A stretch of 64,000 nucleotides of DNA from Oscillospiraceae bacterium (lineage in GTDB: Bacteria > Bacillota > Clostridia > Oscillospirales > Oscillospiraceae). Where the stretch lies: contig CACZDN010000005.1 of assembly GCA_902779945.1 (NCBI GenBank), positions 124,001 through 188,000 on the forward strand, written 5' to 3'. The notes beneath the pieces are model-generated. The model had not been told where the DNA came from. It ran no database searches and saw only the letters and a program-made list of their open reading frames with translations. Shown in pieces: positions 1 through 64,000 of this stretch. Position 1 is the stretch's first letter, and every line of letters begins with the position of its first letter. Position numbers and translations under genes: made by a program.

Positions 1-516
1 GCCTTCCAGCCGGTCTGCGGCTTCAACTACGGCGCAAAGAAATATGACCGCGTGCGCCAGGGCTATGTCTTTTGCCTGAAAACGGGCGTCGGCTTCCTGC
101 TGGCGGCGTCCGGCCTCGGTTTCGCCTTCGCGCCGAAGCTGATTGCCCTCTTCCGGGACGATCCGAACGTCATCGCCATCGGCTCGGTCGCGATGCGCTG
201 CCAGTGCTGCACCTTCACGCTCATGGCCGTGGTGACCATGACCAACATGCTCTACCAGAACATCGGCCGCGTCGTGGGGGCCACGCTGCTCGCCGTCGCG
301 CGGCAGGGGCTTATGTTCATCCCGGTGGTGCTGATCCTGCCCCATATGTTTCAAAAGCCCATCCGGGGCGTCTACCTCGCGCAGCCGACGGCGGACCTCT
401 TCGCGTTCCTGCTTGCGGTCGTCCTCGCGGTGAAAATGTACCGGGAGCTCAAACGCAATGAGGCCGAGGTCCGCGCCGGCGCGGGAATTACAGATACGAC
501 CGCAGATCGACCGTGA
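1..516 (+). CDS. MATE family efflux transporter, C-terminal part
   Basis: The gene is cut by the window start; 171 residues of the C-terminal half remain. The fragment opens with QPVCGFNYGAKKYDRV, a loop typical of multidrug and toxin extrusion (MATE/NorM) transporters, and then shows about four hydrophobic membrane segments ending in a charged cytoplasmic tail. MATE proteins exchange cations for drugs or metabolites across the inner membrane; the substrate here cannot be read. Its last 29 bases overlap convergently with the end of the next gene on the opposite strand. The family call is firm; the specificity is unknown. Confidence 0.88.
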   Translation, partial: AFQPVCGFNYGAKKYDRVRQGYVFCLKTGVGFLLAASGLGFAFAPKLIALFRDDPNVIAIGSVAMRCQCCTFTLMAVVTMTNMLYQNIGRVVGATLLAVARQGLMFIPVVLILPHMFQKPIRGVYLAQPTADLFAFLLAVVLAVKMYRELKRNEAEVRAGAGITDTTADRP

Positions 517-922
517 GCTGCTGCTCGAGGTTGATAAGGCGCTTTGTGATGTCCTTGGACTTCTCATCCGCCGCCCCGTACTGGTTGAGATAGCGGTTGA
601 GGGACTTGACGCCCATGTTGCAGCCGTCCGTCATGAGATCGGCGATGGTCGCGTCCGACTCGTCCATGACAAGGCGCATGTTGGTCTTGATCCAGCTCAT
701 GCTCTGGGCGACGGGGTTCGGGCTCTTGCCCCTGTCCTGAAAGCGGTCCAGCTGGGCCTGGATCTCGGTGCCGAGCTGTGCGTGCTCATAGCGGCTTTCG
801 TTGAGCAGATCGCGCATCTTCGGCGCGTGGACGTAGTCGACCACCTCGTCGATGGAGTCGGTGCCCATGCGGATGCCTGCGTCGCACTCGCGCAAAAGCT
901 TGACGGTATCCTGTTCGATCAT
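488..922 (-). CDS. Ferritin-like/DUF2383-like helical protein
   Basis: A 144-residue soluble protein predicted to be almost entirely helical, with E/D/H-rich heptads such as RYEHAQLGTEIQAQLDRF and no signal peptide. The pattern suggests a four-helix ferritin-like bundle of the DUF2383 kind, but I cannot confirm a metal site by eye. The start is the ATG at 922, preceded by AGGAAAGGAG at good spacing; a longer reading frame upstream lacks a ribosome site. The gene stands alone, convergent with the MATE gene and divergent from the VanW-type gene. The function is unknown; homologues are usually annotated as hypothetical. Confidence 0.75.
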   Translation of the reverse strand: MIEQDTVKLLRECDAGIRMGTDSIDEVVDYVHAPKMRDLLNESRYEHAQLGTEIQAQLDRFQDRGKSPNPVAQSMSWIKTNMRLVMDESDATIADLMTDGCNMGVKSLNRYLNQYGAADEKSKDITKRLINLEQQLTVDLRSYL

Positions 923-1006
923 ATAAAACGCTCCTTTCCTGTGCGCTTTCAGTATGCGCGCTTTCGGCGGGATTATGCTGCCGTCCTGACACCCGCAAAA
1001 AGAAAC

Positions 1007-1035
1007 TTGATTTTGCCGTCCCGGACTCATATAAT
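1007..1035 (+). promoter_or_regulatory. Sigma-A promoter of the VanW-type gene
   Basis: TTGATT at 1007-1012 and TATAAT at 1030-1035 are separated by exactly 17 bases, upstream of the VanW-type gene and its strong GGAAGGAGG ribosome site. A near-consensus vegetative promoter. Confidence 0.7.
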
Positions 1036-1120
1036 GAACTCATACAATATTGCTGATACTTCAGATTGATGAAAACTACCGTGCTCGGCGCCGCTCGCGG
1101 CGTCGGGAAGGAGGAGCCGT

Positions 1121-2719
1121 ATGAAAAAAGTCGGGGCCTTTTTCGTATATCTGATCGCCGTTGCGGTGATCCTCGCGATGGGCGGCCTGTTTGCCGGCTA
1201 TATGATCTCCAGCGGGGATAAAAACCTCAGCTACGTCTACGTCGGCGACGTGAATGTCAGCGGCCTGACCCGGGACGAGACGGAGGCGCTGCTTCTCAGC
1301 CGCGGCTGGGGGGAGCGGGAGAAGACGCCCCTCACCGTCACGACCTTCCGGGGGGAGAGCTTCACGGTCGATCCCGTGCGCACGGGCGTGACCGTCCCCT
1401 TTGAATCGCTGGTAGACAAGGCATACGCCGTCGGGCATGACGGAGACATGATCTCAAACCTTCTCACCGCGGTGCATGTATACCGGCATCCCGTGGATGT
1501 GAGCCGCGGCGACCGCAGCATCGACGTGGCCTATCTCGAGGGCCTGATCGACGACTGCCTTGCGCGCGTCCAGGCGGGCCTGAGCGGAAAAGAATATGAG
1601 ATCGACGCCAAATCCTCCCAGCTCCTCATGGTCAAGGGCGGGGACGATCTCAGAATCGACAGGACGGATTTTCTCAACACCATCCTCTACGCCCTCCAGA
1701 CCGGGGAGACGGAGCTGAGCTATACCAGGACCGGCGCCCAGCCGAAGGAGCCTGACTTTGAGGCGATCCACACCGCGCTCTGGCAGGAGCCCGTCAACGC
1801 ACGCTACTCGGACGACGGGACCTTCACCGTCATCGACGAGACGGTCGGCTGCCAGTTCGACGTGCAGCAGGCCAGAGAGCTCTGGGAGAAAGCGCAGCCG
1901 GGAGACACGGTCGCCATCCCGCTGGAGATCTCAAGCCCCGAATACACGGGGGACTATCTGCGCGGAATGCTGTACCGCGACCTGCTCGGCGCGTGCCTGA
2001 CCAAGTTCCCCAACTCCGGCGCCAACCGCCGCAGCAATCTCCAGCTCTGCGCCTCCAGGATCGACGGCTATATCGTCTACCCGGGCGAGACCTTCTCGTA
2101 TAACGAGGTTGTCGGCGCCCGCACCGAGGAGGCCGGCTTCCTGCCTGCGCCCGCCTACGTGGACGGCCAGGAGAAGGACGAGATCGGCGGCGGCGCCTGC
2201 CAGATATCCAGCACCCTCTACGCAGCGACGGCCTTTGCCGGTCTGGAGACCGTAGAGCGCTCAAACCACGTCTTCAAGGTCAGCTACATGCAGCGCGGCA
2301 CCGACGCGACCGTCACCATCCCCGCCGAGGGCAAGGTCATCGACTTCAAGTTCCGCAACAACAAGAGCTTCCCGGTCAAGATCGTCACCGACTTCAACAA
2401 CGACGAGAGCACCATCGGCATCGAGGTCTGGGGCACACTCACGCCTGGGGACTATATGCCCGTCGAGTTCGACAACAGCTCCGGCTGGGAGCACGACTAT
2501 GACCGGCACATCGACCCCGCCTATCCCGACCGGCCCGGCTACAAGATCAAGTTCCAGGTCGAAATGTGGGGCTTTGAGGACGATTTCTCCAGCGGCTACC
2601 GGACGCTGACCCACCGCCTCGTCATCGACCAGGACGGCAATATCGTCGAGGACAAGGTCCTGAATCCGGAGCTGCCCACCGGCGGCTACGCGCTGGACAC
2701 CTACTACCAGCACCCCTGA
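1121..2719 (+). CDS. VanW family protein with peptidoglycan-binding N-terminus
   Basis: A 532-residue protein. Residues 5-30 form one N-terminal membrane anchor. Residues of about 40-270 look like two PG_binding_4-type modules as in Bacillus YoaR. Residues of about 290-420 are a VanW domain, with the conserved run around YPGETFSYNEVVG and the GGGACQISSTLY motif. VanW proteins are envelope proteins often found near vancomycin resistance or wall genes, but their biochemistry is unsettled. The start ATG follows GGAAGGAGG. Ten bases separate it from the dUTPase-like gene, so the two are probably cotranscribed. The domain call is strong; a wall-related role is inferred. Confidence 0.9.
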   Translation: MKKVGAFFVYLIAVAVILAMGGLFAGYMISSGDKNLSYVYVGDVNVSGLTRDETEALLLSRGWGEREKTPLTVTTFRGESFTVDPVRTGVTVPFESLVDKAYAVGHDGDMISNLLTAVHVYRHPVDVSRGDRSIDVAYLEGLIDDCLARVQAGLSGKEYEIDAKSSQLLMVKGGDDLRIDRTDFLNTILYALQTGETELSYTRTGAQPKEPDFEAIHTALWQEPVNARYSDDGTFTVIDETVGCQFDVQQARELWEKAQPGDTVAIPLEISSPEYTGDYLRGMLYRDLLGACLTKFPNSGANRRSNLQLCASRIDGYIVYPGETFSYNEVVGARTEEAGFLPAPAYVDGQEKDEIGGGACQISSTLYAATAFAGLETVERSNHVFKVSYMQRGTDATVTIPAEGKVIDFKFRNNKSFPVKIVTDFNNDESTIGIEVWGTLTPGDYMPVEFDNSSGWEHDYDRHIDPAYPDRPGYKIKFQVEMWGFEDDFSSGYRTLTHRLVIDQDGNIVEDKVLNPELPTGGYALDTYYQHP

Positions 2720-2728
2720 GGAGACGCC

Positions 2729-3217
2729 ATGCACACGATACAGTTTGCAAAGCTCCGCGAGGACGCGGTGATCCCCACCAAGCGGGACGAGGACTCCGAC
2801 TACGATCTCTACGCCTGCTTCGACGGGGAGGAATTCGCCATCCCGCCCTTCTCCACACGCCTGATCCCCACCGGCCTCATCAGCGCCTTTGACGAGAGCC
2901 TGGGCGTCAGGTTCGAGGAACGGGGGAGCAACACCAAATGGTGCGGCATCGTCCAGGCCGGCGTGATCGACAGCGGCTACCGCGGCGAATGGGTCTGCGC
3001 CATGTATAACGGCAACCCCGTCCCGGCGGTGATCTCCAAGGCCGTGCGGGAGGTCGAGCGCCGGGATGACCGCGTGCTCGTCCCCTATGGCAAGGCGATC
3101 TGCCAGTTTTACGTCCGGGAGATCCTGAAGACCGAAATCCGGACGTGCAGTCCGGAGGAGATTCTCGCCCGCACCTCCGAGCGGGGAAGCGGAAAGCTCG
3201 GCAGCAGCGGAAAATAG
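2729..3217 (+). CDS. dut: dUTP diphosphatase-like nucleotidohydrolase
   Basis: A 162-residue protein of the trimeric dUTPase family, which hydrolyses dUTP to dUMP and pyrophosphate to keep uracil out of DNA. The five family motifs can be followed in order: DSDYDLYA (I), RGSNTKWCG (II), GVIDSGYRGEW with the catalytic Asp (III), GKAICQFYV (IV) and a C-terminal RGSGKLGSSGK (V). Motif II is divergent and there is an extra loop between motifs III and IV, so a related dCTP/dUTP specificity cannot be excluded. It follows the VanW gene by 10 bases. Confidence 0.85.
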   Translation: MHTIQFAKLREDAVIPTKRDEDSDYDLYACFDGEEFAIPPFSTRLIPTGLISAFDESLGVRFEERGSNTKWCGIVQAGVIDSGYRGEWVCAMYNGNPVPAVISKAVREVERRDDRVLVPYGKAICQFYVREILKTEIRTCSPEEILARTSERGSGKLGSSGK

Positions 3218-3391
3218 GGCAGCACCGCATAATCCATTATCGGCGCCGCCTGGAAAAACGGCATCATCCTGGGGAAAGATCCCAGAGCATAAAAGCGGTG
3301 TCATCCCGAGAAACGAAGTGACGAAGGATCTTTCCCGTTGAGGTTTTCGAGACCTTGCAGGAAAGATCCTTCGCCTGCGCTCAGGACGACA
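3217..3391. repeat. Intergenic repeats: element-A remnant and GATC hairpin
   Basis: The first part of the 377-base gap between the dUTPase and the surface protein. Bases 3217-3262 start GGGCAGCACCGCATAAT and match the left end of the family-A inverted-repeat element found intact at 9825, 19556 and 27115; this copy is truncated. Bases 3301-3391 belong to the CATCCTGAG-type repeat common in gut clostridia: CGAAGGATCTTTCC at 3322-3335 is the exact reverse complement of 3360-3373, making a 14-bp stem. No gene is seen here. Confidence 0.7.
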
Positions 3392-3501
3392 CGGTGAACG
3401 GAAAAGCTCCTTTGCCTGCGCGCGGGAGAACGCGGCGCTTCGCGCAGGGCGCGGCAGGCGTTTTCCTCCAAAAAAACCAGAAATCTTTCTGCCTCCGGGG
3501 C

Positions 3502-3530
3502 TTGCAGGTGTCGAAATGCTGTGCTATAAT
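3502..3530 (+). promoter_or_regulatory. Sigma-A promoter of the Ig-like surface protein
   Basis: TTGCAG at 3502-3507, a 17-base spacer and a perfect TATAAT at 3525-3530. It lies 65 bases upstream of the start codon of the surface protein gene. Confidence 0.75.
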
Positions 3531-3594
3531 TAACATAACATGTCAAAATCGACAGTTATGAAGATACCAGACAGAGTAACGGAGACTGATTGAT

Positions 3595-4899
3595 ATGAAA
3601 ACGAGACAGAATAGAATCCTGCTGATCCTGGCCCTGACGCTTTGCCTTGCCCTTCTTCTGCCCAGCGTGGGTGCGGCCGCGGTCTATGTCGATACCTACA
3701 CGATGGACAGGGACGACATTTACTATGAGTTCTACCAGAGCAATCTGCCCATTCTTGGGGTCAGACTCGCCTCCGGCCGTCTGCCCTACGGCGTGGCGAT
3801 GTACTGGGAGGACAACAAGGCGTACATCACCGGCGTGCCGCAGGAGCCGGGCAGCTTCACCGCCCTGTTCTATGTGAGCACCTCGGACGCCGAGATCCCG
3901 GTCGACATCAGCTTCGGCGTTCTCGACGCGCCCGCGACCGAGAAGCCCGTGGTCACGGAAAACATCGAGATCACCAAGAGCCCCACGGGTGAGCGCGTGG
4001 AGGTCGGCGGCACGGCGAAATTCGTCGCGCGCGCCAACAACTCCGATAAAATCGTCTGGCGTCTTGTGAGCAACGATACCACCAACACCGTCCACTGCTC
4101 CGATGCGGCGGAGTATTTCCCCGGCCTGCAGGTGTCTGGTCTCGAGACGGAGACGCTGATCCTCTCCAACATCCCGCGCACGCTGGACGGCTGGCGCGTG
4201 GAGGCCCAGTTCTGGAACGGCAGCAAACATGCCGAGTCCTACGGCGCGGAAATCACCATTGTTGACGACAATGGCAGTCCCATCCGCAACCAGACGCAGC
4301 AGCGCCCCACGGCGACGGAGGCCCCCGCCTTTACCTTTACCCCGTCCGTCAGCGGCATGGACATGCCCGTGGACAGCGAGGCCAGGACCGCCAACATCAG
4401 CATCCAGCCGGAGTCCGTACAGCTCCAACCAGGCGACAGCTACACCATCAGCGTGATCGCGACCTCGCCCAACAACGGCACCCTGAGCTACCAGTGGTAC
4501 AGCTCCGCCACCAACAACCGCAGCGCGGCGCTGCCGATCAGCGGCGCGTCGGATGCCTCCTTCACTATCAACCAGACCGATGGCACGGCCTACTACTGGG
4601 TCGCCATCTGGAACACCAAGGACGGTTCCCGCAGCCAGGCTGTCTATTCCGAGCCTGCTGAGGTCACGATCGTCGTGCCCAGCACGCCCACCCCGGTCCC
4701 GACGCCGGTGTTCACGCCCGCGCCCACGCCGACGCCGCGCACGCTCATGCCGGCCAACATCAACTTCCAGCTCGTGCTCTTCGGCATCATCGGTGTGCTC
4801 GCGCTGATCGCGCTGATCGGCCTTGTGATCTACCTGCGCGCCGACGCCAAACAGGCCGAGGCCGAACGGGGAGAAAGCAAAGACAACAAACGAACCTGA
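3595..4899 (+). CDS. Membrane-anchored surface protein with Ig-like domains
   Basis: A 434-residue protein with a signal peptide (residues 1-26, ending VGAAA). Residues of about 45-105 resemble a He_PIG putative Ig domain (LPYGVAMYW... GVPQEPGSFTALFYV). Two further Ig-like beta domains follow at about 120-220 and 255-360, each with a core Trp (the second in LSYQWYSS). Then come a Pro/Thr linker (TPTPVPTPVFTPAPTPTP), one transmembrane helix (about 392-415) and a short charged cytoplasmic tail. The architecture is that of an exposed adhesion or binding protein held by a C-terminal helix; no LPXTG motif is present. It is a single-gene unit with its own promoter. The ligand is unknown. Confidence 0.85.
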   Translation: MKTRQNRILLILALTLCLALLLPSVGAAAVYVDTYTMDRDDIYYEFYQSNLPILGVRLASGRLPYGVAMYWEDNKAYITGVPQEPGSFTALFYVSTSDAEIPVDISFGVLDAPATEKPVVTENIEITKSPTGERVEVGGTAKFVARANNSDKIVWRLVSNDTTNTVHCSDAAEYFPGLQVSGLETETLILSNIPRTLDGWRVEAQFWNGSKHAESYGAEITIVDDNGSPIRNQTQQRPTATEAPAFTFTPSVSGMDMPVDSEARTANISIQPESVQLQPGDSYTISVIATSPNNGTLSYQWYSSATNNRSAALPISGASDASFTINQTDGTAYYWVAIWNTKDGSRSQAVYSEPAEVTIVVPSTPTPVPTPVFTPAPTPTPRTLMPANINFQLVLFGIIGVLALIALIGLVIYLRADAKQAEAERGESKDNKRT

Positions 4900-4910
4900 C
4901 ATATGCATCA

Positions 4911-5067
4911 CAGAGCGTTCCCCCTTCTGGACCATGCCGCTTCGTGAAGCGAGAAAGCATGTCATGCTGCGCTCGCAGCGCCGAAGAATCTTTAAGATCT
5001 TTCGGCTCCGCGATCCTCAGGATGAAAGACTTCACGAAACGACATCGCCCTCTTCCGGAACGCTCTG
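4911..5067. repeat. 157-bp inverted-repeat element, probable terminator
   Basis: CAGAGCGTTCC at 4911-4921 is the exact complement of GGAACGCTCTG at 5057-5067. Inside, CTTCGTGAAG pairs with CTTCACGAA, and the centre is CCGAAGAATC / GATCTTTCGG. The right end runs into a T-run, so the whole may fold as a long terminator hairpin for the surface protein gene. It contains the ATCCTCAGGATG motif of the CATCCTGAG repeat family. Confidence 0.75.
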
Positions 5068-5117
5068 TTTTTCTGCTGTCTTCTACTGGAAAGAAAAGAC
5101 ACATAGAATGAACCATA

Positions 5118-5278
5118 ATACTCTCCTCCGATAAGGCGCTGTGAAAGATTTCCGAGGCGGATTTGTGTCAGGCAAGGCAGCGCCCGCAGGGGATACTTTG
5201 TGTATTGCCGAGGGCGATAACGAAGCATGGCGCAAATCCGGCCGGAAAGATTCATAGCGGTCTATCGGAGAAGAGTAT
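5118..5278. repeat. Family-B inverted-repeat element (MITE-like), copy 1
   Basis: 161 bp bounded by terminal inverted repeats ATACTCTCCTCCGATA and TATCGGAGAAGAGTAT. A second copy lies at 19331-19490 in the opposite orientation, similar along its whole length. The centre holds GGATACTTTGTGTATTGCC, a core that also occurs in family-A elements. There is no coding capacity. Together with the 4911-5067 element it fills the 453-base gap before glgA. Confidence 0.8.
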
Positions 5279-5352
5279 AAAACCGCTTCTCTCAGGCCTG
5301 CGCCGTGAGAGGACCGCTTATCCACTCCAACACGACAGGAGGTCATATACGT

Positions 5353-6831
5353 ATGAAAGAAGAACTCAGCAAGCTCCTCCGGGAGCGCGGGCGAAGCGAA
5401 ATGCCGAAGGTGCTGATCGCCGCCGCCGAGTGCGCGCCCTTCTCCAAGACCGGCGGGCTTGCCGACGTGGTGGGCGTGCTTCCCAAGGCGCTCGCCAGGC
5501 TCGGCGTGGACGCGCGCGTCATCACACCGTACCACCGCTGCATCAAGGACCGCTACGCCGCCGAAGTCGAACATCTGTTCGACTTCCGCATCATGCTCGG
5601 CTGGCGCAACGCCTATGTGGGGATCGAGCGCCTCATCCACGAGGGCTTGACCTTCTATCTTGTGGACAACGAGGACTACTTCGGTGACAAAATCTATCTC
5701 GGCGGTCTGCCGGAGGGGGAACAGTACGCCTACTTCACCCGCGCCATCCTTGAGGCGCTGCCGATGCTCGACTTCGCGCCGGAAATCGTCCACTGCAACG
5801 ACTGGCACACTGCGATGATCCCCATGCTGGCCCACACCCAGTACCGCGGACAGCTCCAGGACCGCCTGAAATACCTGCTGACGATCCACAACATCGCCTT
5901 TCAGGGCAAGTTCGGCTTCGACTTTGTGCAGGACATGTTCGGCGTCGATCCCTGCTACTACACCCCGGAGTTTATCGAGCTCAACGGCTGCGCCGATTTT
6001 CTCAAGGCGGGCTGCGTCTTCTCCGACCGCATCAACACCGTCAGCCCGAGCTACGCGGCCGAGATCAGGATGCCCTACTACGGCGAGGGGCTGGACGGCA
6101 TTCTGAACGCGCGGCAGGCATCCCTCACCGGCATCATCAACGGCATCGACCGGGAGTTCTTTGATCCCGAGACGGACCCCGTGCTGCCCGCGCGCTACAC
6201 CCTCGGCGACAGGGCCGGCAAGGCGGTCTGCAAGCGCGCCCTGCAGGAGGGGATGGGCCTGACCGTACGCGCGGACGTCCCCCTCTTCGCGATGGTGACG
6301 CGCATGACCGAGCAGAAGGGCTTCGACCTCGTGGTCTGCGTGCTGGACGATATGATGTGCCGTGAGGATATGCAGTTCATGCTCCTCGGCACCGGGGACG
6401 AGCGCTTTGAAAACTTTATGATGGCCGCGGAGAAGCGCTACCCCGGCAAGCTCTGCTCCTACATCGGGTATAAGGAGGAGCTGTCCCATCTCGTCTATGC
6501 GGGCAGTGACTTCTTCCTCATGCCCTCGCGCTTTGAGCCCTGCGGCCTGAGCCAGATGATCGCCATGCGCTACGGCAGCGTCCCCATCGTGCGTGAGACC
6601 GGCGGCCTGCGCGACACCGTCATCCCCTATAACCGCTTTACCGGGGAGGGGGACGGCTTCTCCTTCGCAAACTTCGACGCCTGGGAGATGCGCGACGCGA
6701 TGCGCCTGGCCATGGCGTGCTACAAGGACAATGAGATCATGGACGGACTCATCACCCGCGCCATGCAGAAACAATTCGGCTTTGAGCTCTCAGCCGAGGA
6801 ATATGCGAGACATTATCTATGGATGCTGTAA
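5353..6831 (+). CDS. glgA: Glycogen synthase (ADP-glucose type, GT5)
   Basis: A 492-residue bacterial glycogen synthase, which adds glucose from ADP-glucose to the non-reducing end of alpha-1,4-glucan. The N-terminal substrate loop KTGGLADVVGVLPKALARLG is at about residues 28-47. HCNDWHTAMIP and TIHNIAFQG are present, and the C-terminal Rossmann domain carries the SRFEPCGLSQMIAMRYG segment with the catalytic Glu. The start is the ATG at 5353 after AGGAGGT; an upstream in-frame ATG has no ribosome site. It overlaps the GH13 gene by 13 bases, so the two are translationally coupled. No glgC, glgD or glgB is in this window. Confidence 0.95.
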   Translation: MKEELSKLLRERGRSEMPKVLIAAAECAPFSKTGGLADVVGVLPKALARLGVDARVITPYHRCIKDRYAAEVEHLFDFRIMLGWRNAYVGIERLIHEGLTFYLVDNEDYFGDKIYLGGLPEGEQYAYFTRAILEALPMLDFAPEIVHCNDWHTAMIPMLAHTQYRGQLQDRLKYLLTIHNIAFQGKFGFDFVQDMFGVDPCYYTPEFIELNGCADFLKAGCVFSDRINTVSPSYAAEIRMPYYGEGLDGILNARQASLTGIINGIDREFFDPETDPVLPARYTLGDRAGKAVCKRALQEGMGLTVRADVPLFAMVTRMTEQKGFDLVVCVLDDMMCREDMQFMLLGTGDERFENFMMAAEKRYPGKLCSYIGYKEELSHLVYAGSDFFLMPSRFEPCGLSQMIAMRYGSVPIVRETGGLRDTVIPYNRFTGEGDGFSFANFDAWEMRDAMRLAMACYKDNEIMDGLITRAMQKQFGFELSAEEYARHYLWML

Positions 6832-9203
6832 ACGAGAAAACCTATTCGATCTATTTCGGCGGCAAATACCGGGAGGACTGGTCGGAGGACTATACGCTGT
6901 CCATCTGCTACGAAAACCGCCGCTGCGTCCTGGCCCGCCGGGAGGACGGAAAATGGATGCCTGCGGGCGGCGACAGGCAGATCTGCGCCCTGCTGGTCTC
7001 TCCCTTCTGCCCCCAGCTCATGCAGGACTACTTTCAGGCCGCGGCTACGGTCTATGCCGCGATCCACGACTGCCTCTCGCGAGGCCTGAAGCTGGAGCGG
7101 CTGAACGAGTGCTTCCAGGCGACCGGGATGCCTCTCGCCGCGCCGGAGCTCATGCGTCTTTTGATGGACGACTGCGGGATGCGCCTCGAGGAGGCCTACC
7201 AGATTACCGCCGCCTGCTGCGACGACCTGAGCTGCTCCGGCGTCCTTCCGCAGTATATCAAGGCATACCAGCCGCGCACGGCCCATGTGATCAGCATTTT
7301 GCGCCGCACGGCCGAGCGCACGCCCGCCCTGCTGCATGACTCCCGCCTGCCCGAATACCGCAGCCGCTACGGTGCCGTGCGCGTCGGACGGGAGCTGCGC
7401 CTTGCCTTCCGCTGCCGCGGCGGACAGATCGACCGTGCGGAGCTGGTGCTCTGGGGTGACGATTTTGAGCACAGCTGGTCCATGGAGCGGGAGGGCGACC
7501 TGTATTATGTAAACATCCCGACGCCGGAACAGCCCAAGGCCCTCTGGTACGCCTTCTATGTAGAGACCGAGAGCAGCGCCCACTGGCTGTGCCCGGATGC
7601 GACGGGCTATCTCGGGCGGCTCTTCCCGCGCAGGGAGGCCGGCTTCCGGCTGACCGTCTACGCGCCGGATTTCCAGACGCCCGCGTGGTTCCGCCGCAGC
7701 ATCATGTACCAGATCTTCCCGGACCGCTTCGGCTTCTCGAACGACGGCACGGCGGAGCGCGGCATCGAGTACCACGAGGCCCTCGGCCAGATCCCGGAGC
7801 TGCACAAGAGCCTGGACGAGCCGGTGCGCCATCTGCCGCGCAGCTATGAGACCTTCTACAACCCGGACGATTTCTACGGCGGCACTTTCCGCGGCATCGA
7901 GGGGAAGCTGCCCTATCTCAAGGCCCTCGGCGTGAGCTGCCTGTATCTCAACCCTATCGTGGAGGCGCGCTCCAACCACCGCTACGACACCTCCGACTAC
8001 ATGCGCCCGGACCCGATCCTCGGGACCCTGGAAGATTTCGAGCATCTCTGCGCACAGGCGAAGGAGCAGGGGATACGCATCATCCTCGACGGTGTGTACT
8101 CCCACACCGGCTGCGACAGCATCTATTTCGACCGCTACGGACACTACGGCGGAAACGGCGCGTGCAGCGGACCGGAATCGCCCTACTACTCCTGGTACGA
8201 CTTCCGGCATTTCCCGGATGAATACCGCTGCTGGTGGGGCTTTGCGGATCTGCCCGAGGTGAACGAGCATGATCCCCGCTGGCTGCGCTACATCGTCACG
8301 GGGGACGACAGCGTGATGAAGCTCTGGCTGCGGCGCGGGGCCTCCGGCTGGCGACTCGACGTGGCGGATGAGCTGCCGGACGATGTGCTGACTCTCATGC
8401 GCAAGGCCGTCAAGGAGGAGGACCCGGACGCCCCCATCGTCGGCGAGGTCTGGGAGGACGCCGTCATCAAGGAGAGCTACGGTGCAAGGCGCAGCTATGC
8501 CCTGGGCACGGCGCTCGACTCGGCCATGAATTACCCGCTGCGCACGGCGATCATGGACTTTGCCCACGGGGCCTGCAACGCTTACGAGCTGCGGGATTTC
8601 CTGATCGGCCAGCAGATGAACTACCCCTATCCCTTCTACTACGCGCTGATGAACCTGCTCGGCTCGCACGACGTGCCGCGGGTCAAGACCGTCCTGGCCT
8701 GCCCCTTCAACCTGCGTATGCTGAGCCGGGAGGACCAGCTCGCCGTCACCTATACGCAGGAGGCCCTGGAGAAGGCGGAGAGGCAGGAGATGATGTGCGC
8801 CGCACTGCAATTCGCGTTGCCCGGCGTTCCCAGCATCTACTACGGGGACGAGCAGGGCATGGAGGGCGTCGGCGACCCGTTCAACCGCGGCCCCTTCAGG
8901 GAGGGGAGCGAGACCCTGCACGAGCGCTACGCGCAGCTGAGCGCGATGCGCAACAGCGCCCCCGCCCTCTCGACCGGCGAGGCCCGCTTCTTTGCCGACA
9001 ACAGCGAGCTGCTGCTGGTCCTGCGCTATGTCACCGAGGGGCACGACGTCTTCGGCGAGCCGTGCGAAAACGGTGCCTATCTCTGTGTCGTCAACCGCGA
9101 CGAGAAGCCGCGCGCCTACAGCGTCGACTGTTCCGCCGCCGGCCTCGGTGTCTATACCGGCACAGCCGAGCCCGTCTCGGGCGAGATCATTCGTCTTGCG
9201 TAG
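6819..9203 (+). CDS. GH13 alpha-glucan hydrolase with phosphorylase-like N-terminal extension
   Basis: A 794-residue protein. From about residue 290 onward it is a GH13 (alpha-amylase/neopullulanase type) TIM barrel: MYQIFPDRF, the nucleophile region GWRLDVADEL (Asp about 514), acid/base GEVWEDA (Glu about 543) and GSHDVPR (Asp about 618). A beta-sandwich linker precedes it (about 170-290). The first about 155 residues do not belong to GH13: QDYFQAAATV, APELMRLLMDDCGMRLEEAY and the following segment resemble part of the N-terminal domain of alpha-glucan phosphorylase (PELMRILVD...DWDKAW), without its catalytic half. The gene overlaps glgA and is probably intracellular, as no signal peptide is present. 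It likely trims or debranches glycogen; the exact linkage specificity is unknown. Confidence 0.88.
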   Translation: MDAVNEKTYSIYFGGKYREDWSEDYTLSICYENRRCVLARREDGKWMPAGGDRQICALLVSPFCPQLMQDYFQAAATVYAAIHDCLSRGLKLERLNECFQATGMPLAAPELMRLLMDDCGMRLEEAYQITAACCDDLSCSGVLPQYIKAYQPRTAHVISILRRTAERTPALLHDSRLPEYRSRYGAVRVGRELRLAFRCRGGQIDRAELVLWGDDFEHSWSMEREGDLYYVNIPTPEQPKALWYAFYVETESSAHWLCPDATGYLGRLFPRREAGFRLTVYAPDFQTPAWFRRSIMYQIFPDRFGFSNDGTAERGIEYHEALGQIPELHKSLDEPVRHLPRSYETFYNPDDFYGGTFRGIEGKLPYLKALGVSCLYLNPIVEARSNHRYDTSDYMRPDPILGTLEDFEHLCAQAKEQGIRIILDGVYSHTGCDSIYFDRYGHYGGNGACSGPESPYYSWYDFRHFPDEYRCWWGFADLPEVNEHDPRWLRYIVTGDDSVMKLWLRRGASGWRLDVADELPDDVLTLMRKAVKEEDPDAPIVGEVWEDAVIKESYGARRSYALGTALDSAMNYPLRTAIMDFAHGACNAYELRDFLIGQQMNYPYPFYYALMNLLGSHDVPRVKTVLACPFNLRMLSREDQLAVTYTQEALEKAERQEMMCAALQFALPGVPSIYYGDEQGMEGVGDPFNRGPFREGSETLHERYAQLSAMRNSAPALSTGEARFFADNSELLLVLRYVTEGHDVFGEPCENGAYLCVVNRDEKPRAYSVDCSAAGLGVYTGTAEPVSGEIIRLA

Positions 9204-9268
9204 AGAAACGGCCGGGCAGAGCAATCCACTTTTGTATAAATATACTAAAACTGTAGAGAAGCACTTGC

Positions 9269-9292
9269 TTTTTCAAGTTTATACTTGAAAAA
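9269..9292. promoter_or_regulatory. Perfect palindrome over the nrdR promoter
   Basis: TTTTTCAAGT at 9269-9278 and ACTTGAAAAA at 9283-9292 form a perfect 10-4-10 inverted repeat. The right arm contains the -35 hexamer of the nrdR promoter, so a dimeric repressor bound here would block transcription. It does not match the usual NrdR box as I remember it. Confidence 0.55.
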
Positions 9293-9313
9293 CCGGGCTT
9301 TGCTGGATATAAT
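9285..9313 (+). promoter_or_regulatory. Sigma-A promoter of nrdR
   Basis: TTGAAA at 9285-9290, 17-base spacer, TATAAT at 9308-9313; the nrdR start codon is 55 bases downstream. Confidence 0.75.
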
Positions 9314-9367
9314 TCCGGCTGTGTCAAAAGCGCGGGCGGAATGACGACAGAAAATGGGAGAGAGAAT

Positions 9368-9823
9368 ATGAAGTGTCCGTTTTGCGGTTATACCGAGAGC
9401 AAGGTCATCGACTCGCGCCCTGCGGAGGAGAGCACCACGATACGGCGGCGGCGTGAATGCCTGGCCTGCCAGAAGCGTTTTACCACCTACGAGATCATCG
9501 AGCGTCTGCCCCTCGTCGTCGTCAAGCGCGACGGGAGCCGCCAGTCCTTCGACAAGGTCAAGCTCATCAACGGCATGGTCCGTGCCTGTGAGAAGCGCCC
9601 GGTCTCCCTCGCCACGCTCGAGGGCATAGCGGACGATATCGAGCAGGAGCTGCAGAGCAATCTGGAGCGGGAGATCAGCACCGTCGACATCGGCGAGATG
9701 GTCATGTCCCGCCTCAAGACGGTGGACGAGGTCGCCTATGTCCGCTTCGCCTCCGTTTACCGCAGCTTCAAGGACATCAACACCTTCATGGAGGAACTCA
9801 CCAAGCTCCTCACCGAGAAATAA
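9368..9823 (+). CDS. nrdR: Transcriptional repressor NrdR
   Basis: A 151-residue protein starting [18 protein letters not shown] with the CxxC...CxxC zinc ribbon (residues 3-34, second pair CLACQ) and an ATP-cone domain at about 49-139 ([17 protein letters not shown]). NrdR binds ATP/dATP and represses ribonucleotide reductase operons. The start was set at the ATG after GGGAGAGA because the family begins exactly with MKCPFC. It is monocistronic with a strong promoter; no nrd genes lie nearby. A family-A repeat begins one base after its stop codon. Confidence 0.96.
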
Positions 9824-9824
9824 G

Positions 9825-9991
9825 TCAGGGCAACACCGCACGATCCGCCATCGGCGTCTCCCGGGAAAAAATGTGCCCTGGTTTTGGACCTTTTTCCTGC
9901 AATACACAACGTATTCCTGCGAGAAATTGCCTTCATCAGAACCCGGTTTTTCCCGAGATGCGCTCTCGCCGAATGATGCGGTGCTGCCTCA
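9825..9991. repeat. Family-A inverted-repeat element, long copy
   Basis: 167 bp bounded by TCAGGGCAACACCGCA and TGCGGTGCTGCCTCA. The right half (from about 9925) is the reverse complement of the left half of the copies at 19556 and 27115, so it is inverted relative to them. It contains AATACACAACGTATTCC, the shared core. The left half (ATCCGCCATCGGCG...) recurs in remnants at 3217 and 35050. Its right end supplies the stop codon of the next minus-strand gene. Confidence 0.8.
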
Positions 9992-10369
9992 GAAGATACT
10001 CCCGAGACTCACATGCTCCATCTCCGCGATGCTGTCCAGATGATAGCGCAGCCGCTCAAAGGATGCGGACAGGCCGCGGGTCTCCCCGGCGCGCAGGTCC
10101 TGCATGATCTCATAGAAGACCACGCTCGTGGCGTCGAGCGACGGGTGACACAAAAACACCCGCGTATAGTTGCGCGCCGAGAGCCAGATGCGCCGGGCCG
10201 CCTCAAGCTGTTCGGCGGCGTAGTCCCGGTCGCCGGAGAGCAGGGCCTTTTCCGAAAGCTCCAGATGCGCCTCGATCTCCGCGGTCAGCGCGTCGGTCCT
10301 GTGGATGTTCCAGACCGACACGGCCGCGAGGAGGAAAAGCAGCAGCAGCGCACCGATTTCACGTTTCAT
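9989..10369 (-). CDS. DUF4363 family protein
   Basis: A 126-residue protein with one N-terminal transmembrane helix (residues about 5-20, LLLLFLLAAVSVW) and a helical extracytoplasmic domain (LEAARRIWLSARNYTRVFLCHPSLD). This matches DUF4363, whose genes commonly follow DUF421 genes in spore-formers. The ATG overlaps the stop of the upstream DUF421 gene by four bases. The stop codon lies inside the terminal repeat of a family-A element, so the original C-terminus may have been altered by that insertion. The molecular role is unknown. Confidence 0.85.
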   Translation of the reverse strand: MKREIGALLLLFLLAAVSVWNIHRTDALTAEIEAHLELSEKALLSGDRDYAAEQLEAARRIWLSARNYTRVFLCHPSLDATSVVFYEIMQDLRAGETRGLSASFERLRYHLDSIAEMEHVSLGSIF

Positions 10370-11046
10370 GTCAGTCTCTCCTTTTCCGCGATATACTGCT
10401 GACCCTTCTGATTGACGGTCATGAGATAGACGTTCTGCGGCTCCCCGTGCCCGTTGGAGCGCAGCTCGTCCCGGAGCCATTCGGCGCTGCGACCGAGCTT
10501 TTTCAGATTCTTCCCGATGACGCGCCCTTCGCTGATCACGATGAGGGGACAGCCCCCGTCCGGCACCTCCACACCGAGCTGGGAGGCCGTCGGCGGCTGC
10601 TCGGCGGGGTAGGGGATCACATTGAGGCGGCCGCTGGTCTCGAGAATCGCGTACTCGACCTGACTGAGATCGAACATGCCCTGGTTGCGAAGCTCCTGCA
10701 ACAGCTCGTCTGCGGTGAAGCGGTTCAGGCGCATTTCCCTCTGGTCGATGGTCCCGCGCGTGACCAGCACGCTCGGCCTGCCGAAGAGCAGGGTGCGCAG
10801 GCGAATGCTTTTCATGCTCAGGCCCGCGATCAGAATCTCAAAGCAAAACAGCGTAAGGATCGGAACGAGGCCGTTGGTCATCGGGATGCCCATATCCTGC
10901 AAAGGGTGCGCCGCCAGGTCCGCGATCAGCGACGCCACCACGAATTCCGAAAGCTCCATCTCGCCGAGCTGCCGCTTGCCCATCAGCCGCAGGGCGAGCA
11001 GCAGGGCGAAATAGATGATTGCGGTTCGCAAAATCACAATTGCCAT
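10366..11046 (-). CDS. DUF421 (YetF-like) membrane protein
   Basis: A 226-residue protein. Three membrane helices occupy residues 1-80, including the conserved RLMGKRQLGEMELSEFV stretch. Two soluble alpha/beta DUF421 modules follow (about 85-205), with the typical segment FTADELLQELRNQGMFDLSQVEYAILETSG. YetF-type proteins of Bacilli are linked to germination and envelope biology, but no activity is proven. The first gene of a two-gene unit with the DUF4363 gene, divergent from the NagB-like gene. Confidence 0.92.
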   Translation of the reverse strand: MAIVILRTAIIYFALLLALRLMGKRQLGEMELSEFVVASLIADLAAHPLQDMGIPMTNGLVPILTLFCFEILIAGLSMKSIRLRTLLFGRPSVLVTRGTIDQREMRLNRFTADELLQELRNQGMFDLSQVEYAILETSGRLNVIPYPAEQPPTASQLGVEVPDGGCPLIVISEGRVIGKNLKKLGRSAEWLRDELRSNGHGEPQNVYLMTVNQKGQQYIAEKERLT

Positions 11047-11100
11047 GATAACACCTCGCTTTCTATTCTTGCCCGAAAGCGGTCTGAATAAAGGAAAGCC

Positions 11101-11805
11101 ATGAAGACAATTCTATGTAAAACTGATAGCGAATGGATCGACGCGGCGGCCCGAATCGTCTGCAAACAGCTCACGGAAGGCAGGCGCGAAGCCGTCCTCG
11201 CCCTTGCCTGCGGGGAGACGATGCGGCCGCTCTGGGACCGCATGGCCCAGGACGTAAAAAGGGGCGCGATCAGTCTCAGAGACGCGCGTATCCTCTGCGT
11301 GACGGAGCTCTGCGGCGTGCCGGCGGAAAAAAGCTGCCGGTATAGGCTGACAAAGGGCCTTCTGGAAAAAACCGACGCGAAAAGCGAAAACTGCTTCTTT
11401 CCCGATCCCGGCGCGCCGGAGGTGTATGACGCGCTGATCGAAGCGCTCGGCGGGATCGACCTTGCGGTGCTGGGCATCGGGCAAAACTGCCACATCGGCT
11501 ATAACGAGCCCGGCACGCTCTTCGACTCCCGCACCCATGTCCAAAAGCTCACCGACCGCACGAAGCGCCAGCTTGCAGAGCGCGGCTTTACGGACGCCGA
11601 CATACCGGAACGGGCCGTGACCATGGGAGTCAAGACACTCACGGACGCGCGGGAGCTCCTGCTCCTGGCCCGCGGTGCGGAGAAGTCTGCCGCCGTCTTT
11701 CAGATGCTCTACGCCAAAACCACAAGCTACATCCCCGCAGCCTACCTCCAGATCCCGCTGAACGTGACGGCGGTCCTGGATGCGGGCGCAGCGGAAAAAC
11801 TTTGA
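11101..11805 (+). CDS. Divergent glucosamine-6-phosphate deaminase/6-phosphogluconolactonase-fold protein
   Basis: A 234-residue member of the NagB/RpiA fold. The segment LAVLGIGQNCHIGYNEPGT (about 122-140) matches the NagB active-site loop, keeping His131 and Glu136 (E. coli His143 and Glu148). However, the position of catalytic Asp141 is Asn129 and that of the ring-opening base Asp72 is Thr68 (CVTELCG instead of MDEYVG). It may therefore be a deaminase with altered chemistry, a relative with another sugar phosphate, or a sensor. It precedes glmM, which fits amino-sugar metabolism. The ribosome site AAGGAAAG sits just upstream of the ATG. Confidence 0.75.
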   Translation: MKTILCKTDSEWIDAAARIVCKQLTEGRREAVLALACGETMRPLWDRMAQDVKRGAISLRDARILCVTELCGVPAEKSCRYRLTKGLLEKTDAKSENCFFPDPGAPEVYDALIEALGGIDLAVLGIGQNCHIGYNEPGTLFDSRTHVQKLTDRTKRQLAERGFTDADIPERAVTMGVKTLTDARELLLLARGAEKSAAVFQMLYAKTTSYIPAAYLQIPLNVTAVLDAGAAEKL

Positions 11806-11886
11806 GAAAAAGTTTCAAACGGACGCCGCGTTTCGGGGGAAACTGACTCGGCGGACGTTTATATAGCAACACAGGAGGTAAACAAT

Positions 11887-13236
11887 ATGGGTAAATATTT
11901 CGGGACAGACGGATTCCGCGGGGAATCCAACGTGGACCTGACCGTCGACCATGCGTTTCGCATCGGCCGCTGGGTCGGCTGGTACTACGGACAGGGGCAC
12001 AAGGCCAAGGTCGTCATCGGCAAGGACACGCGCCGCTCCAGCTACATGTTTGAAAACGCGCTCTGCGCGGGGCTGACCGCCTCCGGCGCGGACGCATATC
12101 TGCTGCACGTCACCTCGACGCCCAGCGTTTCGTTCATCGCGCGCGCGGACGATTTCGACTGCGGCATCATGATCTCCGCAAGCCACAACCCCTTCCACGA
12201 TAACGGCATCAAGCTCATCAACGGTGAAGGCGAGAAGATGGAGGAGAAGGTGCTCGACCTGCTCGAGGAATACCTGGACTCCGACACGCAGCTTCCCTAC
12301 GCCAAACGCGACGGCATCGGCTGCACAGTGGACTACGCCGCCGGGCGCAACCGCTATATCGGCTATCTCATCTCCCTCGCTACGAGGTCCTACAAGCACT
12401 ACCGCATCGGCCTGGACTGCGCCAACGGCAGCACCTGGCAGATGGCCAAGAGCGTCTTCGACGCCCTCGGCGCGGATACCTGCGTCACCGCCAATCACCC
12501 GGACGGCCTCAACATCAACGTCGGCTGCGGCTCAACGCATCTGGAAAATCTGAGAAAATTCGTCCTCGAAAACCGCCTTGATCTGGGCTTTGCCTTCGAC
12601 GGCGACGCCGACCGCTGCCTTGCCGTGGACGAGAAGGGCAACGAGGTCAACGGCGACCAGATCATGTACCTCTGCGCGAGGTACATGAAGGAGAGCGGGA
12701 CCTTCGGCGACTCCAAGGTCGTCACCACGGTCATGAGCAACATGGGCCTTTACAAGGCGCTGGACGCGCTGGGCATCGGCTATGAGAAGACCCCTGTGGG
12801 CGACAAGTATGTTGCCGAAAACATGCGCCAGAACGGCCACCTTCTGGGGGGCGAGCAGTCCGGCCACATCATTTTCGGCCGCCTCGCCAATACCGGCGAC
12901 GGGCTTCTGACCGCCATCAAGGTCATGGAGGCCGTGACCGAGACCAAGCAGCCGCTGTCCGTTTTGGCCTCCGGCATGACCATGTACCCGCAGGTCCTCA
13001 AAAACGTCATTGTCACCGACAAGGACGAGACGCTCGCCTGCGAGGAGGTCAGGGCCGCCGTGAAGAAGGCGGAGGAGGAGCTCGGCAGCGAGGGCCGTGT
13101 CCTGCTGCGCAAGAGCGGCACGGAGCCGCTGCTGCGCGTGATGAGCGAGGCCACCACGCGCGAGCTCTGCGAGGAGAAGGTCGACAACATCATCGCCGCG
13201 ATGCAGGCGGCGGGAAAGCTGATTCGGGTGAAGTAA
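11887..13236 (+). CDS. glmM: Phosphoglucosamine mutase
   Basis: A 449-residue alpha-phosphohexomutase beginning MGKYFGTDGFRG, the GlmM signature. It has the phosphoserine loop ISASHNPFHDNGIKL (about 97-111), the metal loop FDGDADRCLAVD (about 239-250) and the phosphate-binding RKSGTEPLLRVM near the C-terminus. It converts glucosamine-6-phosphate to glucosamine-1-phosphate for UDP-GlcNAc synthesis in the cytoplasm. The start follows ACAGGAGG. The next gene begins two bases after its stop and is a GlmU-like acyltransferase, so the pair probably forms a UDP-GlcNAc operon. Confidence 0.96.
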   Translation: MGKYFGTDGFRGESNVDLTVDHAFRIGRWVGWYYGQGHKAKVVIGKDTRRSSYMFENALCAGLTASGADAYLLHVTSTPSVSFIARADDFDCGIMISASHNPFHDNGIKLINGEGEKMEEKVLDLLEEYLDSDTQLPYAKRDGIGCTVDYAAGRNRYIGYLISLATRSYKHYRIGLDCANGSTWQMAKSVFDALGADTCVTANHPDGLNINVGCGSTHLENLRKFVLENRLDLGFAFDGDADRCLAVDEKGNEVNGDQIMYLCARYMKESGTFGDSKVVTTVMSNMGLYKALDALGIGYEKTPVGDKYVAENMRQNGHLLGGEQSGHIIFGRLANTGDGLLTAIKVMEAVTETKQPLSVLASGMTMYPQVLKNVIVTDKDETLACEEVRAAVKKAEEELGSEGRVLLRKSGTEPLLRVMSEATTRELCEEKVDNIIAAMQAAGKLIRVK

Positions 13237-13237
13237 G

Positions 13238-13897
13238 ATGGTAGAGATCAAGGATTTATTCGATCTGGACAAGACGATCGCCAAAAAACTCTTCGAGGGC
13301 AAGACCTACCCCTGGGAGGTCCTCGACGAGATCAAGGGCTTCATTCTCGAGCTGGGCCCCACGCTGGACCCGGAGGAGTATGACCAGCCGTATGAGAACG
13401 TATGGGTCGCGAAGGACGCGAAGGTCTTCCCCTCCGCGTATCTGGGCGCGCCCTGCATCATCGACCACGGCGCGGAGGTGCGCCACTGCGCCTTTATCCG
13501 CGGTAGCGCCATTGTCGGCAAAAACGCCGTCGTCGGCAACAGCGTGGAACTCAAAAACGCCGTCCTCTTCGACAACGTGCAGACCCCGCATTACAACTAC
13601 GTGGGCGACAGCGTCCTGGGCTACAAGGCCCATATGGGCGCGGGCTCCATCACCTCCAATGTCAAGAGCGACAAGACCCACGTCGTCGTCAAGGACCCCG
13701 AGGGCTTTATCGACACGGGCCGCAAAAAGTTCGGCGCCATGCTGGGCGATTATGTCGAGGTCGGCTGCAACAGCGTCCTGAACCCCGGCACCGTCGTGGG
13801 ACGGCACACGAACATCTATCCCACCTCCTGCGTCCGCGGCGTCATCCCCGCAGACTCCATTTACAAGGACAAGGTGGATATCGTTCTAAAATACTGA
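13238..13897 (+). CDS. GlmU-like left-handed beta-helix protein without uridyltransferase domain
   Basis: A 219-residue protein whose residues about 55-210 carry hexapeptide repeats typical of left-handed beta-helix acyltransferases (VFPSAYLGAPCIIDHGAEVRH..., AIVGKNAVVGNSVELKNAVL). The acceptor loop HYNYVGDSVLGYKAHMGAG resembles the GlmU acetyltransferase half, with its catalytic-type His and the lysine in GYK. The N-terminal nucleotidyltransferase half of GlmU is absent; a short helical N-terminus (about 50 residues) replaces it. Directly behind glmM it probably acetylates glucosamine-1-phosphate or acts with a separate pyrophosphorylase; this is inferred. A strong terminator follows. Confidence 0.82.
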   Translation: MVEIKDLFDLDKTIAKKLFEGKTYPWEVLDEIKGFILELGPTLDPEEYDQPYENVWVAKDAKVFPSAYLGAPCIIDHGAEVRHCAFIRGSAIVGKNAVVGNSVELKNAVLFDNVQTPHYNYVGDSVLGYKAHMGAGSITSNVKSDKTHVVVKDPEGFIDTGRKKFGAMLGDYVEVGCNSVLNPGTVVGRHTNIYPTSCVRGVIPADSIYKDKVDIVLKY

Positions 13898-13916
13898 AAC
13901 CCGGAAAACCGGGTAA

Positions 13917-13952
13917 AACAACACCGCAGGCTTTGATCTGCGGTGTTGTTTT
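13917..13952 (+). terminator. Rho-independent terminator after the glmM operon
   Basis: AACAACACCGCAG (13917-13929) pairs perfectly with CTGCGGTGTTGTT (13938-13950) around an 8-base loop, followed by more T residues. A 13-bp stem. Confidence 0.9.
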
Positions 13953-13974
13953 TATGACCTTTTTATGATAGAAT
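13946..13974 (+). promoter_or_regulatory. Probable promoter overlapping the terminator tail
   Basis: TTGTTT at 13946-13951, 17-base spacer, TAGAAT at 13969-13974. The -35 box is formed by the T-tail of the preceding terminator. It would drive the membrane protein and carboxypeptidase genes. Confidence 0.5.
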
Positions 13975-14006
13975 ACGTTCCATGACACTGCGGGGGAGGG
14001 ATACGC

Positions 14007-14663
14007 TTGAAAAAACGAAACCGCGGGCAGAGGGTGATCGTCTTTCTGCTCATGGCCGTGACACTTTTGATGGCGGCGCTCTCCTGCGCCCTCGCCGTGC
14101 AGATGTACCGGCGCACGGACCCCAGTCTGACCGGGACCTGGCGTATGCGCTTTGACCTGACCGAGACCGCCCGCCTCAGGGGGAACGCTTGGCTGCGGGG
14201 CGCGGCGCTCGGCGACCGGGTGGATATGCTGGACACTCTGCCGCCGCTCTGGGCCGACCTTGTTCTGGAGCTTCGGGAGGACGGCACCTGGGCGCGCAGC
14301 GTAGACGCCGGGACCCTCGCTTACGCCGAAGGCGAGGCGCGAAGGGCTCTGACCGCGGCGCTCAACGAGCTTCTGCGCCTGCGCGTGGACGATGCCGGCC
14401 GTCCCGCCGTCACAGCCGGGGAGGCGGGGGAGCGCATCGAGGCCGCCCTCGGCATGTCCGGGGAGGCGTATCTTGCGGCATACGGCCCGGCACTCCTGCC
14501 GGACGAAGGAGAGCTGCGCGAACGCTTCGACGGGAGCGGGCGCTACAGTGTCGAGGGGCCGCGCATCCGCTTTGACGACGAGGCGCCTGCCCGCTATCTG
14601 GCGGACGACGCACTGCTCGTGATCGACAAGGCCGACGGGACGGAGGTGTATGCCCGTGCATAA
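14007..14663 (+). CDS. Hypothetical membrane-anchored protein
   Basis: 218 residues, with a TTG start preceded by GGGGGAGGG. One N-terminal transmembrane segment (about 10-33) follows a basic stretch KKRNRGQR; the rest is predicted extracytoplasmic. A region near residues 50-100 (TGTWRMRFDLTETAR ... LVLELREDGTWARSVD) looks like a small beta domain of the lipocalin-like type that recurs in clostridial envelope proteins. I do not recognise a family with certainty. It overlaps the carboxypeptidase gene by 14 bases, suggesting a shared transcript and a wall-related setting. Confidence 0.75.
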   Translation: MKKRNRGQRVIVFLLMAVTLLMAALSCALAVQMYRRTDPSLTGTWRMRFDLTETARLRGNAWLRGAALGDRVDMLDTLPPLWADLVLELREDGTWARSVDAGTLAYAEGEARRALTAALNELLRLRVDDAGRPAVTAGEAGERIEAALGMSGEAYLAAYGPALLPDEGELRERFDGSGRYSVEGPRIRFDDEAPARYLADDALLVIDKADGTEVYARA

Positions 14664-16122
14664 CAGGCTCTGCCGTTTTCTGTGCGCTCTTTTGTGCGCG
14701 GCGCTTTTCACGGCCCTGCTGCCGGCTCGCAGCTTCGCCGAATCCGGCCCCATGATCACCCAGCCCTACCTGGAAAACCTGGCGCTGTGCGTCGACGGGG
14801 GCGAGGGCAGGACGGTCCGGACCCTGCACTATATGTATAAAAACAACCGCTACGTCTCGCTGCGCGATGTCGCCGCGGCGCTCAGCGGCACCGCAAAGCA
14901 CTTTGACGTGAGCTTCGGGGGAGAGTTGTTCACCATCACCACCGACCACGACTACACGCCCACCGGCGGGGAGAACGAGGCCTTCCCGGAGCTGACGTCC
15001 TCCGGCGCGCCCTACAGCTATTCGACGCGCCCCCTCGCCCTCAACCCGATCCAGATAGACGGGCGCGAGCTGCGGTATATGAGCTTTCTCGGCCTCAACA
15101 GCGCCTCACGCCAGGACTGCTTCATCAGCGTCACGGACCTCGCGATGCAGCTTGACTTCAATATGGAACTCAGCGACGGGATCATGCTTCTGGACACCTC
15201 GAGAGGCTACCGGATCGACCTGGAGACGCTGCTTGACGAGGGCTTCTACGGGGAGATCCACTCCGCCCTCGTGGGCCTTGCCGACACCGGGACGGTCTAT
15301 GCGGCCTGGGAGCCGGAGCTGTCCGTCCCGATCGCCAGCACCTCGAAGCTCATGAGCTTTCTTGTGGCGATGGACGCGGTCGCGGACGGGGAGATCACGC
15401 TGGCGGACCCTGTGACCATCACCGACGAGGCCGCGCGCCTGTCCCGGACCGTGGACGGCATCCTGACATTGCAGCCGGGCTGGGTGACGAGTGTGACCGA
15501 GCTTCTGATTGCCATGCTCCTGCCCTCGAGCAACGAGTGTGCACTCGCGCTCGCGATCCATGTCGCCGGCAGCGAGGAGGCCTTTGTCGAGCGCATGAAC
15601 CGCAAGGCCCGCGTCCTCGGTCTCTCCGACGGAGCGATGTTCTACAACTGCAACGGCCTGCCCGTCTTCACGGACAATCTCGCCGCGACCAAGGTCCAGA
15701 ACCGCATGAGCGCGAACGACATGTTCCTGCTCGTCTCCCACATCCTGCGCACGTACCCGGAAATCAGGCGCATCACCGGGATGCAGAGCGCGTCGCTGGA
15801 GGGCCTGCGGGCCACGGTCTACAACTCCAACCCGCTTTTATACAATGTCCCGGGCGTCGTCGGCCTCAAGACGGGCACAACCAACATGTCCGGCTCCTGC
15901 CTCGTGTGTCTTGCCGAGGCGCAGGACGCGGCGGGGGAGACGCATCAGCTTGTCGCCGTCGAGTTCGGCGCGGAGGACAAAACCGTCCGCACCACCTTCA
16001 CCGAGGAGCTGATCCGCTACGGCCTCCAGAGACTGCGCGAGGACCCGGCCGCCGCCGAGTCCGCGCCTGAGATCCCCGCCGGCGCGGAGGAGCTGATCCG
16101 CGCGGTTTTGAACAGCTACTAA
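14650..16122 (+). CDS. D-alanyl-D-alanine carboxypeptidase with N-terminal stalk-like domain
   Basis: A 490-residue exported penicillin-binding protein of the PBP5/DacF type. The signal peptide is residues 1-30 (ending RSFAES). Residues of about 35-190 form a beta-rich domain resembling copper amine oxidase N-domain modules (NNRYVSLRDVAAAL). The peptidase domain follows with all three motifs: STSK (about 234-237), SSN (about 296) and KTGT (about 411). It trims the terminal D-Ala from peptidoglycan stem peptides. No obvious C-terminal amphipathic anchor is seen, unlike PBP5. It is coupled to the preceding gene and followed by the VanZ-fusion gene. Confidence 0.92.
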   Translation: MPVHNRLCRFLCALLCAALFTALLPARSFAESGPMITQPYLENLALCVDGGEGRTVRTLHYMYKNNRYVSLRDVAAALSGTAKHFDVSFGGELFTITTDHDYTPTGGENEAFPELTSSGAPYSYSTRPLALNPIQIDGRELRYMSFLGLNSASRQDCFISVTDLAMQLDFNMELSDGIMLLDTSRGYRIDLETLLDEGFYGEIHSALVGLADTGTVYAAWEPELSVPIASTSKLMSFLVAMDAVADGEITLADPVTITDEAARLSRTVDGILTLQPGWVTSVTELLIAMLLPSSNECALALAIHVAGSEEAFVERMNRKARVLGLSDGAMFYNCNGLPVFTDNLAATKVQNRMSANDMFLLVSHILRTYPEIRRITGMQSASLEGLRATVYNSNPLLYNVPGVVGLKTGTTNMSGSCLVCLAEAQDAAGETHQLVAVEFGAEDKTVRTTFTEELIRYGLQRLREDPAAAESAPEIPAGAEELIRAVLNSY

Positions 16123-16143
16123 CCTTCGACAGGACGGAATGCC

Positions 16144-17232
16144 ATGTTTTTGAATGCCAGCCGCTTATCCACCAATCTCATCGTCACCGCGCTGGTAACG
16201 GTGCTGGTCTTTGTACTGCCGCTTCTGGACAGACGCATCTGCGCAAAACTCGGCGTCAACCTCCAGCACGGCCTGAGCAGCAATCCCAACGCGGACGCCC
16301 TGCTCAAGGTACGCAGGCTCATCCTCCTCTGTGTGTTCGTTGTCTACCTCCTGGCCTTTCTCTATCTGGTTTTCTTCTCCCGCTCCGCGTCCGAGGAGTA
16401 CCAGGTGCACATCGACCCCTTCGCCGATCTTCAGAACGCCATCGATGCGGACTACGGTCTCTTCGACTTTCTGGTCGCGATCTTCAAGGAGGGCGTGCAG
16501 CAGGCATTTTCCCACATTCGCGTCGTGAAGTTTGAGGACATCACCCAGGTCTACATGAACATCATGCTCTATGTCCCCATGGGCTATCTGCTGCCCTACG
16601 TGTTTGAATACTTCCGCGCCCGCTCCCGTGTGAGGCCGGTGCTGGCCTGTCTTGTGATCTCCTTCATCACGGAGAACATGCAGCTCATTTTCCGCCGCGG
16701 GCTGTACGACATGGACGACCTGCTGGCCAACACCCTCGGCGGCCTCATCGGACAGACGCTCTACATCTGGGTCGGCTACGTGGTCACGCATCCCGACTGG
16801 CGGCGCAAGCTCTTCACCTCCCGCCGCTGGAAGCGCATCGCGGAGAAGAGCGTCCTCTACCCCTTTACCCGCGATATCGAGCTCTCGCGCGCGACTCTGC
16901 TCGGCACGGACGAGGAGGCCGTCTTCGACTTCTATGTGACGAAGCTGGGCTTCCGGCCGCGCAGACAGCTCACGGAGGAGGCTTCCTTCGGGACGGATTT
17001 CCTGCTCGAGCTCGGCAAGTCCCAGGTGGAGATCCGCTGCTCCAATCGCCCGGACGAGCTGCCCACGCAGTATCTCAGCATCGCAGCCCGCGACCTTGTG
17101 AAGATCCGCGAGCGCCTCATCCGGCATGACGTGGACCCCGGGCCCTTCCAGCAGGACCCCTACACCGGCCAGCGCTGCCTGCGCCTGGAGGGTCCCGACG
17201 GCGTCGTGGTCTCGATCCTGGAGGCGCTGTAA
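16144..17232 (+). CDS. VanZ-like membrane protein fused to a glyoxalase/VOC domain
   Basis: 362 residues. The N-terminal about 230 residues hold five or so membrane helices and the VanZ pattern: YLAFLYLVFFSR, YMNIMLYVPMGYLLPY, and ISFITENMQLIFRRGLYDMDDLLANTLGG. VanZ proteins alter teicoplanin sensitivity by an unknown route. From about residue 245 a soluble domain begins (ATLLGTDEEAVFDFYVTKLGF ... CLRLEGPDGVVVSILEA), matching the glyoxalase/bleomycin-resistance (VOC) fold. I am not aware of this fusion as a characterised protein. It follows the carboxypeptidase gene by 21 bases, supporting an envelope role. The metal ligands of the VOC half could not be assigned. Confidence 0.85.
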   Translation: MFLNASRLSTNLIVTALVTVLVFVLPLLDRRICAKLGVNLQHGLSSNPNADALLKVRRLILLCVFVVYLLAFLYLVFFSRSASEEYQVHIDPFADLQNAIDADYGLFDFLVAIFKEGVQQAFSHIRVVKFEDITQVYMNIMLYVPMGYLLPYVFEYFRARSRVRPVLACLVISFITENMQLIFRRGLYDMDDLLANTLGGLIGQTLYIWVGYVVTHPDWRRKLFTSRRWKRIAEKSVLYPFTRDIELSRATLLGTDEEAVFDFYVTKLGFRPRRQLTEEASFGTDFLLELGKSQVEIRCSNRPDELPTQYLSIAARDLVKIRERLIRHDVDPGPFQQDPYTGQRCLRLEGPDGVVVSILEAL

Positions 17233-17241
17233 TTTTTCCGC

Positions 17242-17270
17242 TTGCAATACCGGGCGGCAGCCCCTATAAT
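17242..17270 (+). promoter_or_regulatory. Sigma-A promoter of the flavodiiron protein gene
   Basis: TTGCAA at 17242-17247, 17-base spacer, TATAAT at 17265-17270; the gene starts 47 bases downstream. Confidence 0.75.
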
Positions 17271-17316
17271 GTTGTTGCTTTCATCTGCAAATCATGATCC
17301 GAAAAGGAGAGATCCT

Positions 17317-19329
17317 ATGTACTGCACAAGAAAAGTAACGGACGATCTGATCTGGGTCGGCGCGGACGACCGGCGCCTGCCCTTTTTTGAGGGCGTCTAC
17401 GGCGTGCCCGACGGCGTTTCTTACAACTCCTATCTGCTGCTGGACGAGAAGACGGTGCTGTTCGACACGGTGGACAAGGCCGTCTACGGCGTCTTCCTTG
17501 AAAACCTGGCCCACACTCTCGCCGGACGGCCGCTGGACTATCTCGTGATCCACCACATGGAGCCTGACCACGCCGCCACGCTGGAGCTGGTGCTGCAGCG
17601 CTATCCGGAGGCGACGGTGATCTGCAACGCCAAGATCAAGACCATGATCGCCCAGTTCTTCCCGATGGACCTGTCGTCGCGCGTCCGGCTCGTCAAGGAG
17701 GGGGACAGCTTCTCCTCCGGCCGCCACAGCTTCACCTTTGTCATGGCCCCGATGGTTCACTGGCCCGAGGTCATGATGAGCTATGACGAGACCGCGAAGA
17801 TTCTCTTCACGGCCGACGCTTTCGGCAGCTTCGGCGCGCTCAACGGCAGACTCTTTGCCGACGAGGTGGACTTCTTCTCCGAATACGTGGACGAGGCGCG
17901 GCGCTACTACACGAACATCGTGGGCAAGTACGGCCCCCAGGTGCAGGCGGCGCTCAAAAAGGCCGCGAAGCTTGATATTCAGTACGTCTGCCCGCTCCAC
18001 GGCTTTGTCTGGCGCAGCCACTTCGGCGACTTTGTGGAGAAGTATCTCCAGTGGTCCAGCTACACCCCCGAGGAGAAGAGCGTCATGATCGCCTACGCCT
18101 CGGTCTACGGCCACACAGAGAACACCGCCAACATCCTGGCGGCAAAGCTCTGCGAGAAGGGTGTCAAGGTCCGCATGTACGACACCTCCGTCACCCCCGC
18201 AAGCTATATCGTGGCCGACGCCTTCCGCTGCAGCCACCTTGTCTTCGCCGCCACGACCTACAACGCCGGCGTCTTCGTGACCATGGAAAACCTCCTGCAC
18301 GATATTGCCGCCCACAACCTCCAGAACCGCAAGATCGCCCTGATCGAGAACGGCTCCTGGGCCGCCGTCAGCGGCAAAGTCATGGCCGACATTCTCTCCG
18401 GCCTCAAGGGCATCGAGTTCTATGAGCAGAAGATCTCCCTCAAATCCTCTCTCGCCGAGGCACAGCTGGACGAGCTGGAGGCACTGGCCCAGGCCATCGC
18501 GGACGAGCTTGCACCGAAGCCTGCAGCCGTTCCTGCCGCCGCAGCAGAGACCACTGTCGAGGTCAAAGCCGGGGAAGTGGACAAGAAAGCCTTCAACAAG
18601 CTCAGTTACGGCGTTCAGGTCCTGACCACCCGCGCCGACGGGCGGGATTACGGCTGCATCATCAATACCGCCTGCCAGGTCGGCTCCGGCGATCCGAAGG
18701 TCGTCACCGTCTCCGTCATCAAAAAGAACCACACCTGCGACATGATCAGACAGGCGGGCCGCTTCAACGTATCCATCCTCACTGAGGATGCGCCCTACAG
18801 CCTCTTCCAGCGCTTTGGCTTCCAGAGCGGGCGGGACATGGACAAATTCGCCGACGTGGCATATACGGACCGCACGGCGAACGGCCTCCGCTATATCCCG
18901 GAGTACACCAACGCCGTCCTCTCCTGCGAGGTGGTCGAGGTGCGCGAGCTTGAGACCCAGACCCTCTTCCTCGCCAACGTGGTCGAGGCGAAGGTCCTCT
19001 CCTCCGCGCCCTCCTGCACCTACAGCTACTATCACGCCCACATCAAGCCCAAGAAGAACCCCGCGCCCGAGCAGAAGGAGTGCTGGGTCTGCAAGGTCTG
19101 CGGCTACGTCTACGAGGGCGCCGAGCTGCCCGACGACTTCGTCTGCCCCCTGTGCAAGCACGGGAAGGACGATTTCGAGCACGTCGTACCCGAGACGAAG
19201 AAAAAGCAGAAGGGCTGGGTCTGCCAGATCTGCGGCCACTTCGAGCCCTGCGAGGGCGAGCTGCCCGCCGACTATGCCTGCCCCCTCTGCAAGCATGGCC
19301 GCGAGGACTTCGTCCCGGCGGAGCAGTAA
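17317..19329 (+). CDS. Flavodiiron protein with flavin reductase and two rubredoxin domains
   Basis: A 670-residue cytoplasmic protein with five parts: a metallo-beta-lactamase diiron domain (1-250; ligand motif H80-M-E82-P-D84-H85, then HWPEV, TADAFGSFG and CPLHGF), flavodoxin (about 255-395; FMN loop ASVYGHTENTA), a flavin reductase domain (about 425-585), and two rubredoxin-like domains (about 588-628 and 632-670). Such proteins reduce O2 to water or NO to N2O, protecting strict anaerobes. Here the reductase and rubredoxins are on the same chain. The spacing between CxxC pairs is short (14-15 residues), as in rubrerythrin-type rubredoxins. The start ATG follows GGAGAG. A single-gene unit upstream of the hydrogenase operon terminator region. 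Confidence 0.93.
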   Translation: MYCTRKVTDDLIWVGADDRRLPFFEGVYGVPDGVSYNSYLLLDEKTVLFDTVDKAVYGVFLENLAHTLAGRPLDYLVIHHMEPDHAATLELVLQRYPEATVICNAKIKTMIAQFFPMDLSSRVRLVKEGDSFSSGRHSFTFVMAPMVHWPEVMMSYDETAKILFTADAFGSFGALNGRLFADEVDFFSEYVDEARRYYTNIVGKYGPQVQAALKKAAKLDIQYVCPLHGFVWRSHFGDFVEKYLQWSSYTPEEKSVMIAYASVYGHTENTANILAAKLCEKGVKVRMYDTSVTPASYIVADAFRCSHLVFAATTYNAGVFVTMENLLHDIAAHNLQNRKIALIENGSWAAVSGKVMADILSGLKGIEFYEQKISLKSSLAEAQLDELEALAQAIADELAPKPAAVPAAAAETTVEVKAGEVDKKAFNKLSYGVQVLTTRADGRDYGCIINTACQVGSGDPKVVTVSVIKKNHTCDMIRQAGRFNVSILTEDAPYSLFQRFGFQSGRDMDKFADVAYTDRTANGLRYIPEYTNAVLSCEVVEVRELETQTLFLANVVEAKVLSSAPSCTYSYYHAHIKPKKNPAPEQKECWVCKVCGYVYEGAELPDDFVCPLCKHGKDDFEHVVPETKKKQKGWVCQICGHFEPCEGELPADYACPLCKHGREDFVPAEQ

Positions 19330-19330
19330 A

Positions 19331-19490
19331 ACTCTTCTCCAACAGACCGCTATGAATCTTTCCGGCCGGTTTTTCGCGCATGCTTCGTTATCGCCCTTGG
19401 CAATACACAAAGTATTCCCTGCGGGCGCTGCCTTGCCTGACACAAATCCGCCTCGGAAATCTTTCGCAGCGCCTTATTGGAGAAGAGTAT
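19331..19490. repeat. Family-B inverted-repeat element, copy 2
   Basis: 160 bp with ends ACTCTTCTCCAAC and TTGGAGAAGAGTAT, inverted relative to the copy at 5118-5278 and similar to it throughout (for example CACAAATCCGCCTCGGAAAT). It starts two bases after the flavodiiron stop codon. The core CAATACACAAAGTATTCC is present. This element, the next two repeats and a terminator fill the 439-base gap before hydA. Confidence 0.8.
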
Positions 19491-19513
19491 AAAACAAGGT
19501 GATGAATAAAGCT

Positions 19514-19555
19514 TGTCATCCTGAGCGGAGCGAAGCGAAGTCGAAGAATCTTTCC
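19514..19555. repeat. CATCCTGAGCGGAG-type repeat, single arm
   Basis: GTCATCCTGAGCGGAGCGAA... GAAGAATCTTTCC, a half unit of the dispersed repeat also present at 3301, near 4963 and at 37757. Confidence 0.7.
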
Positions 19556-19670
19556 TAAGGCAACACCGCATAATTCGGCGAGAGCGAATCCTGAGAAAAT
19601 TTGGGTTCTGATGAAGGCATTTTTTTGCAGGAATACTTTGTGTATTTCAAGATTGTGCGGTGTTGCCCTA
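19556..19670. repeat. Family-A inverted-repeat element, 115-bp copy
   Basis: Ends TAAGGCAACACCGCA and TGCGGTGTTGCCCTA are inverted repeats. The interior carries TTCGGCGAGAGCGAATCC, AATTTGGGTTCTGATG and the core GGAATACTTTGTGTATT. It is closely similar, in the same orientation, to the copy at 27115-27220. Confidence 0.85.
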
Positions 19671-19719
19671 ATGCTTCTTCGCCGCGTTGCTCTCCTCCGG
19701 CATGACACCGTCATAACGC

Positions 19720-19756
19720 AAAACGCCTCAGGAGCTTCGGCTCCTGAGGCGTTTTT
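19720..19756. terminator. Terminator downstream of hydA
   Basis: AAAACGCCTCAGGAG and CTCCTGAGGCGTTTT pair perfectly around CTTCGG, giving a 16-bp stem capped by a UUCG tetraloop. A and T runs on both sides let it work in either direction; it ends the minus-strand hydrogenase operon. Confidence 0.9.
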
Positions 19757-19768
19757 GAAGAGATAGGA

Positions 19769-21460
19769 TCAATGCTGTCCGTGCAGGGGGTAGTGAATGT
19801 GCAGCAGCTCGTGGGCGCGGCCCTTGAGAAGATCGTCGTATATGTAGCCGAGAGCCGGGTTCTGCTGCGGGATCTTGAGCTCGCAGGCTTCGTCGGCCTT
19901 GAAGATGGCATCCATGCGCTCCGCCTTGCGGGCATTGGAGGCGGGGGGCTGTCCGCCGCCGCCGATGCAGCCGTTGGGGCAGGCCATGACCTCGATGAAG
20001 TCGAACTGCTCCTCGCCGCTCTCGACCTTCTCGATGAGCGCGTCGGCGTTGCCGAGGCCGTTCGCCACCGCGATGCGGATGCTGAGATCGCCGGCGGTGA
20101 CGGTGAAGGCCTTGATGCCCTCAAGACCGCGCACACCGCACTCGGCAATGGTCTTCAGCGTGTCGGGGGAGGCGTCGTCCAGCACGCGGCGGATGACGGC
20201 CTCGGTCACGCCGCCCGTGACGCCGAAGATAACGCCCGCGCCGGTGTACTCGCCGAGGGGGCTGTCCGGCTCGGAATCGGGCAGGTTTTTGAAGTCGATG
20301 CCGGCGGCTTTGATGAGGCGGGCCAACTCGTCCGTCGTGAGGACCAGGTCGATCAGGCGCTTTCCGTCCTTCTCAAGCTCGGGCCGCTGGGCCTCGAACT
20401 TCTTGGCGGTGCAGGGCATGATGGCGACGGAGTAGACGTCCTCGTCCTTGAACTGCTCGCGGATGAGCGCGCCGAGCATCTCCATCGGGCTTCCGCAGGT
20501 GGAGACCTGGGGCATCAGATGAGGGTGGGCCTTTTCGACGTGCTGGATCCAGCCGGGGCAGCAGGAGGTGAACATCGGCAGCTTCGCACCGGACTTGACC
20601 TTCTCGAGAAACTCCGCGCTCTCCTCCATGATGGTGAGGTCGGCGCTGAGGTTGGTGTCATACACCACGTCCACGCCGAGACGGCGCAGCGCGGTCACAA
20701 GCTTGCCGGTGACGGGCTCGTTCGCGGGCATCCCGAATTCCTCGGCCAGGCCAACGCGCACGCTGGGCGCGTACTGGACCACGACGCGCTTGTTGGGATC
20801 GTTCAGCATCTTCCACATCTCGGGGATCTGACGATTGATGACGATGGCGCCGGTGGGGCAGACCGCCGCACACTGGCCGCAGCCGACGCAGCCGGTCTCG
20901 GACAGCATCTTGCCGAAGCCGGGGGCCACGACGGCCTTCTTGCCGCGCCTGGTGAAGTCGATCGCACCGATGTTCTGGACCTCGGAGCACATGCGCACGC
21001 ACAGGCCGCAGAGGATGCACTTGGAGGGGTCGCGGGTGATGCAGGGGGAGGAGACGTCCAGACGCTCGTGGGAGTAGGTATTCTCACTGAAGCGCGGCTC
21101 CACCACGTTGTAGCGGTGGGCGTATTCCTGAAGCTTGCAGCGGCCGCTCTGCTCGCAGGTGAGGCAGTCGGCCCTGTGGCTGTTCATGAGGAGCTGGAGG
21201 GTGGTATGGCGGCTCTCCAGAACCTTCTTCGTATGGGTGAAGACGACGAGACCGTTGCGCGGCTGCATGGAGCAGGCGGCGTCCAGCGCGCCCCTCTCGT
21301 TCTCCACAAGGCAGAGACGGCAGCCGCCGTAGATGGAGAGGTTCTCGCAGTAGCACAGCGAGGGGATATCGATGCCGTTGTTGCGGGCAACCTCGAGGAC
21401 GTTGCGCTCATCGGTAAACGGACATTCGATGCCGTCGATGATCATTTTCTTTTCAGCCAT
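19769..21460 (-). CDS. hydA: NAD-dependent [FeFe]-hydrogenase catalytic subunit
   Basis: A 563-residue hydrogenase large subunit of the HndD/HydA type. It contains an N-terminal 2Fe-2S ferredoxin domain (CYCENLSIYGGCRLC, about 36-50), a His/Cys3 cluster region (HRADCLTCEQSGRC), two 4Fe-4S clusters (CILCGLCVRMC, CVGCGQCAAVCPTGA), and an H-cluster domain with TSCCPGW, MPCTAKKFE and ACPNGCIGGGGQP. The last motif usually reads GGC where this has NGC. It reduces protons or oxidises H2, and in the trimer couples NADH and ferredoxin oxidation (electron bifurcation). It is the third gene of hydCBA, 3 bases after hydB. The C-terminal short HxxYPLHGQH tail is normal. Confidence 0.95.
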   Translation of the reverse strand: MAEKKMIIDGIECPFTDERNVLEVARNNGIDIPSLCYCENLSIYGGCRLCLVENERGALDAACSMQPRNGLVVFTHTKKVLESRHTTLQLLMNSHRADCLTCEQSGRCKLQEYAHRYNVVEPRFSENTYSHERLDVSSPCITRDPSKCILCGLCVRMCSEVQNIGAIDFTRRGKKAVVAPGFGKMLSETGCVGCGQCAAVCPTGAIVINRQIPEMWKMLNDPNKRVVVQYAPSVRVGLAEEFGMPANEPVTGKLVTALRRLGVDVVYDTNLSADLTIMEESAEFLEKVKSGAKLPMFTSCCPGWIQHVEKAHPHLMPQVSTCGSPMEMLGALIREQFKDEDVYSVAIMPCTAKKFEAQRPELEKDGKRLIDLVLTTDELARLIKAAGIDFKNLPDSEPDSPLGEYTGAGVIFGVTGGVTEAVIRRVLDDASPDTLKTIAECGVRGLEGIKAFTVTAGDLSIRIAVANGLGNADALIEKVESGEEQFDFIEVMACPNGCIGGGGQPPASNARKAERMDAIFKADEACELKIPQQNPALGYIYDDLLKGRAHELLHIHYPLHGQH

Positions 21461-21463
21461 GCT

Positions 21464-23347
21464 TTAACCCTCCTTGATGGCGCCGACCGGGCAGTTCGCC
21501 TTGCAGGTGCCGCACTTGATGCACTTGGTCGTGTCGATGACGTGCTGGTGGCGCGGCGTGCCGGAGATCGCGTCGACCGGGCAGTTGCGCGCACAGCGGG
21601 TGCAGCCGATGCACTTGTCCGTAATGACATACTGGGACAGCGCCTTGCAGACGCCGCAGTGACAGCGCTTGTCGCGGATATGCTCGACATACTCCTCCTC
21701 AAAGTTCTGCAGCGTGGAGAGGACGGGGTTCGGGGCCGTCTTGCCCAGACCGCAGAGGGAGGACACCTGGATCATCTTGGCGAGATCGCGCAGCTCGTCG
21801 ATGTCGCTCATGCGGCCCTTGCCGACGGTGATGCGCTTGAGAATCTCATTCATGCGGGTCGTACCCTCACGGCAGGGGGTGCACTTGCCGCAGGACTCCT
21901 CGCAGATGAAGTTCATGAAGAACTGGGCGATGTTGACCATGCAGCTGTCCTCGTCCATGACGACGAGACCGCCGGAGCCGATGATCGCGCCGACCTTCTT
22001 GAGCGAGTCGAAGTCCATCGGGAGGTCAAGGTGCTCCTCGGTGAGGCAGCCGCCGGAGGGGCCGCCGATCTGGACGGCCTTGAACTTCTTGCCGTTCTTG
22101 ATGCCGCCGCCGATGTCGTACACGACCTCGCGCAGGGTGGTGCCCATGGGGACCTCGATCAGACCGGTGTTGACGACGTTGCCGGTCAGTGCGAAGGCCT
22201 TGGTGCCGGGGCTGCCGTCGGTGCCGACGGAGCGGAACCAGGCCGCGCCCTTCTTGATGATGTCGGGGACGTTGGCGAAGGTCTCGACGTTGTTGAGGCA
22301 GGTGGGCTTGCCGAAGAGGCCCTTGTCCACGCTGCGCGGGGGCTTGGTGCGCGGCATGCCGCGGTTGCCCTCGATGGAGGCGGTCATGGCGGAGCCCTCG
22401 CCGCAGACGAAGGCGCCGGCGCCCTTGTTGATGTGCATGTGGAAGCTCTTGCCGCTGCCGAGAATATCGTCGCCGATGAGGCCGTATTCCTCAGCCTGGG
22501 CGATCGCGATGGACAGACGCGACACCGCCAGCGGGTACTCCGCGCGGACGTAGATATAGCCCTCGGTGGAATCCGTCGCGACGCCCGCGATGATCATGCC
22601 CTCGAGGATCTTGTGGGGGTCGCCCTCCATGCAGGAGCGGTCCATGAACGCGCCGGGGTCGCCCTCGTCGCCGTTGCAGACGATGTACTTGACGGGCTCC
22701 TCGGTGTGGGCCGCGACCTGGGCCCACTTCTTGCCGGTCGGGAAGCCGGCGCCGCCGCGGCCGCGCAGGCCGGAGTCGGAGACCTCCTGAATGACCTCTT
22801 CGCCCGTCATCTCAAACAGGGCCTTGACCAGGGCCGCATAGCCGCCGATGGAGAAGTACTCCTCGATGCTCTCGGCGTCGATGTGTCCGCAGTGCTCCAG
22901 CACGCGGCGGGTCTGCTTCTTGTAGAAGGGAATGTCCTCCTGACGCTTGTAGAGCTGGCCGTTCTGGTGATAGCCCAGGCGCTCGATAAATTCACCGCCG
23001 AGGATGGTCTTCTCGACGATTTCTTTCACGTCTTCAGCGTGGACCTTCGTATACAGCCACCCCTCCGGCTCAATGCGGACCAGGGGGCCCATCTCGCAGA
23101 AACCGTGGCAGCCGGACTTCTTGATGCCGGTGGCCTCGCCGCCGCAGCTCTGGTTCAGGGAGAGCTCGAACGCGGCGCCGTGTTCCTCCATCTGCTTTTT
23201 CAGCTCCTCATACACGGCGAGGTTGCCGCCGGCCGCGCAGCCGGTGCCGCAGCAGACAAGGACCTTGCGCTTCTCGCAGGCGCGGGCCTGCATGAATTTC
23301 TCCTGCAGGGCGCGGAATTCTTCCAGATTCTTGATCTTTTCACGCAT
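21464..23347 (-). CDS. hydB: Hydrogenase NADH/FMN subunit (NuoF-like)
   Basis: 627 residues. An N-terminal thioredoxin-like 2Fe-2S domain (about 25-115; VCCGTGCAAGG, CHGFCEMGP) precedes the NuoF core with the NADH/FMN-binding GLRGRGGAGFPTG, CNGDEGDPGAFMDR and GAGAFVCGEGSAM segments. Next comes the 4Fe-4S motif ESCGKCTPCREG, and finally a two-cluster ferredoxin (CIGCTRCARNCP, CIKCGTCKANCP). This is the diaphorase that takes electrons from NADH and splits or merges them in bifurcating hydrogenases. It lies between hydC (4-base gap) and hydA (3-base gap), so the operon encodes a complete HydABC trimer. Confidence 0.95.
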   Translation of the reverse strand: MREKIKNLEEFRALQEKFMQARACEKRKVLVCCGTGCAAGGNLAVYEELKKQMEEHGAAFELSLNQSCGGEATGIKKSGCHGFCEMGPLVRIEPEGWLYTKVHAEDVKEIVEKTILGGEFIERLGYHQNGQLYKRQEDIPFYKKQTRRVLEHCGHIDAESIEEYFSIGGYAALVKALFEMTGEEVIQEVSDSGLRGRGGAGFPTGKKWAQVAAHTEEPVKYIVCNGDEGDPGAFMDRSCMEGDPHKILEGMIIAGVATDSTEGYIYVRAEYPLAVSRLSIAIAQAEEYGLIGDDILGSGKSFHMHINKGAGAFVCGEGSAMTASIEGNRGMPRTKPPRSVDKGLFGKPTCLNNVETFANVPDIIKKGAAWFRSVGTDGSPGTKAFALTGNVVNTGLIEVPMGTTLREVVYDIGGGIKNGKKFKAVQIGGPSGGCLTEEHLDLPMDFDSLKKVGAIIGSGGLVVMDEDSCMVNIAQFFMNFICEESCGKCTPCREGTTRMNEILKRITVGKGRMSDIDELRDLAKMIQVSSLCGLGKTAPNPVLSTLQNFEEEYVEHIRDKRCHCGVCKALSQYVITDKCIGCTRCARNCPVDAISGTPRHQHVIDTTKCIKCGTCKANCPVGAIKEG

Positions 23348-23351
23348 CGCG

Positions 23352-23825
23352 TCATGCCTCCTCTCTGAGCTGCTCGACCAGGGCGCGGGCCTTCTCCGGC
23401 GTCATGGCAGCATGGACGGTGTCATTGACCATGACCACGGGGCTCAGGCCGCACGCGCCGAGACACGAGACAATCTCCAGCGTGAACAGGCCGTCGTCCG
23501 AATTGGGCTTGTGCTCGTTCGTGCCGGTAGCGTCATAGAGAGCCTGCAGCACGTTGCTGCTCTTGCGCACGTGACATGCGGTGCCTCGGCAGACCTTCAT
23601 GACGTACTTGCCCTTGGCGTCCAGGGAGAAGTTGCCGTAGAAGGTGGCCACGCCGTAGAGCTTGGACTCGCTCATGCCGACCTTTTTGGCGATATACTCC
23701 AGCGCCTCCTGCGGCAGATAGCGGTAACGCTCCTGCACGTCCTGCATGATCGCAATGATCTTCGCCTTGTCGCCGCCGTATTTTTCCAGAACGGAGTCAA
23801 TGAACCCGAAATCAACGGTTTCCAA
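23352..23825 (-). CDS. hydC: Hydrogenase small 2Fe-2S subunit (NuoE-like)
   Basis: 157 residues. A helical N-terminus (YLPQEALEYIAKKVGMSESKLYGVATFY) and a thioredoxin-like 2Fe-2S fold with cysteines in CRGTACHVR and CLGACGLSPVV are both standard for NuoE/HndA. I chose the TTG start at 23825: it follows AGAAAGGATG and gives the family's usual N-terminus; the longer frame upstream runs through the promoter. It carries electrons within the hydrogenase trimer. It is the first gene of the operon, with a near-consensus promoter about 70 bases upstream. Confidence 0.93.
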   Translation of the reverse strand: METVDFGFIDSVLEKYGGDKAKIIAIMQDVQERYRYLPQEALEYIAKKVGMSESKLYGVATFYGNFSLDAKGKYVMKVCRGTACHVRKSSNVLQALYDATGTNEHKPNSDDGLFTLEIVSCLGACGLSPVVMVNDTVHAAMTPEKARALVEQLREEA

Positions 23826-23895
23826 AGTGATCGCATCCTTTCTTATGTGTTTGGAGTGGATAATTGATAAAAGTGTAACACTCACTCTCCCGGGC

Positions 23896-23924
23896 ATTAT
23901 ACCCCACTTTATAACAACATGCAA
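23896..23924 (-). promoter_or_regulatory. Sigma-A promoter of the hydCBA operon
   Basis: Read on the minus strand: TTGCAT (23924-23919), 17-base spacer, TATAAT (23901-23896). An untranslated leader of about 65 bases follows before the TTG start. Confidence 0.75.
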
Positions 23925-24055
23925 GTAATTCTTACAAAGAATGCACAGGCATTTCATACTCCACCCTCGGAGAGGTCAGAGGGGACGCAGCCTGCAAACC
24001 TTCTCGCTTCGCAAAGACATTATGCGAAATAAATGAGGATCCATCAAAACCCCTC

Positions 24056-24083
24056 TTGACATTTTGCCTGAAACCGTTACAAT
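24056..24083 (+). promoter_or_regulatory. Strong promoter upstream of the leader RNA
   Basis: Perfect TTGACA at 24056-24061, 16-base spacer, TACAAT at 24078-24083. It is divergent from the hydrogenase promoter, about 130 bases away, and would start RNA near 24090. Confidence 0.75.
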
Positions 24084-24089
24084 GGGCCT

Positions 24090-24221
24090 GTCCGATCCGC
24101 GAGGTGGCCTTGCGGTGAGGTTATATCATCCATCTGACGCCGAAAGAGAGCTTGAGGCGGAAGGCAGCTCAATCTGCGCGGTGCGCGTTTTTTGCCATGC
24201 CTTCCGGCATGGTTTTTTTAT
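24090..24221 (+). ncRNA. Structured leader RNA ending in a terminator (unclassified)
   Basis: Between a strong promoter and the TM1266-type gene lies a non-coding stretch with clear secondary structure. CCGCGAGG/CCTTGCGG forms an 8-bp hairpin (about 24097-24115). GACGCC...GGCGG and GAGCT...AGCTC offer further pairing (24142-24174). GCCATGCC-TTCC-GGCATGGT followed by seven T residues (24194-24220) is an intrinsic terminator. The layout is that of a riboswitch, attenuator or small RNA acting on the downstream regulator-transporter genes. I compared it from memory with the common riboswitch classes, SRP RNA and 6S RNA and found no convincing match. About 215 further bases without a gene precede the next start codon and hold more possible hairpins. 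Confidence 0.6.
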
Positions 24222-24436
24222 TCGATGGCGAACAAGGTTCACAATCGAAGACTCACGCTTATCGCACGCGGCAGGGCATGATATGCCGCGTTTGGTCGGC
24301 ATGAGGCCTTGCAGGACTCGGGCCGGGGTGTTTTTTGAGAAGCAAAGCTCTCTCAAAAACGGATCTGGTTTTCTCCGGGCTTTCCGCCGGGAACTTTCGC
24401 TGTCGGATGATCCTGCATTTCGGAAAGGAGAGTCAT

Positions 24437-24688
24437 ATGGAAACACGCATCGCCGCAATCTCCATCGTGGTGGAGGGTGCGGAATCCGTCGAGACCATCA
24501 ACGCTGTCCTGCACGACTATGCGCCCTACATCCTGGGCCGCCTGGGTATTCCGTACCGGGAAAAGGGTGTGAGCGTCATCTGCCTTGTGCTGGATGCCCC
24601 GATGGACGTTATCAACGCATTGAGCGGGAAGCTCGGGAGACTCCCGGGCGTCAGCGCCAAGGCGGTCACGCCGAAGAGCGCAAAGTAA
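24437..24688 (+). CDS. TM1266 family iron-only hydrogenase system putative regulator
   Basis: An 83-residue ferredoxin-like/ACT-fold protein (METRIAAISIVVE... YIPYREKGVSVICLVLDAP pattern; regularly spaced beta strands). It matches the TM1266 family, small proteins found beside [FeFe]-hydrogenase or maturation genes and proposed as regulators. The start ATG follows GGAAAGGAG; upstream frame is leader RNA. It is followed after 19 bases by an ABC importer operon. A hydrogenase operon lies divergently 600 bases away, consistent with the family's usual context. The ligand and target are not known. Confidence 0.85.
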   Translation: METRIAAISIVVEGAESVETINAVLHDYAPYILGRLGIPYREKGVSVICLVLDAPMDVINALSGKLGRLPGVSAKAVTPKSAK

Positions 24689-24707
24689 AAAAGAAAGGAT
24701 CATAAAT

Positions 24708-25655
24708 ATGAAAAAGAAAACGATTACCCTGACTGTCGTCATGCTCTGCCTCTGCCTGATCCTCGGCTGCGGCAGCGCCTTTGCGGAGGACGCCGTGCGC
24801 GTCTATACCCTCAACGGCACCACCGGCTTCGGCATGGCCGGGCTCATCGCGGACGCAAAACCAGGCTACAGCTTCACCGTGGAGTCCGACCCCTCCGTCG
24901 TCACCGCCGCGCTGGTGAGCGGGGACTGCGACATCGCGGCTCTCCCGACCAACGCCGCCGCTGCGCTCTACAACAAGACCGGCGGCAAGGTGCAGGTCCT
25001 GGCTCTCAACACCCGCGGCGTCCTCTACCTCGTGACGGACGGCAGGGAGAAGATCGAAAGCATCTCTGATCTCAACGGCAAGACGGTCTACGCCCCGGCG
25101 CAGAACCCCAGCTTCATTTTTGCCGCGCTCTGCAGCAAGTACGGCATTGAGCTCAATATTGATACCAGCTATGCCCAGCCTGCGGAGCTGAACGCCGCCG
25201 TTGCTGCCGGACAGGTGAGTCTTGCCGTTTTGCCCGAGCCGATGGTGACGGTGGCAAAGAGCCAGAACCAGGATCTCGTTGTCGCCCTCGACCTCACTGC
25301 CGAGTGGGACAAGGTCATGGAGCCGGGCAGTCTGGTGCAGGGCTGTGTTGTAGTTCGCCGTGAGTTTGCCGAGCAGAACCCCGACGCAGTCAAGGCCTTT
25401 CTCGCAGACTATGAGGCATCCGTCAGGCTTCTGAGCGAGGACGCCGAGACCGCCGCGCAGAAGATCGAGGCGGCGGGCATCTTCGCCAAGGCCGCCGTTG
25501 CTGCCAAGGCCATCCCGAACTGCAACGTCTGCTTCGTCACCGGCGCCGACATGCAGCGCGATCTCGGCGCGTTCCTGGAGATCATGTTCGAGCAGGTGCC
25601 CCAGTCCATCGGCGGCAAGCTCCCCGGCGATGATTTCTACTGCATTCTGAAATGA
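24708..25655 (+). CDS. ABC transporter substrate-binding protein (NMT1/SsuA-like)
   Basis: A 315-residue exported protein with a signal peptide containing a lipobox-like LILGCGS around Cys21, so it is probably a lipoprotein. The rest is a type II periplasmic-binding fold of the TauA/SsuA/ThiY kind: SGDCDIAALPTNAAAALYNK, DLNGKTVYAPAQNPSFIF and LPEPMVTVAKSQNQDLVV are typical landmarks. The ligand cannot be read. It begins a three-gene importer (binding protein, permease, ATPase) with four- and eight-base overlaps, preceded by a hydrogenase-linked regulator and a structured leader RNA. Confidence 0.9.
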   Translation: MKKKTITLTVVMLCLCLILGCGSAFAEDAVRVYTLNGTTGFGMAGLIADAKPGYSFTVESDPSVVTAALVSGDCDIAALPTNAAAALYNKTGGKVQVLALNTRGVLYLVTDGREKIESISDLNGKTVYAPAQNPSFIFAALCSKYGIELNIDTSYAQPAELNAAVAAGQVSLAVLPEPMVTVAKSQNQDLVVALDLTAEWDKVMEPGSLVQGCVVVRREFAEQNPDAVKAFLADYEASVRLLSEDAETAAQKIEAAGIFAKAAVAAKAIPNCNVCFVTGADMQRDLGAFLEIMFEQVPQSIGGKLPGDDFYCILK

Positions 25656-26404
25656 GCCCCGCCGTCCGCAAGCTTTTTCGGACGCTCGCGGTGCTGCTGT
25701 TCTGGCTTCTCGTGTGGCAGTTTGCGGCGCTCAGAGTGGGGCAGGAGCTGCTGCTGCCGTCTCCGGTACAGGTCGCGCGTGCGCTGTATGCGCTCTCGCG
25801 GACCGCGGAATTCTGGCTGACCGTCGGGCAGAGTCTGCTCAGAGTGCTGAGCGGCATCGTGCTCGCGGCACTGTTTGGCGTACTGCTGGCCTTTCTGACG
25901 CACAAAAGCCCCCTCGCGAGCGCCCTGTTCAGCCCCCTCATGACGCTGGTGAAATCGACGCCCGTGGCCTCGTTCATCATCCTCGCCCTCGTATGGCTGG
26001 GGCGCGGCGCTGTGCCGCTGTTCATCGCGGCGCTGATGGTGCTGCCCGTCGTATGGTCCAACATGTCGGCGGGGCTCCGGGGGATCGACCCGCAGCTTCT
26101 GGAGCTCTCGCGCGTCTACCGTCTGCCGAAGGCGCGGGTGCTGCGGCGCGTCGTGTGGCCCTCGGTGCGGCCGCATCTGCGCTCTGCTCTGCGCTCCGCC
26201 CTCGGTCTCGGCTGGAAGGCCGGGATCGCCGCAGAGGTGCTGACCGTGCCGCCCTACTCCATCGGCAAGCGCATCTTTGAGGCCAAGCTCTACCTCGAAA
26301 CCACCGAGCTCTTCGCCTGGACCGCCGCGGTCATCCTGCTAAGTCTGACGATCGAGAGGCTGCTGCTGCGCGCGGTGGACGGAAAGGACGGGACCCATGC
26401 TTGA
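25652..26404 (+). CDS. ABC transporter permease (SsuC/TauC-like)
   Basis: A 250-residue inner-membrane permease with about six helices. The cytoplasmic coupling loop is LSRVYRLPKARVLRRVVWPSVRPHLRSALRSALGLGWKAGIAAEV, of the BPD_transp_1 family (shown in Pfam as an EAA-like loop). It overlaps the binding-protein gene by four bases (ATGA) and the ATPase gene by eight. It forms the channel of a nitrate/sulfonate/taurine-type importer whose substrate is unidentified. Confidence 0.9.
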   Translation: MSPAVRKLFRTLAVLLFWLLVWQFAALRVGQELLLPSPVQVARALYALSRTAEFWLTVGQSLLRVLSGIVLAALFGVLLAFLTHKSPLASALFSPLMTLVKSTPVASFIILALVWLGRGAVPLFIAALMVLPVVWSNMSAGLRGIDPQLLELSRVYRLPKARVLRRVVWPSVRPHLRSALRSALGLGWKAGIAAEVLTVPPYSIGKRIFEAKLYLETTELFAWTAAVILLSLTIERLLLRAVDGKDGTHA

Positions 26405-26984
26405 ATTGCAGAACGTCTCCCTCCGATATGGGGACAGACAGGTCCTCGACGGGTGCAGTCTCCGCCTTGAAGCGGGGGAGAGGCTTGCTCTCATGGGGCC
26501 CTCCGGCTGCGGCAAGACCACGCTCCTGCGCGTTGCCCTGTCCCTGCAAAGCCCGGACAGCGGCACGGTGAGCTGCGCGGCGAGGCGCATCGCCGCCGTC
26601 TTTCAGGAGCCGCGCCTTCTGCCCTGGCGCACGGCGGAGGAGAATGTCAACCTCGTCCTCTCCGACCGGGAGGACACCATGCCCGAGGCGCTGGCCTGGC
26701 TCCGGAAGCTGGAGCTCGAGGATGCGCGCGGCCTCTGTCCCGCGGAGCTCTCCGGCGGGATGCAGCAGCGCGTCTCCATTGCCCGCGCCCTTGCGGTAAA
26801 GCCGGAGCTTCTGGTGTTGGACGAGCCCTTCAAGGCCATGGACGACGCCCTGCACGAGCGCGTGCTGCAAACGGTCGCAGTGTCGTCAAAAAACGCGGCC
26901 CTCCTGCTCGTCACCCACAGCGAGGAGGAGGCCCGCGCCCTGAGCTGCCGCGTCCTACGCTGGCAGGACGGGCGCTTCGCGTGA
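26397..26984 (+). CDS. ABC transporter ATP-binding protein
   Basis: A 195-residue ATPase with Walker A GPSGCGKTT (about 35-43), Q-loop FQEPRLLPW, signature LSGGMQQRVSIARA, Walker B LLVLDEP and switch VTHSEEEA. It is shorter than typical SsuB/TauB subunits (about 250) because it lacks their C-terminal extension, but all catalytic motifs are intact. It powers the importer formed with the two genes upstream. The last gene of its operon; the 389-base gap after it holds a small CCCTGC/GCAGGG hairpin (26993-27010), a degenerate GGAATGAC repeat arm near 27063 and a family-A element. Confidence 0.93.
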   Translation: MLELQNVSLRYGDRQVLDGCSLRLEAGERLALMGPSGCGKTTLLRVALSLQSPDSGTVSCAARRIAAVFQEPRLLPWRTAEENVNLVLSDREDTMPEALAWLRKLELEDARGLCPAELSGGMQQRVSIARALAVKPELLVLDEPFKAMDDALHERVLQTVAVSSKNAALLLVTHSEEEARALSCRVLRWQDGRFA

Positions 26985-27114
26985 ATGAAATCGCCCTGCG
27001 CAAAGCAGGGGATCTCTCCTGAAAGGCTGAAAAAAACAACTTCAACTCCGCTTTGCGTGGCCCGGAATGACAGCCATGACATTGGAGACTGGATACCGGA
27101 TTTATTAAGGCAAT

Positions 27115-27220
27115 ACCGCATAATTCGGCAAGAACAGATCCTGAGAAAATTTGGGTTCTGATAAAGGCGCTTTTTCGCAGATGTACTTTGTGTACCTCAA
27201 GAAGTGCGGTGTTGCCTTAA
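27115..27220. repeat. Family-A inverted-repeat element, 106-bp copy
   Basis: Ends TTAAGGCAATACCGCA and TGCGGTGTTGCCTTAA are inverted with one mismatch in 16. The interior matches the copy at 19556 (AATTCGG, ATCCTGAGAAAATTTGGG, ACTTTGTGTA). As RNA the ends would pair into a hairpin. Confidence 0.85.
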
Positions 27221-27373
27221 CAAGAGGTTTCCCCATATATCGGGGGGACCTCTTTTCTGCTGCCAACGGACAGCAGGCATTGAAAATTGTCATTTCATAT
27301 GATAAAATCAAAAAAGGCATACAAAATGCCCGACTGCGCAAAAGCTCCAGACCCCATTCAGGAGTATAATAAG

Positions 27374-28267
27374 ATGAAACAAACAATCAAAAACGCGGTC
27401 AATCTGGCTGCACCGCATACCTGGTCTGCATCGATCATGCCCTGCGTCCTCGCACTTGCCATCAGCTATAAGCAGGCGGGAACGATCCGTGCGGACATGG
27501 CGCTCTGTCTGTTTGTGATCGCAGTGCTGATGCAATCCTCGGTCAACGCCCTGAATGACTACGCGGATTTCGTGAAGGGGACCGACACGCTTGATAACTC
27601 GCCCGACCCGACCGACGCGGTGATCGTCTACGGACTCAAGCCGGAGACGGCAAAAAAGCTGGGAATTGCCTTTCTGCTCTGCGCTTTTCTGACGGGCATC
27701 CATGTGGTCGTCCGCTGCGGGACGGTTCCGCTTGTGATCGGCCTGATCGGCGCGCTCATCATCGTCGCCTATTCATGCGGCAAGCTGCCGATCTCCTATC
27801 TGCCCTTCGGCGAGCTTGTCTCTGGCTTCGTGATGGGCGGTTTGATTACGCTGGCGGGCGTATACATGCAGACAGGACTGCTGCGCTTTTCCGTGCTGGC
27901 TGAGGCTCTCCCCGTGCTCATCGGCATTGGCATGATCATGCTCTCCAACAACGGCTGCGATATCGAGCGCGACATCCCCGCCGGACGCCGGACGCTTCCC
28001 TGCCTGCTTGGGAGGGCGCGTACAGATCGTCTGTACCGGGTCCTGCTCATCGTCTGGCTGCTCAGCCCTCTGCCGGTCTTCCTGGTTGAGCGTCACGGTC
28101 TGTCCGTGCTGGTCTACATCCTGGAAATGCCGGTGTTTATGAGCCATTTCGTCAGGCAGTATTCTCTGCCGCTCGGCCAGGAAAAAAGGGGGCTTGTGAT
28201 GGCGGGAATCACGAATCTCGTCATCCTGCTGAGCTTTGCCTACGCTGCTGCGCTGCTGATGGGGTGA
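27374..28267 (+). CDS. menA: UbiA family prenyltransferase (MenA-like)
   Basis: A 297-residue protein with eight or nine membrane helices and the two Asp-rich motifs of UbiA enzymes: NALNDYADFVKGTD (about 60) and NNGCDIERD (about 196). The pattern most resembles 1,4-dihydroxy-2-naphthoate polyprenyltransferase, which attaches the isoprenoid tail in menaquinone synthesis. The start ATG at 27374 follows AGGAG; a longer frame has no ribosome site. It overlaps the methyltransferase gene by four bases and heads an operon of six. The other men genes are not in the window, so the substrate naphthoate might come from outside the cell (inference). Confidence 0.85.
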   Translation: MKQTIKNAVNLAAPHTWSASIMPCVLALAISYKQAGTIRADMALCLFVIAVLMQSSVNALNDYADFVKGTDTLDNSPDPTDAVIVYGLKPETAKKLGIAFLLCAFLTGIHVVVRCGTVPLVIGLIGALIIVAYSCGKLPISYLPFGELVSGFVMGGLITLAGVYMQTGLLRFSVLAEALPVLIGIGMIMLSNNGCDIERDIPAGRRTLPCLLGRARTDRLYRVLLIVWLLSPLPVFLVERHGLSVLVYILEMPVFMSHFVRQYSLPLGQEKRGLVMAGITNLVILLSFAYAAALLMG

Positions 28268-29004
28268 GACCTTTGAACGAAAAAGAAAAAGAAGAATATG
28301 TATTCCGCGTTTTTCAGAGCATTGCCGGCGGCTATGACGGCGCAAACCAGCGCATCAGCATCGGCGCGCACATGCGCTGGAAGCGCCGTGCCGCCCGCGC
28401 GCTGTGCGCAATGCTCCCGGATGGGTGTTCCATTCTGGACATTGGCTGCGGGACCGGGGACATGCTGCGCATCTTTTCGGCGGAGCGTCCGCGCGCAAGG
28501 CTGACAGGTCTGGACTTTTCACCGAACATGCTCAGTGTGGCAGAGGACCGCTGCCGCGGCATCGAGCAGCTCACGCTGCGGCAGGGCAATGCCATGGCTC
28601 TGCCCTTTTCGGACGGGAGCTTTGACGGTGCGTGCATGTCATTCGCCCTGCGCAATACCGCCGATTATTCCCGGACACTCCGCGAAGCGGCACGGGTCCT
28701 CCGGCCGGGCGGCGTGATGCTGGTGATCGACTCCTTCGTTCCGCAGGGCCGGTTGGTGCGTCCGTTTTACGATCTGTATTTTTCAAAGCTCATGCCGCTT
28801 CTCGGCGGCGGGTTTCGCAGGCGGAGGGAATACGACTGGCTGACAAGGAGCACGCGGGAATTCATCAGCACGGACAGGCTGCGGGATTTGATGGGCGAAG
28901 CCGGACTCACGAGCTGCGGCGGGAAGGCGTTTATGTTCGGAGCCTGCGCGTATGTACTGGGCAGAAAAAACACAGAGGGAGATTCTTTTGATGCAGACAT
29001 TTGA
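28264..29004 (+). CDS. ubiE: UbiE/MenG-like quinone C-methyltransferase
   Basis: A 246-residue class I SAM methyltransferase. It has the UbiE opening VFQSIAGGYDGANQRISIG, the SAM motif ILDIGCGTGDML (about 57-68), LTGLDFSPNML, and the post-motif CMSFALRNTADYSRTLREAARVL diagnostic of UbiE/MenG. It methylates demethylmenaquinone (or a related quinone) to the final product. The start is GTG at 28264 overlapping the previous stop, or TTG at 28273; both are possible. The last 14 bases overlap the polyprenyl synthase gene. Confidence 0.9.
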   Translation: MRPLNEKEKEEYVFRVFQSIAGGYDGANQRISIGAHMRWKRRAARALCAMLPDGCSILDIGCGTGDMLRIFSAERPRARLTGLDFSPNMLSVAEDRCRGIEQLTLRQGNAMALPFSDGSFDGACMSFALRNTADYSRTLREAARVLRPGGVMLVIDSFVPQGRLVRPFYDLYFSKLMPLLGGGFRRRREYDWLTRSTREFISTDRLRDLMGEAGLTSCGGKAFMFGACAYVLGRKNTEGDSFDADI

Positions 29005-29962
29005 TTTACAGATGGAGCCGGCGCTTGCCGAGATCCGCTCACGGATGCTGCATGTGCTGGACGGGATGCCTGGGCACGAGGGGATGAGGAGCCTTCTGGC
29101 GGATGTGGTGAATACGCCCGGAAAAATGATCCGCACGAAGCTTATGCTCCTCGCCGCGGGAAACTGCCCGCCAGACCGGCAGGACGAGCTGCTGAGCACC
29201 GCGGCGGCGCTCGAGCTGATCCACAGCTCTTCGCTGATCCTCGATGACCTGATCGACGATTCTCCGCTGCGGCGTGGCAGGCCTACGGTACAGAAGCAAT
29301 ACGGCAAGCCGATTGCGGTCTGCAGCGGCGTATATCTGCTTGTGACCGCGCTCGCATGGCTGACAGACAGGGGCTTTACGGTCTCCGCAAGAGAGCTGAT
29401 GGATGCGGTGCAGGCCACCTGCGACGGAGAGATGATCCAGCATGAAAACCGCGGCAACATCGGGATAAGCACGGAGGCGTATTTTGACGCGATCCGCGGC
29501 AAGACGGCCTGCGCCTTTTCCACCGCCTGCAAAATGGCCTGCCGTATCGCCGGCCGGGAGGAACGGGAAAGCCGTGCCCTGGAGGGATTCGGTATGCTGA
29601 TCGGGATCATGTTCCAGCTCCGGGATGATCTTCTGGACTGGACGATGGAGGAGGCGCAGCTTGGAAAGCCGGTAAACGAGGACTTTGCGGACGGCGTCTA
29701 TACCCTGCCGACCATCTGGGGCTTTTCAGACAGCCGCTGCGGAGACAGGCTCCGGGCGCTGGCGGAGAAAAAGGAGATGAGCGCGCAGAATCTTCAGGAA
29801 GCCAGGCGCATCGTGGCAGATGCCGGCGGCGTGGCTTATACCGCGGCGTATCTGAAAAAGCTCGGCTCGCAGGCGGACGCGCTGCTGGATATTCTGCCGG
29901 ACGACGGGAATACGGACGCGATGCGCGCGCTGGTCCGTCTTCTGGAGGTGGAGTGCAAATGA
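28991..29962 (+). CDS. Trans-polyprenyl diphosphate synthase
   Basis: A 323-residue all-helical enzyme with the first Asp-rich motif LILDDLIDDSPLRRGRPTV (about 84-102) and the second MFQLRDDLLDW (about 204-214), plus GEMIQ between them. It condenses isopentenyl diphosphate units to the side chain for quinones. The residue before the first motif (bulky or small) sets chain length, which I cannot predict. The start ATG at 28991 follows GGGAG. Its position between the methyltransferase and the radical SAM gene supports a quinone tail role. Confidence 0.9.
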   Translation: MQTFDLQMEPALAEIRSRMLHVLDGMPGHEGMRSLLADVVNTPGKMIRTKLMLLAAGNCPPDRQDELLSTAAALELIHSSSLILDDLIDDSPLRRGRPTVQKQYGKPIAVCSGVYLLVTALAWLTDRGFTVSARELMDAVQATCDGEMIQHENRGNIGISTEAYFDAIRGKTACAFSTACKMACRIAGREERESRALEGFGMLIGIMFQLRDDLLDWTMEEAQLGKPVNEDFADGVYTLPTIWGFSDSRCGDRLRALAEKKEMSAQNLQEARRIVADAGGVAYTAAYLKKLGSQADALLDILPDDGNTDAMRALVRLLEVECK

Positions 29963-31278
29963 TTGCAGAGCGTCTTCTGTCCCTTGCCGTTCGGACGATG
30001 AACGGGCACTATCTGAACATGAAGCCCTGGCAGGAGAGCCGGCTCCCCGCCCCGGACAAAGGCAAGGTCTACATGCTGTACGCGCATGTTCCCTTCTGTG
30101 TAAGCCTGTGCCCGTACTGCAGCTTCAACCGCTTTCCGTTCGAGGAGGGCAGGGCTCGGGCATATTTTCGCTCTCTGCGCCGGGAGATCCGTATGCTTGC
30201 GGATGCAGGCTATGTTTTTGAGAGCATGTATATCGGCGGCGGAACGCCGACCGTCCTGCCGGACGAACTGGCCGAGACGATCATGCTGGCCAGGGAGCTT
30301 TTCTCCGTTCGCAGCGTCTCCACCGAAACCAATCCCAATCATCTCAACCCGCAATACCTTGATCCTCTGCGGGGCCTGGTGGACCGGATGAGTGTCGGCG
30401 TGCAATCCTTTGACGACGGTCTTCTGCGTCGGATGTGCCGCTATGAGAAATACGGTTCCGGGGCGGAGATCCTTGAGCGCCTGCGCGCCTGCAGCGAGGA
30501 GGGGATCTTCAAAACCCTGAATGCGGATATGATCTTCAACTATCCCACGCAGACCGAGGACATGCTGCTGTACGATCTCGGGCAGATCAAGGCAAGCGGC
30601 TGCAACCAGGTGACCTTTTACCCGCTGATGGTCTCGCCCGCTGTAGAACGCACGCTGACAAGCGCCCTCGGAGTTGTGGATTATTCGCGGGAGGAGCGGC
30701 TGTACAACATCATCTGTCACGAACTTGCGGAGGGCGCGGATGCAATGTTCCGGTTTGGCTCCGCCTGGACCTTCAACCGGACGGAAACCGCCCTGATCGA
30801 CGAATATGTCGTGGATTATGAGGAGTACGCGGCAGTCGGCTCGGGGGGCATGTCCTTTCTTGACAGGACCTATCTTGTCAACACCTTCAGTCTGGATCGC
30901 TATGCGGAGCGGATCGAGAGCGGCCGGACAAGCGCCTCCGGCCATGTGAAATTCAACAGGCGCGACCATATGCGCTATCGCTTTATGATGCAGCTTTTCG
31001 GGCTGCGCCTGGACAAGCGGAAATGGGCGCAGGATTTTGGGTGTACCGTGGCGGCCGGCCTGCCGGCGGAGTATCTGTTTCTCAAGTCCGCGGGAGCCTT
31101 CGAACAGGACGACGATGAGGCGATCACCCTTTCGCAGAAAGGGCGCTATCTGCTGGTTGCCATGATGCGGCAGTTTTTTATCGGCGTGAATTCCGTGCGG
31201 GACGAGGCCAGAAAAGAGGCCGGAATCGATCTGACACAGATGGTTTCAAATAAAACGGTAGGGGAGGAAAAACCATGA
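29959..31278 (+). CDS. HemN/HemW-like radical SAM protein
   Basis: A 439-residue radical SAM enzyme with the 4Fe-4S motif in VPFCVSLCPYCSF, the SAM-binding MYIGGGTPTVL, and MSVGVQSFDDGLLRRMCR, all as in coproporphyrinogen oxidase-like proteins. The C-terminal half diverges from HemN and HemW; a HutW/ChuW-type heme-degrading role or a quinone-related step are both possible. ATG at 29959 follows GGAGGTGGAG; GTG at 29953 is an alternative. It overlaps the following GAF-ABC gene by four bases. The function is uncertain; the fold and cluster are certain. Confidence 0.85.
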   Translation: MIAERLLSLAVRTMNGHYLNMKPWQESRLPAPDKGKVYMLYAHVPFCVSLCPYCSFNRFPFEEGRARAYFRSLRREIRMLADAGYVFESMYIGGGTPTVLPDELAETIMLARELFSVRSVSTETNPNHLNPQYLDPLRGLVDRMSVGVQSFDDGLLRRMCRYEKYGSGAEILERLRACSEEGIFKTLNADMIFNYPTQTEDMLLYDLGQIKASGCNQVTFYPLMVSPAVERTLTSALGVVDYSREERLYNIICHELAEGADAMFRFGSAWTFNRTETALIDEYVVDYEEYAAVGSGGMSFLDRTYLVNTFSLDRYAERIESGRTSASGHVKFNRRDHMRYRFMMQLFGLRLDKRKWAQDFGCTVAAGLPAEYLFLKSAGAFEQDDDEAITLSQKGRYLLVAMMRQFFIGVNSVRDEARKEAGIDLTQMVSNKTVGEEKP

Positions 31279-32498
31279 GCGGGAAACTGAATTCCGGTTA
31301 TATTCAGGCTATCTGGGAAGTAACCGAAGCGCTGCAGGATGAAAAGCAGATGGAGAATGCGCTCTCCAACTGCCTGAACATCCTGGCAAAAGCCGTCGGA
31401 GCTGAGATCGGCCTGGTATGGCTCGAGAGCAGGGACGACGGGCGGCTCCACAGCATAGCAAGCGCCGGGCAGATGGATTTGACGGGCGTGCGCGTAGACG
31501 CTTCCACGGGGATCCTGGGCCGTGTTTTCCAGTCGCAGGAGATCGTGCTGATCAATGACGCGCCGAACAGTCCTCTCTTCAATTCCGCGGTGGACGAAGA
31601 GCTCGGCGTGAAAATTGAAAATACGCTCGTCGTTCCGCTGGCGACGCGCTCGACAGTCTTTGGCTGCATACAGCTCATCAACAAGGCAGAGGACGGATTC
31701 ACGGAGAGTGACCGGGTACTGAGCGGGAACCTTGCGGCTCTCGTATCGCTTGACATTGAGGACAAGGGTTATCTGATCCAGTATAAAAAGGGCAGAAACC
31801 CTCTCATCGTGCTGAAGGACGTGGTCAAGGAGTTCCCCTCGGGCGAGACGGTCCTGCGGGTATTGAACGGCGTTGACCTCACGGTTTATGAACAGGAGTT
31901 TCTGGTGATCCTCGGCGAGAGCGGCTGCGGAAAAACCACCCTGCTCAACATTCTCGGCGGCATGGACTCGCTGACCGGCGGGAGCATGACAATAGCCGGA
32001 AAGGACTTTTCACACCCCGATGAGAAGGAGCTTACAGAATACCGGCGTGACTTTATCGGCTTTATTTTCCAGGCTTATAACCTCATGCCGAACCTGTCGG
32101 CGATCGACAATGTAGAGCTCATTGCGGAGAACAGCCGCGATCCCATCTCCTCGGAGGAGGCGATCGCCATGGTGGGACTCTCGGAACGCAAATACAACCG
32201 GCCTTCCCAGCTCTCCGGCGGTCAGCAGCAGCGCGTCTCCATCGCCAGAGCGCTGGTAAAAAACCCGAAGCTCATCCTCGCGGATGAGCCGACGGCGGCC
32301 CTGGACTTTCAGACCGGGCAGGAAGTGCTTGAAATTGTTGAAAATATTGTACACCGGCAGGGCAAAAGCGTCGTGATGGTCACCCATAACGCCGAGATTG
32401 CCAAAATGGCAGATCGCGTCATCAAGCTGAAGGGCGGGCAGATCTCCAGCATTCGCATCAACAACTCTCCCTTGCACGCGGCGGAGCTCTCCTGGTAA
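31275..32498 (+). CDS. GAF domain-ABC ATPase fusion (LolD/MacB type)
   Basis: 407 residues. Residues 1-165 form a GAF sensor domain (NCLNILAKAVGAEIGLVWLE ... ENTLVVPLATRSTVFGCIQLIN). From about 175 an ABC ATPase of the MacB/LolD export class follows, with Walker A GESGCGKTT (about 215), Q-loop FQAYNLM, signature LSGGQQQRVSIARA, Walker B LILADEPTAALD and switch VMVTHNAE. GAF domains bind small ligands or hold cofactors, so transport may be gated by an internal signal. It partners the FtsX-type permease encoded 15 bases downstream. It is co-operonic with quinone genes. No characterised example is known to me. Confidence 0.9.
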   Translation: MSGKLNSGYIQAIWEVTEALQDEKQMENALSNCLNILAKAVGAEIGLVWLESRDDGRLHSIASAGQMDLTGVRVDASTGILGRVFQSQEIVLINDAPNSPLFNSAVDEELGVKIENTLVVPLATRSTVFGCIQLINKAEDGFTESDRVLSGNLAALVSLDIEDKGYLIQYKKGRNPLIVLKDVVKEFPSGETVLRVLNGVDLTVYEQEFLVILGESGCGKTTLLNILGGMDSLTGGSMTIAGKDFSHPDEKELTEYRRDFIGFIFQAYNLMPNLSAIDNVELIAENSRDPISSEEAIAMVGLSERKYNRPSQLSGGQQQRVSIARALVKNPKLILADEPTAALDFQTGQEVLEIVENIVHRQGKSVVMVTHNAEIAKMADRVIKLKGGQISSIRINNSPLHAAELSW

Positions 32499-32513
32499 TG
32501 GGGGTGAAGGCAG

Positions 32514-34991
32514 TTGAAACGAATACAGCGAAAAGACGCAATCCTCGGTATCAGAGGGAGACTTGTTTCCTGGCTTTCCATTGTCACGATCATGATGATC
32601 GGCACGGCGGGCATCCTTGGTATCCGCTTTGCGGGGGTCTCTCTGCTCAATTGCGCCTCAGCTTTTCTGGAACGCCAGCATTACAAGGACTTTGACATGG
32701 TATCCAACGTCGGCGTAAGCACGGAGGATCTCACTCGCATCCGCAGTGCAGAGGGTGTTGCGGACGCCGAGGGCATTATCAACCTTCCGGGAAGCCTGTC
32801 GTTCGGCGGGGATTCTCTTGAACTCAGACTTTATTCTCCGACAGAGCGCGTCAGCGTCCCCGTCATCGAAGAGGGCCGCGCGCCGGAGGGCGAAGACGAG
32901 TGCGCGCTGTGCCGCGATTTGATGGAAAAGCTCTCCCTCTCCGTGGGAGATCGTGTGCGTCTGCGCGCCTCCCAGCAGGAGCAGGCGGACGTTTTGAAAG
33001 AGAACAGCTTTTCCGTGACCGGCATCGTCGCCCATCCGGATCATGTAACACGGGAGCTCGAATACTATGCGCTGCTTTCCGATTCCGCGTTTGACCGGGA
33101 CGTGCTGGGCAGCGACTTCACCAACGCCCTTGTGGATGCGGAAATCCCCGAGGGAACCAATCAGCTTGCCCTGTCGTACTTTGACGCCGTCAGCCCGACC
33201 GAGGCTGCCCTGGACGCGCTGCGTCCCGCGCTGAAGGAGGCGGACGAAAAGCGCCTGGACGAGTCTTTGCGGGCCGCGGCGGAAGAACAGCTCCGCGCGA
33301 TGGGCCTGCAGGCGGCCGCGGCTGCCGGAATGAATCCGGAAATCTCCGTCCCGGAGGTGAGCTGGGTAGTACAAAACCGCAATGTCAGCGCCTTCTTTCT
33401 GGGGCTGAACTCCTCTTATCAGGCACTTGCCTCCATCACGACCTGGTTTACTCCGCTGTTCGCGGTGATCGCCCTCATGGTCTGCTTCTCTACCGTCACC
33501 ATCATTGTGGAGGAGCAGAAGTCTCAGATCGGTACGCTGAAGGCGCTCGGCATGAACAATGCGCAGGTGCGCGCGAAGTTCCTGCTCTTCGGCATCTCCG
33601 CGACCGTAATCGGGGAGCTGCTCGGCTTCGCTGGTGCGCTTGCGATGGAAGAGGTCATTCTCGGCTCGCTGCGCACACGCTATCTGTTCGGCCATGCGCC
33701 GATCACCCTGGATCCGGCGCTTGCCGGGGCAATGCTCCTGGCAACGACGCTGCTCGCTTCTGCCGTCGTCTTTTTATCCTGCAACTCGTTGATCCGCTGC
33801 CCGGCGATCGGCCTGATAAACGGAAGCGAACCGAAGCCGCGGCACACCAGGACCGCAAAGCCCCGCAGAGGGGGGATCTACTTCAACCTGATTCTCAGCA
33901 ACATGCGCGATGAGAGCGCGCGCGTCCTCGTCTCCGTCGTCATTGTGCTGGAAAGCGTCCTCATGATCGGCACAGGCATCACAATGCGGCAGGGGCTTGC
34001 CGGCGCGCTGGATAATCAGCTGCATGAGATCTGGCTCTATGACATGATCGTGGAGGCGGACGCGGCAGAGGAGACCGCGGCAGAGATTGAGACGGAGCTC
34101 GGCGGGCTGGATGTCGCTTTCCTGGCGGTCCACAAAGAGCCGTGCATCGCCAGCGGCACCGATGGCGGAGGTCAGACCGGCGTGCAGCTTTTCGCGGTCG
34201 ACGGACAGGACGAACGCTTCCGGACCTTTTTCCGTATGAAGGATACCGCCGGGGTGCCCGTCGCCCTTTCGGATTCCGGCCTTGTCGTCACAGAAGAAAT
34301 GCGGGAAAAGGACGGCTTTTCCGCCGGAAGTATGCTTCTGCTTCTCAATTCCCGCATGGCAAACGGAGAGGCGCGCGTTACGGATGTGTTCATGAACCAT
34401 ATCGGGAAATATATCGTGCTCTCCGCGCAGAGCTACGAAGAGCTCTTCGGCACCGAGGCGGAGAAAAACTGCTGGCTCCTGCGCCTCAACGGGGCCGATG
34501 AGACCGCGGTGCGGGAGGCGCTGCTCGGCGTTGAAGGAGTCAGGAACATTGAGCGTTCCGACGCGGAGATCGAACAGTATCAGCAGGTTCTTGTCATGTA
34601 TAACCTTGTCGTGGTGATTATCATTCTCATGGTGATCGCACTCGCGTTCATGATCCAGCTTAATCTGTGCAATATTCAGGTCAGCCGCAGAATGCGGGAG
34701 CTTCTCGTCCTGCGTGTCAACGGCTTCTCCATGCGCCAGGTTGTGGGCTATCTGATCCGGGAGACGGTATTGACAAGCGGAATCGGTATCCTCCTGGGCA
34801 TCCTCCTGGGCGTCCCCTTTGCCAGCTTTATCGTCCGCAAGGTCGAGGTTTCGCAGATCATGTTTGTCCGTACTCCCTTCGTCAATGCCTGGGTCATTTC
34901 CGCCGTGCTCTGCGCCGCTTTCTCGCTGACGATCAATGCGATCGCTTTCCGCAGGATTCGGGACGTCCCCCTTACAAATCTCTCAAGATAG
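32514..34991 (+). CDS. FtsX-like ABC permease (MacB type, two FtsX domains)
   Basis: An 825-residue membrane protein. One helix at about 18-40, a large extracytoplasmic domain to about 290, an FtsX domain with three or four helices at about 300-430 (LYRFSTVTIIVEEQKSQ-like MVCFSTVTIIVEEQKSQIG), a second extracytoplasmic domain about 480-690, and a second FtsX domain at about 695-815. The TTG start follows GGGGGTGAAGG. With the GAF-ABC protein it makes a MacB/YknYZ-like mechanotransmission transporter that moves lipids, peptides or envelope material rather than importing solutes. The final gene of the quinone operon; a terminator lies 155 bases downstream. Confidence 0.9.
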   Translation: MKRIQRKDAILGIRGRLVSWLSIVTIMMIGTAGILGIRFAGVSLLNCASAFLERQHYKDFDMVSNVGVSTEDLTRIRSAEGVADAEGIINLPGSLSFGGDSLELRLYSPTERVSVPVIEEGRAPEGEDECALCRDLMEKLSLSVGDRVRLRASQQEQADVLKENSFSVTGIVAHPDHVTRELEYYALLSDSAFDRDVLGSDFTNALVDAEIPEGTNQLALSYFDAVSPTEAALDALRPALKEADEKRLDESLRAAAEEQLRAMGLQAAAAAGMNPEISVPEVSWVVQNRNVSAFFLGLNSSYQALASITTWFTPLFAVIALMVCFSTVTIIVEEQKSQIGTLKALGMNNAQVRAKFLLFGISATVIGELLGFAGALAMEEVILGSLRTRYLFGHAPITLDPALAGAMLLATTLLASAVVFLSCNSLIRCPAIGLINGSEPKPRHTRTAKPRRGGIYFNLILSNMRDESARVLVSVVIVLESVLMIGTGITMRQGLAGALDNQLHEIWLYDMIVEADAAEETAAEIETELGGLDVAFLAVHKEPCIASGTDGGGQTGVQLFAVDGQDERFRTFFRMKDTAGVPVALSDSGLVVTEEMREKDGFSAGSMLLLLNSRMANGEARVTDVFMNHIGKYIVLSAQSYEELFGTEAEKNCWLLRLNGADETAVREALLGVEGVRNIERSDAEIEQYQQVLVMYNLVVVIIILMVIALAFMIQLNLCNIQVSRRMRELLVLRVNGFSMRQVVGYLIRETVLTSGIGILLGILLGVPFASFIVRKVEVSQIMFVRTPFVNAWVISAVLCAAFSLTINAIAFRRIRDVPLTNLSR

Positions 34992-35049
34992 CGCAGCGCC
35001 GGCGCCTCCCGGTAAACCTGCGCCGTGTCGTAGCCGCTTTTCCCCGCAG

Positions 35050-35136
35050 GACGCATCTTTAAGGCTACACAGCACAATCCGCCATCGGCGCCTCCCGAGA
35101 AAACTGCGCTCTGTTTTGCCGCTTTTTCCTGCAATG
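35050..35136. repeat. Family-A element remnant
   Basis: AATCCGCCATCGGCGCCTCCCG, CTCTGTTTTGCCG and CTTTTTCCTGCAAT match the left half of the long copy at 9825; the right end with the GGTGTTGCC repeat is missing. Part of a 311-base gap without genes. Confidence 0.65.
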
Positions 35137-35144
35137 CATAAAGA

Positions 35145-35177
35145 AAAAGCCTCAGACCGTGATGGTCTGGGGCTTTT
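35145..35177. terminator. Terminator after the quinone-transporter operon
   Basis: AAAAGCCTCAGACC and GGTCTGGGGCTTTT pair with one G-U around a five-base loop; flanked by A and T runs, so it can act for either strand. Confidence 0.85.
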
Positions 35178-35222
35178 ACAGATGAAAAAGGTATCGCGTT
35201 TTGATAGAAAAACGCTTAAGCT

Positions 35223-35287
35223 GGTGCACCGCCTGTTCAGGGGGGTGCATCTCGTTTTAGGGAGGTGCAATCGGCAAAGGGGGTGCA
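35223..35287. repeat. Four GGTGCA repeats at about 20-base spacing
   Basis: GGTGCA occurs at 35223, 35244, 35264 and 35282, each copy except the first preceded by a G-run (GGGGGTGCA, GGAGGTGCA, GGGGTGCA). It lies just beyond the 3' end of the AT-rich minus-strand gene. Spacings are 21, 20 and 18 bases. No function is evident; it could be a protein-binding array or a recombination remnant. Confidence 0.5.
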
Positions 35288-35302
35288 TTTTGAACGATAG
35301 GG

Positions 35303-35725
35303 TCATTCAATCCAATCATACTCGACACACTTGATGTCGGGAAACTCAAGACGAAATTCTCCGCGTGACCAAAGGACAAGAATCAATGACCCATAGTAAG
35401 TGTAATGGTATAGATACTCAAGCGCGTATTTCCGCTCTGGAAGATGAAAGAGGGCGTCGCTCTCCATCGAAGTATAGGTTGAAATGAAGCTTTCTTTTTT
35501 TTTCCGCGTTTTCTGCTGATACAGGCAATAATCCATATCTAATGGGTAGTACCGCACAATCAGGCTCTTTGCTGATGGACAGTAAAAATTTGCAGAATCG
35601 TTTCTTGTGATATTATCCTCGAATTGAAATATAAAACAGTCTTTGTCTTGAGTAATCTTTTCGATCACGCAATCGTGAGGATTTGGAATATCGAGCCTCC
35701 TGAGTAAATCGTATTTCTGAATCAT
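35303..35725 (-). CDS. Orphan hypothetical protein, AT-rich
   Basis: 140 residues, rich in Tyr, Asp and Lys, with no signal peptide or membrane helix. The composition (IEKITQDKDCFIFQFEDN, YLYHYTYYGSLILVLWSRGEF) resembles small soluble proteins such as immunity or phage-accessory proteins, but I recognise no family. Base composition is markedly more AT-rich than the neighbours, suggesting transfer. It sits directly downstream of the 3' end of ssrA, a well-known integration hot spot. ATG at 35725 follows AGAGGTGG; a TATAAT (minus, 35763-35758) lies 33 bases upstream. Confidence 0.7.
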   Translation of the reverse strand: MIQKYDLLRRLDIPNPHDCVIEKITQDKDCFIFQFEDNITRNDSANFYCPSAKSLIVRYYPLDMDYCLYQQKTRKKKESFISTYTSMESDALFHLPERKYALEYLYHYTYYGSLILVLWSRGEFRLEFPDIKCVEYDWIE

Positions 35726-35763
35726 AGTGATACCACCTCTGCGTGAGATCTATATGAATTATA

Positions 35764-35809
35764 ACACAAAAAGAAAAGAACGGCAATTCTATCAGAATTA
35801 CCGTTCTTT
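35764..35809 (-). terminator. Terminator of ssrA
   Basis: AAAGAACGGCAATTCT and AGAATTACCGTTCTTT pair with one mismatch around a three-base loop, followed on the minus strand by a T-rich run. It begins three bases after the tmRNA 3' end. Confidence 0.9.
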
Positions 35810-35811
35810 AC

Positions 35812-36161
35812 TGGTGGAGGTGAGGGGAGTTGAACCCCTGTCCGAAAGCATTTTAACAGGAACTTCTCCGGGCGCAGACGGTTGTTTGCATTCCCTTGCC
35901 CGAGCGGGAGCCGTCACCCTCGGGGACTTGGTAGCTTCATTGTGCATGGCGCGCTCAAAGCTTTGCGCGCTCACGTTCACCACTGATCGACGCTCCGTTC
36001 CGGGCCGTGGTACTCCCGGAGGGAACGCTCGCTAATTAAGCAGCGAGAAGAACAGGCTTTTTGTCGTTCTTTAATTTATAAAGGTTGCCCATTTTATGGA
36101 TGGTAGGCGCATCCGCCCGCTATTCCTGCCTCCAAGCCCCCGTCGAAACCGTTACACCCCC
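35812..36161 (-). ncRNA. ssrA: Transfer-messenger RNA (tmRNA)
   Basis: About 350 nt. The 5' end GGGGGTGTAACGGTTTCGAC and the 3' end AGGGGTTCAACTCCCCTCACC, finishing with an encoded CCA, form the alanyl-tRNA-like domain; GGGGGUG pairs with CACCUCC in the acceptor stem. The reading frame for the degradation tag is at 36071-36036, and by alignment with the E. coli AACGAC segment it encodes KNDKKPVLLAA then TAA. Combined with the Ala from the charged tmRNA this gives AKNDKKPVLLAA. Pseudoknot-rich DNA follows. It works with SmpB, encoded 0.8 kb upstream, to release stalled ribosomes. Confidence 0.95.
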
Positions 36162-36170
36162 ATGTCAGAC

Positions 36171-36400
36171 AAAGCCTGCTTCGTTCCGTTTCCGCGGTTT
36201 GCGTAAGAGCATCACGACGCGCGAGAAACGCGTGACGTTCAAGGCTTGCCGCGAAAACTGCACATCCGCAGTCTCCGTCTTCCTTTCCAACTCGAAGCCG
36301 CTTTGTCGGGCTTCGAGTTGGTGGAGAACGATAGATACGAAGCCTGCTGCGCTCCGCTTCCCCGGCTTGCGCAAGAGCCGGGAAAGCAGGGGCGGCTATC
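36171..36400. repeat. Direct and inverted repeats between ssrA and the cyclophilin gene
   Basis: Two similar direct copies, AAGCCTGCTTCGTTCCG... (36171) and GAAGCCTGCTGCGCTCCGC... (36340), each about 40 bases, flank a perfect 13-bp inverted repeat CCAACTCGAAGCC/GGCTTCGAGTTGG (36287-36321). The region must hold the ssrA promoter on the minus strand, but no consensus boxes are clear. Confidence 0.6.
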
Positions 36401-36419
36401 AACCACCCGCACGCTGAAA

Positions 36420-36938
36420 TTATTCCTTGACCGGCTCCGGGTAGTCCACGCCGAAGGTCTCGACCGTTACCTTCTTCATGACCTGGGGGATACGGGGCTT
36501 GTCATTGTAGTCGGTGCGGACCGAGCAGATTTTGTCCACGACCTCAATGCCCTCGATCAGCTTGCCGAAGGCCGCGTACTGCCCATCCAGATGGGGAGAA
36601 TTCTCGTGCATGATAAAAAACTGGCTGCCGGCGGAGTTGGGGGCCATGGTGCGCGCCATGGACAGGACGCCGCGCTCGTGTACGAGGGGATTGTCAAAGC
36701 CGTTGGCCGCAAACTCGCCGTGGATGCAGTAGCCCGGGCCGCCCACGCCGACGCCCTTGGGGTCGCCGCCCTGGATCATGAAGCCTGGGATGACGCGGTG
36801 GAAGATCACACCGTCATAGAAACCATTCTTCACAAGGAAGATAAAGTTGTTGACGGTGTTGGGGGCGATCTCGGGATAGAGCTCGGCCTTCATGACGCCG
36901 CCGTCTTCCATTTCAATGGTCACAATGGGGTTGCTCAT
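36420..36938 (-). CDS. Cyclophilin-type peptidyl-prolyl isomerase
   Basis: A 172-residue cytoplasmic cyclophilin without a signal peptide. Active-site landmarks are FHRVIPGFMIQGGDP (Arg and Phe of the catalytic pocket), MARTMAPNSAGSQFFIM and LDGQYAAFGKLIEG. It catalyses cis-trans isomerisation of proline bonds during folding. ATG at 36938 follows GAGAGGAA and overlaps the smpB stop by four bases, so the two are cotranscribed. The operon order smpB-ppi-ssrA on the minus strand is notable. Confidence 0.95.
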   Translation of the reverse strand: MSNPIVTIEMEDGGVMKAELYPEIAPNTVNNFIFLVKNGFYDGVIFHRVIPGFMIQGGDPKGVGVGGPGYCIHGEFAANGFDNPLVHERGVLSMARTMAPNSAGSQFFIMHENSPHLDGQYAAFGKLIEGIEVVDKICSVRTDYNDKPRIPQVMKKVTVETFGVDYPEPVKE

Positions 36939-37405
36939 TGGTAGTTCCTCTCTTTCATTGCTCTGTCTATATCGCGTTTGGCCTCGCGGTCGGCCTCGCT
37001 GTCGCGCTTGTCGTGGAGCTTCTTGCCCTTGCACAGGCCGAGCTCCACCTTCACGCGGCTGTCCTTGAAGTACAGGGACAGGGGAATGAGGGCGACGCCA
37101 TCCTGCATGACGCGGGTCTGGAGCTTGAGAATCTCACGCTTGTGCATCAGAAGCCGCTTGGGGCGCATGGGGTCGCGGTTGAAGATGTTGCCGTGCTCGT
37201 AGGGGCTGATATGCATACCCCGGGCGAAGAGCTCCCCGTCCTTCACGGTGCAGAAGCAGTCCTTGAGATTGACCTGCCCGGCGCGGACGGACTTGACCTC
37301 GGTCCCGAAAAGCTCGATCCCGGCCTCGAAGCGCTCAAGCACGAAATATTCATGAAAAGCCTTGCGGTTCTGCGCGATCTGCTTGGTCCCTGTCTGCTTC
37401 GGCAC
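36935..37405 (-). CDS. smpB: SsrA-binding protein
   Basis: A 156-residue beta-barrel RNA-binding protein: AQNRKAFHEYFVLERFEAGIELFGTEVKS at the N-terminus, then GMHISPYEHGN and PKRLLMHKREI, and a C-terminal KKLHDKRDSEADREAKRDIDRAMK tail that inserts in the ribosome decoding site. It delivers tmRNA to stalled ribosomes. The GTG start at 37405 follows GGAGGGAG. Four-base overlap with the cyclophilin gene; ssrA itself lies just beyond, so the rescue system is clustered. Confidence 0.96.
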   Translation of the reverse strand: MPKQTGTKQIAQNRKAFHEYFVLERFEAGIELFGTEVKSVRAGQVNLKDCFCTVKDGELFARGMHISPYEHGNIFNRDPMRPKRLLMHKREILKLQTRVMQDGVALIPLSLYFKDSRVKVELGLCKGKKLHDKRDSEADREAKRDIDRAMKERNYQ

Positions 37406-37519
37406 GGCGCTCCCTCCCTCCGAGAAAACACGTTCTCTCAGCATGTGCCATTACAATGATTATATGACGGCGAAACGCCGCAAGGCGCTCCGCCAACTAT
37501 TCATTGCAATGAGCATCGT

Positions 37520-37615
37520 GCGAATGATTTTCAGAATCATTCGCTGCCAAACGTGTCGTTTGACAGCGAAATCAATCGAAGCTTCGATTGATTTCGGTAT
37601 ACGATGGTTATTATA
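37520..37615 (-). promoter_or_regulatory. smpB leader with three adjoining palindromes
   Basis: GCGAATGATT/AATCATTCGC (37520-37544), TTCGCTG-CAAACG/CGTTTG-CAGCGAA (37540-37570) and a perfect 28-base palindrome centred on AAGCTT (37568-37595) follow one another, and their arms overlap by a few bases so neighbouring hairpins compete. On the minus strand a TATAAT (37615-37610) lies just upstream, so all three would be in the smpB 5' leader. The remaining bases to 37757 show nothing further. Confidence 0.6.
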
Positions 37616-37756
37616 ACACATCGACGGCAGGAAGAAAAGAGAAAAATGTAAACAACGCAAAGCTGATTTATGAATTCCCGTCGTCAGGGGGAACACCGCT
37701 GCTTTCCCGTTCCGGTGATATAAAGCCGCCTCCGCGACCGAGCTGCTCTCTCCGTG

Positions 37757-37833
37757 TCATCCTGAGCGGAGCCGAAGGATCTTTCTGTCGGTGCACGCGT
37801 CAGCGGAAGCTTCTTCGCTGTGCCCGGAATGAC
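37757..37833. repeat. CATCCTGAGCGGAG-type repeat pair
   Basis: GTCATCCTGAGCGGAGCCGAAGG at the left and an inverted degenerate arm TTCTTCGCTGTGCCCGGAATGAC at the right; the dispersed family also seen at 3301, 4911 and 19514. Confidence 0.65.
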
Positions 37834-37839
37834 GCATCT

Positions 37840-38073
37840 CTACCGCCTCTGCCGTTTGCGGCGGCGATAGGGACCGCGGCTGAGCAGGGGAGGGCGGGGG
37901 CGCGCGAGGAGCAGACCGCCGCCCCCGCGGTCGAAGTATTCCGCCTCCAGGTCGCGCCACGGCTCAAGCCCCGCGCGCTCCAGACTCAGGCGCACGGCGG
38001 CGCGCACGTCGTCCAGCTCCTCCTCGGAAATCAGCAGGGCCAGCGCCTCAGAGGAAACACACACTGTAACCAT
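37840..38073 (-). CDS. Small hypothetical protein
   Basis: 77 residues. MVTVCVSSEALALLISEEELDDV... an acidic helical half, then an Arg-rich tail ending RRRKRQRR. I recognise no family. The GGAGG ribosome site is 14 bases from the ATG, which is wide, so the start is uncertain; a longer frame to 38163 exists. It stands between the smpB operon and the divergent Nudix gene. The even codon pattern and conserved-looking N-terminus make it plausible but unproven. Confidence 0.45.
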   Translation of the reverse strand: MVTVCVSSEALALLISEEELDDVRAAVRLSLERAGLEPWRDLEAEYFDRGGGGLLLARPRPPLLSRGPYRRRKRQRR

Positions 38074-38260
38074 ATTGCAAAATAACGCCTCCGATCGTAA
38101 ACTATTTCGATACGAAAAAGCATCTTTAAGGCGATTATAAGCCAATTTTTTTTGAGATTCCACGCAAAAAATATGGAAAAAGACAAAGCGCTGTGGTATA
38201 CTGACTTCACATGAATTATGTTAATCGTATTATTTTGCATACGGAAAAAAGGGGACCGAC

Positions 38261-38812
38261 ATGGAGCTGACAGAGAAAAAACTCAGCGGTGAGCTGAAAT
38301 ATTCCGGCGTGATCGTGAGTGTCACGCTGGACCAGGTGGAGCTGTGCGACGGGGAGAAGACCCTGCGCGAGGTGGTGCACCATCCGGGCGGCGTGGGTGT
38401 CCTGCCCCTCGACACGGACGGGAACTGCTATATGGTACGCCAGTACCGCTATCCTGTCGGCGCACCGGTGCTGGAGATCCCCGCCGGCAAGATCGACCAC
38501 CACGACGATCACCTCGCCACCGCGGTGCGGGAGCTGTCGGAGGAGACCGGCTTCACGGCGGACGAGTATATCGACCTCGGCTGCTGTTACACCTCGCCCG
38601 GCTATACGGACGAGATCATCCATGTCTACCTCGCCCGCGGCCTGCACAGAGGCAAGAGCCATCTGGACGAGGGAGAGTTCCTGAACGTCGAAAAGATGCC
38701 CTTTGAGGCGCTTTTCGGCATGGTCATGCGCAACGAGATCATCGATGCCAAGACCGTCATCGCGGCCTCCAAGGCGAAGCTGTGGCTGCAGGGACAGACC
38801 GGGCAGAAATAA
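38261..38812 (+). CDS. Nudix hydrolase, ADP-ribose pyrophosphatase-like
   Basis: A 183-residue NudF-type hydrolase, which splits ADP-ribose or similar nucleotide sugars. The Nudix box GKIDHHDDHLATAVRELSEE TG runs from about residue 76, with the catalytic REL.EE intact; the first Glu of the box is Asp. The N-terminal beta domain (YSGVIVSVTLDQVEL) and the DEIIHVYLA segment match the subfamily. The ATG follows GGGGACCGAC. It is monogenic upstream of murA with a separate promoter for the latter. Confidence 0.93.
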   Translation: MELTEKKLSGELKYSGVIVSVTLDQVELCDGEKTLREVVHHPGGVGVLPLDTDGNCYMVRQYRYPVGAPVLEIPAGKIDHHDDHLATAVRELSEETGFTADEYIDLGCCYTSPGYTDEIIHVYLARGLHRGKSHLDEGEFLNVEKMPFEALFGMVMRNEIIDAKTVIAASKAKLWLQGQTGQK

Positions 38813-38818
38813 AAAAGC

Positions 38819-38847
38819 TTGCCTCAGAGTCTGTTCTGTGATAAAAT
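38819..38847 (+). promoter_or_regulatory. Promoter of the murA operon
   Basis: TTGCCT at 38819-38824, 17-base spacer, TAAAAT at 38842-38847, downstream of the Nudix stop codon. Confidence 0.65.
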
Positions 38848-38903
38848 CAACAATCGGCAAGCCGGCAATCCGGTAAAGGCCGAACAAACGGAAGGTGCAA
38901 AAC

Positions 38904-40211
38904 GTGGAAAAGTATGTGATTCACGGCGGGACGACCCTGCACGGTGAGGTGGAGATCAGCGGCGCGAAAAACGCCGCCGTCGCCATCATTCCGGCCGCGC
39001 TGATGGTCGACGGCGTCTGTGTGATAGAGAATATGCCCCAGATCAGCGACACCGAGATGCTGCTGACCATCCTGCGGGAGCTGGGCGCGAAGATACGCTA
39101 CCTCAACCGCTCAACGGTGGAGATCGACTGTACGAACGTCTGGATGCAGGACGCTCCCTATGACCTCATGCGGAAGATCCGCGCCTCGTATTATCTTATC
39201 GGGGCCATGCTCGGCCGCTTCGGCCACGCGAAGACCACAATGCCCGGCGGGTGCAACTTCGGCGTCCGCCCCATCGACCAGCACATCAAGGGCATGAACG
39301 CCCTCGGCGCGGACGTGGACGTGAAATCCGGCTTCGTCTATGCCGACGCGCGCGACGGCAAGCTCCACGGCGCGCGCATCTATCTCGACAAGGTCTCTGT
39401 CGGCGCGACGATGAACATCATCCTCGCCGCCACGCTTGCCCAGGGCAGGACGATCATCGAAAACGCCGCCCGCGAGCCCCACATCGTTGACCTTGCAAAC
39501 TTCCTCAACTCCATGGGCGCGGACATCCGCGGCGCGGGCACCGACACCGTCAAGGTCAACGGCGTCGAGAGACTGCACGGCGGCAGCTACGCCATCATCC
39601 CCGACCAGATCGAGGCCGGCACCTACATGGTCGCCGCCGCGGCGACCGGGGGGGAGGTGCTCATCAAAAACGTCATCCCCCGCCACCTGGAGTGCATCAG
39701 CGCCAAGCTCCGCGAGACGGGAACCATCGTCCTGGAAAACGGCGACACGGTCCTCGTCAAGGGCGCGAGCGCGCTGCGGAAAATCAACGTCAAGACCCTG
39801 CCCTACCCGGGCTTTCCGACCGATATGCAGCCGCCGATGTGCGCGCTGCTCTGCGTCGCAAACGGCACCTCCGTCATCACGGAGGGCGTCTACGACAACC
39901 GCTATAAATACGTCAACGAGCTGCGCAAGATGGGCGCGGAGATCCAGGTCGACGGCAGGGTCGCCGTGGTCGAGGGCGGCAAGCGCCTGAGCGGCGCGCC
40001 CGTCACCGCCTGCGACCTGCGCGCCGGCGCCGCAATGGTCATTGCCGGCATGTGCGCCGCCGGCACCACCGTCGTGGAGGACGTGCGCTTCATCGAGCGC
40101 GGATATGAAAACTTTGTGGGCAAGCTCAATGCCCTCGGCGCGGACATCCACATTGTGGACGAGGCCGAGGAGACGGACGGGAGAGAGAAGATCCTCTCTA
40201 TCATGGGATGA
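38904..40211 (+). CDS. murA: UDP-N-acetylglucosamine 1-carboxyvinyltransferase
   Basis: A 435-residue EPSP-synthase-fold enzyme that transfers enolpyruvate from PEP to UDP-GlcNAc, the first committed step of peptidoglycan synthesis. ISGAKNAAVAIIPAAL (about 18-33), the catalytic cysteine in TMPGGCNFGVRP (about 110-121; fosfomycin target) and FPTDMQPPMCALL are all present. The GTG at 38904 follows GGAAGGTG; a GTG nine bases earlier is possible. It overlaps the following metallo-hydrolase by four bases. Confidence 0.96.
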   Translation: MEKYVIHGGTTLHGEVEISGAKNAAVAIIPAALMVDGVCVIENMPQISDTEMLLTILRELGAKIRYLNRSTVEIDCTNVWMQDAPYDLMRKIRASYYLIGAMLGRFGHAKTTMPGGCNFGVRPIDQHIKGMNALGADVDVKSGFVYADARDGKLHGARIYLDKVSVGATMNIILAATLAQGRTIIENAAREPHIVDLANFLNSMGADIRGAGTDTVKVNGVERLHGGSYAIIPDQIEAGTYMVAAAATGGEVLIKNVIPRHLECISAKLRETGTIVLENGDTVLVKGASALRKINVKTLPYPGFPTDMQPPMCALLCVANGTSVITEGVYDNRYKYVNELRKMGAEIQVDGRVAVVEGGKRLSGAPVTACDLRAGAAMVIAGMCAAGTTVVEDVRFIERGYENFVGKLNALGADIHIVDEAEETDGREKILSIMG

Positions 40212-40993
40212 AAATAAAGGTTTTTGCCAGCGGTTCCGGCGGCAACTGTCTGCTGCTGTCCGACAGGGATACGCACATCCTCATCGACGCCGGAATCTCT
40301 ACGCGCAGGCTGCAGCAGTCGCTGCGCGCGGCGGGCCTGGATATACGGGATATCGGCGGAGTGCTCATCACGCATGAGCACTCCGATCATGTTTCCGGGC
40401 TCAAAACGCTCCTGCGCAAGGCCGGGCTGCCGGTCTACGCCCCGCATACCGTGGCGGCGAGGCTCTGCGGCTTCCTGCCGGAGGCGGCGGATTTCGTGCG
40501 CGTGATCCGGACGGGGGAGGCGTTTTCCCTCGGCGGCCTCCGTGTCCGCGCCTTCCATACCCCGCACGACACGGACGAGAGCGTCGGCTACCGCGTGGAG
40601 GGCAGAGGCATCTTCGCCCTTGCGACCGATATGGGCCATGTGACGGACGAGGTGCTCGAGGGACTCAGCGGCGCGGACGCGGTTCTCATCGAATCCAACC
40701 ACGACCTCGACATGCTGTGCAACGGCCCGTACCCCGTCCGCCTCAAGCGCCGCATCCTCTCTGAGCGCGGCCATCTCTCAAACGCCGACTGCGCGCGTCT
40801 GGCCGAAGAGCTTGTGCGAAAGGGGACAAGGACCGTGATCCTCGGCCATCTGAGCCGTGAGAACAACCGCCCGGAGCTTGCGCTGCGGGAGACGGAGAGC
40901 CTGATCGGAGCGGGGACGGCGCGCCTTCTCTGTGCTCCGGTCTTCGGCTGCCTTGAAATCGACACGGAGGAGGACGCCGTATGCTCGCGGTAA
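40208..40993 (+). CDS. MBL-fold metallo-hydrolase, YycJ/WalJ-like
   Basis: A 261-residue metallo-beta-lactamase-fold protein. Motifs: ASGSGGNCLLLSD, the metal site THEHSDHVSGL (about 55-65), FHTPHDTDESVGY, TDMGHVT and ILGHLSRENN. The closest known group is WalJ/YycJ, implicated in coordinating DNA metabolism or cell division in Firmicutes. It overlaps murA (4 bases) and rlmH (13 bases), the usual neighbour pair for this family. Confidence 0.9.
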   Translation: MKIKVFASGSGGNCLLLSDRDTHILIDAGISTRRLQQSLRAAGLDIRDIGGVLITHEHSDHVSGLKTLLRKAGLPVYAPHTVAARLCGFLPEAADFVRVIRTGEAFSLGGLRVRAFHTPHDTDESVGYRVEGRGIFALATDMGHVTDEVLEGLSGADAVLIESNHDLDMLCNGPYPVRLKRRILSERGHLSNADCARLAEELVRKGTRTVILGHLSRENNRPELALRETESLIGAGTARLLCAPVFGCLEIDTEEDAVCSR

Positions 40994-41463
40994 AGCTGAT
41001 CTGCGTCGGAAAAATGCGGGAAAAATTCTACACCGAAGCCTTCGCGGAGTACGCAAAGCGCCTGCAGAGCTACTGCCGGCTCGAGCTTGTCGAGCTTCCG
41101 GAGCAGCGTCTCGGGGACAGACCCTCGCAGCGGGAAATCGAGGTCGCGCTCGAGCGGGAGGGGCAGGAGATCCTGAAAAACGTTCCCCCGGATGCTTACC
41201 TCGCCGCCCTCTGTGTGGAGGGCGGACAGATGCCGAGCGAGGGGATTGCGGAGCTCATCGCAGCGCGGGAGAACTCCGGAAAGCCGCGGCTCTGCTTCGT
41301 GATCGGCGGCTCCTTCGGGCTGAGCCCTTCGGTCAAGGCCCGCGCGGACCTGCGTCTGAGCATGTCGAAAATGACCTTTCCGCATCATCTGGCGCGCGTC
41401 ATGCTGATCGAGCAGCTCTACCGCGGCTTCAAGATCAACGAGGGCTCGCGCTATCACAAGTAG
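40981..41463 (+). CDS. rlmH: 23S rRNA pseudouridine-1915 N3-methyltransferase
   Basis: A 160-residue SPOUT methyltransferase. The N-terminal half is MLAVKLICVGKMREKFYTEAF; the knot carries CVEGGQMPSEGIAELI, FVIGGSFGLSPSV and SMSKMTFPHHLARVMLIEQLYRGFKI, ending in the universal HK. It methylates helix 69 of 23S rRNA in assembled 70S ribosomes. It ends the murA operon and overlaps the MBL gene by 13 bases. Confidence 0.96.
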   Translation: MLAVKLICVGKMREKFYTEAFAEYAKRLQSYCRLELVELPEQRLGDRPSQREIEVALEREGQEILKNVPPDAYLAALCVEGGQMPSEGIAELIAARENSGKPRLCFVIGGSFGLSPSVKARADLRLSMSKMTFPHHLARVMLIEQLYRGFKINEGSRYHK

Positions 41464-41466
41464 TTC

Positions 41467-41495
41467 TTGAAACAAAGCGAAATCAATGTTATACT
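41467..41495 (+). promoter_or_regulatory. Sigma-A promoter of the Sel1-repeat gene
   Basis: TTGAAA at 41467-41472, 17-base spacer, TATACT at 41490-41495, and GGAAGGGAA just before the start codon. Confidence 0.75.
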
Positions 41496-41524
41496 GAGAT
41501 AAAATAAAAAGGAAGGGAACCACA

Positions 41525-43057
41525 ATGAAAAGAATGCTGTCTCTGATGATCACTCTGTGCATGGTTCTGCTCATTCTGCCGCTTCAAACAGCGGCGGCGG
41601 AGGCCCCGGAAGATGCGGCAAAGGAAGCAGCGGATGCGGCCGAGCGTTTCGAACAGGCGCTGGCCTTGTTTAACGGGGAAAATTATGAAGCCGCCTTCCC
41701 GATGTTCGAGGAAATGGCGGAACAGGGTATTCCGGAAGCAATAACAATGCTGGGGTATCTATATGAAATGGGCCTCGGAACAGAGCAGAATGAGGAAGAA
41801 ATGCTGAAATACTACCGTATGGCTGCCGAGCTCGGGGAACCCATGGCGATCTTCAATCTCGGATGCTGCTATCGGGATGGACTGGGCGTTGAGCAGAATG
41901 ATGAAGAAATGATCAGGCTTTTCGAGCGCGCCGCTGACATGGGAAACGCCAATGCGCAGTACAATCTCGGCTATTGCGATCATATGGGAGATGGCGTGGA
42001 TCAGGATTATGATAAGGCCTTTGCGCTCTTTCAGCAGGCAGCGGATCAGGGCTTCCCGAATGCCATGTTCGCGCTTGGTGATTATTACTTCCTGGGAAAC
42101 AGCGTGAAACAGGACACGGATACCGCGGTGGAATGGTACCGAAAGGCGTTGGCGGTCGGGTATGTACCGGATGAGACAGATTTCGAGCATCTGAAAACCT
42201 GTGCCGACAACGGGAATCCGGAGGCGCAGAACGAGCTTGGGAAATGCTATCGCATGGGTATCGGTGCTGTACAGGATGATAAAGAGGCGAACAGGTATTT
42301 CCGCATGGCCGCGGATCAGGGCTTTGCAAAAAGTCAGTATAACCTTGGAAACAGCTATCTTTATGGCCTCGGCGTGGAACAGGACTCTGAAAAGGCGGTA
42401 GAATACCTTCAGCTTGCCGCGGAGCAGGGACTGTTCCAGGCCCAGGGTATGCTCGGCTACATGTATGAAAACGGATTCGGTGTGGAAGCAGACCCCGAAA
42501 AGGCTGTAGAATACTATCAGGCCGCCGCAGACCAGGGAGACGCGTACGCGCAGAACAACCTCGGAAACTGTTATTTTTACGGTCGGGGTGTGGAGAAGGA
42601 TATCGAAAAAGGCGTTCAGTATTATCAGCTTGCCGCGGAGCAGGGCGAACCGGCTGCTTTGAACAGCCTGGGCTGCTGCTATTGTGACGGCGTGGGTGTC
42701 GAACAGGATTACGAGAAAGCGCTGCAGTACTTCCAGGCGGCTGCGGAGCAGGGAAATGCCGATGCCATTTACAATATCGGGTATGGCTATTATCACGGCG
42801 AAGGTGTGGAAGCGGACTGTGACACGGCGATGGAATACTTCAAGACAGCCGCCGAAATGGGTCACTCGTATGCCATGTTCCTGATCGGTGAAAGCTATTA
42901 TGAGGGGAAGGGATCAGAAAAAGATCCGGATCAGGCAGCCGAGTGGTACCTGAAAGCCCTCCGTGCCGGTTATGTGCCCGATGAACAGGATCAGAAGCAT
43001 CTTTCCGATCTGTTCGCCGAGCTGTACAACCTGAAACTGGATTTCAGCGCCGCCTGA
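41525..43057 (+). CDS. Secreted Sel1-repeat (TPR-like) protein
   Basis: A 510-residue protein with a signal peptide (residues 1-25, ending QTAAAE) and about 11 Sel1-like repeats of 36 residues, e.g. AQYNLGYCDHMGDGVDQDYDKA and AQNNLGNCYFYGRGVEKDIEKG. There is no membrane anchor, so it is secreted or trapped in the wall. Sel1 repeats make a curved alpha-solenoid for protein-protein binding. The codon use is visibly less GC-rich than in neighbouring genes, though not as far as the AT-rich genes at 35.3 and 50.8 kb. A stand-alone gene with its own promoter; the partner is unknown. Confidence 0.9.
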   Translation: MKRMLSLMITLCMVLLILPLQTAAAEAPEDAAKEAADAAERFEQALALFNGENYEAAFPMFEEMAEQGIPEAITMLGYLYEMGLGTEQNEEEMLKYYRMAAELGEPMAIFNLGCCYRDGLGVEQNDEEMIRLFERAADMGNANAQYNLGYCDHMGDGVDQDYDKAFALFQQAADQGFPNAMFALGDYYFLGNSVKQDTDTAVEWYRKALAVGYVPDETDFEHLKTCADNGNPEAQNELGKCYRMGIGAVQDDKEANRYFRMAADQGFAKSQYNLGNSYLYGLGVEQDSEKAVEYLQLAAEQGLFQAQGMLGYMYENGFGVEADPEKAVEYYQAAADQGDAYAQNNLGNCYFYGRGVEKDIEKGVQYYQLAAEQGEPAALNSLGCCYCDGVGVEQDYEKALQYFQAAAEQGNADAIYNIGYGYYHGEGVEADCDTAMEYFKTAAEMGHSYAMFLIGESYYEGKGSEKDPDQAAEWYLKALRAGYVPDEQDQKHLSDLFAELYNLKLDFSAA

Positions 43058-43114
43058 TAAGCTGACCGGCATCTGCCATAGAATGTAGAAGTTTCTTTTC
43101 ATGAGGTGTGTATT

Positions 43115-43432
43115 ATGCTTGACATCGGCGAATGGAGCCGTGCGCTCCGGGGCGAGCTGTACGAGCGCTGGCCCAAGGATGAAAACGGAGAACCGGAGGA
43201 GCCCGTGCGCCTCGGCACGGCGATGAATCTCAACCTGTTTGACGAGCTGACGGTCAACATGCTTGAGGCCTGCGGTATCCCGTGCCTGCGCGTCGATCCC
43301 GGCGACGGGAGCTTCGGCAGGCTGATCTTCGGAATGAGCGGGCAGGGGACCGATATTTACGTCCCCAAAAGCATGGCGGAGGACGCTGCCGCCCTCTGCA
43401 CCTATCAGGGCGAATATGAACCGGAAGTCTGA
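43115..43432 (+). CDS. Small hypothetical protein, DUF2007-like
   Basis: 105 residues. The C-terminal half (LNLFDELTVNMLEACGIPCLRV ... YVPKSMAEDAAALC) resembles the small DUF2007 putative signal-transducing domain, which also ends in an LYVP.....A motif; similarity is only suggestive. No signal peptide or membrane helix. ATG at 43115 follows GAGGTG. It lies 55 bases upstream of the phosphoglucomutase gene. Confidence 0.65.
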   Translation: MLDIGEWSRALRGELYERWPKDENGEPEEPVRLGTAMNLNLFDELTVNMLEACGIPCLRVDPGDGSFGRLIFGMSGQGTDIYVPKSMAEDAAALCTYQGEYEPEV

Positions 43433-43487
43433 CCGGAAGGTCTTTTGATAGGTAATCTGCGAATAATAAAAGAAAGGAAGTACCACC

Positions 43488-45218
43488 ATGCCCAGAACCT
43501 ACAAGGAAGAGTACCAGCACTGGCTCGACAGCCCCTCCCTCAGCGAGGAGGAATGGGCGGAGCTCAACGCGATCAAGGACGATGAGAAGGAGATCGAAAA
43601 CCGCTTCTTCGCCCCTCTTGAATTCGGCACCGCGGGCTTGCGCGGCACGATGAAGCTCGGCCTGCACCACATGAATATCCACGTCATCCGCCACGCGACC
43701 CAGGCCTTTGCGAACGTCATCGCGGCTGAGGGCGAGGAGGCCAGGCGCAAGGGCATCGTCATTGCCCACGACTGCCGCCTCAACGGCGTGGAGTATGCCA
43801 GAGAGGCCGCCTGCGTCATGGCCGCCAACGGCATCCGCGTCCGCCTGTTCGACGCGCTGCGCCCCACGCCTGAGCTGAGCTTCGGCGTCCTCTACTACGG
43901 CGCGACCGCCGGCCTCAACATCACGGCCAGCCACAACCCCAAGGAGTACAACGGCTACAAGGTCTACTGGTCCGACGGGGCTCAGCTCCCCCCGCAGAAG
44001 GCCGACGCCATCTCCAGACAGATGGAGGCCATCGACATCTTCACCGGCTTCAAGACCTGCGACTATGACAAGGCCGTGGCCGACGGCATGATCCAGATCA
44101 TCGGCGCGGAGACAGACGAGGCCTTCCTCGCCCGCGTCATGGACCAGGCCATCGACAAGGAGCTGGTCAAATCCGTCGCGGACGACTTCAAGATCGTCTA
44201 CACCCCGTTCCACGGCTGCGGCTACAAGCTTGTACCCGAGGCCCTCAAGCGCCTCGGCATCAAGTACCTCTACCCTGTGCCCGAGCAGATGGTCATCGAC
44301 GGCAACTTCCCCACGGTCGTGAGCCCGAACCCCGAAAACCCCGAGGGCTTCTACCTCGCGGTGGATCTTGCCAAGAAGGTCGGCAGCGACCTCATCATCG
44401 GCACCGACCCGGACTCTGACCGCATCGGCACCATGGTCCGCACCGGCGACAGCTACACCACCATCACCGGCAACCAGATGGGCGTGCTGCTTACGGACTA
44501 CATCATCCGCGCGCGCAAGGCCACCGGCACCATGCCGGAAAACCCCGGCGTGCTGACCTCCATCGTCTCCACCAGCATGGTCCGCGCCGTCTGCGAGGCA
44601 AACGGCGTCCACTTTGAGGACACCTTCACCGGCTTCAAGTTCATGGCCGAGCGCATCGCCGCCTGGGAGGCCGCCAAGAGCTACAACTACATTTTCGCCT
44701 TCGAGGAGAGCTACGGCTACATGATGGGCGACTACGTCCGCGACAAGGACGCCGTCACCGCCTCCATGATGGTCGCCGAGATGGCCGCCTTCTACCACAA
44801 GCAGGGCATGACCCTCATGGACGCCATCAACGCCCTCTACGAGAAGTACGGCTGGTTCCGCGAGAAGACCCTCAACCTCGTCATGCCCGGCCTCGACGGC
44901 CTGCAGAAGATGAAGGCGCTGATGGCCGAGCTGCGCAGCAATCCCCCGAAGGAGATCGGCGGCCAGGAGGTCATCCGCACCCGCGACTACGCCGACGGCA
45001 GCATCTATGTCGCCGGCCTCGGCAAGGTCGGCACCACGCCCTTCTTCGGCTCCAACGTCCTCTACTTTGAGCTGGCGGACGGCAGCAGCTTCATCGTCAG
45101 ACCCTCCGGCACCGAGCCGAAGATCAAGGTCTATCTCCTCGTGCGCGGCGAGAGCGGCGAGCAGTGCGCCGAGCGCATCGAGAAGTACAGCGAGTTTGCC
45201 GAAACCCTCAGGAGATGA
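43488..45218 (+). CDS. Phospho-sugar mutase (phosphoglucomutase/phosphomannomutase)
   Basis: A 576-residue alpha-phosphohexomutase of the PgcA length class. FGTAGLRGTM at the N-terminus, the phosphoserine loop TASHNPKEYNGYKVYW (about 147-162), the metal loop GTDPDSDRIGTMV, FEESYGYMMGDYVRDKDAV and the C-terminal RPSGTEPKIKVYL are all present. It interconverts glucose-1-P and glucose-6-P (or mannose), feeding glycogen synthesis with glgA elsewhere in the window. The ATG follows AAAGGAAG. Its stop overlaps the chromate transporter start by four bases. Confidence 0.95.
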   Translation: MPRTYKEEYQHWLDSPSLSEEEWAELNAIKDDEKEIENRFFAPLEFGTAGLRGTMKLGLHHMNIHVIRHATQAFANVIAAEGEEARRKGIVIAHDCRLNGVEYAREAACVMAANGIRVRLFDALRPTPELSFGVLYYGATAGLNITASHNPKEYNGYKVYWSDGAQLPPQKADAISRQMEAIDIFTGFKTCDYDKAVADGMIQIIGAETDEAFLARVMDQAIDKELVKSVADDFKIVYTPFHGCGYKLVPEALKRLGIKYLYPVPEQMVIDGNFPTVVSPNPENPEGFYLAVDLAKKVGSDLIIGTDPDSDRIGTMVRTGDSYTTITGNQMGVLLTDYIIRARKATGTMPENPGVLTSIVSTSMVRAVCEANGVHFEDTFTGFKFMAERIAAWEAAKSYNYIFAFEESYGYMMGDYVRDKDAVTASMMVAEMAAFYHKQGMTLMDAINALYEKYGWFREKTLNLVMPGLDGLQKMKALMAELRSNPPKEIGGQEVIRTRDYADGSIYVAGLGKVGTTPFFGSNVLYFELADGSSFIVRPSGTEPKIKVYLLVRGESGEQCAERIEKYSEFAETLRR

Positions 45219-45757
45219 AAAAGCTCTGGCAGCTCTTCGCTGCCTTCGCCCGTGTCGGGATCATGACCTTCGGCGGCGGCTACGCCATGATCCCGATCCT
45301 CGAGCGCGAGATCGTGGACAGGCACGGCTGGGCCACCGAGGAGGAGCTGATGGACTATTACGCCGTCGGCCAGTGTACGCCGGGCGTCATCGCCGTCAAC
45401 ACCGCGACGTTTATCGGCTATAAGGTCGCCGGAAAGCTCGGCGGCGTGATCGCGACCCTTGGCGTCGTGTTTCCGTCGGTGGTCATCATCACGCTCATCG
45501 CCGGCATCCTCACGAGCTTTTCGGAGGTACCCGCGGTCAAGAGCGCCTTTGCCGGCATCCGCGTCTGCGTCTGCGTGCTGATCGTCAATGCCGTGCTCAA
45601 GCTCTGGAGGAAGGCGGTCGTGGACAAGGCCACGCTTGTCCTCTTCCTGCTGGTCTTCCTGCTCAGCGTGTTTTTCAGCGTCTCGCCCGTCATCCTCGTG
45701 ATCGTGTGCGCTGCCGCAGGTATTGCGCTGACAAGAATGGGGGTGCGGGGCAAATGA
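45215..45757 (+). CDS. Chromate transporter, first half-protein
   Basis: A 180-residue membrane protein with the CHR signature FGGGYAMIPILEREIV near the start and GQCTPGVIAVNTATFIGY. Short CHR proteins occur in adjacent pairs that together make the transporter for chromate (or, physiologically, sulfate-like anions). The start ATG follows GGAG and overlaps the phosphoglucomutase stop (ATGA), with a second CHR gene right behind. Confidence 0.93.
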   Translation: MKKLWQLFAAFARVGIMTFGGGYAMIPILEREIVDRHGWATEEELMDYYAVGQCTPGVIAVNTATFIGYKVAGKLGGVIATLGVVFPSVVIITLIAGILTSFSEVPAVKSAFAGIRVCVCVLIVNAVLKLWRKAVVDKATLVLFLLVFLLSVFFSVSPVILVIVCAAAGIALTRMGVRGK

Positions 45758-46329
45758 TCCTTCTGCGCCTGTTCTTCGAGTTTTTCAAGGCCGGCCTCTT
45801 TGCGGTCGGCGGCGGCATGGCGACGCTGCCGTTTCTCTATGACATTTCCGCCCGCACGGGCTGGTTTACGCACGCGATGCTCGCGGACATGGTGGCCGTG
45901 TCGGAGTCGACACCCGGCCCCATCGGCGTCAACATGGCGACCTATGTGGGCTACGTGACTGCCGGCATCCCCGGCGCAGTCGTCGCGACGCTGGGCCTCG
46001 TGACGCCGAGTGTCATCATCATCCTCCTCATCGCGCGTGCGCTCACGGCCTTTCGCGCAAATCCCCTGGTGGACGCCGGTTTTTACGGCCTGCGCCCCTG
46101 CTCCATCGGCCTGATCGCGGCGGCCTGCGTGCTGGTGATCAGGATCGCCCTGTTCAACATCCCGCTCTATCAGGAGAGCGGACGGCTCCCTGACCTCTTC
46201 AACCTCAAGGCCATCGCCCTTGCGGCGGTGCTGCTTGTCTGCACACGCTGCGTGAAAAAGCTCAAGGGCCTGCACCCGGTCTTCTTCATCCTCGCCTCGG
46301 CGGTGGTCGGCGTCGTGTTCCGGTTTTAG
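45754..46329 (+). CDS. Chromate transporter, second half-protein
   Basis: 191 residues; again FAVGGGMATLPFLYDI and ESTPGPIGVNMATYVGY, matching the paired CHR family. ATGA overlap with the first half. Together they form one short-chain chromate transporter. The energy source and natural substrate are not evident. Confidence 0.93.
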   Translation: MILLRLFFEFFKAGLFAVGGGMATLPFLYDISARTGWFTHAMLADMVAVSESTPGPIGVNMATYVGYVTAGIPGAVVATLGLVTPSVIIILLIARALTAFRANPLVDAGFYGLRPCSIGLIAAACVLVIRIALFNIPLYQESGRLPDLFNLKAIALAAVLLVCTRCVKKLKGLHPVFFILASAVVGVVFRF

Positions 46330-46330
46330 C

Positions 46331-46468
46331 GTAGGGGGTCGATCCTCAGATCGACCCGAAGCCTCACCGTATCGGAGACGTGCGTATCAGGCGGCGACGC
46401 TTGCGCATCAAGGGATAATTGTACCGGATCACAGGTTTGCGGGCCGATCAGGGGATCGGCCCCTACGG
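46331..46468. repeat. Family-E GTCGATCC/GATCGAC repeat pair
   Basis: GTAGGGGGTCGATCCTCAGATC... (46331-46358) and its inverted partner GGGCCGATCAGGGGATCGGCCCCTAC (46441-46468). The same unit recurs at 50501, 50602, 51873 and 59588. It lies between the convergent chromate and YlbJ-like genes. Confidence 0.8.
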
Positions 46469-46484
46469 GCGGTATACAGCGCCG

Positions 46485-47453
46485 TCAAAACAGCAACAGC
46501 CCAAGCATATAGGCCAGCAAGGCCGCAATACCCGCGCTCAGAAGGCGCCCTGTCATGTGCAGGGCGCCTTTGATTTGGCTCCCCGCAAGCACGCCAAGCG
46601 TCTGAAAGCACACAGAAAGCCCACCCCAGCCCACAAGAAACGCCGCGAGGGCGAGCGTCTCTGGCCCCGCACGCAGGCCCTGCAGCGCGGCGGTCCCGCT
46701 GCCGAGCTCAAAGAGCCCGGTGAGCATGGCCCGGACAAAACGCACGTCAAAGCCGAAGCGCCCCGCGAGCAGCGCGCAGAGCTTTGTCAGCATACCGCCG
46801 CCGTCCAGGACCGCAAGCAGCACGCTGAAACACAGCACAAAGCCGCAGACCTGCAGGATCGCCGGCACCGCCTGCCGCACCGCCGTAACCAGGGCGAGCG
46901 CGGGATCGGCGGTATCGAGCTGGAGGGGCTGTATTTCCCCGCAGGGCCTTCTCCCGCGAAACAGGAGCCCCGTGAAAAACGCCGCGAGGGCGTGCACGGC
47001 GTATAAAAGAAGCCCCAGCTTCACCGAGCCGAACACCCCGACGCCGACTGCCCCCACAATGAAGGCGGGGCCGGAGTTGTTGCAGAAGGCGAGCAGGCGC
47101 TCCGCCTCAGCCCGGGAGACGGCGCCGCTGCGCGCCATGTCGGCGATATACGCGGCCCCCGTGGGGTAGCCGCCCAGAAGCCCGATGAGAAACGCGGACG
47201 CGCCCGCACCGCTGACGCCGAAGAACCGGGCTGCCGCCGGGGCGCAGAGATACCCCAGAAGCCCCGGCAGGCCGAGCTGGTTCAGATAGCCCGACAGCAC
47301 AAAAAACGGGAACAGCGACGGGATCAGCAGTCCGGCACAGACCCGCAGCGCCTCCCGGCAGGCGCCTGCCGCCGCGGCGGCGTTCATGAAAAGCGCGGCA
47401 AGCAGCGCAAGCCCCGCGAGAAGCGGCAGCCGGTTTCGTTTCAAATCCCTCAT
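46485..47453 (-). CDS. YlbJ-like sporulation membrane protein
   Basis: 322 residues, eight or so membrane helices. The motifs FPFFVLSGYL, LLGGYPTGAAYIADM and FCNNSGPAFIVGAVG are those of the YlbJ/SpoVV type of nucleoside-recognition domain proteins; YlbJ is involved in moving dipicolinate in Bacillus spores. I cannot assign this copy to YlbJ rather than a paralogue. The ATG at 47453 follows AAGGAGGTG; GTG six bases earlier is possible. It is divergent from yqfC and supports an endospore-forming organism. Confidence 0.85.
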   Translation of the reverse strand: MRDLKRNRLPLLAGLALLAALFMNAAAAAGACREALRVCAGLLIPSLFPFFVLSGYLNQLGLPGLLGYLCAPAAARFFGVSGAGASAFLIGLLGGYPTGAAYIADMARSGAVSRAEAERLLAFCNNSGPAFIVGAVGVGVFGSVKLGLLLYAVHALAAFFTGLLFRGRRPCGEIQPLQLDTADPALALVTAVRQAVPAILQVCGFVLCFSVLLAVLDGGGMLTKLCALLAGRFGFDVRFVRAMLTGLFELGSGTAALQGLRAGPETLALAAFLVGWGGLSVCFQTLGVLAGSQIKGALHMTGRLLSAGIAALLAYMLGLLLF

Positions 47454-47534
47454 GCACACACCTCCTTGTCCCTCATCAAGCTATGCCGCGCCGCATAGAG
47501 ATAGTATGGAAATTCAAAAAGCGAGGTGCTGCGT

Positions 47535-47807
47535 TTGAAAGCTGTGAGAGAGCTGCCCCTGGAGCTTGTCGAACGCCTGGAGCTGCCGGAGGAGCTCGTG
47601 CCCGGGAGGGGGCGGCTGACGCTGGACGGCGGCAGGCAGGCGCTGATCGAGGGCCAGCGGGGCATCCTGGAATACACGCCGGAGCGCATCGTGGTGAGCT
47701 TCGGGCGCGAAAAGCTCATGCTCGCGGGGGACAGCCTGCGTCTTCGGGCCATGAACGCGGGCGAGCTTCTGATCGCGGGCCGTATACGCGAAGCGGAGTG
47801 GGGGTGA
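47535..47807 (+). CDS. yqfC: Sporulation protein YqfC
   Basis: A 90-residue YabP/YqfC-family protein: strands typified by RLTLDGGRQALIEGQRGILEYTPERIVV. YqfC is made under mother-cell control and acts with YqfD. The start is a TTG at 47535 after GAGGTG; a GTG nine bases earlier is also possible. GTGA overlap with yqfD. Confidence 0.88.
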   Translation: MKAVRELPLELVERLELPEELVPGRGRLTLDGGRQALIEGQRGILEYTPERIVVSFGREKLMLAGDSLRLRAMNAGELLIAGRIREAEWG

Positions 47808-48976
47808 GGACGGTGCGGATCAGCGACCGCCTGCGCGGTACCGTTTGGGTCGAAATCTTCGGAGCCTACCCGACCGCGCTTTTGAACGCCGCGGCGGGCG
47901 AGGGAGTCGAGCTCTGGGACGCCCGGAGCCTGGACGCCAACACCCTCCGACTGCGCAGCTTTGAGAACCGGCTCCCGGCGCTGGAAGAGATCGCCCGCCG
48001 CGGCGGCTGCGAGCTGCGGGTTTTGGAGCGCGCCGGCGGCGCCGCGGAGCGACGCCTTCTTCTGCGCAGACCGGGTCTCCTGATCGGTCTTGCCGTCGCG
48101 GCAGCGCTGCTGACTGTCTCCACGCTCTTCGTGTGGGACGTGGACGTGCGCGGAACGGAGAGCCTGAGCCGCGCGCAGGTCCTGCGCGCGCTGGAGGACA
48201 GCGGCTTCGGCGTCGGCAGCTTCTGGCCCGGCGTGAACACGGACATACTCGCCAGCGAGGTGATGCTGCGTCTGCCGGAGATCGCGTGGATGACGGTCAA
48301 CGTGAGCGGCTCGCGAGCCGTGACCGCCGTGGTCGAGCGCGCGGAGAAGCCGGAAATGTACGGGGAGCAGGATACGGTGGATCTTGTTGCCTCCCGTGGC
48401 GGCCTGATCCGGCACATGAACGTGCTGGAGGGAGCCCCCGCCGCAGCGGAGGGGCAGCTCGTGACAGAGGGGCAGCTCCTGGTCAGCGGCGACCTCGAGA
48501 GCCTGACCGGGGAGCGGCGGCGCGTCAGAGCGCGCGGCAGCATTATGGCCGATACCTGGTACGAGCTCAACGCAGTCCGCCCCGCCGAGGAGGAGATGAA
48601 GACCCCGTCCGGCCTGCCGCACAGCCGCTTTGCGCTGGTGTTCGGAAAAAGACGTGTGAATTTGTATATTGGTAGTGGAAAAACTATTGACGGATGTGAT
48701 AAAATCATTTCGGAATATACCCTCGGCCTGGACGGACTTTTTTCGACGCCTGTCCGCCTCGTGCGGGAGCGCTTTGTCCCCTATAAGACCGGGAGCGGGA
48801 GCGACTGGTCACCGCAGACCGCGGCGCGCAGGCTCTACGCCCTGCTCGGGGACAGGATCGAGGGACAGATCCTCTCCTGCCGCTTTACCGACGGGGAGAG
48901 CGGGGGACTGCGCGTGCTCACGCTGCGCGCCCACTGTACAGAGAACATCGCCCGGACGAGAGAGAGAAGCGGCTGA
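47804..48976 (+). CDS. yqfD: Sporulation protein YqfD
   Basis: A 390-residue protein with a cytoplasmic N-terminal domain, one membrane helix (about 90-112; LLIGLAVAAALLTVSTLFVWDV) and an exported domain. It aligns with YqfD of Bacillus and Clostridia by organisation and by the membrane-proximal WDVDVRGTE segment. GTG at 47804 overlaps the yqfC stop; GTG at 47813 is an alternative. It precedes phoH by 19 bases, the standard Firmicutes order, so it is cotranscribed with the ribosome-repair genes. Confidence 0.92.
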   Translation: MRTVRISDRLRGTVWVEIFGAYPTALLNAAAGEGVELWDARSLDANTLRLRSFENRLPALEEIARRGGCELRVLERAGGAAERRLLLRRPGLLIGLAVAAALLTVSTLFVWDVDVRGTESLSRAQVLRALEDSGFGVGSFWPGVNTDILASEVMLRLPEIAWMTVNVSGSRAVTAVVERAEKPEMYGEQDTVDLVASRGGLIRHMNVLEGAPAAAEGQLVTEGQLLVSGDLESLTGERRRVRARGSIMADTWYELNAVRPAEEEMKTPSGLPHSRFALVFGKRRVNLYIGSGKTIDGCDKIISEYTLGLDGLFSTPVRLVRERFVPYKTGSGSDWSPQTAARRLYALLGDRIEGQILSCRFTDGESGGLRVLTLRAHCTENIARTRERSG

Positions 48977-48995
48977 GGCGGCGAAAGGATTGCAC

Positions 48996-50006
48996 ATGAT
49001 CGACAAAAGCATAGAAGTAGAACGGATGGAGCATGTCATCAGCGTCTTCGGCTCCTTCGACCAGAACCTCCGTATCATCGAGACGGAGCTGAGCGTAAAG
49101 GTGCTGGACCGGGACAACATGATCCATATCTGCGGCGAGGCGGAAAACGTCATGCTCGCCGAAAAGGCCATCAACGGCCTGCTGACCCTCGCCGCCAAGG
49201 GGGAGAACATCGACGCGCAGAATGTGCGCTACATTTTGAAGCTTGTGTCCGAGGGCAAGGAGACCAAGATCTCGGAGCTGGCGGGAGACGTGATCTGCAT
49301 CACCGCCAAGGGCAAGCCCATCAAACCCAAGACCCTCGGCCAGAAGACCTACTGCGAGGCAATCCAGAACAACACGGTCACTCTCGGCATCGGCCCCGCC
49401 GGCACCGGCAAGACCTATCTCGCCGTGGCGGCGGCGGTGGCGGCCTTCCGCGCCGAGGAGGTCAACCGCATCATCCTGACCCGCCCCGCGGTCGAGGCGG
49501 GGGAGCGCCTCGGCTTTCTGCCGGGCGATCTGCAGAGCAAGGTGGACCCCTATCTGCGCCCTCTGTATGACGCGCTCTTCGACATGCTGGGCGCAGACAC
49601 CTACCAGAAATACCTCGAGCGCGGCAATATCGAGGTCGCGCCCCTGGCCTACATGCGCGGGCGCACCCTGGACGACAGCTTCATCATCCTGGACGAGGCG
49701 CAGAACACCTCGCGCGAGCAGATGAAGATGTTCCTCACGCGTATCGGCTTCGGCTCCAAAGTCGTTATCACCGGCGACATCACACAGATCGACCTGCCCG
49801 AGGATAAGACCAGCGGCCTCAAGGTTGCCATGCGCGTTCTCGACGGGATCGAGGATATCGCCATCTGCCAGCTCACGGGCTCGGACGTGGTGCGCCACCG
49901 TCTGGTGCAGAAGATCATCGAGGCCTACGAAGTCTACGACAAGAAAAACCCGGCGGAGAAGCCCGAGAAGAAGCAGCCGCCGAAACGCTATTACAGGAGA
50001 GGATGA
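48996..50006 (+). CDS. phoH: PhoH family ATPase
   Basis: A 336-residue PhoH-like protein with a KH-like N-terminal half (to about 125) and an ATPase core with Walker A GIGPAGTGKTYLAV (about 129-142), ILTRPAVEAGERLGFLPGDL and Walker B IILDEAQNTSREQMKMFLTRIG. PhoH proteins are ATP-dependent RNA-associated factors often fused or next to YbeY. The C-terminus ends in a Lys/Pro-rich tail. It is followed three bases later by ybeY. Confidence 0.95.
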   Translation: MIDKSIEVERMEHVISVFGSFDQNLRIIETELSVKVLDRDNMIHICGEAENVMLAEKAINGLLTLAAKGENIDAQNVRYILKLVSEGKETKISELAGDVICITAKGKPIKPKTLGQKTYCEAIQNNTVTLGIGPAGTGKTYLAVAAAVAAFRAEEVNRIILTRPAVEAGERLGFLPGDLQSKVDPYLRPLYDALFDMLGADTYQKYLERGNIEVAPLAYMRGRTLDDSFIILDEAQNTSREQMKMFLTRIGFGSKVVITGDITQIDLPEDKTSGLKVAMRVLDGIEDIAICQLTGSDVVRHRLVQKIIEAYEVYDKKNPAEKPEKKQPPKRYYRRG

Positions 50007-50009
50007 GCC

Positions 50010-50489
50010 ATGCAGCACGAGGTTTTGATTTCCAGGGAGAAGCCCAATCTCGGCCACCGGGAGGCGGCGGGCCTTGTCAGAAAAGCCGTGGGCAGAGCGC
50101 TCGACGCGGAGGGGATCGCGGTCCCCTGTGTGGTAAGCGTTATGTTAACCGATGACGAGGGCATCCGCACTGTCAACAAAGAATTCCGAAACGTGGACAG
50201 CGCCACCGACGTGCTGAGCTTTCCGCTGAACGAGCTGAGCCCAGGCCGCTTCGACCCCGACGCCTGCGAGCGCGATCTGGACAGCGGTGCAGTCCTCCTC
50301 GGCGATATGATGATCTCCCTCGAGCGCTGCGAAAAGCAGGGCGAGGAGTTCGGACACGGCTTCGGACGTGAGATCCAGTACCTCACGGTCCACTCCGTCC
50401 TCCACCTTTTGGGCTATGACCATATAGACGAGGGCGAGATGAAAAAGCAGATGCGCGCCCAGGAGAAGGCCATCATGGGCGATTCATGA
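50010..50489 (+). CDS. ybeY: Endoribonuclease YbeY
   Basis: A 159-residue metal-dependent RNase for 16S rRNA 3'-end maturation and ribosome quality control. The zinc motif HSVLHLLGYDH (about 131-141) is complete; NKEFRNVDSATDVLSFPL is the other conserved run. ATG follows GAGAGG. In Bacillus the next genes would be dgkA, cdd and era; here an unrelated AT-rich gene intervenes before era. Confidence 0.96.
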   Translation: MQHEVLISREKPNLGHREAAGLVRKAVGRALDAEGIAVPCVVSVMLTDDEGIRTVNKEFRNVDSATDVLSFPLNELSPGRFDPDACERDLDSGAVLLGDMMISLERCEKQGEEFGHGFGREIQYLTVHSVLHLLGYDHIDEGEMKKQMRAQEKAIMGDS

Positions 50490-50500
50490 TATTTCTATCC

Positions 50501-50680
50501 CGCAGGGGTCGATCCCTGGATCGACCCGAAGCAGACTGCAACGGGAACGAGCGGGCCGATGAGGGCATCGGCCCCTACGGAGGCAAGACATAACGTAAAC
50601 GCCGTAGGGGTCGATCCCCAGATTGATCCAAAAAAACGGACAGAGAAACCGTAGGCCGATTAGAGCACCAGCCTCTATGG
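50501..50680. repeat. Two tandem family-E repeat pairs
   Basis: First pair 50501-50580 (GCAGGGGTCGATCCCTGG ... GGGCATCGGCCCCTACGG). Second, degenerate pair 50602-50680 (GTAGGGGTCGATCCCCAG ... GCACCAGCCTCTATGG) with the interior AAAAACGGACAGAGAA, which also occurs in the copy at 51873 on the other side of the AT-rich gene. Together they fill most of the 297-base gap after ybeY; a TATAAT at 50753-50758 lies upstream of the AT-rich gene. Confidence 0.8.
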
Positions 50681-50786
50681 AAGAAGCGCTTCCTATGCGC
50701 AAGCGACCGACCAAAGTTGAGTAAATCAACTATACTTTATCATTTAAAAGATTATAATAAACTGCTAAAAGAGGAGCATGTTGAAG

Positions 50787-51782
50787 ATGGCTGTTCATAT
50801 TTTTGCTGTTACTGAGCAAAACTACCAGATTTGTGTTCAGCGGGGCCTTGTTGCAGTTCCTTATCTTGATAGCTATAGGGGAGATACAAAAGATGCACTC
50901 CTTTCTCGTTTTGCGGGCATCAAAGAAGATGACTATGTACTAATGTATGTTACAAAACCTGCTATGCAAATACGGGGCGTTTGGCAAGTTGAAGGGGCTC
51001 CATTTTATGATACTACTCCTGTTTGGCCACAGCGTATTGACGATAAAACCCAAGAAACACATTTGTATCCATTACGCTGTCGCATTAAATGGTCTAACAC
51101 ATTTTCTAAATATTTAAGTAGAAATGACATTTTTGATTTACAAAGCACTGGAAAACTATGGACATGGGCATTTGAACGAGCTACAGGCACTAATTCATTG
51201 TTCTCTATTTCGAATGCCGAATTTCAAGTATTACTGAAAGAGTTCAGAAAGCTGAATCCTTTTTCTTCGACAAAAGGGATTATCCTTCAGCCATACCCAT
51301 ACCATACACCTGATATTTGTCAATATTTACATTATAAGAACGGAAATCCGTGGTATGAATATACGCTGATGGCACTATTGAATTCGTCTTTTTCAAGAGG
51401 TGAATTTACAGATATTTTTGGTAATTATACAGACTATCTCTGCTATGTGCCTAACAACTTCGGAAAAGAAATGGATTTTCTTCTTTTTTATGAGAATCCC
51501 AATAATTATAATGAAATATTATCCTATGACATACTCGAATTGAAACTAAATGCTTTTGATGAAGATGCTTTGCGACAGTTAATCGGTTATGAATCGTGGT
51601 TATTACAGAAAAGAGTATCCGGTGATTTAAAGATGGTACGTACTACAGCTATTGCAAAATCTTTTCCCACTAATGTAAAAGATTATGTTTCAAAAAGAAA
51701 TAAAATAGAAGGTAAACCAATTAAATTGTTAGAGTATTCCTACACAAACAATAAACTCAAACTTAATGAAGTAATTGTATAA
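50787..51782 (+). CDS. Candidate EVE/PUA-like domain-PD-(D/E)XK nuclease
   Basis: A 331-residue AT-rich orphan. Residues 1-105 resemble an EVE/YTH-like PUA fold, known to bind modified cytosine or adenine: FAVTEQNYQICVQRGLVAVP, DYVLMYVTKP and HLYPLRCRIKW. Residues of about 185-300 look like a DUF91/NucS-type nuclease: Asp230 in GKEMDFLLFY, E251-L-K253 in YDILELKL, then Q264xxxY268 in RQLIGYESWL (the RecB-type motif) and AIAKSF. The architecture suggests a modification-dependent restriction endonuclease. ATG at 50787 is ten bases after GAGGAG; TTG at 50781 and ATG at 50778 are alternatives. It is flanked by direct copies of a repeat, and is far more AT-rich than the neighbours, so it was probably acquired. 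The nuclease assignment is inference. Confidence 0.65.
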   Translation: MAVHIFAVTEQNYQICVQRGLVAVPYLDSYRGDTKDALLSRFAGIKEDDYVLMYVTKPAMQIRGVWQVEGAPFYDTTPVWPQRIDDKTQETHLYPLRCRIKWSNTFSKYLSRNDIFDLQSTGKLWTWAFERATGTNSLFSISNAEFQVLLKEFRKLNPFSSTKGIILQPYPYHTPDICQYLHYKNGNPWYEYTLMALLNSSFSRGEFTDIFGNYTDYLCYVPNNFGKEMDFLLFYENPNNYNEILSYDILELKLNAFDEDALRQLIGYESWLLQKRVSGDLKMVRTTAIAKSFPTNVKDYVSKRNKIEGKPIKLLEYSYTNNKLKLNEVIV

Positions 51783-51872
51783 CTAGTTTCTGAATATCCA
51801 ACACTATATAGATAAAAACAGCGTTTATAGTATGAGTAAAAAAATTAATCAACGGAAAGTGTGAAGCCTTCA

Positions 51873-51949
51873 CCGTAGGGGTCGATCCCCAGATCGACCC
51901 GAAAAACGGACAGAGAAGCAGCGGGCCGATGAAGGCATCGGCCCCTGCA
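51873..51949. repeat. Family-E repeat pair downstream of the AT-rich gene
   Basis: GTAGGGGTCGATCCCCAGATC ... GGCATCGGCCCCTGCAT with interior AAAAACGGACAGAGAA, close to the copy at 50602-50680 and in the same orientation. Confidence 0.85.
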
Positions 51950-52008
51950 TAAAAGACTTATCCTGTGTACAGGAGACCGGACAAAAGGGAAAACATAGGA
52001 GATCGCAT

Positions 52009-52896
<888 letters not shown>

Positions 52897-52951
52897 TTAC
52901 CAGTATCACGTCCCGCGCACCGCCTCATACTATGAGCATGAGGTGGTACGA

Positions 52952-53068
52952 ATGAGCGCAGACGCGATCTGGAACGCCTTTACCGAAACGGGCGAGCCCG
53001 CGCTATATCTGCTCTACCGTGCGGCGGAGGCGAATGACAGTCATGAAGAGGAGACCCGCGGCGAATAG
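52952..53068 (+). CDS. yqzL: YqzL-like small protein
   Basis: A 38-residue protein, MSADAIWNAFTETGEPALYL..., of the YqzL family, which sits between era and recO in Bacillus (there about 47 residues). The W..F..TG....YLLY pattern is conserved. GAGGTGG precedes the ATG by nine bases. Too short for most gene callers. The function is unknown. Confidence 0.8.
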   Translation: MSADAIWNAFTETGEPALYLLYRAAEANDSHEEETRGE

Positions 53069-53098
53069 ACCGCGGGCCGGGGAACGAAGGGTACATAG

Positions 53099-53863
53099 AT
53101 GTTTGAAACCGTGAACGCGCTGGTGCTGCGCGAGGTGCGCTACAAGGAGGCCGACCGCATCCTCACCCTCCTGACGGAAAGGGAGGGGAAGCTCACCGTC
53201 AAGGCGCGCGGCGCGCTTCGAAAAGGCAGCCGGATCGCCGCCGCGACCCAGCAGCTCACCTACGCGGAGATGACCCTCTTCGGCAACCGCGGTCGCTGGA
53301 CCGTGAATGAGGCCGTCGTGAAGGAGGGCTTTGAGGGCCTGCGCGGCGACATGGAAAAGCTCGCCCTGGGCGCGTATTTTGCCGAGTGCGCAGAGGCGCT
53401 GAGCGTGGAGGAGCAGCCGGAGCCGGAGCTGATGCAGCTCTCGCTCAACTGTCTGTACGCCCTCAGCCGCGGCCTGCACGCGCCGGAGAAGATCAAGGCC
53501 GCCTTCGAGACGCGGCTCATGTGCGTCTCGGGCTACGCGCCAGAGCTCATGACCTGCGCCGTCTGCGGCAGAGAGCCGGAGGACCCGGTCCTGAGTCTCG
53601 ACCACGGCCGGGTCTGCTGCCGTGCGTGCTCGGGCGCGGGGGAGCGGGCGGAGCTCGGCCCGGAGGGACTCAAGGCTCTGCGCTATCTCGCCGCCGCGCC
53701 CGCAAAGCAGCTTTTGTCCTTTTCACTCGCGGATACCGACCTTCTGCGCCTCGGCGCGGCCTCGGAGCGCTATCTGCTCCGGCGCGCGGAGCGGGGCTTT
53801 CCCACCCTGGACTATTGGAAGAAACTGCGAAATTATTCGATAAACACGGAGAGAGAGATATGA
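53099..53863 (+). CDS. recO: DNA repair protein RecO
   Basis: A 254-residue RecO with an OB-fold N-terminus (NALVLREVRYKEADRILTLLTE) and a zinc site CAVCGREPEDPVLSLDHGRVCCRAC (about 159-183). It assists RecF and RecR in loading RecA at gaps. It follows yqzL by 30 bases and overlaps mutS2 by four. Confidence 0.95.
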   Translation: MFETVNALVLREVRYKEADRILTLLTEREGKLTVKARGALRKGSRIAAATQQLTYAEMTLFGNRGRWTVNEAVVKEGFEGLRGDMEKLALGAYFAECAEALSVEEQPEPELMQLSLNCLYALSRGLHAPEKIKAAFETRLMCVSGYAPELMTCAVCGREPEDPVLSLDHGRVCCRACSGAGERAELGPEGLKALRYLAAAPAKQLLSFSLADTDLLRLGAASERYLLRRAERGFPTLDYWKKLRNYSINTEREI

Positions 53864-56235
53864 GCTTTTTTGAGAAATCCCTGAACACGCTGGAGCTGCC
53901 CGCGGTCCTGAATATGCTGGCCGCCGAAGCGGTGAGCGAGCCTGCGAAGGAGCTCGCCCTCAGGCTGACGCCGTCGACCGAGGAGGGGGAGGTGCGCCAC
54001 CGCCTCGCGGAGACGACGGCTGCAAAGTCCATGATGGTCGTGCGCGGCAGCCCCTCGTTCTACGGGGTGAAGGATGTGCGCGCATCGCTGGCAAGGGCCG
54101 ATCTCGGCGGCGCGCTCAACACGCGGGAGCTGTTGGAGATCGCCCACGTTTTACAGTGCGCGCGTCTCGTGCGCGGCTACCTCGCGGACGACACCGTGGG
54201 CAAGACGCCCATCGACTTCCTGTTCTGCGCGCTGCACGCCAACCGCTTTCTCGAGGAGAAGATCAGCTCCTCCATCGTGGGCGAGGATGAGATCGCGGAC
54301 GCCGCCTCGCCGGAGCTTGCGAACATCCGCCGTCAGATGCGCGCGGCGGCGGCCAGGGCGCGCGAGGCCCTGCAGAAGATCATCTCCTCCCCGGGCTACG
54401 CGAAGGTCCTGCAGGAGCCGATCATTACCCAGCGCTCCGACCGCTACGTCGTCCCGGTGAAGGCCGAGTGCAAGGGGGCCATCAACGGCCTCGTGCATGA
54501 CATCTCCGCCTCCGGCGCGACCATCTTTGTCGAGCCCATGGCCGCCGTCAAGGCCAACAACGAGCTGCGTGAGCTCGCGGCGAAAGAGCGCGCGGAGATC
54601 GACCGCATTCTGGCAGAGCTCTCCGCCGACTGCGCCGAGCACCGCGACGGCATCACCGCCGATTACGAGGTCCTGGTACAACTCGACCTGATCTTCGCCA
54701 AGGCAAAGCTCTCCTACAAGCTCGACTGCGAGCAGGCGGCCATGGACGGAAAGGGCATCGCTCTGCGCCGTGCGCGCCACCCGCTGCTGGACCAGAGCAG
54801 GGCTGTCCCCATCGACGTCGAGCTGGGCGACAGCTTCGACACCCTGGTCATCACCGGCCCGAACACCGGCGGCAAGACCGTCTCCATCAAGACCATCGGC
54901 CTGCTGGCCGCCATGCACCAGTGCGGCCTGCACATTCCGGCCGCCGACGGCAGCAATCTCCCGGTTTTTACCCACATCCTCGCCGACATCGGCGACGAGC
55001 AGAGCATCGAGCAGAGCTTGTCCACCTTCTCGGCGCACATGAGCAACATCGTCAGCATCATTGCCGAGTGCGACGAGCGCTCCCTCGTCCTCTTCGACGA
55101 GCTGGGCGCGGGCACGGACCCGACCGAGGGCGCGGCTCTCGCCATCGCCGTGATCGAGCATGTGCGCCGCTGCGGGGCGGTCGTCGCCGCCACCACCCAC
55201 TATGCCGAGCTCAAGGTCTACGCCACAAACGAACCGGGCGTGCAGAACGCCTCCTGCGAGTTCGACGTGGACACCCTGCGCCCGACCTACCGGCTTCTGG
55301 TCGGCATCCCGGGCAAGTCCAACGCCTTTGCCATTTCCAAGCGCCTCGGCCTGGACGAGGAGATCATCGAGGACGCAAAGACCCGTGTGAGCTCCGAGAG
55401 CGCGAGCTTTGAGGCCACCATCGAAAAGCTCGAGCAGACGAGACTTTTGCTGGAAAAGGACCGGGAGGAAGCTGCGCGGAAGCTGCGCGAAGCGCAGGAG
55501 AACGCGAAGAAGGCCGCCATGCTGCGCGCAGAGCTGGAGGTCCGGCTCGACAAGGCGGACGTCAAGTCCCGCCGCGAGGCCGAGCGCATCCTGGCCGACG
55601 CCCGTGCCACCGCGGAGGATGTCTTCCGTGAGCTGGACGAGATGCGAAAAATGGCCGATCAGGACGAGGACGCCAGCCGCGTGAACGAAGCCCGCGCCCA
55701 GCTCCGGCGGCAGCTCAACCTCTCGACTGAGGCGCTGCAGCGCGAGCTGCACCCCCAGCTTGAAAACCAGACCTCCTCGCGCCCGGTGAAGCCCGGCGAC
55801 ACGGTACAGATCAAGTCCATGGGCGTCAAGGCCGAGGTCGTCTCCCGGGCGCCCGACGGGACGCTCTCTCTTCGCGCGGGGATCATGAGTGTGACGGCGA
55901 AGGAGGACGAGGTGCTGCTGCTCGAAAACGAACAGGCCCCCAAAGCGAAGAGCGCCGCCAAGGGAGGCGGCGGCCAGATGCGCAGCATGTCCATCTCGCC
56001 GGAGATCGACCTGCGCGGCATGGAGGCTGTGGAGGCCGAGCTTGCCGCGGAACGCTATCTGGACGGCGCGGTGATGGCAAAGCTCAAGACCGTCACCATC
56101 ATCCACGGAAAGGGCACCGGCGCGCTGCGCAGCGCGATCCACCAGATGCTCCGGAAAAACAAGTTTGTCAAGTCCTTCCGCCTGGGTCGTTACGGCGAGG
56201 GGGAGAGCGGCGTGACCGTGGTCGAACTGAAATAA
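53860..56235 (+). CDS. mutS2: Endonuclease MutS2
   Basis: A 791-residue MutS2. The core ATPase carries GPNTGGKTVSIKT (about 331-343), LFDELGAGTDPTEGAAL and TTHYAELK; a long coiled coil follows (about 515-620); the C-terminal Smr domain has IDLRGMEAVEAE and IIHGKGTGALR (about 712-755). It suppresses recombination and splits collided ribosomes in Bacillus. The start overlaps recO by four bases; frames reaching further upstream lie inside recO and are not used. Confidence 0.96.
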   Translation: MSFFEKSLNTLELPAVLNMLAAEAVSEPAKELALRLTPSTEEGEVRHRLAETTAAKSMMVVRGSPSFYGVKDVRASLARADLGGALNTRELLEIAHVLQCARLVRGYLADDTVGKTPIDFLFCALHANRFLEEKISSSIVGEDEIADAASPELANIRRQMRAAAARAREALQKIISSPGYAKVLQEPIITQRSDRYVVPVKAECKGAINGLVHDISASGATIFVEPMAAVKANNELRELAAKERAEIDRILAELSADCAEHRDGITADYEVLVQLDLIFAKAKLSYKLDCEQAAMDGKGIALRRARHPLLDQSRAVPIDVELGDSFDTLVITGPNTGGKTVSIKTIGLLAAMHQCGLHIPAADGSNLPVFTHILADIGDEQSIEQSLSTFSAHMSNIVSIIAECDERSLVLFDELGAGTDPTEGAALAIAVIEHVRRCGAVVAATTHYAELKVYATNEPGVQNASCEFDVDTLRPTYRLLVGIPGKSNAFAISKRLGLDEEIIEDAKTRVSSESASFEATIEKLEQTRLLLEKDREEAARKLREAQENAKKAAMLRAELEVRLDKADVKSRREAERILADARATAEDVFRELDEMRKMADQDEDASRVNEARAQLRRQLNLSTEALQRELHPQLENQTSSRPVKPGDTVQIKSMGVKAEVVSRAPDGTLSLRAGIMSVTAKEDEVLLLENEQAPKAKSAAKGGGGQMRSMSISPEIDLRGMEAVEAELAAERYLDGAVMAKLKTVTIIHGKGTGALRSAIHQMLRKNKFVKSFRLGRYGEGESGVTVVELK

Positions 56236-56291
56236 AAAGTGTTTTTATAAAACAAAAGAAATGTCTAAAATAACGAATCAGTCGAAAGCAG

Positions 56292-56320
56292 TTGACGATT
56301 GCGCGAAAATTTGATAAAGT
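56292..56320 (+). promoter_or_regulatory. Promoter of the HPr gene
   Basis: TTGACG at 56292-56297, 17-base spacer, TAAAGT at 56315-56320, 47 bases before the start codon. Confidence 0.65.
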
Positions 56321-56366
56321 GTTATTACAGTTTCCTATATGGATTAAGGAGTAAGGGGTGGCGACT

Positions 56367-56630
56367 ATGATAACCAAAGAAGTAGTCATTAACAACCAGG
56401 TCGGCCTGCATGCCAGACCCGCGACCTTCTTCATTCAGAAGGCGAATGAATTCAAGAGCAGCATCTGGGTCGAGAAGGAAGAGAGACGTGTCAACGCCAA
56501 GAGCCTGCTGGGCGTGCTTTCCCTCGGCATCGTGAAAGGCACCGCCATCACGATCATTGCTGACGGCTCCGACGAGGAAGAGGCGATTGCAACGCTCTCC
56601 GCGCTGATCGACTCTGACTTCTCCGAGTGA
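56367..56630 (+). CDS. ptsH: Phosphocarrier protein HPr
   Basis: An 87-residue HPr: GLHARPATFFIQKANEF carries the phosphorylated His (residue 15) and RRVNAKSLLGVLSLGI the regulatory Ser46 region. The family length fits the ATG at 56367; a GTG nine bases earlier also has a ribosome site (GGAG). It relays phosphate in the sugar phosphotransferase system and, phosphorylated on Ser, acts with CcpA. No ptsI is adjacent. A terminator follows immediately. Confidence 0.95.
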   Translation: MITKEVVINNQVGLHARPATFFIQKANEFKSSIWVEKEERRVNAKSLLGVLSLGIVKGTAITIIADGSDEEEAIATLSALIDSDFSE

Positions 56631-56646
56631 ATCTACACATAGAAAG

Positions 56647-56677
56647 AGGCGTGTGTTTGATGCACACGCCTTTTTTT
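56647..56677 (+). terminator. Terminator after ptsH
   Basis: AGGCGTGTG and CACACGCCT pair perfectly around TTTGATG, followed by seven T. Confidence 0.92.
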
Positions 56678-56695
56678 CATGAAACGGGTGATAGC

Positions 56696-57541
56696 ATGAA
56701 CAAGGAAAGAATCGCGAGCTGGGAGATGCTGCTGTGCGCCGTGCTGTGGAGCGTGGCGGGCATCCTCTTCAAGCTTATCCCGTGGAACGCCTTTGCCATC
56801 GCAGGGATGCGCAGTCTCGTCGCGGGCGTCACCATTTATATCTTCATGCGGCTGGCGGGCTTCTCCTACGTCTTCAACCGCAACACGGTCCTGACGGGCA
56901 TCTTCTCCGGCTGCACCTACCTGTGCTTCACCGTGGCCAACAAGCTGACGACCTCGGCCAACGCCATCGTGCTGCAGTTTACGTCCCCCATGTTCATCAT
57001 CCTGTACTCCACGCTCTTTTTCCACAAAAAAATCCGGAAGCAGGACCTGACCGCGGTGCTCTGCACCATGGCGGGCATCGCGCTGTTTTTCTTCGACCAG
57101 CTCGAACCCGGCTATATCCTCGGCAACTTCGTGGCGATCGCCGCGGGCATGTTCATGGCCGGGATGTACGTCGTTGTCGGAGAGATCGGGGAGGAGGAGC
57201 GCTTCTCCGGCATCCTGAACGGACAGCTCCTCACCTTTCTTGCGGGCCTGCCCTTCTTCCTGCTGACGCGCCCGGAAATCACCCGGACGGCGGTCCTGGC
57301 CCTGCTCGTCCTCGGCGTGTTCCAGCTCGGCCTGTCCTACATCCTGTATGTCCGGGCCAGCAAGTACTGCCCGCCGCTGGCCTGCTGCCTGCTGGGCGCC
57401 GTGGAGCCACTGCTCAACCCCCTGTGGGTCTTCCTTTTCGACGGGGAGAAGCCAGGCGTCTTCGCCCTCCTGGGCGCGGCGGTGGTCATCGTCTCCATCA
57501 CGCTGTGGAGTATCTTCGGAAAGGAAAAACAGACGGTGTAA
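56696..57541 (+). CDS. EamA/DMT family transporter
   Basis: A 281-residue protein with ten membrane helices in two EamA halves. Each half carries a drug/metabolite transporter pattern, e.g. ALLVLGVFQLGLSYILYVRASKYC PPL and EPLLNPLWVFLF in the second. It probably exports amino acids or other small metabolites; specificity is not predictable. The start ATG follows GGGTGA after the ptsH terminator. Confidence 0.92.
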   Translation: MNKERIASWEMLLCAVLWSVAGILFKLIPWNAFAIAGMRSLVAGVTIYIFMRLAGFSYVFNRNTVLTGIFSGCTYLCFTVANKLTTSANAIVLQFTSPMFIILYSTLFFHKKIRKQDLTAVLCTMAGIALFFFDQLEPGYILGNFVAIAAGMFMAGMYVVVGEIGEEERFSGILNGQLLTFLAGLPFFLLTRPEITRTAVLALLVLGVFQLGLSYILYVRASKYCPPLACCLLGAVEPLLNPLWVFLFDGEKPGVFALLGAAVVIVSITLWSIFGKEKQTV

Positions 57542-57570
57542 GCGGCTGCGCCCGGGCGCAGGGGCTTGAA

Positions 57571-57717
57571 CCCCCCCTTGCCTAAAGGGGGGTGGCAGCG
57601 AGCTTGCGAGCTGACGGGGGGATACGGTTCACCGCGCGCCGGTGTAGAACCGTGTATCCCCCAGTCACGGCGCGGGCGGACACGCGCCGTGCCAGCCCCC
57701 TTTAGGCAAGGGGGCCA
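57571..57717. repeat. Imperfect inverted-repeat element (CCCCCTTTAGGCAAGG family)
   Basis: CCCCCCTTGCCTAAAGGGGGG (left) and CCCCCTTTAGGCAAGGGGG (right) are inverted, as are the inner GGGGGGATACGGTTC and GAACCGTGTATCCCCC. A nested-arm element common in gut Firmicutes. It may serve as a transcription terminator between the transporter and uvrC. Confidence 0.8.
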
Positions 57718-57760
57718 TTTCCCCGGATCGACCCGAACAATCCAAACCATTGAGGTGCCC

Positions 57761-59593
57761 ATGGCAAATCCCGTATTGGACAATTTAAGAGACAAGGCCA
57801 ACCGACTGCCGCTGCTGCCGGGCGTGTACATCATGCTCGACGCGCAGGGGCAGGTCATCTATGTGGGCAAGGCCAAGAAGCTGAAAAACCGCGTGAGCAG
57901 CTATTTCCACGGCGAGCATCTGCCCAAGGTCGCCGCCATGGTGGAGAAGGTGCGGGACTTCAACGTCATCGTCGCGGGGAGCGAGTTTGAGGCGCTGGTG
58001 CTGGAAAACTCCCTTATCAAGCGCCACAAGCCGCACTACAACATCCTGCTCAAGGACGACAAGGGCTACCCCTTTATCCGCCTGGACATGCGGGAGGAGT
58101 ACCCCACTCTCTCGGTCGAGAGCCGCGTGCTCAAGGACGGCGCGCGCTACTTCGGCCCCTTCGGCGGCAGGAGCCTGACCTTTGACATCATCACCACCGT
58201 GTCAAAGGCGCTGCTGCTGCCGGACTGCACGCGCAAATTCCCGCGCGACATCGGCAAGGAGCGCCCCTGTCTCAATTACCACATGGGCACGTGCGCGGGC
58301 TGGTGCCTCCGGGACAGCGACGCGGAGGACTACCGCCGCCGCATGGCCCAGGCCGCCCTCATCCTGGAGGGCAAGAGCCGGGAGCTCATCGAGGACCTGC
58401 GTGCCCGGATGGAGCAGGCGGCGGAGGAGCTGCGCTTTGAGCGGGCCGCCGAGCTGCGCGACAGGCTGCGCGCCGTCGAGGGGCTTGCCAACAGGCAGCG
58501 CGTGATCGCCACCGCCTTTGCCGACACGGACGCGGTGGGCTTCTGCCGCGGCGCGAAGACCTGCTTCACCGTGCTGCACTTTGTAGACGGCAATCTCGTC
58601 GGCAAGGATACCGAGATGATGGAGGAGCCCATCGAGGAAGACAGCGACGCACTGTCCGGCCTCGTGCGCCAGTACTATACCGCGCACCGCGGCGGCTGGC
58701 CGAAGTCCATCCTGCTCCCCCTGGAGATCGAGGATGCGGCCGATCTGGAGGAGCTGTTGAGCCAGGTCTCCGGCCGGCGTATCTATATCGAGACGCCGAA
58801 GCGGGGCGAGCGTATGCGCCTCATCGAGAGCGCGGCCCTCAACGCGAGAGAGGAGATCCAGCGCCGTACCACGCACGAGCAGCGCCGCAGCAAGACTCTC
58901 GAATGGCTGCAGAGGGCGCTGGAACTGGAGAGCTTTCCACACCGCATCGAGGCCTTCGACATTTCAAACCTCGGGGCGACCGGCATTGTCGCCGCGATGA
59001 CCGTCCATGTGGACGGCAAGCCTCTCAAGCGCGACTACCGCAGATTCCGTATGCGCGACCTCGACGGCCCGGACGACTACGCCAGCATGTACCAGGCCGT
59101 GACCCGGCGGTTCAGGCACTACCTCGAAAAGGACGAGAAGTTTGCCGACTGCCCGGACTTGCTTCTCATCGACGGCGGAGACGTCCACGCGGCGACGGCG
59201 GAAAAGGCGCTGCGTGATCTCGGTCTCTCGGTCCCCGTCTTCGGCATGGTCAAGGACGACAGACACCGCACCCGCGCCCTCATCCGCTCCGACAGCCGCG
59301 AGATCGGCATCAAGGGCAATCAGGCGGTTTTTGCCCTCGTCGGCGCGATCCAGGAGGAGACCCACCGCTTCGCCATTGAGTACCAGCGCTCCCTGCGCAG
59401 GGAGGGCCTCGCCTCGAAGCTGGACGAGATACCCGGCGTGGGCGAAAAGAGGAGAAACGACCTCATCAAGAGCTTCCAGTCGCTCAAGGCCATCCGCGAG
59501 GCGAGCGCCGAACAGCTCGCCCTCGTGGTGCCGAAAAACACCGCACAGGCGGTCTATGAGTATTTTCATAAGCCTGAGGAGGAAACACCGTAG
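57761..59593 (+). CDS. uvrC: Excinuclease ABC subunit C
   Basis: A 610-residue UvrC. GIY-YIG nuclease domain (about 15-95; GVYIMLDAQGQVIYVGKAKKL), cysteine-rich cluster segment CLNYHMGTCAGWC, UVR domain (about 205-240), RNase H-like second nuclease domain (FDISNLGATGIVAAM, LLLIDGGDVHAA) and two HhH motifs at the end (IPGVGEKRRNDLIKSF). It makes both incisions in nucleotide excision repair. Only the ATG at 57761 gives the family's N-terminus. There is no strong ribosome site (TGAGGTGCCC is closest). Confidence 0.96.
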   Translation: MANPVLDNLRDKANRLPLLPGVYIMLDAQGQVIYVGKAKKLKNRVSSYFHGEHLPKVAAMVEKVRDFNVIVAGSEFEALVLENSLIKRHKPHYNILLKDDKGYPFIRLDMREEYPTLSVESRVLKDGARYFGPFGGRSLTFDIITTVSKALLLPDCTRKFPRDIGKERPCLNYHMGTCAGWCLRDSDAEDYRRRMAQAALILEGKSRELIEDLRARMEQAAEELRFERAAELRDRLRAVEGLANRQRVIATAFADTDAVGFCRGAKTCFTVLHFVDGNLVGKDTEMMEEPIEEDSDALSGLVRQYYTAHRGGWPKSILLPLEIEDAADLEELLSQVSGRRIYIETPKRGERMRLIESAALNAREEIQRRTTHEQRRSKTLEWLQRALELESFPHRIEAFDISNLGATGIVAAMTVHVDGKPLKRDYRRFRMRDLDGPDDYASMYQAVTRRFRHYLEKDEKFADCPDLLLIDGGDVHAATAEKALRDLGLSVPVFGMVKDDRHRTRALIRSDSREIGIKGNQAVFALVGAIQEETHRFAIEYQRSLRREGLASKLDEIPGVGEKRRNDLIKSFQSLKAIREASAEQLALVVPKNTAQAVYEYFHKPEEETP

Positions 59594-59738
59594 GGGTCGA
59601 TCCCCAGATCGACCCGCGCGTGAGAACGGGTGTTTTACGGATTCGCCGGGGCAAATACGCAGACTGAGGCGGTACTGCCGGGCTGATCAGGGGATCAGCC
59701 CCTACGGAGTTTGACCTACGGGTTTCGCCGTAGGGGCG
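59588..59738. repeat. Family-E repeat pair
   Basis: CCGTAGGGGTCGATCCCCAG (59588) and the inverted GGATCAGCCCCTACGGAG with a third GCCGTAGGGGCGG at the right. It overlaps the last codons of uvrC, so the repeat begins inside the gene's end. Confidence 0.8.
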
Positions 59739-59770
59739 GTATTGTTTACAAGGAGACAGGAGGAAACACC

Positions 59771-60310
59771 ATGCGCGTCATCACAGGTTCCGCCCGCGGA
59801 CGAAAGCTGAAAACGCCCGAGGGCATGGACATCCGCCCCACCACCGACAACGTGAAGGAGTCGCTTTTCAACATCCTGCAATTCGACATCGAGGGCCGGC
59901 GCGTGCTGGATCTATTCGCCGGCACCGGCCAGCTCGGCATCGAGTGCCTGAGCCGCGGCGCGCGCGAGGTCGTGTTCATCGATCACAGCCGCGACGCCGT
60001 CAAAATCATCCGCGAGAATCTCAAAACCTGCGGATTTGCCGCGCCCGTTTTGCAGCAGGACGCACTTTCCTACCTGAACGGCTGCGGAAGCTTCGACCTC
60101 ATCCTCGTTGACCCGCCCTACGATGCGGAGCTCTACGAACCGGTCCTGGAAAAAATCAATTCAATTGACATCCTGTCGGATGGTGGTATAATACTGTGTG
60201 AAGCAAGACGGGAGAGGGCGCTGCCGGAGCTGCGCGCGCCGTACGGCAAGCGCAGGGAATACTGCTACGGCAGGGTGAAGCTCGCCCTGTACAGCAAGGA
60301 GAGCGTGTGA
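59771..60310 (+). CDS. rsmD: 16S rRNA (guanine-966-N2)-methyltransferase RsmD
   Basis: 179 residues. MRVITGSARGRKLKTPEG is the family start; the SAM site is VLDLFAGTGQLGIECLSRG (about 43-61) and the catalytic motif LVDPPYD (DPPY). It methylates G966 in the 30S platform. ATG follows AGGAGG. It overlaps coaD by one base, the usual rsmD-coaD pair. Confidence 0.96.
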   Translation: MRVITGSARGRKLKTPEGMDIRPTTDNVKESLFNILQFDIEGRRVLDLFAGTGQLGIECLSRGAREVVFIDHSRDAVKIIRENLKTCGFAAPVLQQDALSYLNGCGSFDLILVDPPYDAELYEPVLEKINSIDILSDGGIILCEARRERALPELRAPYGKRREYCYGRVKLALYSKESV

Positions 60311-60801
60311 TGAGAACCGCGATATGCCCCGGCAGCTTTGATCCGGTTACACTCGGCCATCTCAATATCATCACGCGGGCGGCGCAGATCTTCGACCGTG
60401 TGGTCGTCTGCGTGGCGGCGAATGCCAACAAGCCTACCCCCATGTTCACGGTGGAGGAGAAGATCGACATGCTGCGCACCGTCGTCGCGCCCTATCCGAA
60501 CGTGAGCGTGGAGGTCAATACCGGCCTGCTAGCCGAATTTGCCAGACGCTATGAGGGCGCGGTTTTGGTCAAGGGTATGCGCGCCGCGTCCGATTTTGAC
60601 TATGAGTTCCAGATGGACCTCATCAACAAGCGCATCAATCCCGCGCTTGAGACCATGTTTCTGACGGCGGATCAGCGCTACACTTTTCTCAGTTCCTCCA
60701 TCGTCAGGGAGATGGCGCACTACGGCGCGGAGCTCAGCGGCCTCGTGCCGGAGGAGATCATCGCATTCATCGAAGCCAAAGCAAAATCAGGGAGAGGGTG
60801 A
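60310..60801 (+). CDS. coaD: Pantetheine-phosphate adenylyltransferase
   Basis: A 163-residue cytidylyltransferase-fold enzyme (CPGSFDPVTLGHLNII with the TxGH motif; VKGMRAASDFDYEFQMDLIN; SSSIVREMAHYG). It makes dephospho-CoA in coenzyme A synthesis. ATG at 60310 follows AAGGAGAG; a GTG three bases earlier is possible. Confidence 0.97.
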   Translation: MRTAICPGSFDPVTLGHLNIITRAAQIFDRVVVCVAANANKPTPMFTVEEKIDMLRTVVAPYPNVSVEVNTGLLAEFARRYEGAVLVKGMRAASDFDYEFQMDLINKRINPALETMFLTADQRYTFLSSSIVREMAHYGAELSGLVPEEIIAFIEAKAKSGRG

Positions 60802-60806
60802 GCCGC

Positions 60807-61469
60807 ATGGCGAACAACGACATCATCGAAATGCTGGACGTCCTGTACGGCATGGTGACCGAGGCGTGGAGCGTCCCCCTCGGCAACGACAAGTGCATCA
60901 TCGAGAGGGAAAAGGCGATCGAGATTATCAATGAGATCAAGGCCAATCTTCCCACCGCCATCGCGGAGGCTCAGCGCCTCGTCGCCGCCAGGGACGAATT
61001 TATCGGCAACGCCAAGCGTGAGGCCGAAGCCCTGCGCAAGAACGCCGAGGAGCAGGCCCACCTCATGATCGAGGAGCAGGAGGTCGTCCGCGTCGCGCGC
61101 GCCAGAAGCAGCGAGATGATCGCCTCCGCAGAGAGCAAGTCCAAGGAGCTGCGCCGTGTCGCTTCCGAATATGTGGACGATCTGATGCGCCAGACGGAGG
61201 AGAGCATGAGCGCTGCGCTGCAGACCATACGCGGCGCGCATGAGTCGTTCACGGCGCTCGGCGGCGGCATCGCTTCCCAGCCTGCCCCCGCGCAGCAGCA
61301 GCCGAAGGGCCAGCCGGTCAAACAGCAGCAGCCGGCCCGCCAGGCACAGCCGCAGAAGCAGTCCGCCCAGCCGCGCCAGCAGCAGGCGAGACAGCCGCAG
61401 AACCCGCCCCCTCAGGGCAAACCGGACCCGCTCTCCTCCAAGATCCAGCGCATCGAGCGGGACGAGTAA
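60807..61469 (+). CDS. Coiled-coil protein next to coaD
   Basis: A 220-residue soluble protein: a helical, charged N-terminal half (DIIEMLDVLYGMVTEAWSVPL..., long runs of A/E/K/R that look coiled coil), then a Gln/Pro-rich tail (QQQPKGQPVKQQQPARQ). It resembles a conserved clostridial family usually labelled ATPase or ATP synthase B-like because of the coiled coil, but no ATP-binding motif is visible. ATG at 60807 follows GGGAGAGGGTGAG. Its place after coaD is typical; the role may be a DivIVA-like scaffold, which is a guess. Confidence 0.8.
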   Translation: MANNDIIEMLDVLYGMVTEAWSVPLGNDKCIIEREKAIEIINEIKANLPTAIAEAQRLVAARDEFIGNAKREAEALRKNAEEQAHLMIEEQEVVRVARARSSEMIASAESKSKELRRVASEYVDDLMRQTEESMSAALQTIRGAHESFTALGGGIASQPAPAQQQPKGQPVKQQQPARQAQPQKQSAQPRQQQARQPQNPPPQGKPDPLSSKIQRIERDE

Positions 61470-61488
61470 AGCACAAGATATTGCATCT

Positions 61489-61529
61489 GTTCCCACCCTG
61501 TACGCAAGTACTTGGGTGGGAACTTTTTT
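61489..61529 (+). terminator. Terminator before the division cluster
   Basis: GTTCCCACCC and GGGTGGGAAC pair; the inner GTAC-GCAA-GTAC adds a small stem; six T follow. Confidence 0.92.
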
Positions 61530-61576
61530 GCGTAAAAAAGCGCAAGAAAAAGTCAAAATATAACAAAAAGTTTCGC

Positions 61577-61605
61577 TTGCTTTTTGCGGGAAGCCCACAT
61601 ATAAT
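61577..61605 (+). promoter_or_regulatory. Promoter of the mraZ division cluster
   Basis: TTGCTT at 61577-61582, 17-base spacer, TATAAT at 61600-61605. Confidence 0.75.
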
Positions 61606-61613
61606 ACAATCAC

Positions 61614-61640
61614 AGTGGTGGAAAGTGGGGCGAAATGGGT
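61614..61640. promoter_or_regulatory. MraZ-binding repeats
   Basis: AGTGGTGGAA, AGTGGGGCGAA and ATGGGT follow in about 10-base steps directly after the promoter and before mraZ, as in the known TGGGN-repeat operators that MraZ binds to repress its own operon. Confidence 0.75.
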
Positions 61641-61667
61641 CTTGATCCCACGATAGGGGGCGCGGCG

Positions 61668-62084
61668 ATGACAGGAGAATACCAGCACTCTCTTGACAGC
61701 AAGGGACGTTTGTTTATGCCTGCCAAGCTCAGGGATGAGTTGGGCGAGGTCTTTTTTATCACAATCTCGATGGATCGCTGCCTCTGCGTTTACAGCGGCG
61801 AGAGCTGGCGGGTGCTGGCGGAGCGCGTCAGCGCCATGCCCTTTGTCAAGCAGCGCAGGATGCGGCCGCTCTTCGCCCACGCTGCCCGCTGCGAGCTGGA
61901 CGCGCAGGGCCGCGTCCTGATCCCGCAGAACCTGCGCGACTACGCGGGCTTTACCAAGAGCGTGACGATCGTGGGCTGCAACAACCATGCCGAGCTTTGG
62001 GACAGCGAGGCCTGGAGCGCGGTCTTCGCGCAGGAGACCACACCCGAAAACATCGCGGCGGTCATGGAGGAGCTGGAGTTTTGA
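61668..62084 (+). CDS. mraZ: Transcriptional regulator MraZ
   Basis: A 138-residue protein with two AbrB-like half-domains: GEYQHSLDSKGRLFMPAKLR and ARCELDAQGRVLIPQNLRDYAG. It represses the division-and-wall cluster that it heads. The ATG at 61668 gives the normal MxGEYQHS start; a longer frame has no ribosome site. Two bases separate its stop from the rsmH start. Confidence 0.96.
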   Translation: MTGEYQHSLDSKGRLFMPAKLRDELGEVFFITISMDRCLCVYSGESWRVLAERVSAMPFVKQRRMRPLFAHAARCELDAQGRVLIPQNLRDYAGFTKSVTIVGCNNHAELWDSEAWSAVFAQETTPENIAAVMEELEF

Positions 62085-62086
62085 CG

Positions 62087-63034
62087 ATGGAAAACGAAAG
62101 GCAGACAGGTCTGCATGTCTCCGTTCTGCTGGACGAGTGTATAGAGAACCTGAATATCGACCCGGATGGGATCTATCTCGATGGGACGCTCGGCATGGGC
62201 GGACATTCTTATGAGATCGCCTCCCGGCTCTCCTCGGGGCGTCTCATCTGCATCGACAGGGACGAGACGGCCATCGAGAGGGCCGGAAGGCGTCTTGCTC
62301 CTTTTGGGGACAGGGTAACGCTGGTGCACGGCAACTTCTCGGACGCCGCCGCGATTCTGGACAGTCTCGGCATAGCGGGTGTGGACGGGATGCTCTTCGA
62401 CCTCGGCGTGTCCTCCCCGCAGCTTGACGAGGCGGAGCGCGGCTTTTCCTACATGGCGGACGCCCCTCTGGACATGCGCATGGACAGGGGGAGCGCGCTT
62501 ACAGCCTCGGAGATCGTGAACACTTGGGACGAGGCCCGGCTCAACCGCATCCTGTGGGACTACGGCGAGGAGCGCTGGGCCAGGCGTGTGACCGCCGCGA
62601 TCCTGAAGTCCCGTGAGAGAAAGCCCATTGAGACAACGCTGGAATTGGCGGACATTATCCGCAGCGCCATGCCGGCCGCGGCCCTGCGTGAGAAGCAGCA
62701 CCCGGCCAAGCGCACATTTCAGGCCATCCGCATCGCCGTGAACGACGAGCTGGGCGCGATTGCCGCTATGATGGACACCGCGCCGGACAAGCTCAGGATC
62801 GGCGGCAGACTGTGCGTGATCAGCTTCCACTCGCTGGAGGACCGGATCGTCAAGTCCGGCATCCACGCGCGGGAGAATGGCTGCACCTGTCCGCGCGAGG
62901 CCCCGGTGTGCACCTGCGGCTTCAAACAGACGCTGCGCTCCGTCTCCCGCAAGCCCATCCTCCCGAGTGCCGAGGAGCTGGAGCGAAACCCCCGTTCGCG
63001 CAGCGCCAAGCTCCGGGTGGCGGAGCGCGTATGA
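62087..63034 (+). CDS. rsmH: 16S rRNA (cytosine-1402-N4)-methyltransferase RsmH
   Basis: 315 residues: HVSVLLDECIENL, the SAM loop LDGTLGMGGHSYEI (about 31-44), MLFDLGVSSPQLDEAERGFSY, and ISFHSLEDRIVK. It methylates C1402 in 16S rRNA. ATG follows GGAGCTGGAG inside the end of mraZ. It overlaps ftsL by four bases. Confidence 0.97.
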   Translation: MENERQTGLHVSVLLDECIENLNIDPDGIYLDGTLGMGGHSYEIASRLSSGRLICIDRDETAIERAGRRLAPFGDRVTLVHGNFSDAAAILDSLGIAGVDGMLFDLGVSSPQLDEAERGFSYMADAPLDMRMDRGSALTASEIVNTWDEARLNRILWDYGEERWARRVTAAILKSRERKPIETTLELADIIRSAMPAAALREKQHPAKRTFQAIRIAVNDELGAIAAMMDTAPDKLRIGGRLCVISFHSLEDRIVKSGIHARENGCTCPREAPVCTCGFKQTLRSVSRKPILPSAEELERNPRSRSAKLRVAERV

Positions 63035-63321
63035 GAAGCGGGGACAGACTCGCGCCGCTCCTGTTTCGCGCCGTATGTCTCGGCTTTTCGGCGGCGTTGC
63101 TGGTGCTGACGCTCTTCTGCCAGATCAGCCTCGTGCGCGCGGAGAAGGAGATCTCCGACCTGAACGGCGCGATCGCGGCGGCGGAGAACCGGCGCATCCT
63201 TTTGCAGATCCGCACAGATACGGCACTCAGACTGGACGAGCTGGAGCGCCGCGCGATACAGGAGCTCGGCATGCGGCGTCCGGAACCCGGACAGATCACC
63301 GTGCTCCACAGCGTGGGATAA
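63031..63321 (+). CDS. ftsL: FtsL-like cell division protein
   Basis: A 96-residue bitopic protein: a short cytoplasmic N-terminus, one helix (about 12-35; LFRAVCLGFSAALLVLTLF) and an extracytoplasmic coiled coil (ISLVRAEKEISDLNGAIAAAE) of the DivIC/FtsL type. Position between rsmH and a class B PBP is the FtsL locus. It overlaps rsmH by four bases (ATGA). Confidence 0.88.
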   Translation: MRSGDRLAPLLFRAVCLGFSAALLVLTLFCQISLVRAEKEISDLNGAIAAAENRRILLQIRTDTALRLDELERRAIQELGMRRPEPGQITVLHSVG

Positions 63322-63377
63322 AGATACGGCCTCCCGAATAAGCTGTCACCAGACAGATTTACACGGAGGCTTTGAAA

Positions 63378-64000
63378 ATGGCAGCTTTGACAAAAACCTC
63401 GGCGCCCGTCTCCCGGCAGATGCTCCGGAGAGGCGCGGTGCTCGCGGCAATATTCGGCGCAGGCGCGACAGCCGTGCTGCTGGCGCGGCTTTACCATATC
63501 CAGATCACGGACCACAGCTTCTATGAAAACCTGGCCGTCTCGCAGCAGCTCCGGGAGGCCCCGGGCGCTGCGGCGCGCGGCACGATCTACGACTGCAACG
63601 GCAACATCCTCGCGGTCAGCGCCTCGGTGGACAACGTCTACCTGAGCCCCGCGGAGATCGAGACGAACGGCGAGGACCGGGAGCTCATCGCGCGGGAGCT
63701 GTCGCGCATCCTGGGGCTCGACTATGCGGACGTTTACGAGAAGTCCGGCCGACGCGGAAGCTGGTACGTCACGGTCGCGCGCAAGATCGAGACCGACAGG
63801 GCCGACGCGATCCGCCGCTTCAAGGCGGAAAACAGGATCAGCGGCGTCAGGCTCGAGACCGACAGCAAGCGCTATTACCCCAACGGCAGGCTGGCCTGCC
63901 ATCTGCTGGGTTTCGTCGGGACGGACAACTACGGGCTCGAGGGCATCGAGGCCCGGTACGACAAGGCCCTCGCCGGCACGGCAGGGAAGAGCCTGCGGGC
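63378..64000 (+). CDS. Class B penicillin-binding protein (FtsI/SpoVD-like), N-terminal part
   Basis: The gene continues past the window; 207 residues are seen. One N-terminal helix (GAVLAAIFGAGATAVLLARLY, about 19-39), then the dimerisation domain with the diagnostic REAPGAAARGTIYDCNGNILA (about 61-81) and YYPNGRLACHLLGFVGTDN. Transpeptidase motifs lie beyond the end. It is FtsI or its sporulation paralogue SpoVD; both occur here in spore-formers. The ATG at 63378 follows GGAGG. Confidence 0.93.
   Translation, partial: MAALTKTSAPVSRQMLRRGAVLAAIFGAGATAVLLARLYHIQITDHSFYENLAVSQQLREAPGAAARGTIYDCNGNILAVSASVDNVYLSPAEIETNGEDRELIARELSRILGLDYADVYEKSGRRGSWYVTVARKIETDRADAIRRFKAENRISGVRLETDSKRYYPNGRLACHLLGFVGTDNYGLEGIEARYDKALAGTAGKSLR

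What the first reader, a model, noticed from the sequence alone, without database searches (positions are those of the whole stretch)
50501..51949. AT-rich EVE-like/PD-(D/E)XK protein flanked by direct repeats inside a conserved operon
Between ybeY and era, normally adjacent or separated by dgkA/cdd, sits one strongly AT-rich gene. Its N-terminus resembles an EVE/YTH-like PUA domain, which in defence proteins reads modified bases. Its C-terminus shows Asp230, E251-L-K253 and Q264xxxY268, the order expected for a PD-(D/E)XK nuclease of the NucS/RecB type. The copies of the same repeat at 50602-50680 and 51873-51949 share an unusual interior sequence (AAAAACGGACAGAGAA) and lie in the same direction, as expected if the gene came in by recombination between repeats. 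This could be a single-gene modification-dependent restriction system.
Basis: partly seen in the sequence, partly recalled or inferred. Interest (0 to 1): 0.75.

Follow-up and report, generated by a model that had tools for sequence, protein, structure and literature searches.

The report
Lone predicted modification-dependent restriction gene
A foreign-looking, AT-rich gene sitting alone between two housekeeping genes most likely encodes a one-protein DNA-cutting defence enzyme that reads chemically modified bases; this is a new, unannotated family of a kind already predicted in print, so it is useful but not revolutionary.

Summary
One AT-rich ORF (best start 50787, 331 aa, GC 0.35 against 0.64 around it) lies between ybeY and era. 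In the 28 same-genus relatives where the gap could be measured it is 2-390 bp.

The C-terminal half looks like a NucS-like PD-(D/E)XK nuclease (extended family against NucS: hhalign 86%, shuffles at most 0.3%; window clade alone 15%). The N-terminal half is EVE-like on weaker evidence: one NCBIfam model, no Pfam EVE match. Both AlphaFold models were of low confidence (mean pLDDT 35 and 45), so no fold was tested.

Relatives are rare; 4 of 10 lie in defence or mobile surroundings. Best reading: a single-gene type IV, modification-dependent restriction enzyme. EVE-PD(D/E)XK enzymes were already predicted by Bell et al. 2020.

The flanking repeats are real but belong to a dispersed two-hairpin family in which other copies also share interiors. 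A second homologue is also bounded by a duplicated two-hairpin element of unrelated sequence, which leaves cassette-like movement open.

The parts
50010..50489 (+). ybeY (left neighbour, resident)
   Evidence: 72-84% identity to the ybeY of 28 same-genus loci
50500..50580 (+). element A: full two-hairpin dispersed repeat with a different interior
   Evidence: DNA fold z -4.45
50602..50681 (+). element B: decayed copy, shares its interior 15-mer with C, hairpins lost
   Evidence: fold z -0.98
50682..51872 (+). AT-rich insert (gene plus short leader and trailer) between B and C
   Evidence: composition; gap of 2-390 bp in the 28 relatives where it could be measured
50770..50776 (+). likely ribosome binding site AGAGGAG
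   Evidence: read from the sequence; inference
50787..51782 (+). EVE-like / NucS-like PD-(D/E)XK protein, 331 aa (ORF can be opened from 50778)
50790..51245 (+). N-terminal EVE-like (PUA superfamily) putative base-reading domain; limits approximate
   Evidence: NCBIfam PRK00809: window 5.3e-5, L002 0.014, L009 0.016 over model positions 4-142 of 146; Pfam EVE not met
51255..51779 (+). C-terminal NucS-like PD-(D/E)XK nuclease domain
   Evidence: window clade and relatives; NucS hits of relatives
51357..51359 (+). E191, candidate helix-A glutamate of the nuclease core
   Evidence: invariant in 6 of 6 sequences of A3; not invariant when L020 and L021 are aligned
51474..51476 (+). D230, motif II aspartate
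   Evidence: invariant in 6 of 6; not invariant in the alignment with L020 and L021
51537..51545 (+). E251-x-K253, motif III
   Evidence: invariant in 6 of 6; its counterpart also in 4 of 4 of A4
51576..51590 (+). Q264-xxx-Y268, QxxxY motif
   Evidence: invariant in 6 of 6; its counterpart also in 4 of 4 of A4
51873..51950 (+). element C: intact two-hairpin copy, same interior 15-mer as B
   Evidence: fold z -7.28
52009..52896 (+). era (right neighbour, resident)
   Evidence: found in 92 of 102 genus genomes, the own included

Best explanation
The gene encodes a one-protein, NTP-independent, modification-dependent (type IV) restriction endonuclease. The N-terminal EVE-like domain would flip a modified base, probably a modified cytosine, out of incoming DNA. 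The C-terminal NucS-like PD-(D/E)XK domain, probably acting as a dimer, would then cut that DNA using E191, D230, E251, K253 and Q264. Unmodified host DNA is ignored, so no methyltransferase partner is needed. The gene is a horizontally gained single-gene island at ybeY-era, next to or between copies of a resident two-hairpin repeat. Shown here: the gene, its foreign composition, its absence from the relatives examined, the nuclease motif set and the NucS similarity of the extended family, a codon pattern of purifying selection. Inferred: base reading, cleavage, dimerisation, phage defence.
For: Nuclease half: E191, D230, E251, K253, Q264 and Y268 invariant in 6 of 6 aligned proteins, two of them only 19-20% identical to the window. 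NCBIfam NucS is hit by 4 of 9 members scanned: L003 7.7e-4 and L002 0.19, L020 0.0078 and L007 0.018. L003 hits PDB NucS 2vld at 0.0037 and Pfam NucS_C at 0.0035. hhalign against six NucS proteins: extended C-terminal set 86.0%, E 5.2e-6, 30 column shuffles at most 0.3%; window clade alone 14.8%, shuffles at most 0.6%. N-terminal half: NCBIfam PRK00809 hit by 3 of 9 members, the window at 5.3e-5, L002 and L009 over nearly the whole model; one of four Pfam-EVE proteins scanned hits the same model at 6.1e-6. Context: homologue fragment in G916 beside BrxB/BrxC, AbiEi/AbiEii and a serine recombinase; G050 copy beside a weak TIR-like gene, ParDE and MobC; distant relative L003 directly after a D12 adenine methyltransferase; L021, a relative of L003, near DrmA/B/C-like genes, two cytosine methyltransferases and a Sau3AI-like gene. 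Selection: second codon positions differ 0.12-0.22 against 0.53-0.64 at third positions over 6 pairs.
Against: No Pfam match above cut-off and no Pfam EVE match. No PADLOC match and no PHROG match. The window protein itself hits no NucS model. hhalign of the window clade's N-terminus against three EVE sets gives 0.8-9.3%; against the set used for shuffles it gives 4.2%, and 1 of 20 shuffles was higher (8.9%). Only the full six-protein set (57.0, 24.8 and 0.9% against the three sets) and L020 (49.2, 22.6, 1.2%) score more, and no shuffles were run for these. With L020 and L021 aligned, D and the first E are not invariant. AlphaFold mean pLDDT 34.8 and 44.6; Foldseek gave nothing at E <= 0.001. 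The window copy has no defence neighbours, and 6 of the 10 other carriers or relatives have none that is clear. The link from the window clade to L003 and L016 is weak in single searches (7.2e-4; 5.6e-4).
Confidence: 0.6

Rival explanations
1. A type II-like, sequence-specific restriction endonuclease: the N-terminal PUA-like domain reads an unmodified sequence and a methyltransferase elsewhere in the genome protects the host.
For: The distant relative L003 lies directly downstream of a D12 adenine methyltransferase. L021 lies near two cytosine methyltransferases.
Against: No methyltransferase is adjacent in the window, and I recognised none by eye among the ORFs listed around L007, L009 and L010. 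The gene stands alone at ybeY-era, which is hard for an enzyme that needs a partner. The window genome was not searched for methyltransferases.
Confidence: 0.16
2. A reader-guided nuclease that acts on RNA or on damaged or mismatched DNA (NucS/EndoMS-like repair) and is not a phage defence enzyme.
For: The nuclease half of the extended family is closest to NucS. PUA/ASCH-superfamily domains are generally tied to translation and bind RNA (PMC7641849, passage seen).
Against: The N-terminal halves do not match NucS (0.1-0.2%). Distribution is rare (2 of 199 genomes, the own included), unlike a repair gene. Several relatives have defence or mobile neighbours.
Confidence: 0.1
3. A decaying, non-functional passenger gene with no present role.
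For: Three clade copies are broken in the nuclease half: ORFs of 223, 212 and 208 aa in L010, G916 and G1123. Element B is decayed.
Against: The window copy is intact, keeps the catalytic set, and the four intact copies show a codon-position pattern of purifying selection.
Confidence: 0.08

Closest known systems
EVE-PD(D/E)XK putative type IV restriction enzymes (Bell, Wolf and Koonin 2020, PMC7641849; passages, section 9)
   Same: Same core architecture, modification-reader plus PD-(D/E)XK nuclease in one chain; the paper says that many defence EVE domains diverge and were found only with methods such as HHpred
VcaM4I, EVE-HNH modification-dependent endonuclease (PMC7897488; abstract, sections 18, 19 and 27)
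   Same: N-terminal EVE reader that flips 5mC/5hmC, C-terminal nuclease, NTP-independent
   Different: HNH nuclease instead of PD-(D/E)XK; EVE fold proven by crystal structure
NucS/EndoMS endonuclease (PF01939, PDB 2vld and 5gke)
   Same: ELK motif and QxxxY of the catalytic domain; weak hits in several members
   Different: Below the family cut-off; the N-terminal half does not match; NucS is a mismatch or branched-DNA nuclease (recalled)
CMoRE, GIY-YIG single-component type IV enzyme (PMC12923530; abstract and passages)
   Same: Single-gene, two-domain, modified-cytosine-dependent anti-phage nuclease
   Different: Different nuclease (GIY-YIG) and reversed domain order
REP/BIME-type dispersed palindromic repeats (recalled)
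   Same: Two hairpin arms around a variable spacer, many copies in the genome
   Different: Sequence not compared with known REP families; no associated transposase was looked for

Membership tests
[quoted passage not shown]
   PRK00809 hits in 3 of 9 members, the same model hit by 1 of 4 Pfam-EVE proteins; no Pfam EVE hit, hhalign weak for the window clade
[quoted passage not shown]
   by sequence only:
[quoted passage not shown]
   window neighbours are ybeY and era; by eye none among the ORFs listed around L007, L009, L010 or L004; not true of the distant relative L003; the rest of the genome was not searched
[quoted passage not shown]
   needs bench work
EVE domain (PF01878) | score above Pfam's cut-off | tested here: not met
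   one search lists no EVE match up to E 10; one search finds none in the own genome at E <= 0.01. Hence 'EVE-like', not filed as EVE
EVE domain (PF01878) | five-stranded PUA sheet with an extra strand beside beta 1 | tested here: inconclusive
   AlphaFold mean pLDDT 34.8
NucS/EndoMS (PF01939) | score above Pfam's cut-off and NucS N-terminal domain | tested here: not met
   best member L003 17.8 bits against a cut-off of 24; N-terminal halves do not match NucS (0.1-0.2%)
PD-(D/E)XK superfamily | ordered E...D...(D/E)xK...QxxxY motifs | tested here: met
   ExK and QxxxY also in L020 and L021
PD-(D/E)XK superfamily | alpha-beta-beta-beta-alpha-beta core fold | tested here: inconclusive
   low-confidence model, pTM 0.46; Foldseek found nothing at E <= 0.001
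Known PADLOC defence systems | match to a PADLOC model | tested here: not met
   0 families up to E 10

The most novel reading that the evidence does not exclude
This restriction gene moves as a transposase-free, single-gene cassette that lodges at two-hairpin palindromic elements and leaves the whole element (about 80 nt) duplicated on both sides. In G000 it lies between REP-like copies B and C. In G050 the 61%-identical homologue lies between two 85-nt copies (87% identical) of an unrelated two-hairpin element that stands once, upstream of mobC, in six sister genomes whose locus lacks the gene. A nicking enzyme that recognises folded DNA (a relaxase at oriT-like sites, for instance) could do this. 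Against it: L007, L009 and the three broken copies have no such flanks, and the ybeY-era gap of a relative holds tandem repeats with no insert (L064).
Probability: 0.12. Interest if true: 0.72.

Novelty: new member of a known kind. Interest (0 to 1): 0.42.

Why it matters
If right, it adds an unannotated, compact modification-dependent nuclease family of Clostridia, which the Pfam, NCBIfam, PADLOC and PHROG libraries searched here do not name, with a NucS-like cutter attached to an EVE-like reader. Such enzymes are useful for mapping modified bases and bear on how these bacteria may counter phages with modified genomes. The paired hairpin-element duplications, if more cases are found, would make a concrete question testable: how single defence genes move without a transposase.

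Tried and rejected
Structure: AlphaFold on five full-length sequences and on four C-terminal domains gave mean pLDDT 34.8 and 44.6. Foldseek on the second gave 281 matches at E <= 10 and none at E <= 0.001; I draw nothing from it. A deeper alignment with the distant relatives was not submitted, because they came from tools that the predictor's rule does not list.

Relatives in phages and plasmids: none in viral contigs (7 scans), none in phages, none in plasmids with the window or L002 protein; two haloarchaeal plasmid hits with L003. The first scan of genome contigs found nothing, the second four loci. The mobC piece with its element found only short mobC matches in 6 plasmids, not the element.

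Weak Pfam hit Sa_NUDIX (0.06) and PDB profile or sequence hits such as 1ylm, U1A and SopA: not significant, rejected as chance. G1136 hit (E 0.0029, one stop inside): rejected; it lies opposite a 422-aa ORF on the other strand. A BREX paper searched for EVE and NucS gave nothing on this architecture (PMC12839542, passages).

B and C as proof of insertion by recombination: rejected as proof, because other two-arm copies share interiors as well and a relative shows tandem repeats in this gap without an insert (L064). A promoter and terminator scan was uninformative (4 promoter-like sites, 4.5 expected).

Confidence in the best explanation went from 0.62 to 0.60, and the type II rival from 0.15 to 0.16, for the last two.

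Full report
What is in the sequence. Between ybeY (50010-50489) and era (52009-52896) lies one ORF on the + strand. It can be opened from ATG 50778, but the better start is ATG 50787: AGAGGAG at 50770-50776 ends 10 nt away and the relatives have the same MAVHIF/MAVHVF/MAAHIF start region. The protein then has 331 residues. The gene has GC 0.35 and GC3 0.27, the 5-kb flanks 0.64.

It is an insertion. Among 102 same-genus genomes searched with Era, 92 have a match, the own included. Loci were fetched for the 30 best; the other 62 were not looked at. ybeY and era could both be placed in 28 of the 29 fetched relatives (L062 could not be resolved), and the gap is 2-390 bp in all 28, too short for this gene. 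Protein searches found it in 2 of 199 relatives, the own and G050 (61% identity); in 2 of 398 genomes of the phylum, the own and a partial, weak match in G570; in 1 of 394 of the order, the own; and in 5 of 391 of the class at E <= 0.01. Besides the own, those five are two broken copies (G916, G1123), one distant relative (G1088, L016) and one that I rejected (G1136). The second scan of genome contigs gave L007 (Lachnospiraceae), L008 (the G050 contig), L009 (Ruminococcus) and L010 (Clostridia). In L009 the gene sits alone after a gatB-like gene (named by eye), at GC 0.36 in a 0.54 surrounding.

The C-terminal half. Alignment A3 (window, L007, L008, L009, and the distant L003 and L016, the last two 19-20% identical to the window) has 29 invariant columns. 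Among them are E191, D230, E251, K253, Q264 and Y268 in the 331-residue numbering (one search prints them 3 higher). This is the motif order of a PD-(D/E)XK nuclease of RecB/NucS type (motif names recalled). In a second alignment, A4 (L003, L016, and the haloarchaeal L020 and L021), ExK and QxxxY stay invariant in 4 of 4, but the aspartate and the first glutamate do not. Four of nine members scanned hit the NCBIfam NucS model among 18950: L003 7.7e-4 and L002 (the G050 copy) 0.19, L020 0.0078 and L007 0.018. The window, L009, L010, L016 and L021 do not. L003 hits Pfam NucS_C at 0.0035 and PDB NucS 2vld at 0.0037. Against six NucS proteins from plasmids (6 of the 7 regions fetched; the split gene in L129 was left out), hhalign gives 86.0% (E 5.2e-6) for the extended C-terminal set of seven, 83.5 and 86.6% for two distant sets, 14.8% for the window clade alone, and 7.7-61.1% for full-length sets. 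Thirty column shuffles gave at most 0.3% (extended set) and 0.6% (clade). The window clade is therefore linked to NucS mainly through its intermediates.

The N-terminal half. The window protein's only NCBIfam hit is PRK00809, 5.3e-5 over residues 46-112 (counted from 50778), far below its cut-off. L002 (0.014) and L009 (0.016, model positions 4-142 of 146) hit the same model; L003, L007, L010, L016, L020 and L021 do not. The model is labelled only 'hypothetical protein', so I tested it: of four Pfam-EVE-bearing proteins scanned, one (L025, a standalone EVE protein) hits it, at 6.1e-6. hhalign with three EVE sets gives 9.3, 0.8 and 4.2% for the window clade's N-terminus. Twenty shuffles, run only against the third set, reached 8.9% once and otherwise at most 1.5%. 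The full six-protein set gives 24.8, 0.9 and 57.0%, and L020 49.2, 1.2 and 22.6%, without shuffle controls. The printed clade alignment (4.2%) pairs the EVE stretches GDLVLVY, VGVAEV and WELVR...RLSV with the window's DDYVLMY, RGVWQV and WTWAFER...LFSI. Pfam does not call EVE. I therefore call it EVE-like.

No structure. AlphaFold gave mean pLDDT 34.8 for the whole protein (5 sequences) and 44.6 for the C-terminal domain (4 sequences). Foldseek on the latter found nothing at E <= 0.001.

Neighbourhoods. Of ten other carriers or relatives, four have clear defence or mobile neighbours. G050 (L004/L008): a TIR-like ORF (Pfam CAP12-PCTIR_TIR 6.1e-4, below its cut-off; PADLOC TIR effectors at best 2.4e-6), Phd/YefM-ParE and MobC. 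G916 (L017): the copy is broken (212-aa ORF and a 79-aa piece) and lies in a stretch with BrxC, BrxB, AbiEi, AbiEii and a serine recombinase. L003 (distant) starts just after a D12 adenine methyltransferase. L021 (a relative of L003 at 2e-13) lies near DrmA-, DrmB- and DrmC-like genes, a Sau3AI-type gene and two cytosine methyltransferases. L007 is less clear: an HTH_17 ORF upstream and a Schlafen/AlbA_2 protein downstream that also hits part of a PADLOC pAgo model at 3.7e-39. L009, L010, G1123 (L018), L016 and L020 show no defence neighbour that I could recognise by eye; neither does the window copy. The four intact clade members show a codon-position pattern of purifying selection (0.12-0.22 at second against 0.53-0.64 at third positions).

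The repeats. Elements A, B and C are copies of a two-hairpin repeat found widely in the genome: 47 arm matches with up to 3 mismatches, none for the reversed control pattern. The 15-mer in the interior of B and C is found nowhere else in the genome. But of 15 two-arm copies examined (A, B, C and 12 from the 30 loci fetched of the 47 matches), five other pairs have interior scores at least as high as B-C, so interiors are copied within the family without any gene between. B has lost its fold (z -0.98), while C (-7.28) and A (-4.45) keep theirs. One relative (L064) shows tandem repeats of another kind in the same gap without an insert (by eye).

A parallel in G050. There the homologue lies between two 85-nt direct repeats, 87% identical, each with two hairpins (DNA fold z -7.32 and -4.77), unrelated in sequence to those of the window. 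A 24-nt interior pattern (up to 2 mismatches) occurs at 8 places in 7 of 102 genomes: twice in G050, at the two flanks, and once in each of six others. In those six the order is ParD-ParE, a variable stretch, the element, MobC, without the restriction gene. The variable stretch holds a small ORF in four (L132, L133, L134, L138; remnants in L135 and L136) and a 114-aa ORF in four (L132, L135, L136, L138). No further copy was found in 400 kb of G050's 3.3 Mb. The element's place just upstream of mobC suggests oriT; that is inference. Recombination between oriT sites by a relaxase is known (PMC4902927, abstract read). L007, L009, L010, L017 and L018 have no repeat pair of 22 nt or more flanking the gene in the stretches searched. 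Two cases are suggestive, not proof.

Interpretation. EVE-PD(D/E)XK proteins were predicted as type IV enzymes in 2020 (PMC7641849, section 9), so the kind is known. The searches listed no paper that pairs such enzymes with NucS ('nucs' count 0 in all 7 listed; 'nucs-like' 0 in all 10 listed). That is limited to the open papers held and to those terms.

Limits. No activity, base preference or structure is shown. The own genome was not searched for methyltransferases, so a type II pairing is not excluded.

Noticed in passing
L008 6346-6431, 7541-7626 and about 7951-7980: An 85-nt two-hairpin element upstream of mobC, single-copy in six sister genomes and duplicated around the restriction gene in G050, with a half copy after mobC; may be an oriT beside a variable cargo site between parDE and mobC.
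   Followed up: partly
L132, L135, L136, L138 at about 1109-1453 (reverse strand of L135, L136 and L138): An unnamed 114-aa ORF (MNDYLNSLEPYKD... type) occupies the parDE-mobC interval in four of six sister genomes where G050 has the restriction gene.
   Followed up: no
L004 4534-5535: A 333-aa ORF with a weak CAP12/Pycsar-type TIR domain close to the G050 homologue; possible defence effector.
   Followed up: partly
L010 7989-8660; L017 8752-9617; L018 4552-5178: Three clade copies are broken in the nuclease half while the EVE-like half stays open (ORFs of 223, 212 and 208 aa); two are in one genus, so perhaps two events.
   Followed up: partly
window 46335-46468, 50500-50681, 51873-51950, 59588-59616 and elsewhere in the genome: Dispersed two-hairpin repeat family with variable spacer (47 arm matches in the genome), some spacers shared by distant copies; no transposase was looked for.
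   Followed up: partly
L003 799-1965 and L005 4288-6363: A distant EVE-like/NucS-like protein directly downstream of a D12 adenine methyltransferase, a candidate restriction-modification pair.
   Followed up: partly
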